Source: Gemmatimonadota bacterium (lineage in GTDB: Bacteria > Gemmatimonadota > Gemmatimonadetes > Gemmatimonadales > Gemmatimonadaceae). From it: a stretch of DNA of 48,696 bases. Within the stretch, counting starts at the first letter, position 1. Each line of letters begins with the position of its first letter. Positions 1 through 48,696 of the stretch are shown here, one piece after another. Made by a program: the position numbers and the translations under genes. The stretch covers positions 1 to 48,696 of the forward strand of contig QHVE01000025.1 in NCBI GenBank assembly GCA_003223455.1, in the 5' to 3' direction. Below the pieces are notes generated by a model. It saw nothing but the letters and a program-made list of their open reading frames with translations. It was not told where the DNA came from and made no database searches.

Positions 1-1
1 C

Positions 2-811
2 GTGCGTCATCTCGGCCGTGTAACCCTCGCCGCGGGCGAGCGCATACGACTGCGGCTCCGCCGCCGCGCCGAGCGCCTCGGCGACTCGCGTCGGCAGTCC
101 CGCCGTCACCAGCGCGGACAGCTCCGTTTCGGAGATCTCGAACCGCTGCGCGCGCTCGAGGATCCACGCTTCGACGACGGCGGAGTCCAGCGTGCGCGCG
201 GCTTCGAGCACGTCCTCGGCGCGGACCGGCGCGCCGGCGGCCACGCGTACGCTGCGAGTGGCGAGTGCCTGGGCGCGAAGCGCCGCGCGGGCGGCGCTCG
301 GCAACGAGGCCGGCGTCGCGACCTCGCGATAGCGCGCCACGCGCACGCTCGCCCCGCCGCCGGCCGAGATGCCCTCGACGTCGAGCCAGTCTCCATCGGC
401 GCTCATGACGAGCAATCCGGAAGTCGACGACGGCACGCCGGCGCAGCTTCCACTGGATCGGACGAACAGCCGCCGGCCGTCGCGCGACCAGCGCGCACTG
501 CGCACCCCGGTGCAGCGCGCGGCGTCGATCGCGTGGGAGCGGCCGGTGGCGTCCAGCTTCTCGCGCCCGACGATCCTGCCACCCTGCAGCGTGAGCACGT
601 CGGCCACGTCGACGCTCGCCGTCGGCGTGATGCATACGACGAGGGGCGCCGCATCGGCGCGCGCCTCGACGAGATCCGCCGACCAGCAGCCGAGCCATGC
701 CTGGAGGCCGGCCCCGTAGACAGCCGCCTGCCCTGCCGCTTCCGGAGCGCTCGCGGCGAGCAGCGCCGCGGCGAGTGCGACAGCTCGTGCTCTTCCCGTG
801 GTTCGGAGCAT
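2..811 (-). CDS. exported protein of unknown function, 3' end beyond the window
   Basis: I do not recognise this family. The reading frame runs from an ATG at 809-811 leftward off the window edge, giving 270 codons without a stop. A strong Shine-Dalgarno (GGAGGTGG) sits just upstream of the ATG, and the product starts with a typical Sec signal peptide (basic MLRTTGRAR, an Ala/Leu core, cleavage near EAAGQA). The mature part has two spaced cysteine pairs (GCW...VCIT and RCTG...SCAG), a repeating 'RW-S-DGRRLFVRS' type beta pattern and an acidic/alanine helical stretch near the visible end. It is divergent from nhaA, with about 200 bases between them. It is probably periplasmic or surface exposed; no catalytic motif is visible. 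Confidence 0.75.
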   Translation of the reverse strand, partial: MLRTTGRARAVALAAALLAASAPEAAGQAAVYGAGLQAWLGCWSADLVEARADAAPLVVCITPTASVDVADVLTLQGGRIVGREKLDATGRSHAIDAARCTGVRSARWSRDGRRLFVRSSGSCAGVPSSTSGLLVMSADGDWLDVEGISAGGGASVRVARYREVATPASLPSAARAALRAQALATRSVRVAAGAPVRAEDVLEAARTLDSAVVEAWILERAQRFEISETELSALVTAGLPTRVAEALGAAAEPQSYALARGEGYTAEMTH

Positions 812-940
812 GTTCCACCTCCTGCATTCGGCGCAACGGCGCGGAGTCGATCACGCCACGGTCATCGCTCAGTACCCTGTCTGGGCGATCGGGGTTCGGC
901 CGCGAGGATCTCGCGCTCGTCCTCACTATGCGGTGCGGAC

Positions 941-1018
941 GGGGAAACCGGTACCGTGAGATGGTCAATGAACCATCACGGGGGTTGATTCCCCGACGGC
1001 GTCTGACCGGAGCAGATC
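941..1018 (+). promoter_or_regulatory. structured 5' leader of nhaA, candidate cation-sensing riboswitch
   Basis: Directly visible pairings are: GGGGAA (941-946) with TTCCCC (989-994). Enclosed by this is a hairpin of CCGT/ACGG (954-957 with 978-981), a two-base bulge GA, and GATGGT/ACCATC (960-965 with 972-977) around a six-base loop. CCGG (948-951) can also pair with CCGG (1007-1010), which overlaps the GGAG ribosome binding site of nhaA and would form a pseudoknot. Shine-Dalgarno sequestration in front of a Na+/H+ antiporter gene resembles the nhaA-I/nhaA-II leader RNAs reported as Li+-responsive riboswitches. I could not compare it with their consensus, so class membership is inference. 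Confidence 0.5.
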
Positions 1019-2374
1019 GTGAACGTCCATTCCCAGCTCACCCCGATCGAACGTCTGACGATGCCCATGCGGCGCTGGCTGCATGCCGCGCCGTCGGGCG
1101 GGCTCGTGCTGCTCGCATGCGCCGCGATCGCCATGGTGTGGGCGAACTCTCCGGCGTCGCACTCCTATCACGTGCTCTGGGAGACGCCGATCACGCTCGG
1201 CGTCGGCGGCTGGCACGCGGCGCTGAGCGTGCACGCGATCGTGAATGACGGACTCATGGCCGTCTTCTTCTTCCTCGTCGGACTCGAGATCAAGCGCGAA
1301 GTCCTGGTCGGCGAGCTGGCGAGCGTGCGACAGGCGGCGCTGCCGGTGGCGGCCGCGCTGGGCGGAATGCTCGTGCCGGCGCTGGTCTTTCTCGCGTTCA
1401 ACACGGGCGGACCGACGGCGCGCGGGTGGGGGATCCCGATGGCGACGGACATCGCGTTCGCGCTCGGCGTGCTCGCGCTGCTCGGGGACAGATTCCCGCC
1501 GGCGCTGCGCGTCTTCCTCTCCGCGCTCGCGATCGCCGACGACCTCGGCGCGGTGCTGGTGATCGCGCTGTTCTACACGGCGGCGGTCTCGTGGAGCGCG
1601 CTCGCGGCCGCGGCAGGCCTCCTCGTGCTGTCGCTCGCCGCCAACGCGATCGGCGTGCGGGCGGCGTGGGCGTACGCGTTGATCGGCCTCGCGCTGTGGG
1701 CCGCGGTGCTCCTGTCCGGTGTGCACGCGACGGTCGCCGGCGTGCTGCTGGCGATGACGATCCCATCGCGCACCGTGATCGACGAGCGCGCACTGCTCGA
1801 GGGCGCGCACACCGCGCTGCGCGAGTTCGATCTCGCCTCCCACCCGGAGATCGTGATGCTGTCGAACCGCGGGCACCAGCAGGCTCTGCGCCGATTGGAA
1901 GTGCTGTCCGAGAAGGCGCTCCCGCCGCTCGCGAGGCTGGAGCACGGGCTGCACGGGATCGTGGCGTTCGGCATCATGCCGCTGTTCGCGCTCGCCAACG
2001 CCGGCGTCGATCTGCGAGGTGGCACCGCGGCGATCACGAGCACGATCGGCCTCGGCATCATCCTCGGCCTCGTGCTCGGCAAGCCGATCGGCATCACGCT
2101 CGCGTCATGGGTGGCCGTTCGTTCCGGCCTCGCGTCGCTTCCGGCGGGGATCGGCTGGCGCACGCTGACCGGCGCCGCCGCGCTGGGCGGGATCGGCTTC
2201 ACGATGTCGCTGTTCATCGCGTCGCTGGCGTTCGGCGGCTCCGCCGATGCGCTGACGTCGGCGAAGCTGGGAGTACTCGTGGCGTCGCTGATCGCCGGCA
2301 TCGCGGGGTGGGCGACGCTCCGATACGGGGCCGCGCGCGCGCCGCTGACTGCGCCGCCGCGCAAGGCGGGCTAA
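1019..2374 (+). CDS. nhaA: NhaA family Na+/H+ antiporter
   Basis: Inner-membrane electrogenic antiporter that exports Na+ (or Li+) in exchange for protons, used in salt and alkaline-pH tolerance. The 451-residue product is close to the usual family length of about 390-450 and has about a dozen hydrophobic segments. The diagnostic motifs are present: MATDIAFALG with Asp144, and the paired aspartates D174-D175 in AIADDLGAV that form the ion-binding site. I chose the GTG at 1019 because GGAG lies six bases upstream; this same site can be covered by the leader RNA pseudoknot. The stop codon TAA overlaps the stop codon of the convergent lhr gene (CTAA shared), so the two genes have no intergenic space. 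Confidence 0.95.
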   Translation: MNVHSQLTPIERLTMPMRRWLHAAPSGGLVLLACAAIAMVWANSPASHSYHVLWETPITLGVGGWHAALSVHAIVNDGLMAVFFFLVGLEIKREVLVGELASVRQAALPVAAALGGMLVPALVFLAFNTGGPTARGWGIPMATDIAFALGVLALLGDRFPPALRVFLSALAIADDLGAVLVIALFYTAAVSWSALAAAAGLLVLSLAANAIGVRAAWAYALIGLALWAAVLLSGVHATVAGVLLAMTIPSRTVIDERALLEGAHTALREFDLASHPEIVMLSNRGHQQALRRLEVLSEKALPPLARLEHGLHGIVAFGIMPLFALANAGVDLRGGTAAITSTIGLGIILGLVLGKPIGITLASWVAVRSGLASLPAGIGWRTLTGAAALGGIGFTMSLFIASLAFGGSADALTSAKLGVLVASLIAGIAGWATLRYGAARAPLTAPPRKAG

Positions 2375-5300
2375 CGCAGCCCCGCGTACCAGCGCAGCCC
2401 CGTCCCCATCCCCTTGAATCCGACGTCGCGCAGCGCCTGCGCGTAGCGCGAGCCAGCGGCGCGCTCGCCGTCGATCGACTCCACGACGACGTCCTTCCGC
2501 CGTGACATTCCCTGGCGCGCCGACAGCCGTTCGACGAGCACTCGCGCCGCCGTCGCCACGTCGGCGGGCAGGAAGCCCTCGGCGACGCGGAGCTTGCTGC
2601 CTCGACCTTCAGCCACGAGGACGATGCGGCCAGCGCGCGTGACGAGCAGTGCGCCCGCGCCGCGCGGACGGCCCAACGGATCGGATTCGACACCCGCCGC
2701 GAGCGGCAGCGCGTACACGTTCGCGGGATCGGAGACGGACATCACGACCGTCTCGTCGAGGTTCTCTGGTAGGGGCGCGCGCAGTAGCTCCACCGCTTCG
2801 GGCAGCGCGAACTGGGCGCCGGCGAGACCGGCGACGAAGTAGCCGCGCTGCACCTCGCCGCGAAACTCGAGTCGCTTGAGCTCGTGGTAGATCTCGCGCC
2901 AGCCGACGGCGGGATGCTCGCGGCGCCACCAGTCGCGCGACACGATGCCATAGCGGGCGAGCCACTGGCGCGCGACACGTTCGGCGAGCGTCTGCTCGTC
3001 GGCCTCCGCGCCGAGTGTGCCGAGCGTGTGCACGAGCGACCAGCGGCCACCCCACGCCGAGGGCTCCTCACGGTCGGGGCGCTTCCACTTGGCGATGCGG
3101 CGCGGGTTGATGCGTCGCTGGACGATCGGGCGGCTCTCCGACGGCGTGAAGCCCGCGGGGAGCCAGCGCGTCGGATCGGGCTCGTTCGGGCGCTTGATCG
3201 GGAAGCGCGGGCGCCAGCGCAGTACGTCGCGCAGCGCCTCCACGGTATCGTTCGTCACGAGCCCGCCGGCGACGAGCTCGCGCAGCGCGTCGCGCGTGCT
3301 CTGGGGTGAAAGCCCGGTCGCCGCCGAGACATCGGCCGTGAACGACGCGCCCTGCGAGCGAAGCACGTCCCGTACGCTGCGCGCGTTGTCGGAGAGCAGC
3401 GATTCGGCGATCGGCTGGCGAAGCCAGAGACGTCCGGTGCCGCGCTCGAAGAACCGGATGCGCCCCATGGCGTGCGACGGTGCGACGCCGACCTCGTCGA
3501 CGCGCGGCTCGGCGGCCCAGACGAGCGCACCCGACGCGGCGAGACGGGCGAGCGAGCTCGCGTCGTAGCGCTCGATGCGCGACGGCAGGTAGTCGCGCTC
3601 CCAGCCGTCGGCGGGACGGGCGAGACCGTAGAGCTGCGACATCACCGTCGCGGTGCCTTCGTAGCCGGTGACGCGATCGTCCGGAGCGAGATGCTGCCAG
3701 CGCTGCTCGAGGCGGGCGAAGGCGGCGAGCGGCACCGCCTCGATCTGCTTGCGCGCCTGAGCGAGCTCGCGCCGGCGCGCCTGCTCGAGCAGGCGGCGCG
3801 CGCACCACCGTGTCGTGGAGCGGTCGCCACCGAAGACGCCGCGCACGAGCACCTGCTTCTGCTCCCACTCGTCGAACCGGCGCTCGATCCAGCGCGGCTC
3901 GAAGTCGTAGCGCGCGCGGACGTCGTCGACGGACACCGGACCGGCGAGCGCGACGAACCGCGACAGCACCTCGCGCCGCGCGGCCTTCTCGGTGAGCACG
4001 GGTTCGACGGCCGCGTCAGGCGCGACGCCCGGGCCGAAGGCGGCGACGTAGCGGGCGGCGTCGTCCATGAGAATCCAGCGGTCCTGCGGCCCACTCGGTG
4101 TCGGGATGCGCGCCGCGATCAGTCGGCCGCCGTCCAGCAGCGTGGCGAGCGGATCACCGCGACGCCACTCGGTGGAAGGCGCGACGCGCTCGGCGAGCTC
4201 GGCGCGCGTGAGGTCGCCGGCACGATCGACGAGCACCGCGAGCTCCTCGGCGTCGCGGGCCTGGCGGCCGGGCGCGGTGCCGCGGCGGCGCGCGAGGAGC
4301 TCGTGCAGCACAGCGAGCGTGGCGTCGTCGGCGCCCTCGCCCCCCATCAGCTCGTCGAGGAGGGCGCGGTCGAGCGAGAGCAGTGCGGCACGCTGCTCGG
4401 CGCGCGGCGTGTCGTCGCCGTACATGTGATCGATCACGAAGCCGAACTGCAGCGACGCGGCGAAGGGCGACGGGATCTCGGTCGGGGCGACGTGAATGCC
4501 GATCTCGCCCGACGCGATGCGTCCGAGCACGTCGCGCAGCGCGGGCATGTCGAACGCGTCCTGCAGCACGTCGCGATAGGTCTCGACGACGATCGGGAAC
4601 GACGGGTATTCGCTCACCGCCTGGAGCAGATCGAGCGCCTTGAGCCGCTGCAGCCAGAGCGGCATGCGGCGCTTCGCGCTGCCACGAGGCAGGAGCAGCG
4701 CGCGGGCGGCGTTCATGCGGAATCGTGCGCCGAACAGCGACGACTGCCCGACTTCCTCGAGGACGAGCCGCTCGGCCTCCTCGGCGCCGAGCGAGCGGAA
4801 GACGTCCGTGGGCGGCGCGGCGCCGAGATCGGGGAGGCGGAGCATGAGGCCGTCGTCGGTGGTCTGCACCTGGACCTCGACGCCGAGCCGCTCGCGCATG
4901 CGCCGGCCGATCGCCATCCCCCACGGGGCGTTGACGCGTCCGCCGAACGGCGCGTGGAGCACCATGCGCACGGAGCCGACCTCGTCGCGAAAGTGCTCGA
5001 GGACGAGGCGCTTGTCGTCGGGGACGTAGCGCGTGATCGCGCGCTGCGACTGGACGTACTCGACGAGCGACCGCGTGGTCGGTTCGTCGGCGCCGTACTT
5101 CTGCTGGATCGTTGCGAGGTCGGCGAGGGTGCGCGCGTCGTCGAGCTCGCGGCGCAGCTCACCGACGCGCGCCGTGAGGTGCGACGAGCGCGCCATGAAC
5201 TCCCCGTGCCAGAAGGGCATGCGCGCCGGCGCGCCGGGCGCGGGAACGACGATGACGCGATCGTGCTCGATGGCGCGGATGCGCCAGGTCGACGAGCCGA

Positions 5301-6886
5301 GCTGGAACGCATCGCCGACGCGGGACTCGTGGACGAACTCCTCGTCGAGCTCTCCGAGTCGTGTCTTGTCGGCGAGGTTGACGGTGTAGAGGCCGCGGTC
5401 GGGGATCGTGCCGCCGGCGCATCGGCGTGAGCGCGTCCGTGGTGCGGTCCCACGAGATGCGGGCGTCGAGCTCCGAGGCGACGTCGCTCGGGTACTTGCC
5501 GGCGAGCATGGCGAGCGTCTCGTCGAAGGCCGCGCGGGTGAGAGTGTGGTACGGGTATGCCAGGCGCACGAAGTCGAACAGCTCCGTCGCGGTCCACTCC
5601 GGCGTGTCCGACGCGACACAGGCGACGATGAGCTGGGCGAGGACGTCGAGCGCATTGTGGACGACGCGTGTGGGCTCGACGTCGCCCTCGCGCATGGCGC
5701 CGACGATGGCGAGCTGCTCGAGCGCGTCGTCGCGGAAGGTCGGGACGAAGACGCCGCGGCTCGTCGCGGTGAGCGTGTGACCGGCGCGGCCGACGCGCTG
5801 GAGCGCCGCGGCGACGCGCTTCGGGCTCTGGAGCTGGAGCACGACGTCGACGGAGCCGACGTCGATCCCGAGCTCGAGCGAGCTCGTTGTGACGAGCGCG
5901 CGCAGCTCACCCGCCTTGAGGCGCTCCTCGAGCATGAAGCGCCGCTCGCGCGAGAGGGAGCCGTGGTACGGCTGGGCGATGTCCTCGGCGGCGAGCGTGT
6001 TGACGCGCGCGGCGATCTTCTCCGACTGCGCGCGATTGTTGACGAAGACGAGCGTCGTGCGCGCGTTCCGGATCTCGTGCAGCACGAGGGGCGCGACGGC
6101 GGTCCAGATCGTCCCGTCGACGTGCGCGAGGTCGTCGACCGGCGAGCGGATCTCGGTCTCCATCTTCTTCACGAGTCCGCAGTCTACGATTTCGACCGGG
6201 CGGAATCTGTCCGGCGATTCACAGCCGCCAAGGAAGCGCGCGATCTCGTCGAGCGGCTTCTGCGTCGCGGAGAGCCCGATGCGCTGTGGCGGATCGGGGG
6301 CGACGCGGCTGAGGCGCTCGAGGGTGAGCGCGAGGTGCGCACCGCGCTTGGTGCCGGCGACGGCGTGAATCTCGTCGACGATGACGGCACGGAGCGCGCT
6401 GAACATCGAGCGGCCGCGGACGCTCGTGAGCAGGATGTGGAGCGACTCCGGCGTCGTGATGAGGATGTGCGGCGTCTTGCGCAGCATGCGGGCGCGGGCG
6501 CTCGCCGGTGTGTCGCCGGTGCGAACGGCGACGCGAATCTCGGGGAACTTCTCGCCTGCCTTCTCGAACCGTTCCTTGAGTTGCGCGAGCGGGAGCTCGA
6601 GGTTGCGCTGGACGTCGTTGTTGAGCGCCTTGAGCGGGGAGACGTAGAGGAGATGGACGGCGTTGGCGAGTGGCGCCTGCAGGCCGTCGGTGATGAGCTG
6701 GTCGAGCTCGTAGAGGAACGCCGCGAGCGTCTTGCCCGTGCCGGTGGGAGCGAGGATGAGCGTGTCGGAGCCGGCGGCGATGGCGGGCCAACCGGCGCGT
6801 TGCGGGGCGCTCGGCGCACCGAGGGTTTCGGTGAACCAGGTGCGAACGATCGGATGGAAGGGCGCGAGGGCGTCGACTTCGGACAT
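2371..6886 (-). pseudogene. lhr: Lhr-type DEAD/DEAH superfamily 2 helicase, interrupted by a frameshift
   Basis: Large ATP-dependent helicase of the Lhr family, thought to act in DNA repair and nucleic acid remodelling. The first part (6886 down to about 5420, ~489 codons) has Walker A APTGTGKT near residues 46-53, the DEIH box, SAT motif, and a RecA2 domain ending in QRVGRAGH. The second part (about 5420 to 2371, ~1016 codons) continues with GGTIPDRGLY and the long winged-helix and C-terminal Lhr regions. Together they give about 1500 residues, the usual full length. The frame changes between PMR and AGGTIPDR in a GC-rich run at 5411-5422, consistent with one extra base or two missing. Nothing else looks decayed, so a sequencing error is quite possible. 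The start is the ATG at 6884-6886. Confidence 0.9.
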
Positions 6887-6887
6887 C

Positions 6888-6899
6888 CTAGAATTCTAG
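6888..6899 (-). promoter_or_regulatory. palindrome with possible -10 element abutting the lhr start codon
   Basis: CTAGAATTCTAG is a perfect 12-base palindrome starting one base upstream of the lhr ATG. Read on the minus strand it contains TAGAAT, a 5/6 match to the sigma70 -10 box, ending six bases before the ATG, which would give a leaderless transcript. No good -35 box is visible at 16-18 bases upstream. The palindrome could alternatively be an operator. Confidence 0.35.
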
Positions 6900-7046
6900 C
6901 GGGCTGCATCGAGCAATCCGCGGGTGTTTCGGTGGCGCCGTAGCTCAGCCATCCGATCTCCCATTCAATCGCGATGCCGGCCGACAGCGGCGTAAACCCT
7001 TGCCTTGCCCCGGATCGACAGCGTACCGACTGGACGTCCGCAGATC

Positions 7047-7135
7047 ATACAGCAATCGTTTGCTGCGTTTCACGCTGATACGCTGCATGATGTGAGTCGG
7101 ACATTACGGACTTTGCTGTATAATTGGCGTTAGGT
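7047..7135 (+). other. left-end attC-like half site with promoter-like TATAAT
   Basis: ATACAGCAA (7047-7055) and TTGCTGTAT (7113-7121) form a 9-bp inverted repeat with 57 bases between, followed by the consensus core GTTAGGT (7129-7135, fits GTTRRRY). This matches the L''/L'-R' half of an attC. The partner R'' core (RYYYAAC) is not present at the symmetric position (GACGTCC instead), so the site is degenerate or derived from an attI. TATAAT at 7119-7124 lies in the L' arm, 35 bases ahead of the first cassette gene and could serve as its -10 box, although no good -35 box is visible. Confidence 0.5.
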
Positions 7136-7158
7136 GGCCCTGACCAACAGAAATCGAC

Positions 7159-7527
7159 ATGGATAGCCTACCCGACGCTCTCTTCCGCGCCGCTCCGGAG
7201 ATCCGCTACGTGGCCCTGTACCGCCACGGGGAGCTGCAACTGGCTCAGCGCCCAGCGCTGCGCGACGCCAGCGCCACGGAATCGGATCGGTACGAGGAAC
7301 TCCTCGTCAACCCGGCGCTGCTGGTCCTCACTCGCCAGCGCGGTAGCATCGACTGTGGGGGCCTCGAGTACGTGCTTGTGCGCTATGGCCGGTTCTTCCA
7401 GCTCGTGCACCCCGTCGATGGCGGTCACGTCTCGGTGGCGATCGAGCCGGATGCCGACCTTCCCGCGCTCGTCGATACCGTGCGCGACGCGGCGCGGGCG
7501 TATGGCCTCCTCCCTGCGGCCACCTAA
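7159..7527 (+). CDS. cassette-borne 122-aa protein, roadblock/longin-like
   Basis: Sole gene of the first integron cassette. It starts 29 bases after the recombination core and its stop codon TAA lies inside the R'' core ACCTAAC of the following attC, a typical cassette arrangement. The product has no signal peptide or membrane segment. Visible blocks are RYVALYRHGELQL, LLVNPALLVLTRQRG, IDCGGLEYVLVRYG and a C-terminal helix PALVDTVRDAARAYG. The beta-hairpin/helix pattern with an IDxGG turn and a final amphipathic helix resembles small roadblock/LC7 or longin-fold sensors, but this is fold-level inference only. No clear Shine-Dalgarno is visible, so the ATG at 7159 is chosen by length and position. 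Confidence 0.75.
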   Translation: MDSLPDALFRAAPEIRYVALYRHGELQLAQRPALRDASATESDRYEELLVNPALLVLTRQRGSIDCGGLEYVLVRYGRFFQLVHPVDGGHVSVAIEPDADLPALVDTVRDAARAYGLLPAAT

Positions 7528-7620
7528 CGAACGCTGAAGCTGACAAAGCATCGCTATTGAATCGTGCGGCCTGGCCGCACCCTTGTTTGAATGCTTTGCA
7601 GCTTAGCTGGGGCGTTAGCC
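7522..7620 (+). other. attC recombination site (complete)
   Basis: R'' is ACCTAAC (7522-7528) and R' is GTTAGCC (7614-7620; one base off GTTRRRY). L'' (7533-7542) pairs with L' (7599-7607) except for one unpaired G at 7536, the extrahelical base expected in attC sites folded for integrase recognition. The stem continues with AAAGCAT/ATGCTTT (7545-7551 with 7591-7597), and the tip is a perfect 8-bp hairpin GTGCGGCC/GGCCGCAC (7564-7571 with 7573-7580). The 99-base length is within the usual 55-140 range. The orientation places gene 7159-7527 upstream and the MBL gene downstream. Confidence 0.9.
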
Positions 7621-7678
7621 CGACCAAAAGGATATGACCACCGACCGGCATGCCGCTCACCGCACATAAGGAACTCAG

Positions 7679-8699
7679 ATGACTCTCCACCTGCTCGTCG
7701 CCGCGGCGATTCTCGCGTGCGCCACGCTTCCGGCAGCCGCCCACGGCGGCGACCGCGCCGATGGGAACGCCCAAGCGCCAGCCGCGTCGCTGCGTCTGTC
7801 TGGACGCGGGGCGGCGATCGCAGGTGCGTGGCGGTCGGCGGCCGCGATGCCGCCGGGCGACACTTTGAAGGTCGTGCTGCTCGGCACCGGGGCCGGGCCA
7901 GCCGTGAACCTGCACCAGTATGGAGCGAGCATTCTCGTCGAGGTCGGAGGGCACGCTGCGACTCGCGCAGGCCGGCGTTCCGGTCGGCTCCATCACGCGT
8001 GTGTTCCTCACGCACCTGCACTCGGACCACGTGGTCCAACTGCCCGACCTGCTCCTGACCGGCTGGGCGGGTGGGACGCGCGCGGTGCCGCTCGAGGTTT
8101 GGGGACCCGTCGGCACGCGCGCCATGATGGCGCACCTTCAGGAAGCGTTCGCCTTCGATATCCAGATGCGCCGTGACATCGACGAGCACTTTCCGGCCGC
8201 CGGCATTACCGTCGTCAGCCACGAGGTGACGGCAGACACTGTCGTATTCTCCGAACACGGCGCGACGGTGACCGCGTTCGCCGTGGATCACGGGCCGGTG
8301 CAGCCCGCCTTCGGCTATCGCGTCGACTACGGGGGCCACTCGGTCGTGCTATCGGGCGATACGCGCGTCTCGGAGAATCTGGTACGCCACGCACAGGGCG
8401 TCGACGTACTCGTGCACGAGGTCGTCGATCCCCAGGCGATTCGAGATCGACCGGACCACCCAAGTGCAGCGATCATCGACGCGATCATCGCACACCATAC
8501 GACGCCGCAGCAGGCCGCCGAGCTGTTCCGGCGCGTCGCGCCCCGCCTGGCCGTCTACTCGCACGCACCCAATACTGAACGGATTCTCGCGCAGACCCGG
8601 ACGGCTTACGCTGGTCCGTTGGAGGGGGCAGAGGACCTTCTGACGATCTTCGTTGGCACGCAGATCAAGGTGGTGCATCATCCGCCCCTGCAACAATGA
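7679..8699 (+). pseudogene. exported MBL-fold metallohydrolase (RNase Z-like), disrupted by an out-of-frame deletion
   Basis: Gene of the second cassette. It begins with AAGGA at 7669-7673, an ATG at 7679 and a Sec signal peptide (MTLHLLVAAAILACATLPAAA). The N-terminal part ends in LLGTGAGPAVNLHQYGASILVEVGG; the frame then shifts near 7945-7952 to EGTLRLAQAGVPVGSITRVF. Homologues normally have about nine more residues (LLFDxGRG-like) between these blocks, so some 28 bases appear deleted. Downstream, the metal-binding HLHSDH motif, the FAVDHGP and SGDTR blocks and the IHEV-like LVHEVVD are intact to the stop at 8699. The family hydrolyses phosphodiester or ester bonds with a di-metal centre; substrate is unknown. 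The gene is probably inactive as written. Confidence 0.8.
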
Positions 8700-8783
8700 C
8701 GCGCTGCAACGTTCGTCCGTGTGGCCGCTCGCGGCGACGGTGCGCGCAGGTGCACTCGCGCGCCGGATTTCCTCGCGCCTGCG

Positions 8784-8820
8784 GGCTAATGAACGCTGCA
8801 CCTGACGGGCGATAGGCCGC
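8784..8820 (+). other. degenerate attC remnant (5' half)
   Basis: GGCTAAT followed by GAACGCTGCACCTGAC aligns with the 5' half of the complete attC at 7522 (18 of 22 bases match). It lies 84 bases after the MBL stop codon, where an attC is expected. No normal 3' half follows; GATAGGC (8811-8817) resembles a collapsed R' core (GTTAGGC), suggesting that the central stem was deleted. Confidence 0.55.
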
Positions 8821-8920
8821 CACACAGTTCAATCACCGACCGCTCACTTCGCCTCGTACGGTCCGCGGCCTCCGTCGAGATCTCATCGCCGCCGGAGCCC
8901 AACCCGCGCCAGGCGCGACA

Positions 8921-9766
8921 CTACTTTCGAAATAGGTCGTCGCCGCTCAACGATGGCGACGCTGGTACGAACGAGACCGCGCCATTCCATACGCGGTCTC
9001 GCGCGGGCCGGAAACGCTGCATCGCTTCCGCGCCGAACTGGGTCCTGTGGCACGCCATGGTCTGAACCGCCGCGTCGAGATCCGCCGGCGTAAACGGCAC
9101 CTTGACGGTAAAGTATTTCGCCTGAGGGAACAGCAGCGGCGGCTCGCCGCGCTGCGGATTGGCCAGTCGGAACATCTCGATCGGCAGATACATATAGAAC
9201 AAACGCTCGGGCATACCAGGTGCGCCGAACCGGAACAATTGCGTGGCGATGTTGCTGACGATCCGGTGGTCGGGGTGGCCGGTGCCGCCATCGGGGCCCC
9301 AGGTGACCACGACGTCGGGCTGTAGCCGCTCGATCTCCTTGGCGATGCGGTCGGTAAGGCGAGTCATCAAGCTGCGATCGCCCAGATAGTCGCCGAGTTT
9401 TCCGTCGGGAAATCCGAGAAGAATCGGATCGCGCGCGCCAAGAGTCGTCGCTGCGCAGCGAGCCTCATCGGCGCGAGCCGTCACGAGCGCGTCCCCCACG
9501 GGACCGGAGTCGGGGCGCTGGAGATACGTTTGCGTTCCGCTTCCGCCTGATCCGTCGGTCACGATAATCATCTGCACCTGTACGCCCTCTCGGGCGTAGC
9601 GCGCAAGCGCAGGCCCCGCCGCGGTTTCGTCGTCCGCATGTGCGAGGAGTAGGACGATCGTGCGCGGCCGATTCTGCGACGCAGCCGGAGTCGGAGGCAA
9701 CATCACGATTGCAACCGCTAGCGCGGCGAGAATGCTGCGTCGACGAGATATCATTGCATCGAACAT
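8921..9766 (-). CDS. exported PIG-L family (LmbE-like) zinc deacetylase
   Basis: Predicted N-deacetylase of the PIG-L/LmbE superfamily, which removes acetyl groups from GlcNAc-type or related amide substrates. The 281-residue product starts with an RR-containing signal (SRRRSILAALAVA, then PAASQ), so it is exported, perhaps by Tat. The zinc-binding AHADDE motif follows at the first beta strand, with DGSGG, WGPDGGTGHPDH and the distal HRTQFG block, all expected of the family. It lies between two attC remnants but in the opposite direction to the cassette array, which is unusual for cassette genes. The start at 9766 has only a weak GAG upstream; the internal ATG at 9754 is an alternative. Confidence 0.85.
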   Translation of the reverse strand: MFDAMISRRRSILAALAVAIVMLPPTPAASQNRPRTIVLLLAHADDETAAGPALARYAREGVQVQMIIVTDGSGGSGTQTYLQRPDSGPVGDALVTARADEARCAATTLGARDPILLGFPDGKLGDYLGDRSLMTRLTDRIAKEIERLQPDVVVTWGPDGGTGHPDHRIVSNIATQLFRFGAPGMPERLFYMYLPIEMFRLANPQRGEPPLLFPQAKYFTVKVPFTPADLDAAVQTMACHRTQFGAEAMQRFRPARDRVWNGAVSFVPASPSLSGDDLFRK

Positions 9767-9795
9767 TACGGAATGCTCGATGCAGTCGATAGACC

Positions 9796-10443
9796 TCAGC
9801 GTTGATCAAGCCGCGCGGTCTGAGGCGGCCGGCGCCACGCCGCTGGTCGGCTGCGACGTTCGATGCGCCGGCGGCCTAACGGACGTTGGAGCTGACGGGC
9901 GTCGAGCCCTGCCCACCGATCGCGCTGCGCGGGAAGCGTGACGAGCGGCCGCTCCCCCGAAATCACGGCGATGACCGGCCGCGTCGTCATCGAATCGCCG
10001 TGCCACGAGGCGATCACGTCGTCGTACCGCCGCAGGAGCGGCTCCAACACCACCCACGTCGATTCGGCGTGCGATTTCACGTCGATGGGGAGCGTGAGCG
10101 GCGGACGACCCGCGTACACACTGCCACCACGCGCCCCGATCCATGCGCGAAGGGGCGCGAGATACAACGACTCGAGCGTGCGGTCGGCGCGCACACTGTC
10201 GCGCGCGTGTGCGACGAGCAGCGCGCCGTCGACGAGATAGATGTCCACTTCCACGCTACCATAGCCGCGGTCCAGCACGTCGAGCAGCGGGCGTGCATGC
10301 TCATAGTCGTTGTGCGCGTGCGCATGGTCGAGCGACGATCGCGCGCGCGCCTGCATCGAGACCAGCACTGCGCAGACAATCGCAATGATTGTCCTCGTAC
10401 CGAGCTTCACGGGCTCACCGTTGCCGTGGATTGTTCGTGGCAT
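9796..10443 (-). pseudogene. exported GDPD/PI-PLC-like phosphodiesterase, 3'-truncated at an attC remnant
   Basis: The N-terminus has a signal-anchor-like segment (TRTIIAIVCAVLVSMQARA) followed by family-like blocks HAHNDYEHARPLLDVL, GYGSVEVDIYLVDGALLVAHA and ASWHGD, matching exported glycerophosphodiester phosphodiesterase/PI-PLC-like proteins in which paired His and Glu/Asp residues bind the catalytic metal. Similarity stops after PAQRDRWAGLDAR, exactly where the attC half at 9874-9900 begins on the other strand. The remaining ~35 residues (QLQRPLGRRR onward) are arginine-rich read-through of attC and flanking DNA. The C-terminal half of the barrel is missing, so activity is unlikely. The start at 10443 is uncertain; an in-frame GTG lies 12 codons later. 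Confidence 0.7.
9874..9900 (+). other. attC remnant (5' half) at the array's right edge
   Basis: GCCTAAC (9874-9880, fits RYYYAAC) is followed by GGACGTTGGAGCTGAC, matching the 5' half of the complete attC in 19 of 22 bases and matching the extrahelical-base side rather than the 3' side. No 3' half follows; the sequence passes directly into the body of a phosphodiesterase gene on the opposite strand. Confidence 0.6.
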
Positions 10444-10630
10444 TCCCGATCATGATATCCGTTCCGCGCTCGTCGGCGCACCTGCCCCGTCACGAGCGTG
10501 CGTACCGCGCTCCTGGCTGACGGCAGCGGGTCCGATCGGCCGTCCGGGGGAGCGTGCTGCGGGATTCTCCCTATTGCTCCGTCGGCAGTCCAGTGCAGCT
10601 TCTGGAGTGTCCCTTCAGCCGAGGGCGCTC

Positions 10631-12226
10631 ATGGTCCATACACCTAGCGTCGTTTCCACACCGACAGACGATAGTGCGGCGCGTCGGACGGTGGCGCGCG
10701 CGATGCGACTTGGCCTCTACATCTGGCCGACGTTCACGGCGCTCGACGTGTTCATGTGCTTCGTGGCGTATCCGAACGCGCCGTTCGGGCTGTTTCTCGG
10801 CTATCGCCTCGTGGTATCGCTGACGTTCTACGGCGTGTATCGCGCCGCCAGCCAGCATGCCACCGTGCCCGCGGCACGGCTCTTCTGGCTCCAGAACATG
10901 TGTTATGGGCTCGCCGCGCTCACGATCGCGATCATGGCGGTGAACCTGGGGGGAATTCGTAGTCCGTACATGCATGGTATTTCCATCGTGGCACTGGTGC
11001 GGGCGACGTTGGTCCCCTCGCACTGGCGGCGCTCGCTCAAGACTTACGTAGGGATCGCGCTCGCCTTTCCCCTCGTCATGAGCGTCGGCGCCTTCGTTTC
11101 GCCGGTGGCCCGCAGCGACTGGCTGAGTGCCGAGTCGCTGATCGTCTTTGCCAGCAACTACGTCTTCGTCGTGGCGTCGTCGTTCATCGGACTGGTCACC
11201 GGCCACATCGTCTGGAGCGCGCACGAGCGGCTGTATCGTGCGCGCCGCCTCGGGCGTTACCGTTTGGAGGCACCCATCGGTAAAGGGGGAATGGGTGAGG
11301 TCTGGCTGGCGTGGGACCAGCGTCTCAACCGGGACGTGGCGCTCAAGATCCTGCGCGTCGGAACCGCCCCCGGTCCGGAAATGGTGCGCCGGTTCGAGCT
11401 CGAAGCGCAGTCAGCGGGTCAGCTCCGCGGCCCGCACGTGGTGAAGATCTTTGATTTCGGAGCGAGCGACGACGGCCTGTATTACATCGCCATGGAGTAC
11501 CTCGCGGGGATGAATCTCGCGACGGTGGTGGAGAGGTTCGGTCCGCTGCCACCGGCACGCGCCGTCCATCTGATCATGCAGGCGTGCGCGGCGCTGGAGG
11601 AGGCCCATGCCGCGAAGATCATCCACCGCGACATCAAGCCGCACAATCTCTACCTCACGCGCGGCGAGGCCGAACCCGACTTCATCAAGCTGCTCGACTT
11701 CGGCATCGCCCGCCTGCGAGTCGAGGGACCCGGGAACGAGCACCTCACCCGGACAGGAACCATGGTGGGAACGCCGGCATACCTGGCGCCGGAGGTGTGG
11801 CAGGGCGCCGTTGCGGACGAGCGCAGCGACATCTACGCGCTAGGCGTCACGCTGCACTATCTGGTGACCGGCCTGACGCCGTTCGAGGGCAAGTCGCTCG
11901 TGCAGCTGCAGGCCGCACACCTCATGGCCGCGCCGCTTCAGCTGCGCCTGGCCGGGCACGGCGCGGAATGCGAGCGACTGGAAACCCTTCTGCTCCGGTG
12001 CCTGGCCCGACTGCCCGAAGAGCGGGTGCAATCAGCTCGCCAACTACGCGAGGCCCTTGAGGCCGTGTACGATCCGGCGGCATGGACGCAGGCCGACGCC
12101 GAGAGGTTCTGGTCGATCGCAGGGCCGGTGGGGACGCGGATGCCTGCTACGTCGGCAATCCGCGGCCCCCATTCCGAGCTTCTGGATGCCGGCACGCGCT
12201 TAACTCCTGACCGATCGGCAGTATAG
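10631..12226 (+). CDS. membrane-anchored Ser/Thr protein kinase (PknB-like) with N-terminal multi-TM domain
   Basis: 531-residue Hanks-type kinase. Residues about 25-195 form about six hydrophobic segments, an integral-membrane sensor or anchor region of unknown class. The kinase domain begins at GRYRLEAPIGKGGMGEVW (glycine loop from residue 217), with ATP-binding Lys239 (VALKIL), HRDIKPHN (catalytic Asp334), DFGIA (Asp356) and GTPAYLAPE. The catalytic residues are intact. Having the membrane part first and the kinase at the C-terminal end is the reverse of PknB. I chose the ATG at 10631 because GAGGG lies six bases upstream. The gene stands alone, divergent from the truncated phosphodiesterase; no phosphatase or FHA gene is adjacent. 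Confidence 0.9.
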   Translation: MVHTPSVVSTPTDDSAARRTVARAMRLGLYIWPTFTALDVFMCFVAYPNAPFGLFLGYRLVVSLTFYGVYRAASQHATVPAARLFWLQNMCYGLAALTIAIMAVNLGGIRSPYMHGISIVALVRATLVPSHWRRSLKTYVGIALAFPLVMSVGAFVSPVARSDWLSAESLIVFASNYVFVVASSFIGLVTGHIVWSAHERLYRARRLGRYRLEAPIGKGGMGEVWLAWDQRLNRDVALKILRVGTAPGPEMVRRFELEAQSAGQLRGPHVVKIFDFGASDDGLYYIAMEYLAGMNLATVVERFGPLPPARAVHLIMQACAALEEAHAAKIIHRDIKPHNLYLTRGEAEPDFIKLLDFGIARLRVEGPGNEHLTRTGTMVGTPAYLAPEVWQGAVADERSDIYALGVTLHYLVTGLTPFEGKSLVQLQAAHLMAAPLQLRLAGHGAECERLETLLLRCLARLPEERVQSARQLREALEAVYDPAAWTQADAERFWSIAGPVGTRMPATSAIRGPHSELLDAGTRLTPDRSAV

Positions 12227-12249
12227 GAACCCGCAGTTGAGCAAGCGCG

Positions 12250-12482
12250 ATGATGGGTGACAGAGTATTCCGAGACCTCCCGGCGTCGCACCGCGAGGCG
12301 TACGCGCAGTTCTACCGGTCGCCCTGCCTGATGGTGAACGTCGCCGTGAGGAACTGGAGCTTTCTATCTAGGATGGGGATGACCGGCTGCCGCTGGTTCG
12401 AGGGTATCGGCAACTATCTCTCGGTGCGGAAGCAGGCGGTCGTCTGTGGGACTGCAGATAGTTTCGGGCCCGACTCGCCGAC
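12250..12482 (+). pseudogene. fragment of a FAD/NAD(P)-dependent oxidoreductase-like gene
   Basis: A 75-80 codon stretch reads LPASHREAYAQFYRSP, then VNVAVRNWSFL, TGCRWFEGIGNYLSVRK and FGPDSP. I recognise this as an internal block of large flavin-dependent (amine-oxidase-like) proteins. The frame has no proper N-terminus and is lost right after FGPDSPT, where an unrelated fragment on the other strand begins. It is a relic rather than a gene. Confidence 0.5.
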
Positions 12483-12553
12483 CAGGTGCTCTGCACCTGC
12501 ACCATGATCTTGTGCCCCTTCCGGAATCGATAGCTCTGCGTGTGCAGGTCGGC
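12479..12553 (-). pseudogene. fragment of a CocE/NonD-type hydrolase C-terminus
   Basis: About 25 codons on the minus strand read ADLHTQSYRFRKGHKIM then VQVQSTW, a block characteristic of the C-terminal jelly-roll domain of X-Pro dipeptidyl-peptidase/CocE-type hydrolases. Family similarity stops abruptly at both ends. It touches the oxidoreductase fragment on one side and the sensor fragment on the other. Confidence 0.5.
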
Positions 12554-12654
12554 TCGAGCAGCAACCTGAGCCCCAGCGCGCCCGCAACCGTTGCGACGGC
12601 AGCGAGGTAGCGTGTGACCGTGTACTTCAGCAGACGTTCGGCGTGAGCGTTCAT
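12551..12654 (-). pseudogene. fragment of a sensor-kinase N-terminus
   Basis: Starting at an ATG at 12652-12654 the minus strand encodes MNAHAERLLKYTVTRY then a hydrophobic segment AAVATVAGALGLRLLLEP, the pattern of the first membrane helix of DUF4118-type PAS/histidine kinases. Similarity ends after about 35 codons where the CocE-type fragment begins. The assignment rests on a short segment and is tentative. Confidence 0.35.
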
Positions 12655-12944
12655 CGGCCTCGTCAGGATTCAGCACGCATCATCGCGTTGGTGGCACTGG
12701 GTAGGACCAGCTGGTTCGCCGGTGAGAATACCCCGCCAGAAGGCGTGCCAAGACGATCCGCCGGTCCATCGCGTGCGGTTGGACCTTGGTCCCACGTCGT
12801 GTGCGGCTGCGGATGGCTTGACCTTTCGGACCATCGACTCGACGCGCTGACGCGCCCACTGTGCGAAGGATTTCTCAGTGGCGGCGATGGGTGGCTGAAG
12901 GGGCAAAGGGCCTCGTGGCATCGAGTGAGCCGAGGACCGCGTCC
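12655..12944. other. no recognisable gene; probable debris and promoter region of the histidine kinase
   Basis: About 290 bases between the sensor-kinase fragment and the next gene. Reading frames on both strands are open but match nothing I know. One minus-strand stretch (FAQWARQRVESMVRKVKP) looks protein-like but is too short to place. GAGG at 12931-12934 may serve as ribosome binding site for the downstream kinase. Confidence 0.4.
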
Positions 12945-15920
12945 ATGGACGAGGCCCAGCGCCATCGCGCTGCCCGTGCCGTGATCATCGGCCGGCGGCT
13001 GTGCCTCGCCGGCGCGGCGCTCGGTGCGATCGGGCTGCTCGGGTGGCTGACGGCAGCGAGCCGGCTGTACACGCTCCTGCCCGGCCAGCCGGCGATGCCG
13101 AACACGACCCTCGCGCTGACGCTCACCGGCGCGGCAGGCGTCCTCCTCGGCTGGCCGACGCGTCCTTTCCGCGCGCTGTGCGTGCTCGCGGCCGCCGTGG
13201 TGCTCGTCATCGGCGTGGGCTCGCTCAGCGAGACCGCATTCGGCGTGGACCTGCACATCGACCAGCTGGTCGTGTCCACCGGGCTCGGGACACACCCGGG
13301 CCGTCCGTCGCCGCCGACGGCGCTGGCCCTGGCGCTGCTTGGCGTCGCGATCCTGATCTTCGACTCCTTCCCGAAGGCGAAGACGCGTCCGTCCGAATGG
13401 CTGCTGATCGGCGCGGCGCTCATCGGGCTCGTCGGCGTGACGGGACAGCTCCTCGGCACGGGCGGGCATCGTCAGCCGAGATCGCCGACGGTCGGCATGG
13501 CGGCGACCACCGCCGTCAGCGTCTCGCTATCAGCGATCGGCATGCTGCTGGCGCGACCGTCGGCAGGAATCATGGCGGTGGCGACATCGAGCGGACCCGG
13601 CGGCACGATGATGCGACGCATCGCGCCGGAGTCCGTGCTCGTGTCGATCCTGCTCGGCTTCGGTATCACGAGGCTCTTCCGCGTTCTCGACGTCCGAGAC
13701 TTTCCGTTCGTCGTCGCCACGGTCACGGTCGGGACGATGGCCGTGGGGTTGGCGATCCTCGACATCACGGCGCGCGTGGTGAATCGCACGCACGACGAAC
13801 TGGTGACGAACCGAGAGCGGATACGGGACATCGTCGCGCACGCCCTGGACGGCATCTTCCTGGCCGACCTCGAGGGACGTTACACGGAGGTCAACGAGGC
13901 CGGCGCTCGCATGCTCGGCTTGCCGCCGGGCGAAATCATCGGGAAGTCGATCCGCGACTTCATCCCGCCGGAGGAGCTCGACCGGCTCGCGGCCGCTCGG
14001 CAGGAGGTGATGGGTGGGGGCAGCCAGGTGTCGGAGTGGCATCTCCGCCAGAAGAGCGGCGCCTACCTCCCGGTCGAGGTCAGCACGTCGTTGCTGCCGA
14101 ATGGCCGCTGGCAGGCGTTCGTGCGCGACATCAGCCAACGGAAGGCCGCCGAAGAGGTCGCACGTCGCGCCACGGCGAAGATCGAAGGGATCATCTCGCT
14201 CGCCTCCGACGCGATCATCTCGATCGACCAGGCGCAGCGGATCACGATGTTCAACCATGGCGCGGAAGAGACGTTCGGCTGGACGGCGCAGGAAGCGATC
14301 GGCCAGCCGCTCGACATCCTGATGCCCGAGCGGTTTCGCGCGGCGCACCGGTCGCACGTTCTCGCGTTCGCGGCGGGGCCGGCAAACGCGCGACGCGCAG
14401 GCGAACGTGACGCAGTGATCTTCGGGCGGCGCAAGGACGGCACCGAGTTCATGGCGGACGCGGCGATCTCGAAGCTGCGCATCGGCGACGAGCTGACGTT
14501 CACCGTCGTACTGCGCGACGTGACGCGCGAGCGGCAGCGCGCCGAGCACGATCGGCTGCTGGCCGAGATCGGTCCGCTGCTGACGTCGTCACTCGAGCCG
14601 AAGCAGTTCGTGAAGGAGGCGGCCAATCTGCTGGTGCACGAGTTCGCCGACGCCTGCGTGATCGATCGCGTCGACGATCCGGGGACGGGCAAGGGCGTGA
14701 GCCGGCTCGCCGTCGTCCACCGTGACCCGCGGCAACAGGAGACGGCGCTCGCGATGGAGAACTTCGCGCTCGATCCCGAGCGGCCGCACCTGGCGTCGGA
14801 GGCGCTCGCGACGCGAAAGACGACGATCGTCGCTCGCGTGACCCCCGAGTATCTCGATTCGATCGCGCAGTCGCCCGAGCATCGCCGCATGCTGGAGAGG
14901 TTCGCCCCCCTCTCGCTCGTCACCGCCCCTCTCCAGGCGCATGGACTGCTGTTCGGCGCGCTCACCTGCGTGTCCACGAACGAGGCCCGTCGGTTCGACG
15001 AGGGCGACGCGGCATTCGTCGAGGAGATCGCGCTGCGGCTCGCGCTCTCGATCGACAACGCGCGCCTGTTCGCAATCGCGCGGAACGCCGTCGCGACGAG
15101 AGACGAAGTGCTCGGGATCGTCGCGCACGATCTGCGCAATCCGCTGGGGACGATCCTCATGAGCGCGTCGCTGCTGAAGGACCAGAGCGACGGAAACGGG
15201 GATGGAAACGGGGATGGAAACGGGGATGGAAACGGGGATGGAAAGGGAGATGGAAACGGTCACGGAGGCGAGCACGAGAACCGAAACGGAGGAGAGAACG
15301 AAAACGCGAGCCGGCAGAAGTCGGCCGACACGATCGAGCGGGCGGCGAGGCGAATGAACCGCCTCATCCGGGATCTGCTCGACGTGACGCGGTCGGAGTC
15401 GGGACGCCTGATCGTGGAGCACCTGCCCGTCTCCGCGGGAGCGATCGTGCGCGCCGCCGCCGCCGCGCAGCAGGACCTGACCGCCAGCGCCTCGCTCACG
15501 ATCGAGACAAAGGCGGCGGACGACTTACCGCACGTGGAAGGCGATCAGGAGCGCCTCCTGCAGATCTTCGAGAACCTGATCGGCAACGCGGTCAAGTTCA
15601 CTCCCGCCGGCGGCACGATCACGGTGGCGGCGGTCGCGCGCGATGCCGAGGTGGAGTTCTCGGTGCGAGACACGGGCGAGGGGATTCCCGCCGAGGATCT
15701 CCCGCACGTGTTCGACCGATGGTGGCGGGGCCGGAGCAAGGAGCGCGTCGCCTCCAAGAAGCAGGATGGATCCGGGATGGGGCTCCTCATCGTGAAGGCG
15801 CTGGTGACGGCGCACGGTGGCCGGGCGTGGGTGGAGAGCGAGCAGGGACGTGGCAGTACTTTCTTTTTCACGATCCCGGTCGCGCGCGAGGCGGCCGGAC
15901 GAGCGCCCGTCGAAGGCTGA
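12945..15920 (+). CDS. membrane PAS-PAS-GAF sensor histidine kinase with a DGNG-repeat insert
   Basis: 991-residue orphan sensor kinase. The first ~300 residues hold about eight hydrophobic helices (membrane sensor region). Two PAS domains follow (starting near DIVAHALDGIFLADLEG and GIISLASDAIISIDQ), then a GAF domain, then HisKA with the phospho-acceptor in IVAHDLRNPLG, and HATPase with NAVKFTP (N box), DTGEGIP and GSGMGL (G boxes). About 30 extra residues, mostly DGNG repeats, sit between the two dimerisation helices. I chose the ATG at 12945 over an earlier in-frame ATG at 12861 because the earlier stretch overlaps debris and lacks hydrophobic or conserved sequence. The gene converges with bphP, with about 30 bases between them. 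No response regulator is adjacent. Confidence 0.93.
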   Translation: MDEAQRHRAARAVIIGRRLCLAGAALGAIGLLGWLTAASRLYTLLPGQPAMPNTTLALTLTGAAGVLLGWPTRPFRALCVLAAAVVLVIGVGSLSETAFGVDLHIDQLVVSTGLGTHPGRPSPPTALALALLGVAILIFDSFPKAKTRPSEWLLIGAALIGLVGVTGQLLGTGGHRQPRSPTVGMAATTAVSVSLSAIGMLLARPSAGIMAVATSSGPGGTMMRRIAPESVLVSILLGFGITRLFRVLDVRDFPFVVATVTVGTMAVGLAILDITARVVNRTHDELVTNRERIRDIVAHALDGIFLADLEGRYTEVNEAGARMLGLPPGEIIGKSIRDFIPPEELDRLAAARQEVMGGGSQVSEWHLRQKSGAYLPVEVSTSLLPNGRWQAFVRDISQRKAAEEVARRATAKIEGIISLASDAIISIDQAQRITMFNHGAEETFGWTAQEAIGQPLDILMPERFRAAHRSHVLAFAAGPANARRAGERDAVIFGRRKDGTEFMADAAISKLRIGDELTFTVVLRDVTRERQRAEHDRLLAEIGPLLTSSLEPKQFVKEAANLLVHEFADACVIDRVDDPGTGKGVSRLAVVHRDPRQQETALAMENFALDPERPHLASEALATRKTTIVARVTPEYLDSIAQSPEHRRMLERFAPLSLVTAPLQAHGLLFGALTCVSTNEARRFDEGDAAFVEEIALRLALSIDNARLFAIARNAVATRDEVLGIVAHDLRNPLGTILMSASLLKDQSDGNGDGNGDGNGDGNGDGKGDGNGHGGEHENRNGGENENASRQKSADTIERAARRMNRLIRDLLDVTRSESGRLIVEHLPVSAGAIVRAAAAAQQDLTASASLTIETKAADDLPHVEGDQERLLQIFENLIGNAVKFTPAGGTITVAAVARDAEVEFSVRDTGEGIPAEDLPHVFDRWWRGRSKERVASKKQDGSGMGLLIVKALVTAHGGRAWVESEQGRGSTFFFTIPVAREAAGRAPVEG
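15192..15263 (+). repeat. 12-bp tandem minisatellite inside the histidine kinase gene
   Basis: GGAAACGGGGAT occurs as four perfect consecutive copies (15192-15239) followed by two degenerate copies (15240-15251 and 15252-15263). The unit is in frame and encodes Gly-Asn-Gly-Asp. A Gly/Glu/Asn-rich tail continues to about 15312. Replication slippage would change the insert by four residues at a time without breaking the frame. Confidence 0.95.
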
Positions 15921-15951
15921 CGCTCCCGGGCGTGCAAGGTGCCGCGATCGC

Positions 15952-18144
15952 TCAGTCGCCGCGCACCTTCAGCGGCAGCGTGAAGCTGAAGGTCGCCCCC
16001 TGCGGAGAAGACTCTGCCCGCACGCGTCCGCCGTGCGCATCCACGATTCCGCGCGCGATGTAGAGCCCGAGCCCCGTTCCGTCCGATGTCGATCCCTTGG
16101 GCCGCCAGTAGCGGTCGAAGACGTGCGCAAGATCTTCCGGCGCGATCCCGCGACCCGTATCCGCGATCGAGACCGAGAGCGTCCCGTCGAGACGCTGCGT
16201 GCGCAGTGTGACGCTGCCACCCTCCGGAGTGAACTTGATCGCGTTGCCGAGCAGGTTCGAGAGCACCTGCGAGATGCGGTGCCCATCGACGTGGATCTTC
16301 GGCAGCTCGTTCAGCTCCGTGACAAGGGAGATGTGCTTGACGTCCGCCAGCGGCTGCGCGTCGATCACGGCGTCCGCGAGCAAGTCGCGGCTCTCCACCG
16401 ATTGGATCTCGAGCGGGAAGGTCTTCGCCTCGATCTTCGCAAGGTCGAGGAGATCTTTGATCAAGGCATTCATGCGCCTCGCCGATCTCGAGATCCGTTC
16501 CATGGACTGCCGCAATTTGTGGGAGCGCTCATCGCCGGTCTTCGGCAACTCTTCCAGGAGAGCGCCGGCCTCGAGCAGGACCACGGACAACGGGTTTCGC
16601 AAGTCGTGGGACACGACGGCGAGCACCTCTTCGCGCGCGCGCACGGCGCGCTGCTCGCTGGCGAGACGCCGCTCGATGTCGACTTCCGTGGCGCGGCGCT
16701 GCACTTCGTCGGCGGCCTCGAGATCGCTCGGTGTCCACGGACGGGAGCGAGCGCGCACCTCCTCCTTCCATCGAGCGAACGACCGGCGCGGACGCGGGCG
16801 GCCGGCTGCGTCGCCATCGACGGGCTTGGTGGGATCGCCACCCCACTGCACGGTCTGGATGATCTCCGGCCGGAACCACATCAGACGAGCACCGGGCAGC
16901 GCGAACGAGAGCAAGCCACTCGCCAGCTCGCTGGACGCGAGCGCCGGTGGAAAGTCGATGCCGAGCGAAGCGGACGCGAACGGCCTGCGATCACCCTTCT
17001 CGTCGAGCCATTGCGCGATCGCGCGGATGACGTCGGCCGGCGGAGCGCCACCGCATGTGACTAGCGTGCCATCGCCCACGACGGCGGCACCACCGGCGTC
17101 GACGAGCTCCAGCAGTGCCTTCGGCTGCGCGACGAGGGCCGCGAGCGCACCGTCCGTAGCCTCCTTCATGGCGTGCTGCAATGCGCCCACCGTCGCCCGG
17201 CGCGACGCGCGCAACGTGAGCAGCTCGCGATCCTCGAACGCGGCGATCTGCAGCGATGCCAGGCGGCCCATGAACTCGCACGCCGATCGCATCCGCTGCG
17301 TAACGCGCCGCGGACCGGTGTGGTTCAAGCAGCTGATGAGGCCCCACAGCCGATCCCGTACGATGAGCGAGATGCTCATCGACGCGCGAACGCCCATGTT
17401 CTTCATGTACTCGATGTGAATGGGCGAGACGCTTCGAAGAACCGCGAAGGTGAGGTCGAGCGGCGCTCCGGTGTCGGGTCGCAGGGCGGGAACGATCCGC
17501 GCCGGTGTCTCGTCGGCGTCGAAGATGAGGCGCAACCAGTTCCTGAGATACAGCTGGCGTGCCTGCGCGGGGATGTCGGACGCCGGATAGCACAAGCCGA
17601 GATACGGCTCGCGCGCCGCGTCCCTCGCTTCGGCGTCGACGGAGCCGCTGCCGTCCTCGTGGAATCGATAGAACATGACGCGCTCGAATCCGGTCAAGCG
17701 CCGCATCTGCTGAGTGACGACTTCGGCCAGCTCGCTCAGCGTGCTCGCGCGCTGCACACGCAGGAGCGCCACGCGGAACGGGTGGTGGATCGAAGGCTCG
17801 TCTCGAGTGTCCGGATTTGGCTCGAGCTCGAGGATCGTGGCGCCGTCGTGACGGTGGACGATCCCGTCGAATCGTTTGCCGCGCGCGCCGATGCTCAGCG
17901 GGTTCGCGTCGAGCCAGCGCTGTTCGCGCAGCACCGCCCGCACCTCGTCCGCGCTGGCCGGATCCACGCTCTCGGCGAGCGGCCGGCCGAGGACATCATC
18001 GACGCGCAACGAGAGATGGTCGGTCACGTTCTCACTGACCTGCGCGACCTTCATCTCCTCGTCCACCGCGAAGAGCACACCGAAAGACTGGATCGTTCCC
18101 GGTATGTGGACCAGCTCGCGATCACAATCGGTCAGATCGACCAT
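15952..18144 (-). CDS. bphP: bacteriophytochrome histidine kinase
   Basis: Red/far-red light receptor kinase using biliverdin. Domain order is PAS (from residue 1), GAF, PHY and HisKA-HATPase, 730 residues, as in other bacteriophytochromes. Cys7 in DCDRELVHIPG is in the position of the biliverdin-binding cysteine of bacterial phytochromes; the GAF domain has the PASDIP motif, and the PHY tongue has WGGDP and RPRRSF. The kinase has VVSHDLRNPLS with the phospho-acceptor His, NAIKFTP and DTGRGIAP. I chose the ATG at 18144, preceded by GAGGG; an upstream in-frame extension is arginine-rich and overlaps bphO. It overlaps the end of bphO by 23 bases, so the two are co-transcribed and probably translationally coupled. 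No response regulator follows. Confidence 0.96.
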   Translation of the reverse strand: MVDLTDCDRELVHIPGTIQSFGVLFAVDEEMKVAQVSENVTDHLSLRVDDVLGRPLAESVDPASADEVRAVLREQRWLDANPLSIGARGKRFDGIVHRHDGATILELEPNPDTRDEPSIHHPFRVALLRVQRASTLSELAEVVTQQMRRLTGFERVMFYRFHEDGSGSVDAEARDAAREPYLGLCYPASDIPAQARQLYLRNWLRLIFDADETPARIVPALRPDTGAPLDLTFAVLRSVSPIHIEYMKNMGVRASMSISLIVRDRLWGLISCLNHTGPRRVTQRMRSACEFMGRLASLQIAAFEDRELLTLRASRRATVGALQHAMKEATDGALAALVAQPKALLELVDAGGAAVVGDGTLVTCGGAPPADVIRAIAQWLDEKGDRRPFASASLGIDFPPALASSELASGLLSFALPGARLMWFRPEIIQTVQWGGDPTKPVDGDAAGRPRPRRSFARWKEEVRARSRPWTPSDLEAADEVQRRATEVDIERRLASEQRAVRAREEVLAVVSHDLRNPLSVVLLEAGALLEELPKTGDERSHKLRQSMERISRSARRMNALIKDLLDLAKIEAKTFPLEIQSVESRDLLADAVIDAQPLADVKHISLVTELNELPKIHVDGHRISQVLSNLLGNAIKFTPEGGSVTLRTQRLDGTLSVSIADTGRGIAPEDLAHVFDRYWRPKGSTSDGTGLGLYIARGIVDAHGGRVRAESSPQGATFSFTLPLKVRGD

Positions 18145-18754
18145 GGTTGTCCCTCGTGAGTGCCGTCCATCGCGCCAATCCATCGAACGTCGCCTTCGCC
18201 GTACCGATGATCCTCGAGGTCGACGCGCCCGTGCGCGGCAGTCCGTCGAGCCAGGCAACGACGATGGTCCACCTCGGCATCGTCCGCTCCTCGTCACCGG
18301 CGAAGAACGCAGCACCAACGTCCTTCGTGAGGCCGAGGCGCCGGGACAACAGCGGGGTCAGGGCCTGGCCGCCGAGACACGCGCCTTCGAGCACATAGAG
18401 ACAGCCGGCGACATCCTCGAGGCACGACAGCTCGGGTCGGTCACTGCACAACGGGAGCGCGGCGATCTGCGCCGGAGAGAGGCCGCACGCGAGGAGATCG
18501 CGTTCGATGAGCTCGGCGCGAGCGCGCAGCGGAAATCCCAGCGGCCGTTCCGCCGCCGCGAGCCGCGCGACGTCGATCTCGACGGGGACGTAGAAACCGT
18601 AGAAGCGTTCGAGGACGCGGCGATAGCGATGCACGTCGAGGCCGGGATCGAGCAGCCCGAGCTGGTCCTCGAGGTCCCGATGCACGGCCGCGGTGTCGCG
18701 CTTCAGGAGCCGCGGCAGTGAAGCCTCTTCGAGCCCGCTCATGGTGTTGGGCAT
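18122..18754 (-). CDS. bphO: biliverdin-producing heme oxygenase
   Basis: Converts heme to biliverdin IXalpha, CO and iron, supplying the chromophore for BphP encoded immediately downstream. The 210-residue product has the family helices; the proximal heme ligand is the His in DTAAVHRDLE near residue 25, and the distal region is CLYVLEGACLGGQAL. The gene order bphO-bphP with a 23-base overlap is common for bacterial phytochrome operons and strongly supports the role. I prefer the ATG at 18754; an in-frame TTG at 18772 and an ATG at 18742 are alternatives, and none has a strong Shine-Dalgarno. Confidence 0.92.
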   Translation of the reverse strand: MPNTMSGLEEASLPRLLKRDTAAVHRDLEDQLGLLDPGLDVHRYRRVLERFYGFYVPVEIDVARLAAAERPLGFPLRARAELIERDLLACGLSPAQIAALPLCSDRPELSCLEDVAGCLYVLEGACLGGQALTPLLSRRLGLTKDVGAAFFAGDEERTMPRWTIVVAWLDGLPRTGASTSRIIGTAKATFDGLARWTALTRDNHGRSDRL

Positions 18755-19077
18755 CGGATAACGTTCACCCAAATGTGGGAGTCCCGCTCTAAGCCTTTTG
18801 TACCACCCATCAGCCGCGGGTCTGATCCGCGACGGACGCGACGGCGGAGAAGGTTCTCGACGGAGAAGTTACTCGACGCGGGAGGTCGCTCGCCGCGCTG
18901 GGACCAGACGTGTCGATGATCGAGCGCTGTCGCAGGAAATCCTGGAGACCGGGCAGGCGGCCGTCAGAGGCTGACGGTCGCTGGGTGCCGGCCTCGCTCG
19001 CTGCGCGAGGTGCCGCAACCCCCTGGCAGCCCTCCGAGCGATCCTTACAATCAGCCGCACACCAGCAGCGCGCACAC
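18755..19077. other. intergenic stretch without a recognisable gene
   Basis: About 320 bases between bphO and the next gene fragment. It should contain the bphO-bphP promoter, but no convincing -35/-10 pair is visible on the minus strand. Nothing protein-like stands out. Confidence 0.4.
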
Positions 19078-19206
19078 ATGCGCAGATCGTCATTCCCTGC
19101 CATCGCTGTCCTCTTCGCATCGACCGCGTCGGCGCAGTCACCGGCAGCGCCAGCGCGCCTCTCCGTACACCGGGAGGAGCTGACGGCCGCCGACTTCCGG
19201 GATGCC
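19078..19206 (+). pseudogene. N-terminal fragment of an exported protein
   Basis: An ATG at 19078 opens a frame with a clear Sec signal peptide, MRRSSFPAIAVLFASTASAQ, followed by about 20 mature residues ending near LTAADFRDA. The coding pattern then stops and similarity to a GNAT acetyltransferase begins in another frame. This appears to be the start of an unrelated exported protein joined to acetyltransferase debris by a rearrangement. The frame stays open to 19278 but without recognisable content. Confidence 0.4.
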
Positions 19207-19223
19207 TCGAGTACTTCCTTACG

Positions 19224-19411
19224 GCCGCAACAAGCGCTGGATGCCTGCTGGCCCGACTCGACAACCTCCGCTTCATGACGGCCGCCCACGCTCTGTATCG
19301 GAGCTTCGGGTTCGCCGACATCGAGCCGTATGCCGAGCGTGAGATCCCGGACCAGTACATGCCGTACCTGATCTTCATGGAACGAGACCTTCGCCCAGCA
19401 GGGTCTGGGTG
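19224..19411 (+). pseudogene. C-terminal fragment of a GNAT acetyltransferase
   Basis: About 60 codons ending at TGA 19409-19411. The segment LARLDNLRFMTAAHALYRSFGF is the typical last part of the GNAT fold (beta 5-alpha 4, where the acetyl-CoA-binding domain ends), followed by ADIEPYAEREIPDQYMP and the terminal strand LIFMERDL. The acetyl-CoA-binding A motif and the whole N-terminal half are absent, so it cannot be functional. It ends only 43 bases before the ATG of the next gene. Confidence 0.6.
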
Positions 19412-19453
19412 ATCCGTTGCGCGACCGAGTCACCGATTCCGATCCCGCGGCTG

Positions 19454-20368
19454 ATGGTCCGCCGGTCGGTGATCGTCGCGGTGGCCTGGCTGACGATGGG
19501 GACGACGCGCGCGGACGCCCAGAATCGCGGCGTCTATCCGCTCGGCATGAGCGCGACGAACTCCGGCGTGACTCCGGCGTCGGGGTTCACGTACGGCAAC
19601 CAGCTGCTCCTGTACGCGCGCGACCGGGCGAAGGGTGCGGATGGAGAGACCCTCGCGATCAGCGGACGCAACATCGTCGCGATGGACATGAACAGTATCA
19701 TCTGGGTGAGCACGCGCCGCGTCCTCGGCGCGCGCTACTCCGCGACGGCGACGATCCCCCTCGCCAGGAATGACCTCACCTCGGACCTACAGGGCACGAT
19801 CAGCGGCGGAAGCGGACTGGCCGACTCGTATTTTCTGCCGGTGATCCTCGGCTGGGATACCGATCGCACGGCGGTACGAGCCATGTACGGCTTCCTGGCG
19901 CCGACGGGACGGTTCCACGCTGGCGCCGACGACAACGTGGGGTCGGGCTACTGGACGCACACGCTCTCGTCGGGGCAGACGTTCCAGCTCGACGCGAGCA
20001 AGACGATCGCCCTCTCGGCGTTCGAGATGTTCGAGCGTCACACCACGCAGGTGGGAACCGGCGTTCATCCTGGTGACACGTTCGATCTCGATTGGTCGCT
20101 CATGGGCGCCGTCGTGCGGCGAGTGGACATGCGAGTGCAGCTCGGGATCGCCGGCTACCTGGCGCGCCAGACGTCGGCGAAGACTGGTCCGGATCTGGAT
20201 CCCTCCGTGTCCGCGGAGCGCTACGCCGTGAACGGAGTCGGCCTCGCGGCCGCTTCGGCGTTCCCCGGACACAAGGCGGGCGTCACTCTCAAGTTCGTCA
20301 AGGAATTTGCGAATCGCGCGACGTACGAAGGCTATTCCGCACAGATCGCGGCGACGATCGGATTCTAG
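19454..20368 (+). CDS. outer-membrane beta-barrel protein of the 'MetA-pathway of phenol degradation' type
   Basis: 304-residue exported protein. It begins with a signal peptide (MVRRSVIVAVAWLTMG, ending in RADAQ) and continues with alternating amphipathic strands typical of a beta barrel: FTYGNQLLLYARD, SATATIPLAR, AVRAMYGFLAPTGRFHAG, SAFEMFERHTTQ and MRVQLGIAGYLARQT, ending in the aromatic residue IGF. The LAPTGRF and SAFEMFE-like blocks match the PF13557 (SphA-like) barrel family, linked in some bacteria to uptake of aromatic compounds; that role is not shown here. The ATG at 19454 lacks a clear Shine-Dalgarno; an in-frame GTG at 19409 is possible, but would place non-signal residues first. 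It converges with the DyP operon. Confidence 0.75.
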   Translation: MVRRSVIVAVAWLTMGTTRADAQNRGVYPLGMSATNSGVTPASGFTYGNQLLLYARDRAKGADGETLAISGRNIVAMDMNSIIWVSTRRVLGARYSATATIPLARNDLTSDLQGTISGGSGLADSYFLPVILGWDTDRTAVRAMYGFLAPTGRFHAGADDNVGSGYWTHTLSSGQTFQLDASKTIALSAFEMFERHTTQVGTGVHPGDTFDLDWSLMGAVVRRVDMRVQLGIAGYLARQTSAKTGPDLDPSVSAERYAVNGVGLAAASAFPGHKAGVTLKFVKEFANRATYEGYSAQIAATIGF

Positions 20369-20404
20369 GGCGCCACGCAGCCGGCATGGGGCCAGTCCGG
20401 CCGA

Positions 20405-21421
20405 CTATCTGGTCGCGACGTTCCGCCAGAAGCGATCGAGACTCTCGTCGCTGCCGAACAGCGTGGTGAAGATCGTCGAGTCCGCGAGGAGGATGTCGCC
20501 CGCACGATCGCCCACCGGCGGCATCCACAGGAACATGTTGAACTCCCGGTTCCCCGCTTCCGTGAACGGATGCGGTGTGGACATGTCGATGGGCTGGCGC
20601 GCGAGCACGTGGATCTGCTGCTGCCCATCCGGGGTCACGGCGTAGTGCGGGAGGTGCTGGTGGAAGTTGAACGTCGACACACCCTCGAGCCACCCGCGCG
20701 CGTCGAGGTCGCTCACCTTGGAGAGTGGTTGCAGCCGCGTGCTCCCGCCGATCGTCGCGGGACGGAGGCCGTACTGGTTCCGGACGGGCACGCCGAGCCC
20801 TTCCATCAGGGAGCGTGTGTAGCGGCCGAACCGTTGCTGGCGAGGGACGAGTGGATCGCCGTGGTGCGCGTACTCCATGGCGCGCTGCCTCATGTCGATC
20901 GAGCATCCGACGTCGTGATGCGGGCCGAGGATCAGGCACGTCCCCTCGCGCGCGAGGAACGCTCGCAGCGCCTCGATCTCCTCAGGCTCCGCTTCCTGTT
21001 CGGTGACGAGATGATCGAGCCCGAACACCATCAGCGTGTCCGTGTCGTCGAGGACGCCGTGAGCCAGCTGCTGCTTCTGTCCCGCCTGGTCGATGCGTTG
21101 ATACACGGCCACGGGATGTCCGGTGATCTCCCCGACGGCGTCCTGGAACCGGATGAGCCCCAGGTGAAACAGCTCCAACGTTCCGGCGATGCCCTGAAGA
21201 AACTCTTTTGCGGAGTACTCGAGCGTCTCGTATTTCGGCCAGCCGACTCGCCGGACCTCGGTCATGGTCGAGAAACGGTTGTCGAGCTCCGCGACGTCGC
21301 GGTTGGCTTCCCAGGGATAGCTCCACGTCCAGTAGATGCTGAACCGGCGCTTGCCTGGTGTGTACCGCCGAGGCACCAGCACCTGGTTGTAGGTGCGCGG
21401 CCGAAGATTGGTCTGCGACAT
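20405..21421 (-). CDS. unknown protein, last gene of the DyP peroxidase operon; possibly class I GATase-like
   Basis: I do not recognise this family with confidence. The 338-residue product has no signal peptide. An N-terminal part with many aromatic residues (RRFSIYWTWSYPWEANRD) is followed by an alpha/beta region: DTLMVFGLDHLVTEQE, ALRAFLAREGTCLILGPHHDVGCS, and FNFHQHLPHY. The strand-turn LILGPHHD after an alpha-helix resembles the core of class I glutamine amidotransferase-like (flavodoxin-like) domains, but the catalytic Cys is not obvious. The gene starts 14 bases after the DyP stop codon with GGAGATC before its ATG, so it is the third gene of the operon and likely works with the peroxidase. 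Confidence 0.75.
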   Translation of the reverse strand: MSQTNLRPRTYNQVLVPRRYTPGKRRFSIYWTWSYPWEANRDVAELDNRFSTMTEVRRVGWPKYETLEYSAKEFLQGIAGTLELFHLGLIRFQDAVGEITGHPVAVYQRIDQAGQKQQLAHGVLDDTDTLMVFGLDHLVTEQEAEPEEIEALRAFLAREGTCLILGPHHDVGCSIDMRQRAMEYAHHGDPLVPRQQRFGRYTRSLMEGLGVPVRNQYGLRPATIGGSTRLQPLSKVSDLDARGWLEGVSTFNFHQHLPHYAVTPDGQQQIHVLARQPIDMSTPHPFTEAGNREFNMFLWMPPVGDRAGDILLADSTIFTTLFGSDESLDRFWRNVATR

Positions 21422-21435
21422 GAGAGATCTCCGTG

Positions 21436-22785
21436 TTACGCGGCCGCGGCCGCGGCCGTGCTCGCGAGGAAGCGCATCGCACGGATGCCGGGGAGGAAGA
21501 AGTAGGCGCCGCCCCTGATCGTGGTGAATGCGGGGAGTCCGGTGAGTCGCTGGCGGACGGGTCGCTTCGGTATCGTAAAGTCGAACGTGCCGTCCTGGGT
21601 GCCAGCGATCGGATCGCGCTGGTTCTCGAGGCCGTTGAACGAGGGGTCGTTGGCCCACACGTTCATCGCGAACTCGAACTGACGCACGAGGCTCGCGCAG
21701 CCCATGAACGCCGCGATACCGCGATCCACGCCGTCGTCGGGCGCGTCTTCGGGAAGAAACGGTCCGTACGTGCCGCCGCGCCTGACGAGCTGGTGCCGCT
21801 CGACGTTGTCGACGGTGTCGCGAGGGTTCATGCGACGAATGTGCGCGCTCACGGGACAACCATATCCGTGCGGGTCCATCTTCGCATAATTGAAGTCGTT
21901 CGTCCGCTGGAGATCGGAGCCGAGAGCGGGATCATCCACCTCCGGCGCGAGCACCAGCGGCGCCCCGCTGCGCCAGCGGCCCATCATCTTGGCGGCGATC
22001 AGCTCCTGTCCTTCTCGCGTCTCGCCGCCGTTCGCGCGCAGAAAATCGCGAAACACACCGACGTGCTCCTGGATGCGCACGTACGCGAGGTAGCTCCCGT
22101 TGCGAGCGAGGGTCTCGGGCTGCGGCATCGGCGGAGTACCGCCCGTCGCATCGGGATATCCGAGGAAGAATTCGCCCGCCTTCACCGCGGTGACAGATCC
22201 GGGAGTCGGTGCTTCACCTCCCTCGATGGTCGGGTGCGTCAGACGATCCAGATAGCCGAAATGCTCGCGCGGCTCGCGGTACGGCGGCAGCGCCTCGAGA
22301 TCGAGGAACGAGAGCCGCTGTATGCCGCCGATGTCGGACAGATACTGCGCATGCGCGCGCTCAGCCCGCTCGCGCTCGGGCACGTCGCGGGCGAAGAGGA
22401 TGACGATCGCGTGCAGCTCCGGAGACGCCAGTCCACCATCCCACGTATCCGGATGGGCCTTGCCGGTGATGCCCAGCATCACCGCGCGTGCCGCCATCCC
22501 CTGCCGGAACTCGTCGGGGAACGTCGCGAGCGATGCGTCGTCGACGCCGATGGCGCGAAGTCCGTTCCACGTGAAGGCGATCGTGACCCACCGCGCATCG
22601 GGCGAGTCGGTGCCGACCGACGTCGCCGTCCCCACCTTGTCGATCAGCCCCGTCAACCACGTCTTGCCGGCCGCCGCACTGTCGAAGTGCAGGAACTCGT
22701 ACCGCGCGGCGAGCGCCGGCGTGCGCGCCACGAGGAAATGCTGGATGTCGTCCAGCTCGAGGCCGTCGGGCATCGGGCGAGTCAT
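21436..22785 (-). CDS. DyP-type heme peroxidase with altered GXXDG motif
   Basis: Dye-decolourising peroxidase: a heme enzyme oxidising aromatic substrates with H2O2. The 449-residue product is within the range of the larger DyP classes. The proximal heme ligand is His315 in SAHIRRMNPRD, the distal Arg is in RRGGTYGPFL, and the catalytic aspartate is Asp180 in HFGYLDRLTHP. The usual GXXDG is here GYLDR: the Asp is kept but the last glycine is Arg181. No signal peptide is visible, so it is cytoplasmic unless packaged otherwise; no encapsulin gene is adjacent. It lies in a minus-strand operon: an unknown 187-aa protein first (14 bases upstream), then DyP, then an unknown 338-aa protein. Confidence 0.88.
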   Translation of the reverse strand: MTRPMPDGLELDDIQHFLVARTPALAARYEFLHFDSAAAGKTWLTGLIDKVGTATSVGTDSPDARWVTIAFTWNGLRAIGVDDASLATFPDEFRQGMAARAVMLGITGKAHPDTWDGGLASPELHAIVILFARDVPERERAERAHAQYLSDIGGIQRLSFLDLEALPPYREPREHFGYLDRLTHPTIEGGEAPTPGSVTAVKAGEFFLGYPDATGGTPPMPQPETLARNGSYLAYVRIQEHVGVFRDFLRANGGETREGQELIAAKMMGRWRSGAPLVLAPEVDDPALGSDLQRTNDFNYAKMDPHGYGCPVSAHIRRMNPRDTVDNVERHQLVRRGGTYGPFLPEDAPDDGVDRGIAAFMGCASLVRQFEFAMNVWANDPSFNGLENQRDPIAGTQDGTFDFTIPKRPVRQRLTGLPAFTTIRGGAYFFLPGIRAMRFLASTAAAAAA

Positions 22786-22799
22786 GCGCGGACCTTCGC

Positions 22800-23363
22800 C
22801 TACTGCGACTCGTCGAGCATCGAGGTGAACGCCTCCCGCATACGCAACGCCTTCTTGATCTCGCGCGCGGTCACGAACGGGTACTCGCCGTATTCCAGGA
22901 AGCTCGGCTGCTGATGATCGCGGACGAACCTGATGAACGCAGGGGCGTTCGTCTTCCAGTCTTCCGGAAATCCCTCGAGCTTCGTGAAGATCGTGGTGAT
23001 GCCGGTGGCGCTGAACAGCGCGACCGCGTCCTCGGTGTACTTGTCGAAGTCGGTGTCGAAGATCCCCTGATACATGAAGTAGGTATCAGCGCCGATGTCG
23101 AACAGCACCCACCGGAGATAGTGCAGCTGTAGCGGTGCGAGCACGTCCGGCGTCTTGCCGACGGCCGTTTCGAGGGTCTTGCCGTACTCGCGGATCTCCG
23201 TCTCGGCGCCCGGTTTGATCTTCGCGATGATCGTGAAGCCGTGGCATGCCGGTGTCTTCGGAAACGTAGGGCCGTACCGTCCCGGGCTCGACGTGAGATA
23301 ACCCTCTTCGGGAATGGCCATCGCGCGCGGGCGAGTCCAGTCGTTGTCATCAGCCATCTGCAT
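22800..23363 (-). CDS. unknown protein, first gene of the DyP peroxidase operon; ferredoxin-like dimeric fold likely
   Basis: 187-residue cytoplasmic protein that I cannot assign to a named family. Visible features are PACHGFTIIAKIKPGAETEIREYGKTLE, a strand-helix pattern typical of dimeric alpha-beta barrel domains, then LHYLRWVLFDIGADTYFMYQGIFDTDFDKYTEDAVALFS, a second strand-helix repeat with several aromatic residues. Such two-repeat ferredoxin-like proteins include heme-degrading monooxygenases and chlorite dismutase/DyP relatives, which would suit a heme-peroxidase operon, but this is inference. The ATG at 23363 is followed by a second at codon 3; either may be the start. The next gene (DyP) begins 14 bases after its stop. 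Confidence 0.75.
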   Translation of the reverse strand: MQMADDNDWTRPRAMAIPEEGYLTSSPGRYGPTFPKTPACHGFTIIAKIKPGAETEIREYGKTLETAVGKTPDVLAPLQLHYLRWVLFDIGADTYFMYQGIFDTDFDKYTEDAVALFSATGITTIFTKLEGFPEDWKTNAPAFIRFVRDHQQPSFLEYGEYPFVTAREIKKALRMREAFTSMLDESQ

Positions 23364-23673
23364 GTCTCGACGTGCTCGTTCCGCGACTGCGAAGCAGGGC
23401 CCGAGCTTGAGGGGTGCGGTCGGCGAGGGTGCCGAAACGCACGGTAGGTCCCGTGATGCGCGCCTTGCCGTTGGACGTAAGTCGTACGGGCGGGGTCAAG
23501 TGAGCGCATGAGCCCTTGCGGCGGCGGACGACGGAAGCCTTGTCGTGTCCGCGTGGCGAGATGCTATCGCGAGCAATCTGGCTGATCGCCACGAGCAGCA
23601 TCGCGGACCCACAGCGGAAGAAGAGGTGCCGGCGGATTTCGTGCGCTACGACCGGGAGGAGTAAGCCCGCTGT
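23364..23673. other. divergent intergenic region, no clear gene
   Basis: About 310 bases between the DyP operon and the M1 peptidase promoter. A 45-codon stop-to-stop stretch on the plus strand ending at TAA 23661-23663 (…SAWRDAIASNLADRHEQ…) looks protein-like but has no ATG start or ribosome binding site. The DyP operon promoter should lie here; no convincing minus-strand sigma70 pair was found. Confidence 0.35.
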
Positions 23674-23703
23674 TTGACAGTCTTCCTTTCGCTGCCGTAT
23701 GCT
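23674..23703 (+). promoter_or_regulatory. sigma70-type promoter of the M1 peptidase gene
   Basis: TTGACA (23674-23679, consensus -35) and TATGCT (23698-23703, -10 with 4 of 6 matches) are separated by 18 bases. The downstream ATG is at 23736 with GAGGGAGA as ribosome binding site at 23720-23727. Expected transcript start is near 23710. Confidence 0.75.
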
Positions 23704-23735
23704 CTCGGCCCACGCACGTCAGAGGGAGACGCATC

Positions 23736-25481
23736 ATGCGGAAGGCGATCCGGGCCGTGACGATATGCGGTGCGGTACTGCTGGCACCGCTGTCCGCACT
23801 GCACGCTCAACGGCAGGTGGCTGCGACCGTCACCGATCCCAACGACCCGAAGTTCATCACCGCGCAGACGCGCAAGCAGGGCGGCGTGATGCCCGCCGAG
23901 CAGCTCGCGCTGATCTTCGATCACCTCGATCATGCGCTCAAGGTGTTTCCGGCGGAGAAGCGCATCGAGGGTGTCACGACGCTCAGCTTCACGACCAGGG
24001 CGGCGATCCGCACGCTGATCCTCGACCTGTATCCGAAGTACCGACTCTCCTCGATCTCGATCGACGGCAAAGTCGTTCCGCCATCACGCTACTCCAATCC
24101 CGACGGGCAACTCCGCATCAGCCTCGACAAACCGTTCGCGGCGGGGGCGAAGTTCACGGTGCAGGTCGTGTATTCCGGGACGCCGCCGTTGGCCAAGCGT
24201 CCGCCGTGGGAAGGTGGCACGACGTGGGCGACGACGCCCGATGGCCAGCCATGGATCGACACGTCACTCTGGGGCGGCGGGTGTGACCTGCTGTACCCGT
24301 GCCTCGATCATCCGACACTGAAGCCGGCGACGTCGGATCTTCATTACACGGTGCCGACCGGCCTGATGGCGCCGGGCAATGGTGCGTTCGTCAGCAGGGT
24401 CGACAAGGATGGCTGGACGACGTGGAACTGGCATGCGCGAAGTGTCCACACGTACGGCTCCGTGCTGGACGTCGCTCCGTACAAGGTGCTCGAGGGCGAG
24501 TACCAGAGCCGCTTCGGCAACGTGATTCCGATGCGGCTCTATTACATCCCCGGCGAGGAGGCGGACGCGGCCGATCTATTCCGTGAATTTCCGCAGACGC
24601 TCGATTTCTGGGAGAACGTGATCGGCCCATACCCGTGGGCGGATCAGAAGATGGGCGTCATCCGCGTGCCGTTCTCGGGCCTCGAGAACCAGACGCTGAT
24701 CGGTCACAGCGGCCGCTATGAGAAAACCGCGTTCGGCTGGAACTGGCTGATGAACCACGAGTTCTCGCACGAGTGGTTCGCGAATCAGATGTCGAACGCG
24801 AACTACGACGATCTCTGGTTGCACGAAGGCCTCGGCACCTACGCGCAAGCGCTCATCGCCGAGTACCTGGGCGGCGAGCTCGATTACATGGCGCAGCTGC
24901 GCACGCAACGCAACACCATTCGCAATGAGAAGCCGCTCGTGTCAGGCCGAGAGCGCTCCGAGAAGGAAGTGTACGCCGACACCACCGGTCCGCGCGGAGA
25001 CATCTACAACAAGGGGAGCTGGGTCGCGCACACACTGCGACAACTGATCGGCGACGACGCGTTCTTCACATCGATTCGCACGCTGGTGTACGGACGGCCC
25101 GATCCGAAGCCCGGCAACTTCGCGCCGCAGTTCGGCACGACGCAGGGGTTGCTTCAGATCGTGAACCGCGTGACGGGCAAGGATTACAAATGGTTCTTCG
25201 ACGTCTATCTCTATCAGGCCGCGCTCCCCAGGGTGATCACGACACGTGAGAACGGGCTGCTCAAAGTCCGTTGGGAGGTGCCCGGCACGCTGCCCTTCCC
25301 GATGCCGCTCGACGTGCGGGTCGATGGCAAGCTCGTGACGCTGCCGATGACCAGTGGCGCTGGCGAGACGCCCGCGGACGCGCAGGCGGGCGTCACGATC
25401 GATCCATCATCCAAGATTCTCCGGCAGCTGGATGCGGTGGATGCATTCCAGGCCTGGGAACAGAGACAGCGGCCGCGGTAG
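23736..25481 (+). CDS. exported M1 family zinc metallopeptidase
   Basis: 581-residue exported aminopeptidase-like enzyme of family M1. It has a signal peptide (MRKAIRAVTICGAVLLAPLSALHAQ), an N-terminal beta domain and the catalytic gluzincin domain. Zinc ligands are visible: His341 and His345 with catalytic Glu342 in HEFSHEW, and Glu364 in LHEGLGTYAQ. The exopeptidase GXMEN motif is present as SGLENQ (normally GAMEN or GGMEN), so N-terminal amine recognition is plausible. A tyrosine that stabilises the transition state is likely in KGSWVAHTLRQ or nearby; I could not place it. A strong promoter and GAGGGAGA ribosome binding site precede the ATG. The gene is alone, converging with the DUF2911 gene. 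Confidence 0.92.
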   Translation: MRKAIRAVTICGAVLLAPLSALHAQRQVAATVTDPNDPKFITAQTRKQGGVMPAEQLALIFDHLDHALKVFPAEKRIEGVTTLSFTTRAAIRTLILDLYPKYRLSSISIDGKVVPPSRYSNPDGQLRISLDKPFAAGAKFTVQVVYSGTPPLAKRPPWEGGTTWATTPDGQPWIDTSLWGGGCDLLYPCLDHPTLKPATSDLHYTVPTGLMAPGNGAFVSRVDKDGWTTWNWHARSVHTYGSVLDVAPYKVLEGEYQSRFGNVIPMRLYYIPGEEADAADLFREFPQTLDFWENVIGPYPWADQKMGVIRVPFSGLENQTLIGHSGRYEKTAFGWNWLMNHEFSHEWFANQMSNANYDDLWLHEGLGTYAQALIAEYLGGELDYMAQLRTQRNTIRNEKPLVSGRERSEKEVYADTTGPRGDIYNKGSWVAHTLRQLIGDDAFFTSIRTLVYGRPDPKPGNFAPQFGTTQGLLQIVNRVTGKDYKWFFDVYLYQAALPRVITTRENGLLKVRWEVPGTLPFPMPLDVRVDGKLVTLPMTSGAGETPADAQAGVTIDPSSKILRQLDAVDAFQAWEQRQRPR

Positions 25482-25580
25482 CACCGGCGCATTCCTCTCG
25501 ATGGTGTCGATGCAACGCAAGACAAAGCCGTCGAGCTGCAGGAGGCCTGGGGCGATCGGCGCTGCGACCACCCCGCGTTC

Positions 25581-26462
25581 TCATTTGATGCGCTTGCCTC
25601 GCATCACGATGCTGTCCTGATCGTCTCGTGCCTGGAACGACGTCGCACGCCCGTTCTCGCGCGTGAACTCGAGCACGAGCTCCGGCTTGTACACCTCGTA
25701 GACCTGGCCCTTGTCGTCGTATACGCCGGGCGCGAACCAATCGGGGGCGATCTTCACGAGGGCGAAGTGCTTGAAGTACGACGAGTCGGTGTGCCATCGA
25801 CCCTTGAGCGTCGAGTTCTCATAGTCGATGACGAACTGGTAGGTGGCTTTCACCTTGCCGGAGTCGATCTCCGCGTACTCCCAGACGCCGACGTAGGGTT
25901 CCGCATCGGCCTGCGACATCGTCAGCGCATACGACGGCTGGACATCGAGATTCATGTCGACGCGCGTGCGGCCCCACTGCATGGTGAGCATCCCGCCGTT
26001 CGCGCGAAGCTCCGGCATGGACCACGTGAGCACGTCGAGGAAGGGCGCGTCGTGCGTCTTCACATCGAAGCGGATCTGCGTCGCGTTCGAATCCGGCGGC
26101 TCCATGTGGTAGATGCGGACCTTGGGATCGAGCACCATCGTCCACGTCCCGGTCTGCCTCACGACCATCCAGACCGAGTACGTGCCGGCCTTCACGGCGT
26201 GACCGTCGAGCGTGATGGGTCGGTTCACCTCGAAGGTGGTGGCGTAGTTGGCGCCGGGTGTCCACACCTCTCCCCAGCGTACGGCCTTCCTGCTTCCGAA
26301 GAGCGTGTCCCGTCCGCGCGCCCGAGGACGGGAGTACGTCATGCTGATCTTCGTGCCGTCGATCATCTGCGTGAACGTCGCCATCTCGCTCGCGCGGATC
26401 TGCGCGTGGACGTCCGTGGCGGTGACCAGCGTGAGCGCCATCGCAAGCAGCCGGACTTTCAT
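25581..26462 (-). CDS. exported DUF2911 domain protein
   Basis: 293-residue exported protein with a signal peptide (MKVRLLAMALTLVTATDVHAQ). The mature part matches DUF2911: SYSRPRARGR-like KISMTYSRPRARGRDTLFG, VRWGEVWTPGANYATTFEV, LDGHAVKAGTYSVWMV, and a C-terminal strand region ending in VLEFTRENGRATSFQAR. The fold is a beta sandwich; its function is unknown, though the family is widespread in Bacteroidota and Gemmatimonadota. It starts 35 bases downstream of the PCYCGC-type gene on the same strand, so the two may be one transcription unit. Confidence 0.85.
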   Translation of the reverse strand: MKVRLLAMALTLVTATDVHAQIRASEMATFTQMIDGTKISMTYSRPRARGRDTLFGSRKAVRWGEVWTPGANYATTFEVNRPITLDGHAVKAGTYSVWMVVRQTGTWTMVLDPKVRIYHMEPPDSNATQIRFDVKTHDAPFLDVLTWSMPELRANGGMLTMQWGRTRVDMNLDVQPSYALTMSQADAEPYVGVWEYAEIDSGKVKATYQFVIDYENSTLKGRWHTDSSYFKHFALVKIAPDWFAPGVYDDKGQVYEVYKPELVLEFTRENGRATSFQARDDQDSIVMRGKRIK

Positions 26463-26497
26463 GTGTCGGTGGGGTGTGGGCGGGGCGTGCGGGCTAT

Positions 26498-26905
26498 TCA
26501 GCCGAACTTCGCGTCGATCGCGGCGCGGATCTCGTCGAGCGACTTTCCTTCCCTGTGGAGGCGGATGGCGAGCTTGCCCTCACCCTGGCAGATGTGGCAG
26601 ATCTTCGCCATCGCCTTGTCGCCCTCGTAGCAGCTGAGAAGCGAGTAGAACCCGTCGGACGTGGCGCAACCACACTGGCACCGAATCCCGTCGATCACCT
26701 GGGGGATCTCGCGCACACCATCGAACACGTCGATCAGGTCAGCCTTGCCGTCGAGTCTGTCGCTCGTGAGGACCTTGGCGGCCGTGATGCCGGGCCGCGG
26801 CGACGGATGGAGGCCGGGGGACCGCATGGCTCGTGCGCCGCGCGGGAGGAACAGGAAGGCAACGGCGCTCGCCACGAACTGGCGGCGCGAGAATGTGTGC
26901 GACAT
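26498..26905 (-). CDS. Tat-exported PCYCGC-type cysteine-rich protein
   Basis: 135-residue protein with a Tat-like signal (SRRQFVASAVAFLFLPRGARA). The mature part has RCQCGC near residue 94, then SCYEGD and ICHICQGEGKLA, followed by the helical tail HREGKSLDEIRAAIDAKFG. This spacing matches PCYCGC-motif (PF13798-like) proteins of Firmicutes and others, whose cysteines are thought to bind a metal cofactor, perhaps copper. Function is unproven. Tat export fits a folded protein with a cofactor loaded in the cytoplasm. It is divergent from the SelW-like reading frame, 133 bases away. Confidence 0.8.
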   Translation of the reverse strand: MSHTFSRRQFVASAVAFLFLPRGARAMRSPGLHPSPRPGITAAKVLTSDRLDGKADLIDVFDGVREIPQVIDGIRCQCGCATSDGFYSLLSCYEGDKAMAKICHICQGEGKLAIRLHREGKSLDEIRAAIDAKFG

Positions 26906-27038
26906 GTCTATCGGATCGGGGAGAATAACTATCCTACTCGTGCGGCTCCTCGTCCAGTGGACGTCGCACGTGGCGACGTGGCAGGATACGCGTGAGGCCA
27001 GGCTACGCGATGGATTTCAGCGTCGTTTGGAGGTGCTC

Positions 27039-27200
27039 ATGCGCGTGACGATTCGACGCTGCGGCTACTGAGTGTCCGGGATTCAGGCCTCCCGTGCGGC
27101 GGCCTATCTCAGGAAGGAGCTCGGCATCGAAGCCGAGCTCGTTGGAAGTCACTACTTGGATCGAGCGCCTACGACGTCATCCCGAGCCCCTCGTGCATGA
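27039..27200 (+). CDS. SelW-like (Rdx) short protein with candidate selenocysteine at UGA, 3'-truncated
   Basis: An ATG at 27039 has a perfect GGAGG five bases upstream, unexpected for a ten-codon frame. It encodes MRVTIRRCGY, then TGA (27069-27071), then VSGIQASRAAAYLRKELGIEAELV before diverging. Read with UGA as selenocysteine, this gives CGYU (a CxxU motif at residues 8-11) followed by the helix and strand expected of SelT/SelW/SelH-family thioredoxin-fold proteins; spacing from U to ELV fits the family. After residue about 37 the sequence runs antisense into the asnB 3' end and ends at TGA 27198-27200, so the last third of the fold is missing. It may therefore be a truncated relic, or a Cys-to-stop mutant. 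No selA/B/C/D gene is in the window. Confidence 0.45.
27078..27110 (+). promoter_or_regulatory. candidate bacterial SECIS hairpin
   Basis: Just after the in-frame UGA at 27069-27071, GGGAT (27078-27082) pairs with ATCTC (27106-27110), AGGCC (27085-27089) with GGCCT (27101-27105), and CC/GG closes a GTGC loop (27094-27097). The loop starts 22 bases after the UGA and opens with G, within the published bacterial SECIS model (16-37 base spacing, guanine in the first two loop positions, small apical loop). A two-base bulge and a small internal loop interrupt the stem. Confidence 0.4.
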
Positions 27201-29100
27201 AGACGAAGCTCAGCGCGAGCGTGAGTGGCTGATCCATCACGACCTGATGGCCGAAGTCCGCACCCGGCCTCGCGACATCGTCGAGCGCCGCCACGAGCTT
27301 CTTGTGATCGAGAAACGGGACGTTCGCTGCCGTCGTGCTGCGGAGGGTGTCCTGCATCAACGTGTGGAGTGGCTCGTCCGGATGCAGCGTCGCGGGGGGA
27401 CTGAGGAACGGGTGCTTCTGGCGTTCGTACACCGTCGTCGTCACGACGTCCTTGACGGCTTCGCGCAGGATGTACTTCTCGGTCATGCCGCGGATCTTCA
27501 GCGACACGGGCACGCGCTGCAGATACTCGGCGACGTGGTGATCCATGAACGGCACGCGCCCCTCGATCGAATGGGACATCTCCATGCGGTCGCCGAGATT
27601 CGAGAGGATGTAGTGCGGCAGCACGGTCTTGGCCCACAGATAGAGCGCCGAGTGCACGGCGTTGCGGCCTTTCAGGCGGCGTTCGACGTCGAGTGAGGCG
27701 AGGAGCGAGCCGATGACGTCGGTGCCGCAGCGCGGCTGGATGAAGTCGTCGCGCATGAGGGCGCGCAGGCGGCCGAAGCTCCCGCTCATCGCCTCGAGCC
27801 ACGAGGGCACGAATCCGAGCAGCGTCGTGCATGCGGTGCCGGTATCGGCGTCACCCTCTGGCAGCAGGAGTCCTCGGGAGACCTGATTGTTCTCGGTGAG
27901 CTCGCGCAGCAATCGGCTCGTCTCGTCCGGATCCTGGCCCTCCGTATGGTGCAGGAGCATGTCACGCCGGAAGTGCGGGTAGCCGGCGAGGATCTCGTCC
28001 GAGCCCTCGCCGGTGAGCACGACCTTGTACCCACTCTCGCGGACGGCGCGGCTCAGCATGTACTTGGCCACGGTGTGGCCGTTGATGAACGGAATCTCCG
28101 ACTGGATCACCGCGGCGCGAAAGTTCGCCGCGAGATCGGCCTGGGTCATCGGGATCGGCTGGTAGACGGCGCCGGCGCGCGCCGCCATCTCCTTCGCGAT
28201 CGCACTCTCGTCGTACTGCGCGCCGTCGAACGTCAGCGTGTACGCGTGTATCGGACCGTCGTGATGCAGCGACGCGAGACCGAGCACCGCGCACGAGTCG
28301 ATGCCGCCGCTCAGATAGCATCCCACCGGCACGTCGGCACGGAGCCGCGTCTTGACCGCCTGCTCGAGGACGGCGCGAAAGCCTTCGACGTACTCGGCAT
28401 CGGTGCGCGGTGCGGCCGGAGCGTCGTCGCGCGGATAATCGACGTCCCAGTACTGATGCACGCGGTGCGCTTCGCGCGTGGCGCGAAGAAAGTGGCCGGG
28501 CGGCACGGCGTACACACCATCGAACAGGGTCCGCTCTCCCGGCAGCACGAAGCCGCCGGCGTAGACGGCTTCGGCGCTCCAGCGTGCGGGGACGCCCATG
28601 GCCATGAGCGCTTTCGCCTCCGAGGCGAGATAGAGCGCGCCATCGTGCTCGGCGTAGAACAGCGGCTTGACGCCGAAGCGGTCGCGCCCGGCGATCATGC
28701 GCTGATTGCGCTCGTCCCAGATGATGAAGGCATACTCGCCCCGCAGGTGGTGCAGACACTCTGGGCCGTAGTCCTCATACAGATGCAGCGCGATCTCGCT
28801 GTCGGACTTCGTGCGGAATCGGTGGCCGCGTGCCTGCAGGTCGGCGCGTACGCGCTCGAAGTCGTAGAACTCGCCGTTCACCACGATGTGGATCGTCCGA
28901 TCCTCGTTCGAGATCGGCTGGTCGCCGGTGGCGAGGTCGATGATGGACAGACGCGTGTGACCAAGGGCGACACGTCCGTCGCTCGCCATCCAGTGCTGGC
29001 GTCCGTCGGGGCCGCGATGGTGGAGGGACGTCATTCCGGCGTGCATCGTCTGGGGATCGATCGACGCGCGCCGGGAGAGCACCGCGGTGATGCCGCACAT
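27169..29100 (-). CDS. asnB: glutamine-hydrolysing asparagine synthetase
   Basis: Amidates aspartate with glutamine nitrogen at the cost of ATP. The N-terminal glutaminase domain starts at MCGITAVL, so the catalytic Cys is residue 2 after Met removal; this defines the start at 29100 (no Shine-Dalgarno is obvious). The synthetase domain has the pyrophosphate-binding SGGIDS motif, with GEGSDEILAGYPHF further on. The 643-residue length is slightly longer than E. coli AsnB and similar to the Actinobacteria/Gemmatimonadota class. The gene stands in a minus-strand run after VOC and HtrA genes, but spacing suggests its own promoter. Its 3' end overlaps the tail of the SelW-like frame on the other strand. 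Confidence 0.95.
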   Translation of the reverse strand: MCGITAVLSRRASIDPQTMHAGMTSLHHRGPDGRQHWMASDGRVALGHTRLSIIDLATGDQPISNEDRTIHIVVNGEFYDFERVRADLQARGHRFRTKSDSEIALHLYEDYGPECLHHLRGEYAFIIWDERNQRMIAGRDRFGVKPLFYAEHDGALYLASEAKALMAMGVPARWSAEAVYAGGFVLPGERTLFDGVYAVPPGHFLRATREAHRVHQYWDVDYPRDDAPAAPRTDAEYVEGFRAVLEQAVKTRLRADVPVGCYLSGGIDSCAVLGLASLHHDGPIHAYTLTFDGAQYDESAIAKEMAARAGAVYQPIPMTQADLAANFRAAVIQSEIPFINGHTVAKYMLSRAVRESGYKVVLTGEGSDEILAGYPHFRRDMLLHHTEGQDPDETSRLLRELTENNQVSRGLLLPEGDADTGTACTTLLGFVPSWLEAMSGSFGRLRALMRDDFIQPRCGTDVIGSLLASLDVERRLKGRNAVHSALYLWAKTVLPHYILSNLGDRMEMSHSIEGRVPFMDHHVAEYLQRVPVSLKIRGMTEKYILREAVKDVVTTTVYERQKHPFLSPPATLHPDEPLHTLMQDTLRSTTAANVPFLDHKKLVAALDDVARPGADFGHQVVMDQPLTLALSFVFMHEGLGMTS

Positions 29101-29219
29101 CGAGGGACCGGTGCGAGGAGGGAGGGAGCCGAGCGGTGCGGTCGGCGTGCGAGGGAATATGCGCTCCCGACTGCTCGCGTCCAGCTCGATCATGATCGGC
29201 CGCCGCCCCGCACCGGCGA

Positions 29220-29636
29220 TCAACCTTGCGGTGCCCAGATCGTCGCCGGAGCGAATTCCACGCTGTTGCCAGCCGGGTCGCGCACATAGAGCGACGAGCC
29301 GCCGCGCGGCCAGGTGATCTCCGCCTCGATCGCGACGCCGGCACGCTCGAGACGTTCGCGCCAGCCACGGAGAGCGTCGGCGGCGAGGCGGAAGCACACG
29401 TGCCCTGCCCCGTGCGCGCCGTGCGCCGGCACCGGCGTGCCTCCGACCTCTCCCGGCGCGGACGCCGTCCGCGCCGGATCGAACACGAGCAGCATCGCTC
29501 CCCCGCAGCGGAAGAACACGTGCCGGTCGGCGACGCGCGCCACCACTGGGAGCTCGAGCACGCCCGCGTAGAACCGCTCCGCCGCCTCGAGATCGTCGGC
29601 GTAGAGGCAGGTCTCGAGCACGCCCTCGATCGCCAC
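29220..29636 (-). CDS. VOC superfamily (glyoxalase-like) protein
   Basis: 138-residue cytoplasmic protein of the vicinal oxygen chelate fold. Two beta-alpha-beta repeats are visible: VLETCLYADDLEAAERFYAGVLEL with VFFRCGGAMLLVF, and GHVCFRLAADALRGWRERLERAGV with SLYVRDPAGNSVEFA. His in HVCFR and Glu in VEFA could be metal ligands. Substrate cannot be told. I chose the GTG at 29636, which lies 13 bases after the htrA stop codon on the same strand; earlier starts would overlap htrA and encode an arginine-rich extension. Confidence 0.85.
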   Translation of the reverse strand: MAIEGVLETCLYADDLEAAERFYAGVLELPVVARVADRHVFFRCGGAMLLVFDPARTASAPGEVGGTPVPAHGAHGAGHVCFRLAADALRGWRERLERAGVAIEAEITWPRGGSSLYVRDPAGNSVEFAPATIWAPQG

Positions 29637-29649
29637 CGTCGGTGCGCGG

Positions 29650-30681
29650 CTACTCGGAGATCTGGCCGAGCCGCACGGTGACGGTCGCGCGCGATCCATT
29701 CGGCGGGCGCACGACGCTAAGCCGCACGGTGTCTCCGGGCTTCATGCCGCGCAGCACGTGCCGGAGATCGCCTCCCATCGCCACGGGCGTGTCGTTCACG
29801 CGCGTGATGATGTCCTGCAACCGGAGTCCGCCCGTCGCCGCGGGCGAGCCGGGCTGCACCTCGGTGATGATCACGCCCTGCCGCACGGGGAGACGGAACT
29901 GCGAGGCGAGATCCTCGTCGACGTCGTTGAACCCGATGCCGAGGAAGGGGCGCACGTAGCGTCCGGTGGCGAGCACCTGGCCGGCCATCGCCATGGCGAG
30001 GTTGATCGGAATGGCGAAGCCGAGCCCGGACACGCCCTGGCCGAGGAGCTCGGCGCTGTTGATGCCGATCACGTTGCCCCGCGAATCGACGAGCGGGCCA
30101 CCGGAGTTGCCAGGGCTGATCGCGGCATCGGTCTGGATGAACGTCTCGCCGCCCAGCGTACGACCGGGCCGATTGAGGGCGGAGATGACACCGGTGGTGA
30201 CGGTGCGCTCCAGGCCGAGCGGATTGCCGACGGCGATCGCGAGCTGGCCGACCTGGAGCTGATCGGAGTTCCCGAGCGGTGCGACGGGCGCGTCGTTGAC
30301 GGGGATGCGGACGACGGCGACGTCGAGTCCGACGTCGCGTCCGAGCACCGTGCCGTTGACCTTGCGTCCGTCGGCGAGACCGACCCGTACGGTGCGTGCG
30401 TCACCGACGACGTGGGCGTTGGTGAGGATCATCCCGTCGCGCCGGATCACGGCGCCCGACCCGGAGCCGTACTGTGGCACGACGATGCTCACCACCGCTG
30501 GGGTCACCTGCCGCGCGACGCGGATGACGTTCTGCTCCTCCGAGGTGAGCGGCGCCTGCGAGGCGTTCGGCTGCGCTTCGGCCGTGCGAACGGGTCGTGC
30601 GACGAGGCCGCTGCCGCCGAGCGCGACCCCGGCGGCGAAGATGATCGCGCCGGCGAGGGCGAGACGGAGGGAGTTCGTCAT
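29650..30681 (-). CDS. HtrA/DegP-like trypsin-fold serine protease with one PDZ domain
   Basis: 343-residue envelope quality-control protease. A single N-terminal hydrophobic segment (residues 5-28) acts as a membrane anchor or signal. The catalytic triad is His90 (TNAHVV), Asp120 (GLDVAVV) and Ser193 (SPGNSGGP). One PDZ domain follows (RPFLGIGFND to VTVRLGQ), making it DegS/HtrA-like rather than two-PDZ DegP. The downstream VOC gene follows after 13 bases, probably in the same transcript. It is divergent from the DUF892 gene with about 160 bases between. No Shine-Dalgarno is obvious at the ATG. Confidence 0.94.
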   Translation of the reverse strand: MTNSLRLALAGAIIFAAGVALGGSGLVARPVRTAEAQPNASQAPLTSEEQNVIRVARQVTPAVVSIVVPQYGSGSGAVIRRDGMILTNAHVVGDARTVRVGLADGRKVNGTVLGRDVGLDVAVVRIPVNDAPVAPLGNSDQLQVGQLAIAVGNPLGLERTVTTGVISALNRPGRTLGGETFIQTDAAISPGNSGGPLVDSRGNVIGINSAELLGQGVSGLGFAIPINLAMAMAGQVLATGRYVRPFLGIGFNDVDEDLASQFRLPVRQGVIITEVQPGSPAATGGLRLQDIITRVNDTPVAMGGDLRHVLRGMKPGDTVRLSVVRPPNGSRATVTVRLGQISE

Positions 30682-30838
30682 GGCGTACGGGAGTTGGAGA
30701 GTTCACCCGCGGCGTGGCGTCCGCGAGCGTGCGTCGGGGCGCTGCAGGAAGCGTGCGCCACGGTACGCTGTCGCCGTGTCGTGCGTTGGTGGTCTGGATG
30801 ATGCGGCGCGCAGAACCCCCAACTTGCAGGAGCATCAG

Positions 30839-31450
30839 ATGCCAGCCACCTCACTGAACGACCTCTACCTTCAGAAACTTCAACTCCTGCTCGATGCCGA
30901 GGAGCAGGGACTGCAGGCCATGCCCCAGCTCGCCCAGCGCGTCCAGAATCGGGAGCTGCGCGACGCGCTGGAGACGCACCGCCGCGAGACGGAGAAGCAC
31001 GTCCAGCGGTTGCAACAGCTCGCGCGCCGGCGCGCGCAGGGGCCGGAGAACACTCCCGCCAACGGCTGCATCTCGATGCGCGCCCTCATCGAGGAGGCAC
31101 AGACGATCCTGCCGAACATCAAGGACGCCGATACGATCGACGCCTTCATCATCGGCGCGCAGCAGGCGATCGAGCATCACGAGATCGCGTCGTACGGCAC
31201 CGCGCGCACGTGGGCGCAGCAGCTCGGCTACGACGAGGACGCCGAACAGTTGCAGCAGACGCTCGACGAGGAGGGCGAGACCGACGAGCTGCTGAGCCAG
31301 ATCGCCGAGCGGAGCGTCAACCGCGAGGCGTCACAGGGAGCCGACCGTGAGGCCGGGATCTCCAGCGGCAGCCAGCGAGCACGGTCGACATCCGGCGGTG
31401 CCGGAAGCCGTTCGGGAGTGAACACCGAGCGCGGCGCGGATATGCGCTGA
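30839..31450 (+). CDS. ferritin-like DUF892 (YciE/YciF family) protein
   Basis: 203-residue protein whose first ~165 residues match DUF892, four-helix bundle relatives of ferritin linked to stress responses. Characteristic blocks are LYLQKLQLLLDAEEQGLQAMPQLAQ, TEKHVQRLQQLARR and QAIEHHEIASYGTARTWAQQLG, with Glu and His residues that would coordinate a di-iron site. The C-terminal ~35 residues are Ser/Gly/Arg-rich, probably disordered. GGAG six bases before the ATG supports the start. The gene ends just before a perfect 15-bp hairpin at 31459-31495, which probably terminates it. Confidence 0.9.
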   Translation: MPATSLNDLYLQKLQLLLDAEEQGLQAMPQLAQRVQNRELRDALETHRRETEKHVQRLQQLARRRAQGPENTPANGCISMRALIEEAQTILPNIKDADTIDAFIIGAQQAIEHHEIASYGTARTWAQQLGYDEDAEQLQQTLDEEGETDELLSQIAERSVNREASQGADREAGISSGSQRARSTSGGAGSRSGVNTERGADMR

Positions 31451-31458
31451 GTTGCGCG

Positions 31459-31495
31459 GCTCGCGCGCTGGCCACGCTTCGGCCAGCGCGCGAGC
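31459..31495. terminator. perfect 15-bp inverted repeat after the DUF892 gene
   Basis: GCTCGCGCGCTGGCC (31459-31473) and its exact complement (31481-31495) flank a 7-base loop. It lies 8 bases after the stop codon. No T-run follows, so it is either a U-less intrinsic terminator or a 3'-end stabiliser. Confidence 0.7.
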
Positions 31496-31566
31496 ATCTG
31501 CCGTGGGTTGTGCGCGCGAGCGCGGAGGGGATATTGGCAACTTCTCTTTCTCCTTCCTCCGCATCG

Positions 31567-32034
31567 ATGCGCCCGTTCCTGGCCCTCGCGGCCGTTGTGA
31601 CTCTCGTCGCTCCCTGTCGCGCCGTCGCAGCCCAATCGACGGCGCGCGACAGTGTGCTGGCAACCGTGCAGCAGGCATTCGATCTCATGCGAAGCCGCGA
31701 TACCGCCGGAATGCGTCAGCTCTTCGATTCGACCGCGCGGCTCATCGGCGTTCGCGACACGACGACCGCAACCCGTGCGCGCACGGTGTCGCAGTTCCTC
31801 GCCAGCGTCGCGTCGACACCGGCCGAGCGGATCTCCGACGAGCGGATGTTCGACCCCGAGGTTCGGATCGACGGGCCTGTGGCACAGGTGTGGACGTATT
31901 ACACCTTCCGCAGCGGCACGACGTTCAGCCATTGCGGCACCGATGCGGTGTCGCTGATCAGGTCAGGCGGATCGTGGAGGATCGTCAACTTCATCTGGAA
32001 CGTGCGCACGGAGCGCTGCACGCACCGGGAGTGA
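31567..32034 (+). CDS. exported NTF2-like (SnoaL-type) protein
   Basis: 155-residue exported protein with a signal peptide (MRPFLALAAVVTLVAPCRAVAAQ). The mature part has the NTF2-like pattern: an N-terminal helix VLATVQQAFDLMRSRDTAGMRQLFDSTARL, then strands DPEVRIDGPVAQVWTYYTFR and a final strand WRIVNFIWNV. NTF2-like exported proteins are common in Gemmatimonadota and Bacteroidota; ligand and activity are unknown. The ATG at 31567 lacks a Shine-Dalgarno; an in-frame TTG at 31534 has GGAGGGG three bases upstream and would extend the signal region by 11 residues. The gene is followed by an 18-bp hairpin. Confidence 0.8.
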   Translation: MRPFLALAAVVTLVAPCRAVAAQSTARDSVLATVQQAFDLMRSRDTAGMRQLFDSTARLIGVRDTTTATRARTVSQFLASVASTPAERISDERMFDPEVRIDGPVAQVWTYYTFRSGTTFSHCGTDAVSLIRSGGSWRIVNFIWNVRTERCTHRE

Positions 32035-32066
32035 CGGTGTGTGGGCGCGCGGGTGCGCAAGGCCGA

Positions 32067-32106
32067 CGAACGGCCTCGGGAGCCTTCTGGCTCCCGAGGC
32101 CGTTCG
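32067..32106. terminator. perfect 18-bp hairpin between convergent genes
   Basis: An 18-base arm (32067-32084) and its exact complement (32089-32106) flank the loop TTCT. It lies between the stop codons of the NTF2-like gene (plus) and the lipase gene (minus) and could terminate both. There is no clear T-run. Confidence 0.8.
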
Positions 32107-32159
32107 CGCATTCGCAGACTAGAGGATCGTCGTCGACGTGAGGCAGCGGCTTGCGCGGA

Positions 32160-32933
32160 TCATTGAGCGCTCGCGAGCGTCGCCGCCGTGTTCACCAGGT
32201 CGCGGACCTGCTGGTACACGACGGCATCCTCATGGAGCGAGGAGTGGCTCATGCAGGCCGTCTGCGTGTTGACGGCACCATTGAGCACAACGCTCGAATG
32301 CGGGTTGATCACCTCGTCGCAGTCGCTCCACCACGTCGCATAGCGCGGCGTTCCCCACGTTTCGTCGGTCGAGTTCAGGTTGTTGAGGAAGGTCGAGTTC
32401 GGGCGCATCTCGACGCACGACACGTCGAAGCACAGGCCGGCCGTCGTCGTGCCGTGATTCGCGCCGCCGAGCGAAACCAGCGCGTCGACCTTGCCGTCGC
32501 CACCGAGATTGCGGACGTAGTAGCGCGCCGAGAGAGTGCCCATCGAGTGCGTGATGATGTCGACCTTCGTCGCGCCCGTCGCCCTGAGAATGGAATCGAC
32601 CTTCTGCTGGATCTGCGCCGCCGTCGTCGCGTTCGACTGCCGGTAGTTGTACGACCAGTTCACCAGCTCGTTGCTCGTCCAGCCGTCGGCCGTGAAGCGG
32701 CTGACCATCGTGCTCCACGTCGAGCTGCTCGCGTTCCACCCGTGAATGAACAGGATGGGGTCATGCGTCAGCGTCGGCGGCGGCGGCGGTGGCGGCTTCG
32801 GCTTGCCGCCGCGCGCGAAGCTGGGCGCGGTCGGCCCCAGGGGATCGAATGGGGAATCGGAGCAGGCAGCGACCGACAGGAGCGCAACGAGGGCTGCGAC
32901 GTGGGCCACAGCACGATGGGAGGAGAGACGCAT
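32160..32933 (-). CDS. lipase class 2-like triacylglycerol lipase/esterase, predicted lipoprotein
   Basis: 257-residue alpha/beta hydrolase, predicted surface lipoprotein: signal peptide ends in the lipobox SVAAC with Cys24, followed by a proline-rich linker (KP then eight prolines). The lipase core has the oxyanion HGW (residues 64-66) and the nucleophile Ser130 in THSMG. The layout resembles class 2 lipases (EstA/LipA type), which hydrolyse carboxylic esters. The catalytic Asp and His are likely in TWWSDCDEVINPHSS and SHSSLHED. The ATG at 32933 has a poor ribosome binding site. Upstream lies a small inverted repeat (32977-32993) that may be an operator. Confidence 0.85.
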   Translation of the reverse strand: MRLSSHRAVAHVAALVALLSVAACSDSPFDPLGPTAPSFARGGKPKPPPPPPPTLTHDPILFIHGWNASSSTWSTMVSRFTADGWTSNELVNWSYNYRQSNATTAAQIQQKVDSILRATGATKVDIITHSMGTLSARYYVRNLGGDGKVDALVSLGGANHGTTTAGLCFDVSCVEMRPNSTFLNNLNSTDETWGTPRYATWWSDCDEVINPHSSVVLNGAVNTQTACMSHSSLHEDAVVYQQVRDLVNTAATLASAQ

Positions 32934-32976
32934 GGTCGCGATAGCGGGAGACGTGTGGAAGTGGCCTCGGCAGAGC

Positions 32977-32993
32977 GACGCATACAATGCGTC
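32977..32993. promoter_or_regulatory. 7-bp inverted repeat upstream of the lipase gene, possible operator
   Basis: GACGCAT (32977-32983) and ATGCGTC (32987-32993) flank ACA, 44 bases before the lipase start. A TTGCGC-type element lies further upstream on the minus strand. A binding site is plausible but unproven. Confidence 0.3.
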
Positions 32994-33105
32994 TTCGGGT
33001 AGGCAAGCGCAATTCAGCCCTCCGGGGGCGAGCTGAAGTGGTGGTGGAGGATCCCGCGCGGCCGCGGATTGAATCGAAGGGCGCGGCCCCGAGAAGGCGT
33101 AGCGC

Positions 33106-33435
33106 CTAGGCCGGCGTGTTGTGCTGTCCGGCGCGGCTACCCGGCGCGCGTGGCTCGGAGGCGACGCGCACGCGATCGAGCAGGGCGACTCGCTGCGCAT
33201 CGGTCAACCGCTCGATGGCCTGGGCCATCGTGGAGAGCGCGCCCTCGATGGCGACCGAACGATCCTCCGGCAGCGAGTACCCGACCTCACGATCGAGCGC
33301 GCGCTGATCGAGTTCTGCCTCGCGCCGGCCGCGCGCATGGCCCAGGAGGTACACGCCGAGGTAGCTCAGTCCGAGGACCCCCGCGCCACACAGGGTGACG
33401 ATGAGGCCAATGATGACGCCGTAGTCGAATTCCAT
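33106..33435 (-). CDS. small membrane protein of unknown function
   Basis: 109-residue protein with one N-terminal transmembrane segment (GVIIGLIVTLCGAGVLGLSYLGVYLLG), then a charged cytoplasmic tail with RREAELDQRALDREVGYSLPEDRSVAIEGALSTMAQAIERL, likely helical, ending in a disordered Pro/Arg-rich segment. It is similar in layout to small single-pass proteins of Gemmatimonadota with the same tail pattern, but I cannot name the family. The ATG at 33435 has GGAGGA seven bases upstream. It sits downstream of the SARP gene on the same strand, but a hairpin at 33497-33545 separates them. Confidence 0.75.
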   Translation of the reverse strand: MEFDYGVIIGLIVTLCGAGVLGLSYLGVYLLGHARGRREAELDQRALDREVGYSLPEDRSVAIEGALSTMAQAIERLTDAQRVALLDRVRVASEPRAPGSRAGQHNTPA

Positions 33436-33496
33436 GTCGTGTTCCTCCGTTGGGAAGGATGTACGGAGGATCGAGGGAGAAGGTTTTGGCTGGACG

Positions 33497-33545
33497 GCAA
33501 CAGCGAGTACCCAGTACGACGGACGTAGCGGGTACTCGCTGTTGC
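33497..33545. terminator. perfect 16-bp inverted repeat after the SARP-type regulator gene
   Basis: GCAACAGCGAGTACCC (33497-33512) and its exact complement (33530-33545) flank a 17-base loop. It lies eight bases after the regulator's stop codon. No T-run follows in either direction. Confidence 0.6.
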
Positions 33546-33552
33546 AGTCCCC

Positions 33553-36429
33553 TCAGACCCCTGCCCCCTGCTGCAACTTCTCGAAGAGTGCCGTCGTCTC
33601 CTCGTCCGGCTCCGCGTCGAGCTCCTCGCGCAGACGGTCGACGAAGCGCCGATACGCGCGCAGGGCCTGCGAGCGCTCGCCCATCGCTCCATGAGCCTTC
33701 ATGAGTGCGACGAGCGCCTCCTCGTGAAGCTCGTCACGCGCGAGCACGCGACGGAACGCCTCGGCGGCCTTCGCGTGGCGCTCCTCGGCGACGAGGCGCG
33801 CGCCGAGCTCCATCAGGGCGTCGACGTAGATGCGCTGGAGGCGGTCGCGGTGCTCGAGGTGCCAGTCGCCGACCGGCTCGCCGTCGAGGAAATCGCCGCG
33901 GAAGCGCGCCAGCGCCTGTTCGAGCTTCGCCGATGCACCTTCCTCCTGGCGCTTGAGCGACTTGCGCGCGGCCGCGACGTCGCGCTCGAACGCCTGGACG
34001 TCGAACTCCTCCAGCACGGCGGGATCCACACGGTAGCGGTCGCGCACGAGGGTGATCCACTCCGGATTCCCCAGCGCCCTGCGCAGCCGGTGCAGCGTGA
34101 CGTGAAAGCTGTTGCGAAGCTGCGCGGTGCTCGCGTCCGGCCAGAAGGAGAGGCCGACCTGTTCCTTCGTGCGCCCTTCGGGATGCATCAGCAGATAGAC
34201 GAGGAGCTCGCGCGGCCTCGCCGAGCCCCACGCCACCGACCCGACGAGCTCTCCGTCGACGAAGACCTGCAACGGTCCCAGGGCGAGCACCCGCAATCTC
34301 GGCCCGCCGCCACCGACGAGGTCCGCGATGGGATCGGCGGCGGGGACACGGTGCTCCGTCGTGTGTCGCGCCGCCTCCGAGAGTGCGAGACCCACCATCT
34401 GCGCCGTGGAGAGCGTCCGCCCCTCGGCCTCGAGCTGCGCGTACCGCTCACCGAGCGAGTCGCGCAGCATCGCGACGAGCCGCACCCGCTCCGGCGGCGC
34501 GAGGCCCGGGAGCGCGACGGCGAGTCGGTTGCGATGCGCGGCGACTGCCGCGACGAGCTTCACGGCCTCGTCGTGATGGTTCCGCAGCGCCGCGACGTGC
34601 GCGATGACGTCGACGGCGAGGCCGATCCCCCACGCGTCGTTGATCGCCAGCTCGAGCTCGAGCCCCTCCGTCACCTTGATGCACGCCGCCTCGACGTTGC
34701 CGCGCGCCAGCTCGACGCGTGCCTCCGTGACGAGGGCGTGCGCGAGCGTCGTCGGCAGGTGATGCTGCCGCCCGACCTCGACGTTGGCGGCGAGCAGCTC
34801 GCTCGCGGCGTCGAAGTCGTCCTGCGCGTACGCGGCCCACGCACGCCAGAACTTGGCGAAGATGACGGCGATGTCGTGCGCGGGGCGACCGCGCGTGAAC
34901 TCGAGCGCCTCCTCCAGCGTCTCGATGCCTCCCTCGACGTCGCCGCCGAGGAGCCGCGAGGCGCCATACTTCGCCAGCGCGGCACCGGTGGCATCGGTGT
35001 CGCCGGCTTGGCGCAGGAGAGGAATCGCCTCCTCGAAGTGGCGGCACGCGAGAGGATACTCGCCCTGCGCGAGCGCGGTGAGCGCGCTGGCAACGAGCGC
35101 GCGTCCGCGAAACAGCGGAGTGGTGCCGTTGTCCATGGCGAGCGCGCGATCGGTGAGGTCGCGCGCCTCGCGGAACTGGCCGAGCGCGTACCAGAACCAG
35201 TACAGCGCGCCGACGAAGCGCAGCGCGATCTCGGCGCGATCCTCCCGGCCGACGGCCCAGCAGGCGCACGCACGGAGGTTGTCCTGCTCGGCGACCAGCT
35301 CGGCGACCAGCCCGGGCGCGTTCGATCCGCCGACGAGGTTCGGGGCCGCAGCCTCGATCACGCCGAGGTAGTAGCCGACGTAGCGCTCCTCCTGCGCCGG
35401 CCGCTCCCCGGATTCCTTGAGCCGCTCGAGCCCATACTGGCGCACGGTCTCGAGGAGCCGGTAGCGGGCGACGCCGTCGCCGGGCTCCATGGCCACGATC
35501 GACTTGTCGACGAGCGCCGAGACGCCGTCGAGGATGTCCTCCGTCTCGAGCGGATCGCCCGTGCACACCGCCTCGGCGGCGTCGAGCGTGAAGCTGCCGA
35601 AGAAGAGCGACAGCCGCCGCATGAGCACCTGCTCGCGCTCCGTGAGCAGCTGGTAGCTCCACTCCATCGTCGCGCGGAGAGTCCGATGCCGGGGCAGTGC
35701 GGTGCGACTGCCGGTCGTGAGGAGGCGGAATGCGTCGTCGAGCCGGCGGGCGATCTGCTCCGGCGACAGCACGCGGACGCGCGCGGCGGCGAGCTCGATC
35801 GCGAGCGGGATGCAGTCGAGGCGGCGACAGATCTCCGCCACCGCATCGGTGTTCGACGAGTTGAGGCAGAACGACGGCAGCGAGGCCCGGGCGCGCTCGA
35901 CGAAGAGCTGCATCGCTTCGGCGCTCGTGAGCGGCGGCACGAGCCACGCCGTCTCGCTGGCGACACCGAGCGCCTCGCGGCTGGTGGCGAGGATGGTGAT
36001 GCGCGGGCAGCTCCGGAGCAGCGCGTCGACGATCTCCGCGGCGGCATCGACGAGGTGCTCGCAGTTGTCGAGCACGATGAGCGCGCGCGCGTCGCACAGG
36101 GAGCTGACGAGCGCCTGGAGCGGCGTCGTGCCGGCGCGGCTGGGCACGTGCAGCGTCGTGGCGATGAGCTGCGCGACGAGGCGCGCATCGCCGATGGGAG
36201 TCAGGTCGACCCAGCCGACGCGCTCGAACGAGGCACCGCAGCGGAGCGCGAGCTCTTCGGCGAGGCGGGTCTTTCCGCTGCCGCCCGCGCCGGTGAGCGT
36301 GAGCAATCGCGACGAGAGGACGAGCTGCGCGAGATCCTCGAGCTCGCGTCCGCGACCGACGAAACGCGTAAGGTGAACGGGCACGTGCGCCGCGGCGGTG
36401 TCGGCGCTCAGAAGCTCAGGGGACGTCAT
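33553..36429 (-). CDS. NTPase-TPR regulator with C-terminal SARP (winged-helix plus BTAD) module
   Basis: 958-residue transcription regulator. Order: residues 1-~340 an NB-ARC/AAA-type STAND ATPase (Walker A TGAGGSGKT near 46-54, Walker B ALIVLDNCEHLVD), ~340-690 TPR-like helices, and ~715-958 a SARP module: winged-helix (ARPRELLVYLLMHPEGRTKEQ, STAQLRNSFHVTLHRLRRALG) and BTAD (FDVQAFERDVAAARKS, EEALVALMKAHGAMGERSQALRAYRRF). In AfsR-type regulators the SARP part comes first; here it is last. STAND ATPases switch on NTP and ligand binding. It is downstream of a degenerate hydrolase gene, 64 bases away on the same strand, whose promoter has SARP-like heptamers. Confidence 0.9.
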   Translation of the reverse strand: MTSPELLSADTAAAHVPVHLTRFVGRGRELEDLAQLVLSSRLLTLTGAGGSGKTRLAEELALRCGASFERVGWVDLTPIGDARLVAQLIATTLHVPSRAGTTPLQALVSSLCDARALIVLDNCEHLVDAAAEIVDALLRSCPRITILATSREALGVASETAWLVPPLTSAEAMQLFVERARASLPSFCLNSSNTDAVAEICRRLDCIPLAIELAAARVRVLSPEQIARRLDDAFRLLTTGSRTALPRHRTLRATMEWSYQLLTEREQVLMRRLSLFFGSFTLDAAEAVCTGDPLETEDILDGVSALVDKSIVAMEPGDGVARYRLLETVRQYGLERLKESGERPAQEERYVGYYLGVIEAAAPNLVGGSNAPGLVAELVAEQDNLRACACWAVGREDRAEIALRFVGALYWFWYALGQFREARDLTDRALAMDNGTTPLFRGRALVASALTALAQGEYPLACRHFEEAIPLLRQAGDTDATGAALAKYGASRLLGGDVEGGIETLEEALEFTRGRPAHDIAVIFAKFWRAWAAYAQDDFDAASELLAANVEVGRQHHLPTTLAHALVTEARVELARGNVEAACIKVTEGLELELAINDAWGIGLAVDVIAHVAALRNHHDEAVKLVAAVAAHRNRLAVALPGLAPPERVRLVAMLRDSLGERYAQLEAEGRTLSTAQMVGLALSEAARHTTEHRVPAADPIADLVGGGGPRLRVLALGPLQVFVDGELVGSVAWGSARPRELLVYLLMHPEGRTKEQVGLSFWPDASTAQLRNSFHVTLHRLRRALGNPEWITLVRDRYRVDPAVLEEFDVQAFERDVAAARKSLKRQEEGASAKLEQALARFRGDFLDGEPVGDWHLEHRDRLQRIYVDALMELGARLVAEERHAKAAEAFRRVLARDELHEEALVALMKAHGAMGERSQALRAYRRFVDRLREELDAEPDEETTALFEKLQQGAGV

Positions 36430-36493
36430 CCGATGGGCTACGGCGGGCGAGAGAGGCGTGTGATTTCCACGTTACGCCTCGGCGCCCGCGTTC

Positions 36494-37015
36494 TCAACCC
36501 ACCGCCGTCGGATTCCGGTCGTGCGAGAGGAAGTTGCGGAGCAGCGGGAGTGCGACCTCGGCAGGAAGCCCGCGCCCGACGACGATGAGCGGCACCGACA
36601 CGCCGGCGAGCGTGGTGGCGAGAGTGCCATCGAGCCCGGTCTCGCCGACGACGCCGGAGGGGACGAGGACGAGTGTCTCGACCCGATCGACGTCGAGGAG
36701 CGCCAGCTCGAGCGCCGACAGACAGCACGGCTCGGCAGCGAGCACCACGACGCGATGCAGGCCAATCCCATCGAGGAAATCTCCGACCCAGGCAGCCACG
36801 TCCTGGCACTCGACCGGGAGCTCTGGCGTGAACACGCGGAATCGTGCGACGAGCTCGGCGTCCAGCTCGGGCCAGAGTGCGCACGCACAGTCGGCACCGC
36901 GAAGGACGATGAGGGGCCGCCCCACTCCGGCGCGACGATAGCGCATCACCTGATCGTGCGCGCGCACTTCGGACAGGGTCTCGGCGGGATGGGTGAGGGG
37001 GGAGAGGTTTTGCAT
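36494..37015 (-). CDS. small alpha/beta-hydrolase-like protein without a catalytic nucleophile
   Basis: 173-residue cytoplasmic protein with the alpha/beta-hydrolase pattern: VGRPLIVLRGADCACALWPEL, RVFTPELPV, then the strand-turn-helix VVVLAAEPCCLSALELALL where a Ser nucleophile in GxSxG would sit, and VETLVLVPSGVVG, VPLIVVGRGLPA. The elbow reads AEPCC, with no Ser and no GxSxG; a cysteine could replace the nucleophile but this is not established. The gene heads the presumed operon with the SARP regulator and could act as a ligand sensor for it. The ATG at 37013-37015 begins seven bases after a -10-like TAGCCT, so the transcript may be leaderless. Confidence 0.75.
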   Translation of the reverse strand: MQNLSPLTHPAETLSEVRAHDQVMRYRRAGVGRPLIVLRGADCACALWPELDAELVARFRVFTPELPVECQDVAAWVGDFLDGIGLHRVVVLAAEPCCLSALELALLDVDRVETLVLVPSGVVGETGLDGTLATTLAGVSVPLIVVGRGLPAEVALPLLRNFLSHDRNPTAVG

Positions 37016-37022
37016 GGACCGC

Positions 37023-37054
37023 AGGCTAGCCCCTCTCGCTTACGCGGTGCTTAC
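37023..37054 (-). promoter_or_regulatory. SARP-like heptamer direct repeats in front of a -10 element
   Basis: Read on the minus strand, GTAAGCA (37054-37048) and GTAAGCG (37043-37037) are direct heptamers with a four-base gap, so an 11-bp repeat. Eight bases further, TAGCCT (37028-37023) fits a -10 box that would put the transcript start at or next to the ATG at 37015. Spacing of 11 bp and eight bases from -10 equals the published SARP operator model (DnrI, ActII-ORF4). The downstream operon encodes a SARP regulator. Confidence 0.5.
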
Positions 37055-37094
37055 AGCCCCCCGTAGGCGGTCGAGACGACGAGCGATCGACCGC

Positions 37095-37156
37095 GTAAGC
37101 GACGCCGGCGCGGGCGTAAGCGAGCCGCCGACTGGGCGTTCCGCGACGGGTAAGTA
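37095..37156 (+). repeat. further GTAAGC repeats upstream of the divergent lipoprotein gene
   Basis: GTAAGCG occurs at 37095-37101 and 37116-37122, and GTAAGTA at 37150-37156, all on the plus strand, opposite in direction to those at 37037-37054. ACCGCGTAAGCGA (37090-37102) is an exact inverted copy of TCGCTTACGCGGT (37036-37048). Spacings are 21 and 34 bases, near multiples of 11 but not exact. They could be additional regulator sites serving the gene at 37302. Confidence 0.4.
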
Positions 37157-37301
37157 GGGCCCGCGATCATTCCCCGCGTCGCCCAGGCCACCACACGACA
37201 CGATGTCGATGCAGGGCTGGCCACCGACGATCGACCGGATCGCTCGACATCGCGACATCACCGCCGCCACTGCGGCCAACAACTAGACCGAGGCCACCAC
37301 C

Positions 37302-38225
37302 ATGTCACGCACCCGCATCCTCGCCACCGCCAGCGTCGCGTTCGCCATCGCATCGTTCGTCGCGTGCTCCGACCCCGGATCGACAAGTGTCGCGTCCACC
37401 AGCGCTTCTCTCGACCGCGCCGCGTTCGACCAGGCCGGAGCGCACCGCCAGTACGGCACGCCGCAGAAGGTGGGCAACGGTACCGTGCGCACCTACGTCG
37501 TCCTCGACCAGCAGAACAAAGGCCGCCCGCTCGAAGTCGGCGTGGCGCTGAGCGAGAAGGCGCTCGAGGGGCTGCCGGCGCCCGTGTCGACGGCGAACAA
37601 CCCGATGGCGAACATGCACATGTACCTCCTCGACCTGCCGGCACGGAATCCGACGCAGTACAAGTTCGTCCAGTTCGACTGGAACCCGGCGGGACACGAG
37701 CCGGACAGCGTGTACACGTATCCACACTTCGACTTCCACTTCTATACCGTACCAGTCGAGGTCCGCAACTCGATCCTGCCGAACGATCCGCAGTACGCGA
37801 CGAAGGCGGCGAATTATCCCGCGCCCGAGTATCGCGCGCCGTTCTACCTCGATGCAGCGACGGCGGCCAACGCCCCGGCGGCGGCGGTCACGATCCCGCA
37901 GATGGGACTGCACTGGCTGGACGTTCGGTCGCCCGAGCTCCAGAAGCTGACCGGCAACCCCGCGGGCTACCGCCAGTTCACCAAGACTTTCATCTATGGC
38001 ACGTGGGACGGCCAGTTCATTTTCGACGAGCCGATGATCACGCGGGCGTACATCCTCGAGAAGAAGACGGCGACCGATCCCGCGGTCGTGGACGAGGTGG
38101 TCCCGGTGTCGACGCCGGCGAAGTACAGCCCCGCGGGCTTCCATCCGAGCGCGTATCGCATCACGTGGGACGAGCAGCAGAAGGAGTATCGGATCGCGCT
38201 GACGCAGTTGAGCTGGAAAGAGTGA
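37302..38225 (+). CDS. TTHB210-like (DUF5602) predicted lipoprotein
   Basis: 307-residue exported protein. The signal segment ILATASVAFAIASFVAC ends with a lipobox-like Cys near residue 22 followed by SDPG. The mature part matches DUF5602/TTHB210-like proteins: VYTYPHFDFHFYTVP with clustered His residues (probable metal site), IPQMGLHWLDV, and a terminal FDEPMITRAYILEKK block with RITWDEQQKEYRIAL. TTHB210 of Thermus is an extracytoplasmic-stress-controlled ring protein; whether regulation is similar here is unknown. GAGG precedes the ATG. The gene is divergent from the hydrolase-SARP operon, and GTAAGC repeats lie in between. A 21-bp palindrome follows it. Confidence 0.8.
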   Translation: MSRTRILATASVAFAIASFVACSDPGSTSVASTSASLDRAAFDQAGAHRQYGTPQKVGNGTVRTYVVLDQQNKGRPLEVGVALSEKALEGLPAPVSTANNPMANMHMYLLDLPARNPTQYKFVQFDWNPAGHEPDSVYTYPHFDFHFYTVPVEVRNSILPNDPQYATKAANYPAPEYRAPFYLDAATAANAPAAAVTIPQMGLHWLDVRSPELQKLTGNPAGYRQFTKTFIYGTWDGQFIFDEPMITRAYILEKKTATDPAVVDEVVPVSTPAKYSPAGFHPSAYRITWDEQQKEYRIALTQLSWKE

Positions 38226-38244
38226 TCCACGTCGCACGACGGGT

Positions 38245-38286
38245 CGCGGGCCCGGCACCGAGGACGTCCTCGGTGCCGGGCCCGCG
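38245..38286. terminator. perfect 21-bp palindrome after the TTHB210-like gene
   Basis: Arms 38245-38265 and 38266-38286 are exact complements; sterically the loop would be the central four to six bases around GACGTC. It begins 20 bases after the stop codon. Very GC-rich and without T-run. Confidence 0.75.
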
Positions 38287-38397
38287 GTGTACGGACGAGT
38301 GGGCGCGCGATAGGTTGTCCCGTCGCACCGAGAGGATCCCTCACCGCCGATCCGAGCTCTCGGGCGTGGCCCGACCCCACCCTGCAACGGCGCGCGC

Positions 38398-40454
38398 GTG
38401 CACCGATTCCTCGCCCTCCTGCTGGCACTTCCGCTCCTCCTCTCGCGCACGCTCGCGGCCCAGAAGCCCGAGACCGGAGACCCGCCGCTCTCGGTGACGA
38501 ATCGCGAGCGCACCCTCCGCTTCTCGCTCCTGTTCGACGGCGAGCAGGTGACGTACCGGGTGGACCGGCTGACGCCCGATGGCGCGGCGAACGTGGTGAT
38601 CGAGCCGTCGCCGCTGGGGATCGCGCGGGGCGACCACGATTTCCGACGCGGGTTCGAGCTGATCAACGCCTCACCCGTCACGGAGCTGAGCGGCGTCTAT
38701 CGCATGGTCGCGGGAAAGCAGCTCGAGGTGCGGATGCGCGCCCGCCAGCGGGTCTTCACGTTTCGCAAGGGCGCGGGTGGGCTGATGACGATCACCGTGC
38801 GCGCGATGCGCGATGGCGTGGCGTTCCGCTACGGCTTCCCTGGTACCGCGCAGGTGCAGGACTCGCTCATCGACGAGACGACCGGCTTCCATCTGCCGCC
38901 GGGCCGTGCGTGGATGCAGCCGTACCAGCGCGCGGACACCTGGGAGCCGGCGTACGACGGCGACTATCGCAACGGCATCGCGATCGGCTCGAGAGCGCCG
39001 GAGAACGTCGGCTGGGCGCTGCCGATGCTGTTCCACACGAGCGACGCGTGGGTGCTGGTGACGGAAGCGGGACTCGACCGCACGTCGTACGGCGTGCACG
39101 TGCAGCAGCGCGCCGAGGACGGCCTCTACCGCGTGCGGTTGCCGGAGGACGAGGAGACGTACGGCGTGGCGCCGCGCGCGGCGGCCATCACGTTGCCGTG
39201 GACGTCGCCCTGGCGCGTGCTGATCATCGGCTCGACGCTGGGGACGATCGTCGAGTCGACGCTGGTGACGGACCTCGCGCAGCCCCAGGTGTTCAGCGAC
39301 GTGTCGTGGATCAAGCCGGGCCGCGCATCGTGGAGCTGGTGGAGCGACATGACGAGCCCGCGCGACTATCAGAAGGCGTTCCCGTTCGTGGACCTCGCCT
39401 CGCGGCTGCATTGGGAGTACTCGCTGCTCGATGCCGGCTGGCAGCAGATGGGCAACGGCGGCGACGTGAGCGAGCTGGCGGAGTACGCGCGGGCGCGCGG
39501 TGTAGGGCTGATCGCGTGGTACAACTCCGGTGGCGCGCACAACCAGGCGCAGGACGGGCCGCGCGATCTCATGGTCGACCCGGAGACGCGGCGCGCGGAG
39601 ATGAAGCGCATCGCCGCGCTCGGCTTCAAGGGCATCAAGGTCGACTTCATGCTGAGCGACAAGCAATACGTGGTCGCGCTGTACCAGGACATCCTGCGCG
39701 ATGCGTACGCCAACAAGCTGTTCGTCGACTTCCACGGCTCGACGATCCCGCGCGGCTGGCAGCGGACGTACCCGAATCTCCTCTCGATGGAGGCGGTGAA
39801 GGGTACGGAGCAGTACGGCGACTCGGTGTTCCAGCGCAACGCGGCGATCTACAACACGATCTATCCGTTCACGCGGAACGTCATCGGATCGATGGACTAC
39901 GCGCCGATGGTCCTGGGCGACGCGCCGGACCGGCTGCCGCACCTGACGACGAACCCGTGGTGTTCGAGAGCGGCCTGCAGCACTTCGCGTCGTCGCCGGC
40001 GATGATCGATGCGCAGCCCGACTACGTGCGGCAGTTCCTGACGGTGGTGCCGACCGCGTGGGACGAGACGCGGTTCATCGACGGGTATCCGGGCCAGCTC
40101 GCCGTCCTGGCGCGGCGCCGCGGGACGGACTGGTACGTCGGCGCGATCACGTCGGACACGATGGTGTCGATCGCGGAGGTACCGCTGCGCTTCCTCGGCG
40201 CCGGCACGTACGACGTGTCACTGATCTCGGACGGCGAGGACGTCGACAAGTTCGCCCACGCGACCGAGACGCTGATCCGGCGCGACACGATGACGGTGGA
40301 GCTGGCGCCGCGCGGCGGGTTCGTGGCGCGGTTCACGCGGCGCGGCGCGCCCGAGCCCGATGCACCCACCCCACGGGCGGCAGTGGCGCCAGCGGCGCGG
40401 CCGGCCGCGAAGAACGCGCCGCGGGCTACAAGCCGTCCACGACGCGTGCCTTGA
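38398..40454 (+). pseudogene. exported glycoside hydrolase family 97, disrupted by an out-of-frame deletion
   Basis: Exported GH97 enzyme (alpha-glucosidase or alpha-galactosidase type). A GTG start at 38398 opens a signal peptide (MHRFLALLLALPLLLSRTLAAQ). N-terminal beta-super-sandwich blocks and the catalytic barrel follow: GRASWSWWSD, HWEYSLLDAGW, GIKVDFM, KLFVDFHGSTIPRGWQRTYPN and SMEAVKGTEQ (catalytic glutamates in family enzymes lie in these strands). At 39948-39958 the frame shifts from LPHLTTN to VVFESGLQHFASSP; homologues normally have about seven more residues in between, so about 20 bases are missing. The C-terminal domain is intact to the stop at 40454, which overlaps the convergent gene. 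It is probably inactive unless the sequence is wrong. Confidence 0.85.
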
Positions 40455-41229
40455 TCGACTCGTACTCGGCGTCGGTGATCAGGCCCTCGTCGAGCATCTG
40501 CTTCGCCGTGTGGAGGCGTTCGTTGGGGTCGCCGGTCGCGGCGGCGAGGTTGGCGGCAGCGCCGTTGAGCGCGCCGCCGATGTTGACGCCCCCCGACTGG
40601 GCACGGAGCTCGTCGAGGTCGCGCACGCGGCGCTTCTCGCGCCACGCCTGCTCCTGGGCCTGACAGAGCGTGTAGACCTGCTGCGCCTGTTCCTTACGGA
40701 GGCCATCGATGCGGACGGTGCGGCCGGCGTTGCCGCGCGAGGCGAGATCGTCGCTCGCGAGCGAGGTAATGGTGAGCGAGGCGCCGAACATGCCGGCGCT
40801 GATGCTCGCATCGTCGAGGTCCTGCCAGCGAACGTCGTAGGGGACGTAGCCGCCGAAGAGTCCGCGCGAGAGCGAGATGAAGCGGCCGCTCGTGGCGCAG
40901 ACGACGATGCGGCGATGCGTGAGCGCGAAGAGGCGACGCTGCACGGCGTAGGCGCCGATCGTCTCGCCGGGCACGAGGAGCGCGCGCAGCTGCGCGAGCG
41001 CCGCCTTGACGCGGTAGTCCTCGAGGACTTCGCCACGGGCGCGCGGGACGGCGGGGGTAGCGGTGGGCGTGTTGGCGCGTGCCGCCTCGCGCCGCCGGCG
41101 CTCCTCGCGCCGTCCGCGCTCCTTCTCCACGGCCATCCAATCGTCGATCGGCAGCGCCTCGTCGAGCTCGAGGGCGAGCAGCTCCTCGTCGGAGATCGAG
41201 CCGAGCGTCTTGCGGTCGAATTCAGGCAT
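40426..41229 (-). CDS. PH-like and SHOCT domain protein
   Basis: 267-residue cytoplasmic protein. Residues 1-~65 are charged and probably disordered or helical. Residues ~85-205 form a bacterial PH-like domain (VQRRLFALTHRRIVVCATSGRFISLSRGLFGGYVPYDVRWQDL, a pattern of YokE/bPH-type proteins). The last ~30 residues are a SHOCT motif (LHTAKQMLDEGLITDAEYESIKARVV), a short helical pair often at the end of multi-domain proteins and used for oligomerisation. Function is not known. The stop codon overlaps the end of the convergent GH97 frame by 29 bases. The promoter region is shared with the divergent ABC-F gene and contains a 25-bp tandem repeat. Confidence 0.85.
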   Translation of the reverse strand: MPEFDRKTLGSISDEELLALELDEALPIDDWMAVEKERGRREERRRREAARANTPTATPAVPRARGEVLEDYRVKAALAQLRALLVPGETIGAYAVQRRLFALTHRRIVVCATSGRFISLSRGLFGGYVPYDVRWQDLDDASISAGMFGASLTITSLASDDLASRGNAGRTVRIDGLRKEQAQQVYTLCQAQEQAWREKRRVRDLDELRAQSGGVNIGGALNGAAANLAAATGDPNERLHTAKQMLDEGLITDAEYESIKARVVDGL

Positions 41230-41320
41230 GGGTCGAGGCTCCGTGCGGTGCGACGGGAAATTGGCTGTCGGTGGCGAACGGGGCTAGTGCGGGGGCGCGG
41301 AACCAGGGGCGTCGGGGTCA

Positions 41321-41395
41321 TCTGGCATGCTTGCGCCCTGGGCCGTCTGGCTTCGTTGCGCCCTTTGCCATTCGGCATTGTCGCGCCCTGGGCCG
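41321..41395. repeat. three-copy 25-bp tandem repeat in a divergent promoter region
   Basis: Units are 41321-41345, 41346-41370 and 41371-41395, each exactly 25 bases and sharing the pattern TNNGGCNTNNTNGCGCCCTNNGCCR. Units 1 and 3 share GCGCCCTGGGCCG at a spacing of exactly 50. Because 25 is not a multiple of three the repeat is not coding, and it lies between divergent genes. Confidence 0.7.
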
Positions 41396-41558
41396 AGAGC
41401 ATCCCACTCGTCGTCGCCCTGCGACCGAACGCCGCGCGACGACACTCGAACGACAGCCACCGAGCCTCGCGCGCAAACGACCGGTCGAGAAAACGCCGAA
41501 GCATCCCGAGGCCCGTGACGCATCCGCGCACGAGCGAACCCGCGATAGCTTCCCCCCC

Positions 41559-43463
41559 ATGCCACTCGTCTCGCTCCGCGACGTCTCGATCGCCTTTGGC
41601 GGACCGGCGGTGCTCGATCGTGCCAGCCTGGGGATCGACCGCGGGGAGCGCGTCTGTCTGCTCGGCCGCAATGGCGCGGGGAAGAGCACCCTCATGTCGG
41701 TCCTCGACCGCAGTGTCGCACCGGACGAGGGGGAGGTGGTGTGGCAGACGGGGGCCACGGTGGCGCGGCTCGAGCAGGAGGTGCCGGGCGACCTGGAGGG
41801 CACGACGTTCGACGTCGTCGCGGCGGGGCTCGGGCCGACGGGCAGTCTGCTGGCGCGCTACCACGCGGCGAGTCATCGCGTGGCGACGGAGCAGAGCGAC
41901 GCGGCGTTGCGGGAGCTGGATCGGCTGCACCGCGATCTCGACGTCGCCGGTGCGTGGGAGCAGCAGACGCGCGTCGATACGGTGCTGCAGCACCTCGGCC
42001 TCGACGCCGATGCGCCGTTCGCGCGTGCGTCGGGTGGACGGAAGCGACAGGCGCTGCTGGCGCGCGCGCTCGTGCGCGAGCCCGACGTGCTGCTGCTCGA
42101 CGAGCCGACGAACCATCTCGACGTGGACGCGATCGAGTGGATGGAGGAGTTCCTCATCGGCCACGGCACGACGCTGCTGTTCGTGACGCACGACCGCGCG
42201 TTCCTCCGGCGCGTCGCGACGCGCATCGTCGAGCTGGATCGCGGACGGCTCGTGGACTGGGGCCCGGATTACGATCGATACGTCGAGCGGAAGGCCGCCA
42301 CGCTCGACGCCGAGGCGAAGCAGTGGGCCGAGTTCGACCGCACGCTGGCGAAGGAGGAGGTGTGGATCCGCACGGGAATCCAGGCGCGCCGGACACGCAA
42401 CGAGGGGCGCGTGCGCGCGCTCGAAGCGCTGCGCGTGGAGCGGAGCGCGCGCCGCGAGCGGAGCGGCAACGTGCGGCTGCAGGCGCAGGAGGCGGAACGC
42501 TCGGGACGGCTCGTCGTGGAAGCGCGCGACGTGCGCTTCTCGCGCGGCGACCGCCCGATCGTGCGCGATCTCACGACGACGATCATGCGCGGCGATCGCG
42601 TCGGTCTGATCGGACCGAACGGGTCGGGGAAGACGACGCTGCTCCGGCTCCTGCTCGGCGAGCTCGTGCCCGACGCGGGCACGATTCGGATGGGCACGGG
42701 GCTCGAGATCGCCTACTTCGATCAGTTGCGCGAGCAGCTCGACCCGGAGCGCAGCGTGTTCGACAGCGTCGCCGACGGCGCGGAGTTCGTGCAGATCGGC
42801 GGGGCACGACGGCACGTGCACGGCTACCTCGAGGACTTCCTCTTCCGCCCCGAGCGCGCACGAACGCCGGTCGCCGCGCTGTCGGGGGGCGAGCGGAATC
42901 GCCTGCTCCTCGCGCGGCTGTTCACGCGGCGGTTCAACCTGCTCGTGATGGACGAGCCGACGAACGATCTCGACCTCGAGACGCTCGACCTGCTCGAGGC
43001 ACTGCTCGTCGACTTCGCGGGGACGCTGCTGCTCGTGAGCCACGACCGTGCGTTCCTCGACAACACGGTGACGAGCACGCTGGTGTTCGAGGGAGGCGGG
43101 CGAATCAGCGAGTACGTGGGCGGCTACACCGACTGGGTACGCCAGCGGAATTCTTCGGCCCCTGCACCAACGCCTGCCAAGCGCGCCGCGAACACGACGC
43201 CCGCGCAGCCCACCGCGCCGCGCGAGCCGAAGAAGCGGAAGCTCTCGCTCAAGGAGAAAAACGAGCTCGAGGCGCTCCCCGATCGGATCGACGCGAAGGA
43301 GCGCGAGCGCGAAGCGATCTACGCGTCGCTCTCCGATCCCGCGCTGCTGCGCGACGGTGCCGCCGTCGCCGAAGCGAGAGCGCGGCTCGCGTCGATCGAG
43401 ACGGAGCTCGGCGCGCTCACCGCGCGGTGGGAGGAGCTCGAGACCATCGCGGCGGAGTCGTGA
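41559..43463 (+). CDS. ABC-F family ATPase (Uup-like)
   Basis: Cytoplasmic protein with two ABC ATPase domains and no membrane part, 634 residues; ABC-F proteins act on ribosomes (translation factors) or, for Uup, in genome stability. Domain 1: Walker A GRNGAGKST, signature ASGGRKRQ (Ser motif begins with Ala instead of Leu), Walker B LLLDEPTNHLD. Domain 2: GPNGSGKTT, LSGGERNR and LVMDEPTNDLD, H-loop HDRAF in both. The linker between the domains is shortened and positively charged. The Uup-type C-terminal coiled coil (KKRKLSLKEKNELEALPDRIDAKERE) is present. The ATG at 41559 follows a C-run and has no Shine-Dalgarno; it was chosen because the ABC domain starts directly with MPLVSLRDVS. Confidence 0.93.
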   Translation: MPLVSLRDVSIAFGGPAVLDRASLGIDRGERVCLLGRNGAGKSTLMSVLDRSVAPDEGEVVWQTGATVARLEQEVPGDLEGTTFDVVAAGLGPTGSLLARYHAASHRVATEQSDAALRELDRLHRDLDVAGAWEQQTRVDTVLQHLGLDADAPFARASGGRKRQALLARALVREPDVLLLDEPTNHLDVDAIEWMEEFLIGHGTTLLFVTHDRAFLRRVATRIVELDRGRLVDWGPDYDRYVERKAATLDAEAKQWAEFDRTLAKEEVWIRTGIQARRTRNEGRVRALEALRVERSARRERSGNVRLQAQEAERSGRLVVEARDVRFSRGDRPIVRDLTTTIMRGDRVGLIGPNGSGKTTLLRLLLGELVPDAGTIRMGTGLEIAYFDQLREQLDPERSVFDSVADGAEFVQIGGARRHVHGYLEDFLFRPERARTPVAALSGGERNRLLLARLFTRRFNLLVMDEPTNDLDLETLDLLEALLVDFAGTLLLVSHDRAFLDNTVTSTLVFEGGGRISEYVGGYTDWVRQRNSSAPAPTPAKRAANTTPAQPTAPREPKKRKLSLKEKNELEALPDRIDAKEREREAIYASLSDPALLRDGAAVAEARARLASIETELGALTARWEELETIAAES

Positions 43464-43556
43464 TCGCGCGTCCGACGTGGGTGATGGGCTAACGGACTCG
43501 TCAAGGGCATCGTATGGTTGGTCGCATCGGTCCCTCACAATCGGAGATCCCTGGGA

Positions 43557-45800
43557 ATGCGCGCTCTGCGTTCTTCTCTTCTCATCTCGGCATCTGCGCT
43601 CGCCCTCTCGCCATCCACGGCAGACGTGCCGATCCGGGGTTTCTTCCCGCAGTCCGTGCGGGCGGAGCGAGATCTCGAGGCCCGCTTCAAGAGCATGCCC
43701 GACCCCGCGCGCATGCGCGCCGCCATGCAGCGGCTGACGGCACGGCCGCACCACGTCGGCTCGCCGTACGACAAGGAGAATGCCGACTGGCTGCTCGCCG
43801 AGTTCAAGTCGTACGGATTCGACGCGCACATCGAGACGTTCGACGTGCTGTTCCCCACGCCGGTCGAGCGCGTAGTCGAGCTCATCGCACCGACGACGTA
43901 CAAGGCGTCGCTCGAGGAGTCTGCACTCGAGATCGATCCCACCTCGAGACAGCGATCGGAGCAGCTGCCGCCCTACAACGCCTATTCAATCGATGGTGAC
44001 GTCACGGGACCGCTGGTGTTCGTCAATCGTGGCGTTCCCGACGACTACGACGAGCTGGCGCGGCGCGGCATCTCCGTGAAAGGGGCGATCGTGATCGCGA
44101 AGTACGGTGGCTCGTGGCGCGGCATCAAGCCGAAGGTGGCCGCCGAGCATGGCGCGGTGGGCTGTCTGATCTACTCCGACCCGCGCGATGACGGATACGG
44201 CGACGGCGACGTTTTCCCGGCGGGACCGATGCGTCCCGCTCAGGGCGCGCAACGCGGTTCGGTGATGGACCTGCCCGTCTATCCGGGCGACCCGCTGACG
44301 CCTGGAGTCGGGGCGACGAAAGAAGCGAAACGGCTGCCGATCGCTCAGGCGACGACCCTCACGAAGATCCCGGTCCTTCCGATCTCTTATGGCGACGCGC
44401 AGCCCTTGCTCGCCGCGCTCGGCGGGCCGGTGGTTCCGGCTTCGTGGCGCGGCGGTCTCCCCATCACGTATCGCCTCGGTGGTGACGCTGCGAAGGTGCA
44501 CCTCCGCGTGCGATCTGAGTGGGGAACCAGGACGCTGTACAACGTGATCGCCAGACTTCCTGGGACTACGGAGGCCGATCAGTGGATCATTCGCGGCAAC
44601 CATCACGACGCATGGGTGAACGGCGCAGAAGATCCGATCTCGGGACTCGTCGCCGAGCTCGAAGAAGCGCGCGCGCTCGGCGCGTTGGCCAAGCAAGGCT
44701 GGCGTCCCAAACGGACGATCATCTATGCCGCGTGGGACGGTGAGGAGCCGGGGCTGATCGGATCGACGGAGTGGGTGGAGACGCACGCCAAAGAGCTCGA
44801 GGCGCATGCCGTCGCCTACCTGAACTCGGACACGAACGGTCGAGGGTATCTCGGAGTGGGAGGCTCACACACGCTCGAGAAGTTCATGAACGGAGTGGCC
44901 AGAGACGTCGACGACCCGGAGACGGGCGCCAGAGTCTGGAAGAGACGGCAGGCGTCACTCGTGCTCGATGGATCTGCGGACGAACGGCGCGACGCACGCG
45001 ACCGCGAGGACCTTCGCCTCGACGCGCTCGGCTCGGGCTCCGACTACTCGAGCTTCATCGATCACATCGGGGTTGCGTCGCTCAACCTCGGATTCGGAGG
45101 AGAGGACCCAGGCGGGATCTATCACTCCGCATACGACGACTTCTACTGGTACACACACTTCAGCGACACCTCGTTCGTGTACGGGCGTGCGCTCGCGCAG
45201 ACGACCGGGATCGCCGTGCTCCGGCTGGCGAATGCGGACGTCCTGCCGTTCGGGTTCACGAACCTCGCGGAGACGGTCCGTGGCTACGTGAAGGAGTTGC
45301 AGGCGCTTCGCGAGACGCGCGCCGAACAGATCACGGAGCGCAATCGCCGGATCGATGATGGCGTGTTCAAGCTCACGAGCGACCCACGGCATCCGACCAC
45401 CGCGCTGCCACGGCAGAAGCCGGCGCCGCAACTGAACTTCGCGCCGTTGCTCAACGCGTTGGACTCGCTCACAGCTGTCTCGACGGCGTATGAGAAGGAA
45501 TACGGTCGCGCAGTCGACGAGGGGCGCACCACCGCTGCGAGGCAAGTGAACGAGCGCCTGATCCAGGCCGAGCGCGCACTCACCTCGAGCCAGGGACTCA
45601 GGAGCAGATCGTGGTACACGCACCTGCTCTACGCGCCGGGGTTCTACACCGGCTATGGCGTGAAGACCGTTCCCGGCGTTCGCGAGGCGATCGAGCAGGG
45701 AGAGTGGCCGGACGCGGATCGCGAGATCGCGCGCGCGGCCGACGCGATACTGCGAGAGGCGACGCTGGTTGGTGGTCTGGTGACTCTGCTTCGAGGATAG
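43557..45800 (+). CDS. exported M28 family peptidase of the glutamate carboxypeptidase II type
   Basis: 747-residue exported zinc peptidase. Signal peptide MRALRSSLLISASALAL. A PA domain is inserted before the catalytic part (GPLVFVNRG, GAIVIAKYGGSWRG, AVGCLIYSDP). The catalytic domain has metal ligands His349 (GNHHDAW), Asp359 (GAEDPISG), Glu pair in WDGEEPGLIGSTEW, Asp in LNSDT, and His in YHSAYDDFYWY. The C-terminal transferrin-receptor-like dimerisation domain is also present. It likely cleaves C-terminal acidic or other residues from peptides. Start: ATG at 43557 with GGAG 10 bases upstream; an earlier ATG at 43518 lacks a signal. It converges with the amidohydrolase operon. Confidence 0.93.
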   Translation: MRALRSSLLISASALALSPSTADVPIRGFFPQSVRAERDLEARFKSMPDPARMRAAMQRLTARPHHVGSPYDKENADWLLAEFKSYGFDAHIETFDVLFPTPVERVVELIAPTTYKASLEESALEIDPTSRQRSEQLPPYNAYSIDGDVTGPLVFVNRGVPDDYDELARRGISVKGAIVIAKYGGSWRGIKPKVAAEHGAVGCLIYSDPRDDGYGDGDVFPAGPMRPAQGAQRGSVMDLPVYPGDPLTPGVGATKEAKRLPIAQATTLTKIPVLPISYGDAQPLLAALGGPVVPASWRGGLPITYRLGGDAAKVHLRVRSEWGTRTLYNVIARLPGTTEADQWIIRGNHHDAWVNGAEDPISGLVAELEEARALGALAKQGWRPKRTIIYAAWDGEEPGLIGSTEWVETHAKELEAHAVAYLNSDTNGRGYLGVGGSHTLEKFMNGVARDVDDPETGARVWKRRQASLVLDGSADERRDARDREDLRLDALGSGSDYSSFIDHIGVASLNLGFGGEDPGGIYHSAYDDFYWYTHFSDTSFVYGRALAQTTGIAVLRLANADVLPFGFTNLAETVRGYVKELQALRETRAEQITERNRRIDDGVFKLTSDPRHPTTALPRQKPAPQLNFAPLLNALDSLTAVSTAYEKEYGRAVDEGRTTAARQVNERLIQAERALTSSQGLRSRSWYTHLLYAPGFYTGYGVKTVPGVREAIEQGEWPDADREIARAADAILREATLVGGLVTLLRG

Positions 45801-45804
45801 CCGA

Positions 45805-47079
45805 TCACGGCCCTCGATAGATCGGCGGCAGCGACTTGTAGCGCGCTTCGAGCATGTCCTCCCGCGACGGGGCGCGCGACTCCACGCCGTTCACGAACAC
45901 GCGCTCCGCACGCGTCGCGAACTCGAAGGGGTCGCCACTCCAGACCACGACGTCGGCGATCTTGCCGGGCGACAGGGAGCCCACCCGATCGGCCACGCCA
46001 AATGTCTCGGCCGGTGTCAGCGTGATCGCACGCAGTGCGGCGTTCCACTCCATGCCGTACGCGACGGCGTTCCCCGCCTCGTATCTCAGGTTGCGCGCCG
46101 TGAATGCTTCCTCGGAGCCACTCGACGCGTTTCCGATCAGCGTGACGCCCACGCCGGCCTTCGCCAGGAGGCCGGCGTTCTCCTGCCGCCGACCCAGCGC
46201 GGCGAATTGCGCGGGAATGTTGCTCATCGCACCGGTGAGCACGGGGATCTTCGCCGCGGCGAGACGGTCCGCGAGCATCCACGCCTCGGCGCCTCCGGCA
46301 ACGATCAACCTGATACCGTACTCCCGCGTGAGCCGCATCGCCGTCTCGATGTCGCTCGCCCTGTCCACGCTGACGATCAACGGCAAGCGTCCCTCCAGCA
46401 CGGGGATGAGCGCCTCCATGTCGATGCGGCTCGCGGTCAGCTCGCGGGTCTGCGCGCGCTCGTAGTCGGAGCGGCGAGTGCGATACACCCGCGTGTCCTC
46501 GAGCAGCTCGCGCAGGCGAGTCAGCGTCTCCGCGCGTGGCGTCCCGTCCGATCCGCCGGTCGGCTCCAGGTTCGCCACCATGCCGATCGGTGCACGCAGG
46601 AGCATGTCGGATACGCCGCCGTTCACGAGCCGCAGCACCGCGGCCTGCCCGGAGATCAGGCCACCACTGGGCATCACCACGACGGACGTGACACCGGCGT
46701 CCCGCGTCGGTCCGATCAGCACCGACCGCGGGTTCATTCCTTCCCACGGTCGAAAGGCCGCGGCAATCCGGTCGTGTCCGCGCGCGACGCTCTCGTTCGT
46801 GGTGCGCACGGCACCGATCTCCTCCAGCCCAAGGCGGGTCGCTCCATCGACGAGCCCTGGCGTCACCACCTTGCCCGCGGCGTCGATGCGCTGTGCGCCA
46901 GCCGGAACGGCGACGTTGGCTCCAACCGCGACGATGCGCCCGTCGCGAATCAGCACGGTCCCGCTCTCGATCGGCGGACCACTGACCGGATAGACCTTGC
47001 CGCCGACGATCGCGATGGTCTGCGCCGCCACGGGGAGCGGCGCCGCGAGCAGCATGGCGACGAGTAGACGGGCGCGCAT
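45805..47079 (-). CDS. exported amidohydrolase-fold protein with lost metal ligands
   Basis: 424-residue exported paralogue of the upstream gene. Signal peptide MRARLLVAMLLAAPLPVAAQ. It keeps the amidohydrolase-superfamily frame (DGRIVAVGANVAVPAG, GKVVTPGLVDGATRLGL, SLSPGKIADVVVWSGDPFEF), but where the metal-binding HxH should follow PGLVD the sequence reads GATRLGL. The middle histidines are also replaced (LIVAGGAEAW; LTGAMSN). It therefore looks like a pseudoenzyme, probably a non-catalytic partner of the preceding paralogue. The start ATG overlaps the stop TGA of that gene by one base (TGATG), so they are translationally coupled and may form a heteromer. Confidence 0.88.
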   Translation of the reverse strand: MRARLLVAMLLAAPLPVAAQTIAIVGGKVYPVSGPPIESGTVLIRDGRIVAVGANVAVPAGAQRIDAAGKVVTPGLVDGATRLGLEEIGAVRTTNESVARGHDRIAAAFRPWEGMNPRSVLIGPTRDAGVTSVVVMPSGGLISGQAAVLRLVNGGVSDMLLRAPIGMVANLEPTGGSDGTPRAETLTRLRELLEDTRVYRTRRSDYERAQTRELTASRIDMEALIPVLEGRLPLIVSVDRASDIETAMRLTREYGIRLIVAGGAEAWMLADRLAAAKIPVLTGAMSNIPAQFAALGRRQENAGLLAKAGVGVTLIGNASSGSEEAFTARNLRYEAGNAVAYGMEWNAALRAITLTPAETFGVADRVGSLSPGKIADVVVWSGDPFEFATRAERVFVNGVESRAPSREDMLEARYKSLPPIYRGP

Positions 47080-48524
47080 CACCGTACTCCCCCGCGATTC
47101 TCTGGCACGAAGCCGAGCTCGAAGTCGGTACGCCACTGTGCGCTCGGGTCGAGCCGGTCGAACAGCATGGCGCCGTCGATCCACACCTTCTCGGCGCGGG
47201 AGTAGACGCTGAACGGATCGCCGCTCCAGAGCACGACGTCCGCGCTCTTGCCACGCTCGATCGAGCCGGTCACCCCATCGATGCCGAGCGTCCAGGCGGG
47301 ATTGATCGTCATCCACTTCACTGCCTCGTCCTCGGTGACGGCGACGCCGATGCGATTGCCTTCCGCCATCGCCTTCGCGGCCTCCTGATTGAGGCGCTGC
47401 TCGCCATCGGGGTCGTCGGAATGCATGACGGTGCGAACTCCGGCGCGATTCAGGAGCGCCATGTTGCCGCGCACGGCGTCGGCCGCCTCGAGCTTGAACG
47501 CGCCCCAGTCCGCCCACACCGACGCGCCGATGGAATCGCGCGCGAGCAGATCGGCGATCTTGTACGCCTCGATGCCGTGATGGAAGGATCGGATCCTGTA
47601 GCCGAACTCGTGAGCGATGTCGATCATCTGCGCCATCTCGTCGGCGCGGTAGCAGTGGTTGTGCACGAGGATGTTGCCGCGCAGCACCTCGGCGAGCGTC
47701 TCCAGTCCGAGGTCGCGTGTCGGCGGGTCGCCCTTCCTGTCGGCGTTCCACTTGTCCCACTTGCGGCGGTACTGCTCCGCCTGGATCCACGCGGCGCGGT
47801 ACCCCGCGACGTTCCCCATTCGCGTCGACGGGCCGCGCTGTGCGTAGACCCGCTTCGGGTTCTCGCCACACGCCATCTTCAACCCGTACTTCGCGCCGGG
47901 GAACTTCATCCCCTGCACGGTGCGCGACGGGACGACCTTCAGCACGACGCTGCGGCCGCCGATGAGATTGGCGGATCCGGGAAGCACCTGGATCGTCGTC
48001 ACGCCGCCGGCGAGGCTGCGTGGAAATTGCGGATCCTGCGGCCACACCGAATGCTCCACCCACACGTTGGCGGTGACCGGAGATGTCGCCTCGTTGACGT
48101 CGTCCGTCTGCGAGCCCGGATCCTCGGGGGCGGAGCCGGCCCCGATGTGCGAATGGTTGTCGATGATGCCCGGCGTGACGTACTTGCCGGTGCCGTCCAC
48201 CACGAGCGCGTCGGCCGGTGCCTCGACCGTCGTGCCGACGTCGGCGATCTTGCCGTCGCGCAGCAGCACGCTGCCACCGTGGATCGTCGGGCCAGCCGCG
48301 GTGAGGATGGTCACGTTGCGGATCAGCGTGGCGCGAGCGGCGAAGGCGCGGTAGGTGCTCGGGAAGGGATCCGCGTTCGCCGCGGAGACGCCGCCGCGCA
48401 TCGGCGCCGCAGGCGATGCCGAGTCGGCCCTCGTCGCCTGCGGCGTGGGAGCGCTCGCCGGCTCGGTGGCGCGGTGGCCCGCACAGGCGACGAGACCGGC
48501 GAACGTGAGCACGAATCTCCGCAT
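47079..48524 (-). CDS. exported metal-dependent amidohydrolase, predicted lipoprotein
   Basis: 481-residue exported enzyme of the amidohydrolase superfamily (imidazolonepropionase/prolidase-like branch). Signal peptide ends with a lipobox (GLVACAGH). Metal ligands are intact: HSHIG after PGIIDN, HNHC, SFHHGIE and HSDDPDGEQ, so it should bind one or two metals and hydrolyse amide or C-N bonds; substrate is unknown but cyclic amides or X-Pro dipeptides are common. The C-terminal beta sandwich SIERGKSADVVLWSGDPFS is typical. It is followed, with a one-base stop-start overlap, by the ligand-less paralogue. The start ATG at 48524 has only a weak ribosome binding site. Confidence 0.9.
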   Translation of the reverse strand: MRRFVLTFAGLVACAGHRATEPASAPTPQATRADSASPAAPMRGGVSAANADPFPSTYRAFAARATLIRNVTILTAAGPTIHGGSVLLRDGKIADVGTTVEAPADALVVDGTGKYVTPGIIDNHSHIGAGSAPEDPGSQTDDVNEATSPVTANVWVEHSVWPQDPQFPRSLAGGVTTIQVLPGSANLIGGRSVVLKVVPSRTVQGMKFPGAKYGLKMACGENPKRVYAQRGPSTRMGNVAGYRAAWIQAEQYRRKWDKWNADRKGDPPTRDLGLETLAEVLRGNILVHNHCYRADEMAQMIDIAHEFGYRIRSFHHGIEAYKIADLLARDSIGASVWADWGAFKLEAADAVRGNMALLNRAGVRTVMHSDDPDGEQRLNQEAAKAMAEGNRIGVAVTEDEAVKWMTINPAWTLGIDGVTGSIERGKSADVVLWSGDPFSVYSRAEKVWIDGAMLFDRLDPSAQWRTDFELGFVPENRGGVR

Positions 48525-48551
48525 CGAGGTAGCCAGGAAGATAGAGTGAGA

Positions 48552-48696
48552 CTACTGCAGCGGAGTCGTGATCGGGCCATAGACCGCATCGCGGAAGCTC
48601 TTGTGCAGCTTCACCTGATCGAACGGCACCATCTGGGTGAAGAGCACCGCGGTGAGCTGGTTCTTGGGATCGACCCAGAACAGCGTGCTGGCCAGG
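48552..48696 (-). CDS. serine hydrolase (class C beta-lactamase-like), C-terminal end only
   Basis: The last 47 codons of a gene entering from the right edge: LASTLFWVDPKNQLTAVLFTQMVPFD, then KLHKSFRDAVYGPITTPLQ and TAG. The FWVDPKNQLTAVLFTQ block is the terminal strand pair of the serine beta-lactamase-like (penicillin-binding-protein-like) family, typical of exported esterases in these bacteria. It lies 27 bases upstream of the amidohydrolase operon on the same strand, so it may be the first gene of that transcript. The nucleophile region lies outside the window. Confidence 0.8.
   Translation of the reverse strand, partial: LASTLFWVDPKNQLTAVLFTQMVPFDQVKLHKSFRDAVYGPITTPLQ

Follow-up and report, generated by a model that had tools for sequence, protein, structure and literature searches.

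Organisation of the cassette array and its flanks

The window, the whole stretch of 48,696 nucleotides analysed here, is contig C94 of a 4.96 Mb genome (G000) in 127 contigs, and comparison with relatives supported the proposed Gemmatimonadota host, probably of the Gemmatimonadaceae. The features at the locus, with positions counted from the first letter of the window, were as follows.

5159-6886, minus strand: 5' part of the lhr helicase gene (Pfam DEAD, Helicase_C and WH_Lhr)
7044-7056, minus strand: inverted copy of the attI L box, ATCATACAGCAAT (at most two mismatches to the L-box reverse complement)
7107-7135, plus strand: predicted attI core, with L box TTTGCTGTATAAT at 7112-7124 and R core GTTAGGT at 7129-7135 (matrices, model R3 and pattern match)
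7130-7614, plus strand: cassette 1, TTAGGT ... GGGGCG, its limits given by the attI core and the attC R'
7159-7527, plus strand: cassette-1 gene, 122 aa, predicted roadblock/LC7 fold, widespread uncharacterised family
7522-7620, plus strand: attC of cassette 1, R'' CCTAACG at 7523-7529 and R' GTTAGCC at 7614-7620 (folding, covariance models and covariation)
7615-8813, plus strand: remnant of cassette 2, metallo-beta-lactamase (MBL)-fold hydrolase (Lactamase_B_2), attC without its 3' half
7920-8699, plus strand: MBL-fold open frame (Lactamase_B_2)
8784-8813, plus strand: attC remnant, 5' arm (R''-L'') only, GGCTAATGAACGCTGCACCTGACGGGCGAT, a match by eye to the family arm consensus
8921-9766, minus strand: PIG-L family deacetylase gene (PF02585, E 3.9e-27)
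9796-10443, minus strand: PI-PLC/glycerophosphodiesterase (GDPD)-family gene, C-terminus lost at the right end of the array
9873-9901, plus strand: second attC remnant, 5' arm only, GGCCTAACGGACGTTGGAGCTGACGGGCG, likewise a match by eye to the consensus, arm pattern matched with 0 mismatches

The left flank had been read as housekeeping lhr and the Pfam matches confirmed this. The gene is the left neighbour of the attI, reads away from the array and has a frameshift near 5,421-5,426 where relatives have one long frame. A sequence-only reading had also assigned cassette 1 a roadblock/longin-like product, and structure prediction agreed. The top Foldseek matches to the AlphaFold model (pLDDT 82.6) were Roadblock/LC7 proteins and MglB (best 3kye, E 2.2e-4, TM 0.65), and the model fits the alpha-beta-beta-alpha-beta-beta-beta-alpha order save for a second middle helix. 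The cassette-1 protein is, as modelled, a roadblock-fold protein. None of 16 members of its family gave any Pfam match, to the Roadblock/LC7 profile or otherwise, and PADLOC returned no match for the cassette-1 protein. Homologues at about 45-64% identity occur in Methylomonas, Geothrix, Brocadia, Terrimonas, Kiloniella and others; no attC of the same type was found near those from other phyla or from G013, leaving spread of the gene as a cassette unsupported.

The cassette-2 hydrolase is a relative of PNGM-1 and appeared RNase Z/GntH-like below cut-off. Judged from its reading frames the MBL gene is probably frameshifted, as the N-terminal strands seem to fall in an open frame of another phase (7679-8176), and this frame had no database match. 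An Rfam search of the window likewise gave no match. The two attC remnants expected after this second gene were recovered, as 5' arms lacking their 3' halves, and both fell below significance with attC covariance models R1 and R2. The PIG-L gene lies reversed between them and is possibly a reversed cassette. Homology of the PI-PLC/GDPD protein ends at residue 183 (about position 9895) while a 287-aa homologue extends about 96 aa beyond, and the attC arm at 9873-9901 is joined to the gene's broken 3' terminus.

Cassette 1 carries an intact attC

A complete attC had been proposed at 7522, and we evaluated it by folding, covariance models and covariation. The bottom strand of 7522-7620 folded at -25.4 kcal/mol as compared to -15.2 for shuffled sequences (sd 2.3; z -4.4). 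Covariance model R2, built from 23 attCs that all came from other family genomes with the own genome left out, scored the site at 72.8 bits (E 8.5e-20), and the runner-up in the window, with the site's own mirror image set aside, reached 17.4 bits. Model R1, in which 7522-7620 is itself included, gave 80.8 bits. Across 102 distinct family attCs, in an alignment fitted to the structure, the named stem had 94% standard pairs, and the inverted repeats covaried, with 318 double-change cells compared to 91 after column shuffling and no more than 56 once the partners were slid. A seven-sequence MAFFT alignment of attCs agreed (17 double-change cells compared to 7.2). The site at 7522-7620 is a genuine attC. 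Of the details first described, R'', R' and the extrahelical G7536 stood, but the tip hairpin is 7 bp and not 8, and A7543 is a second extrahelical base of the top strand. Cassette 1 has the make-up of an integron gene cassette, an ORF followed by an attC with R''-L''...L'-R' and an asymmetric bottom-strand stem.

One integrase and three attIs in the genome

No integrase gene had been noticed beside the cassettes, and a tblastn search over the window agreed, finding no intI-like sequence (best E ~0.5), so that the array has no intI next to its attI as a complete integron does. Any suggestion of an integrase-free genome did not hold up. A genome-wide search detected one intI over the NCBIfam cut-off (C23:709-1644, minus strand, 408 bits), an open frame of 337 aa that looks intact from its sequence. 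Its stop codon is followed by an attI and then by the first part of a cassette, which the contig end cuts off. Further attCs were found on C7 (four), C2 and C69. Contig C2 also has a third, diverged attI that is 76% identical to the C23 attI over 244 bases and is followed by a VOC/bleomycin-binding-like cassette and its attC, with no intI. This brings the count to three attIs for a single intI.

The array begins with an attI

The left site had been described as a half site with core GTTAGGT. The core is present, but the site scored as an attI and not as half of an attC (22-25 bits compared to -14). In the family the attI core has the consensus GCnGTCTAATnCGCGTTAGGC and lies after the 3' end of intI. 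We scored the window with an attI matrix made of 30 candidate sites that follow intI, some of them weak and the own C23 site among them, and the left site was the top hit at 22.2 bits (next 9.0). The matrix for the R' side of attC gave -13.8 bits at the same place, and we dropped the reading of the site as an attC without R''. With the same two matrices the window's own attC scored -2.8 as attI and 33.5 as attC R' side. A cleaner 35-base matrix of 30 aligned sites with the own genome left out, for which background exceeded 12 bits at 2 of 205,456 positions, gave 24.8 bits (next 7.7).

The whole 4.96 Mb genome was then searched with attI model R3, which contains no own-genome site. At E <=1 the model found two places only, the C23 attI at 19.0 bits and the window site at 17.0 bits (E 0.026). 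The attI pattern with 0 mismatches also matched only the window site and the attI adjoining intI on C23, and the reversed control had no match. When the 272 bases ahead of the cassette-1 gene were compared with 177 family genomes by DNA search, the seven best matches other than the self match included the attI cores of G162 and G087. By these sequence models the left site is an attI, with its insertion point between 7129 and 7130, and the array is headed by an attI as a complete integron is. An inverted L-box copy sits 85 bases ahead of the core and the intI-linked attI of G044 has an inverted box too, 64 bases before its core; the copy at 7044-7056 may be an accessory IntI-binding box. A scan of 6850-7700 found no forward sigma-70-like promoter, though the L box contains TATAAT.

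These results bear on whether the array is an ordinary CALIN (cluster of attC sites lacking an integron-integrase; Cury et al., IntegronFinder), in which the C23 integrase would have put cassettes at a chance site beside lhr with the left core as the target. CALINs have been suggested to arise by such insertion (PMC8618304), and the genome does have an IntI of its own. However, what lies left of the insertion point is an attI L box with attI spacing (22-25 bits), unexpected for a chance target, and the window site is one of two attI matches genome-wide. As insertion at a non-specific site brings no attI half, we consider this origin very unlikely. The same lhr-attI junction was sought in relatives and none was found. 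The region upstream of lhr differed in every readable genus member, and this comparison found no unoccupied site.

Unlinked attIs recur across the family

Orphan clusters had been called rarely described from this phylum, and the family survey did not support such elements being rare. Integrons are common, with intI in 59 of 99 family genomes and attC in 44 of 59 (up to 65 per genome), and Gemmatimonadota has already been listed as an integron phylum (PMC8618304). G072 (7.5 Mb, 4 contigs) has a long attC array on a contig of 1,106,233 bases. In C23 and most relatives examined, intI, attI and cassettes have the same direction, with attI placed behind the intI 3' end.

Model R3 produced 43 matches at E <=0.05 across 59 family genomes (chance would give ~3, provided that the rough E-values are right), 17 linked to intI and 26 away from it; many of the 17 linked sites are inside the model and none of the 26 unlinked ones. 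One candidate, L185 in G082, scored 13.1 bits as attI with the 35-base matrix but resembles another attC type and was not counted. An attC was present downstream (in up to ~2.5 kb fetched) at 12 of 20 unlinked attIs examined, always on the same strand. Pieces of the intI 3' end were detected upstream of two of the 20, 116 aa in G173 and 56 aa in G041, and were not detectable at the other 18, although some unlinked attIs are close to the end of a contig and their intI could belong to a piece that is missing. These truncated relics favour intI loss as the route to unlinked attIs.

Near-identical attI copies within one genome favour duplication. G044, a single contig, has three unlinked attIs besides the intI-linked one, and two of them are 85-87% identical to the linked attI over ~210 bases; in both, the copied stretch begins within intI, ~25 bases short of its 3' end. 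Unlinked attIs also best matched the intI-linked attI of their own genome in G128 (tied with G119), G075, G115, G074, G090 and, for two of the three, G044. In a comparison for selective upkeep of unlinked attIs the outcome was mixed. Conservation was better near the attI core in G044 (p 0.0026 and 0.042), G090 (p 0.0021) and the C23/C2 pair (p 0.015); this excess was absent in G162, G075 and G074, and the three testable pairs of unlinked attIs gave p values of 0.059, 0.43 and 0.7.

An attI, with or without cassettes, could accordingly have been copied to the window locus from an integron elsewhere, in which case intI was never there and one integrase would serve several docks. The copies in G044, the own-genome best matches in six genomes, and the three attIs to one intI in the present genome, with the C2 attI 76% identical to that of C23, all speak for such duplication. 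Against it, two relatives' unlinked attIs keep 3' intI pieces that point to intI loss, no other attI matches that of the window over a long stretch, and the common left boundary of the copies may merely be the end of the functional attI. We regard a copied origin for the window attI as rather unlikely. An assembly artefact, with the lhr end wrongly joined to an array contig, appears highly improbable. The genome is split into 127 contigs, attC repeats are a cause of assembly breaks, and frameshifts seem to be present in both lhr and the MBL gene, but the lhr-attI join involves no attC or attI repeat and the single-contig G044 has the same kind of unlinked attI array.

Origin of the array

IntI recombines attC, as a folded bottom strand, with attI in double-stranded form. 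We propose that 7040-9901 is probably the degraded remnant of an integron that lost its integrase gene, comprising the attI, the intact cassette 1, cassette 2 with a broken attC, the reversed PIG-L gene and the last attC arm. A lineage-specific IntI would have inserted cassettes at the window attI by attC x attI recombination, and intI would later have been lost from the locus. Because attI follows the intI 3' end and all parts are co-directional, deletion of intI would leave the attI facing the neighbouring gene, here lhr. The far end would have decayed, with the 3' halves of two attCs gone, the PI-PLC/GDPD protein ~96 residues short and the MBL gene seemingly frameshifted. The locus has no intI relic, so that its former intI is deduced from relatives.

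The C23 integrase might still insert or excise cassettes at the window attI in trans, which is plausible because the attC type and the attI core agree. The window and C23 attIs agree at 18 of the last 20 bases and share no longer block of homology, and this limited likeness suggests that C23 IntI may recognise the window attI poorly. Gemmatimonadaceae may conceivably have distributed integrons, in which one integrase serves several maintained attI docks with short arrays, the window array included; we hold this tentatively. If so, such dock arrays are possibly being called CALIN or missed by standard software, a suggestion we make with equal reserve.

Comparison with known systems

attC, attI, intI loss and CALINs are already known. 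The open-access literature, searched for orphan or multiple attIs, yielded unrelated papers only, and such absence is no proof of novelty; in the literature searched we found no description of recurrent attI-headed, integrase-less arrays with several attIs per genome. If one IntI still recognises several attIs, cassettes could come to lie in different expression contexts, and several docks per IntI would alter the usual 'one integron, one dock' picture. Whether a CALIN is headed by an attI tells platforms that were copied or lost their integrase apart from cassettes inserted off target; current tools leave this test out, as they have no attI model outside class 1. The family attI alignment allows CALIN origin and multi-dock use to be tested in other lineages.

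An inverted layout, with intI reading towards the cassettes, is known from the sedentary chromosomal integrons of Treponema and Planctomycetes. The family resembles these in having attI after the intI 3' end and a lineage-specific attC type, but the window locus has no intI. A position downstream of intI has been reported for archaeal attIs too (PMC9668308).

CALINs roughly equal complete integrons in number (PMC9024848), and there are several proposals for how they originate. The window array had been called CALIN-type and the label fits loosely. As in CALINs, attC-bearing cassettes are present with no intI nearby and an integrase elsewhere in the genome. In contrast, the array begins with an attI, unlike a CALIN from off-target insertion, which would be without one, and it has one significant, intact attC, below the default of at least two attC sites in IntegronFinder 2 (PMC9024848). 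The program does not search for attI outside class 1 (PMC9024848) and would on both counts be expected to pass over the locus.

In Xanthomonas, according to the available part of one report, intI has been lost in integrons and CALINs occur at other loci (PMC12444791). The likeness lies in integrase loss with cassettes kept and in arrays at several chromosomal places; attI copies at CALINs are not described in that part of the report, whereas arrays of the window type are headed by extra attIs. For Gemmatirosa kalamazoonesis a large integron has been reported, located on its 1.1 Mb replicon (PMC9024848). This bacterium probably belongs to the same family and its integron appears to share the attC type, but it is a complete integron with a long array and its intI.

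Genes in and around the array

The left neighbour of the array, lhr, was split by a frameshift at 5421-5426 and was a single long open frame in relatives; the frameshift could be a true pseudogene or an assembly indel error. At the right end, the 3' end of the PI-PLC/glycerophosphodiesterase gene (9796-10443) was cut off at the site of the last attC arm. Gene fragments were present at 12274-12551, and one piece was 82% identical to contig C102 of the same genome. A 71-base stretch within them matched neither a tRNA nor an Rfam family and was found at 84-94% identity in places in most genus members.

The cassette-1 protein (7159-7527) and its homologues (L188-L202) form an uncharacterised roadblock-fold family without a Pfam model, with the motif ESDRYEELLVNP...RGNIDCGGLEY and spread over phyla at 45-64% identity.

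Additional cassettes and attI structure

The end of contig C7 of the same genome (L013) carried cassettes whose genes were named by eye as GrpB-like, DUF885-like peptidase and RibD/DHFR-like. The genes were separated by attCs, one of which had a mutated R'. These cassettes may belong to the main array, that of C23, the contig carrying intI.

In the single-contig relative G044, IntI-like boxes formed a palindrome, GTTAGACTGCAatatcTGCAGTCTAA, in the attI directly after the intI stop (L203). This palindrome lay ~160 bases ahead of the attI core, and an inverted box lay 64 bases ahead of it. The attI of the Gemmatimonadaceae seems to be ~200 bp long with several boxes.
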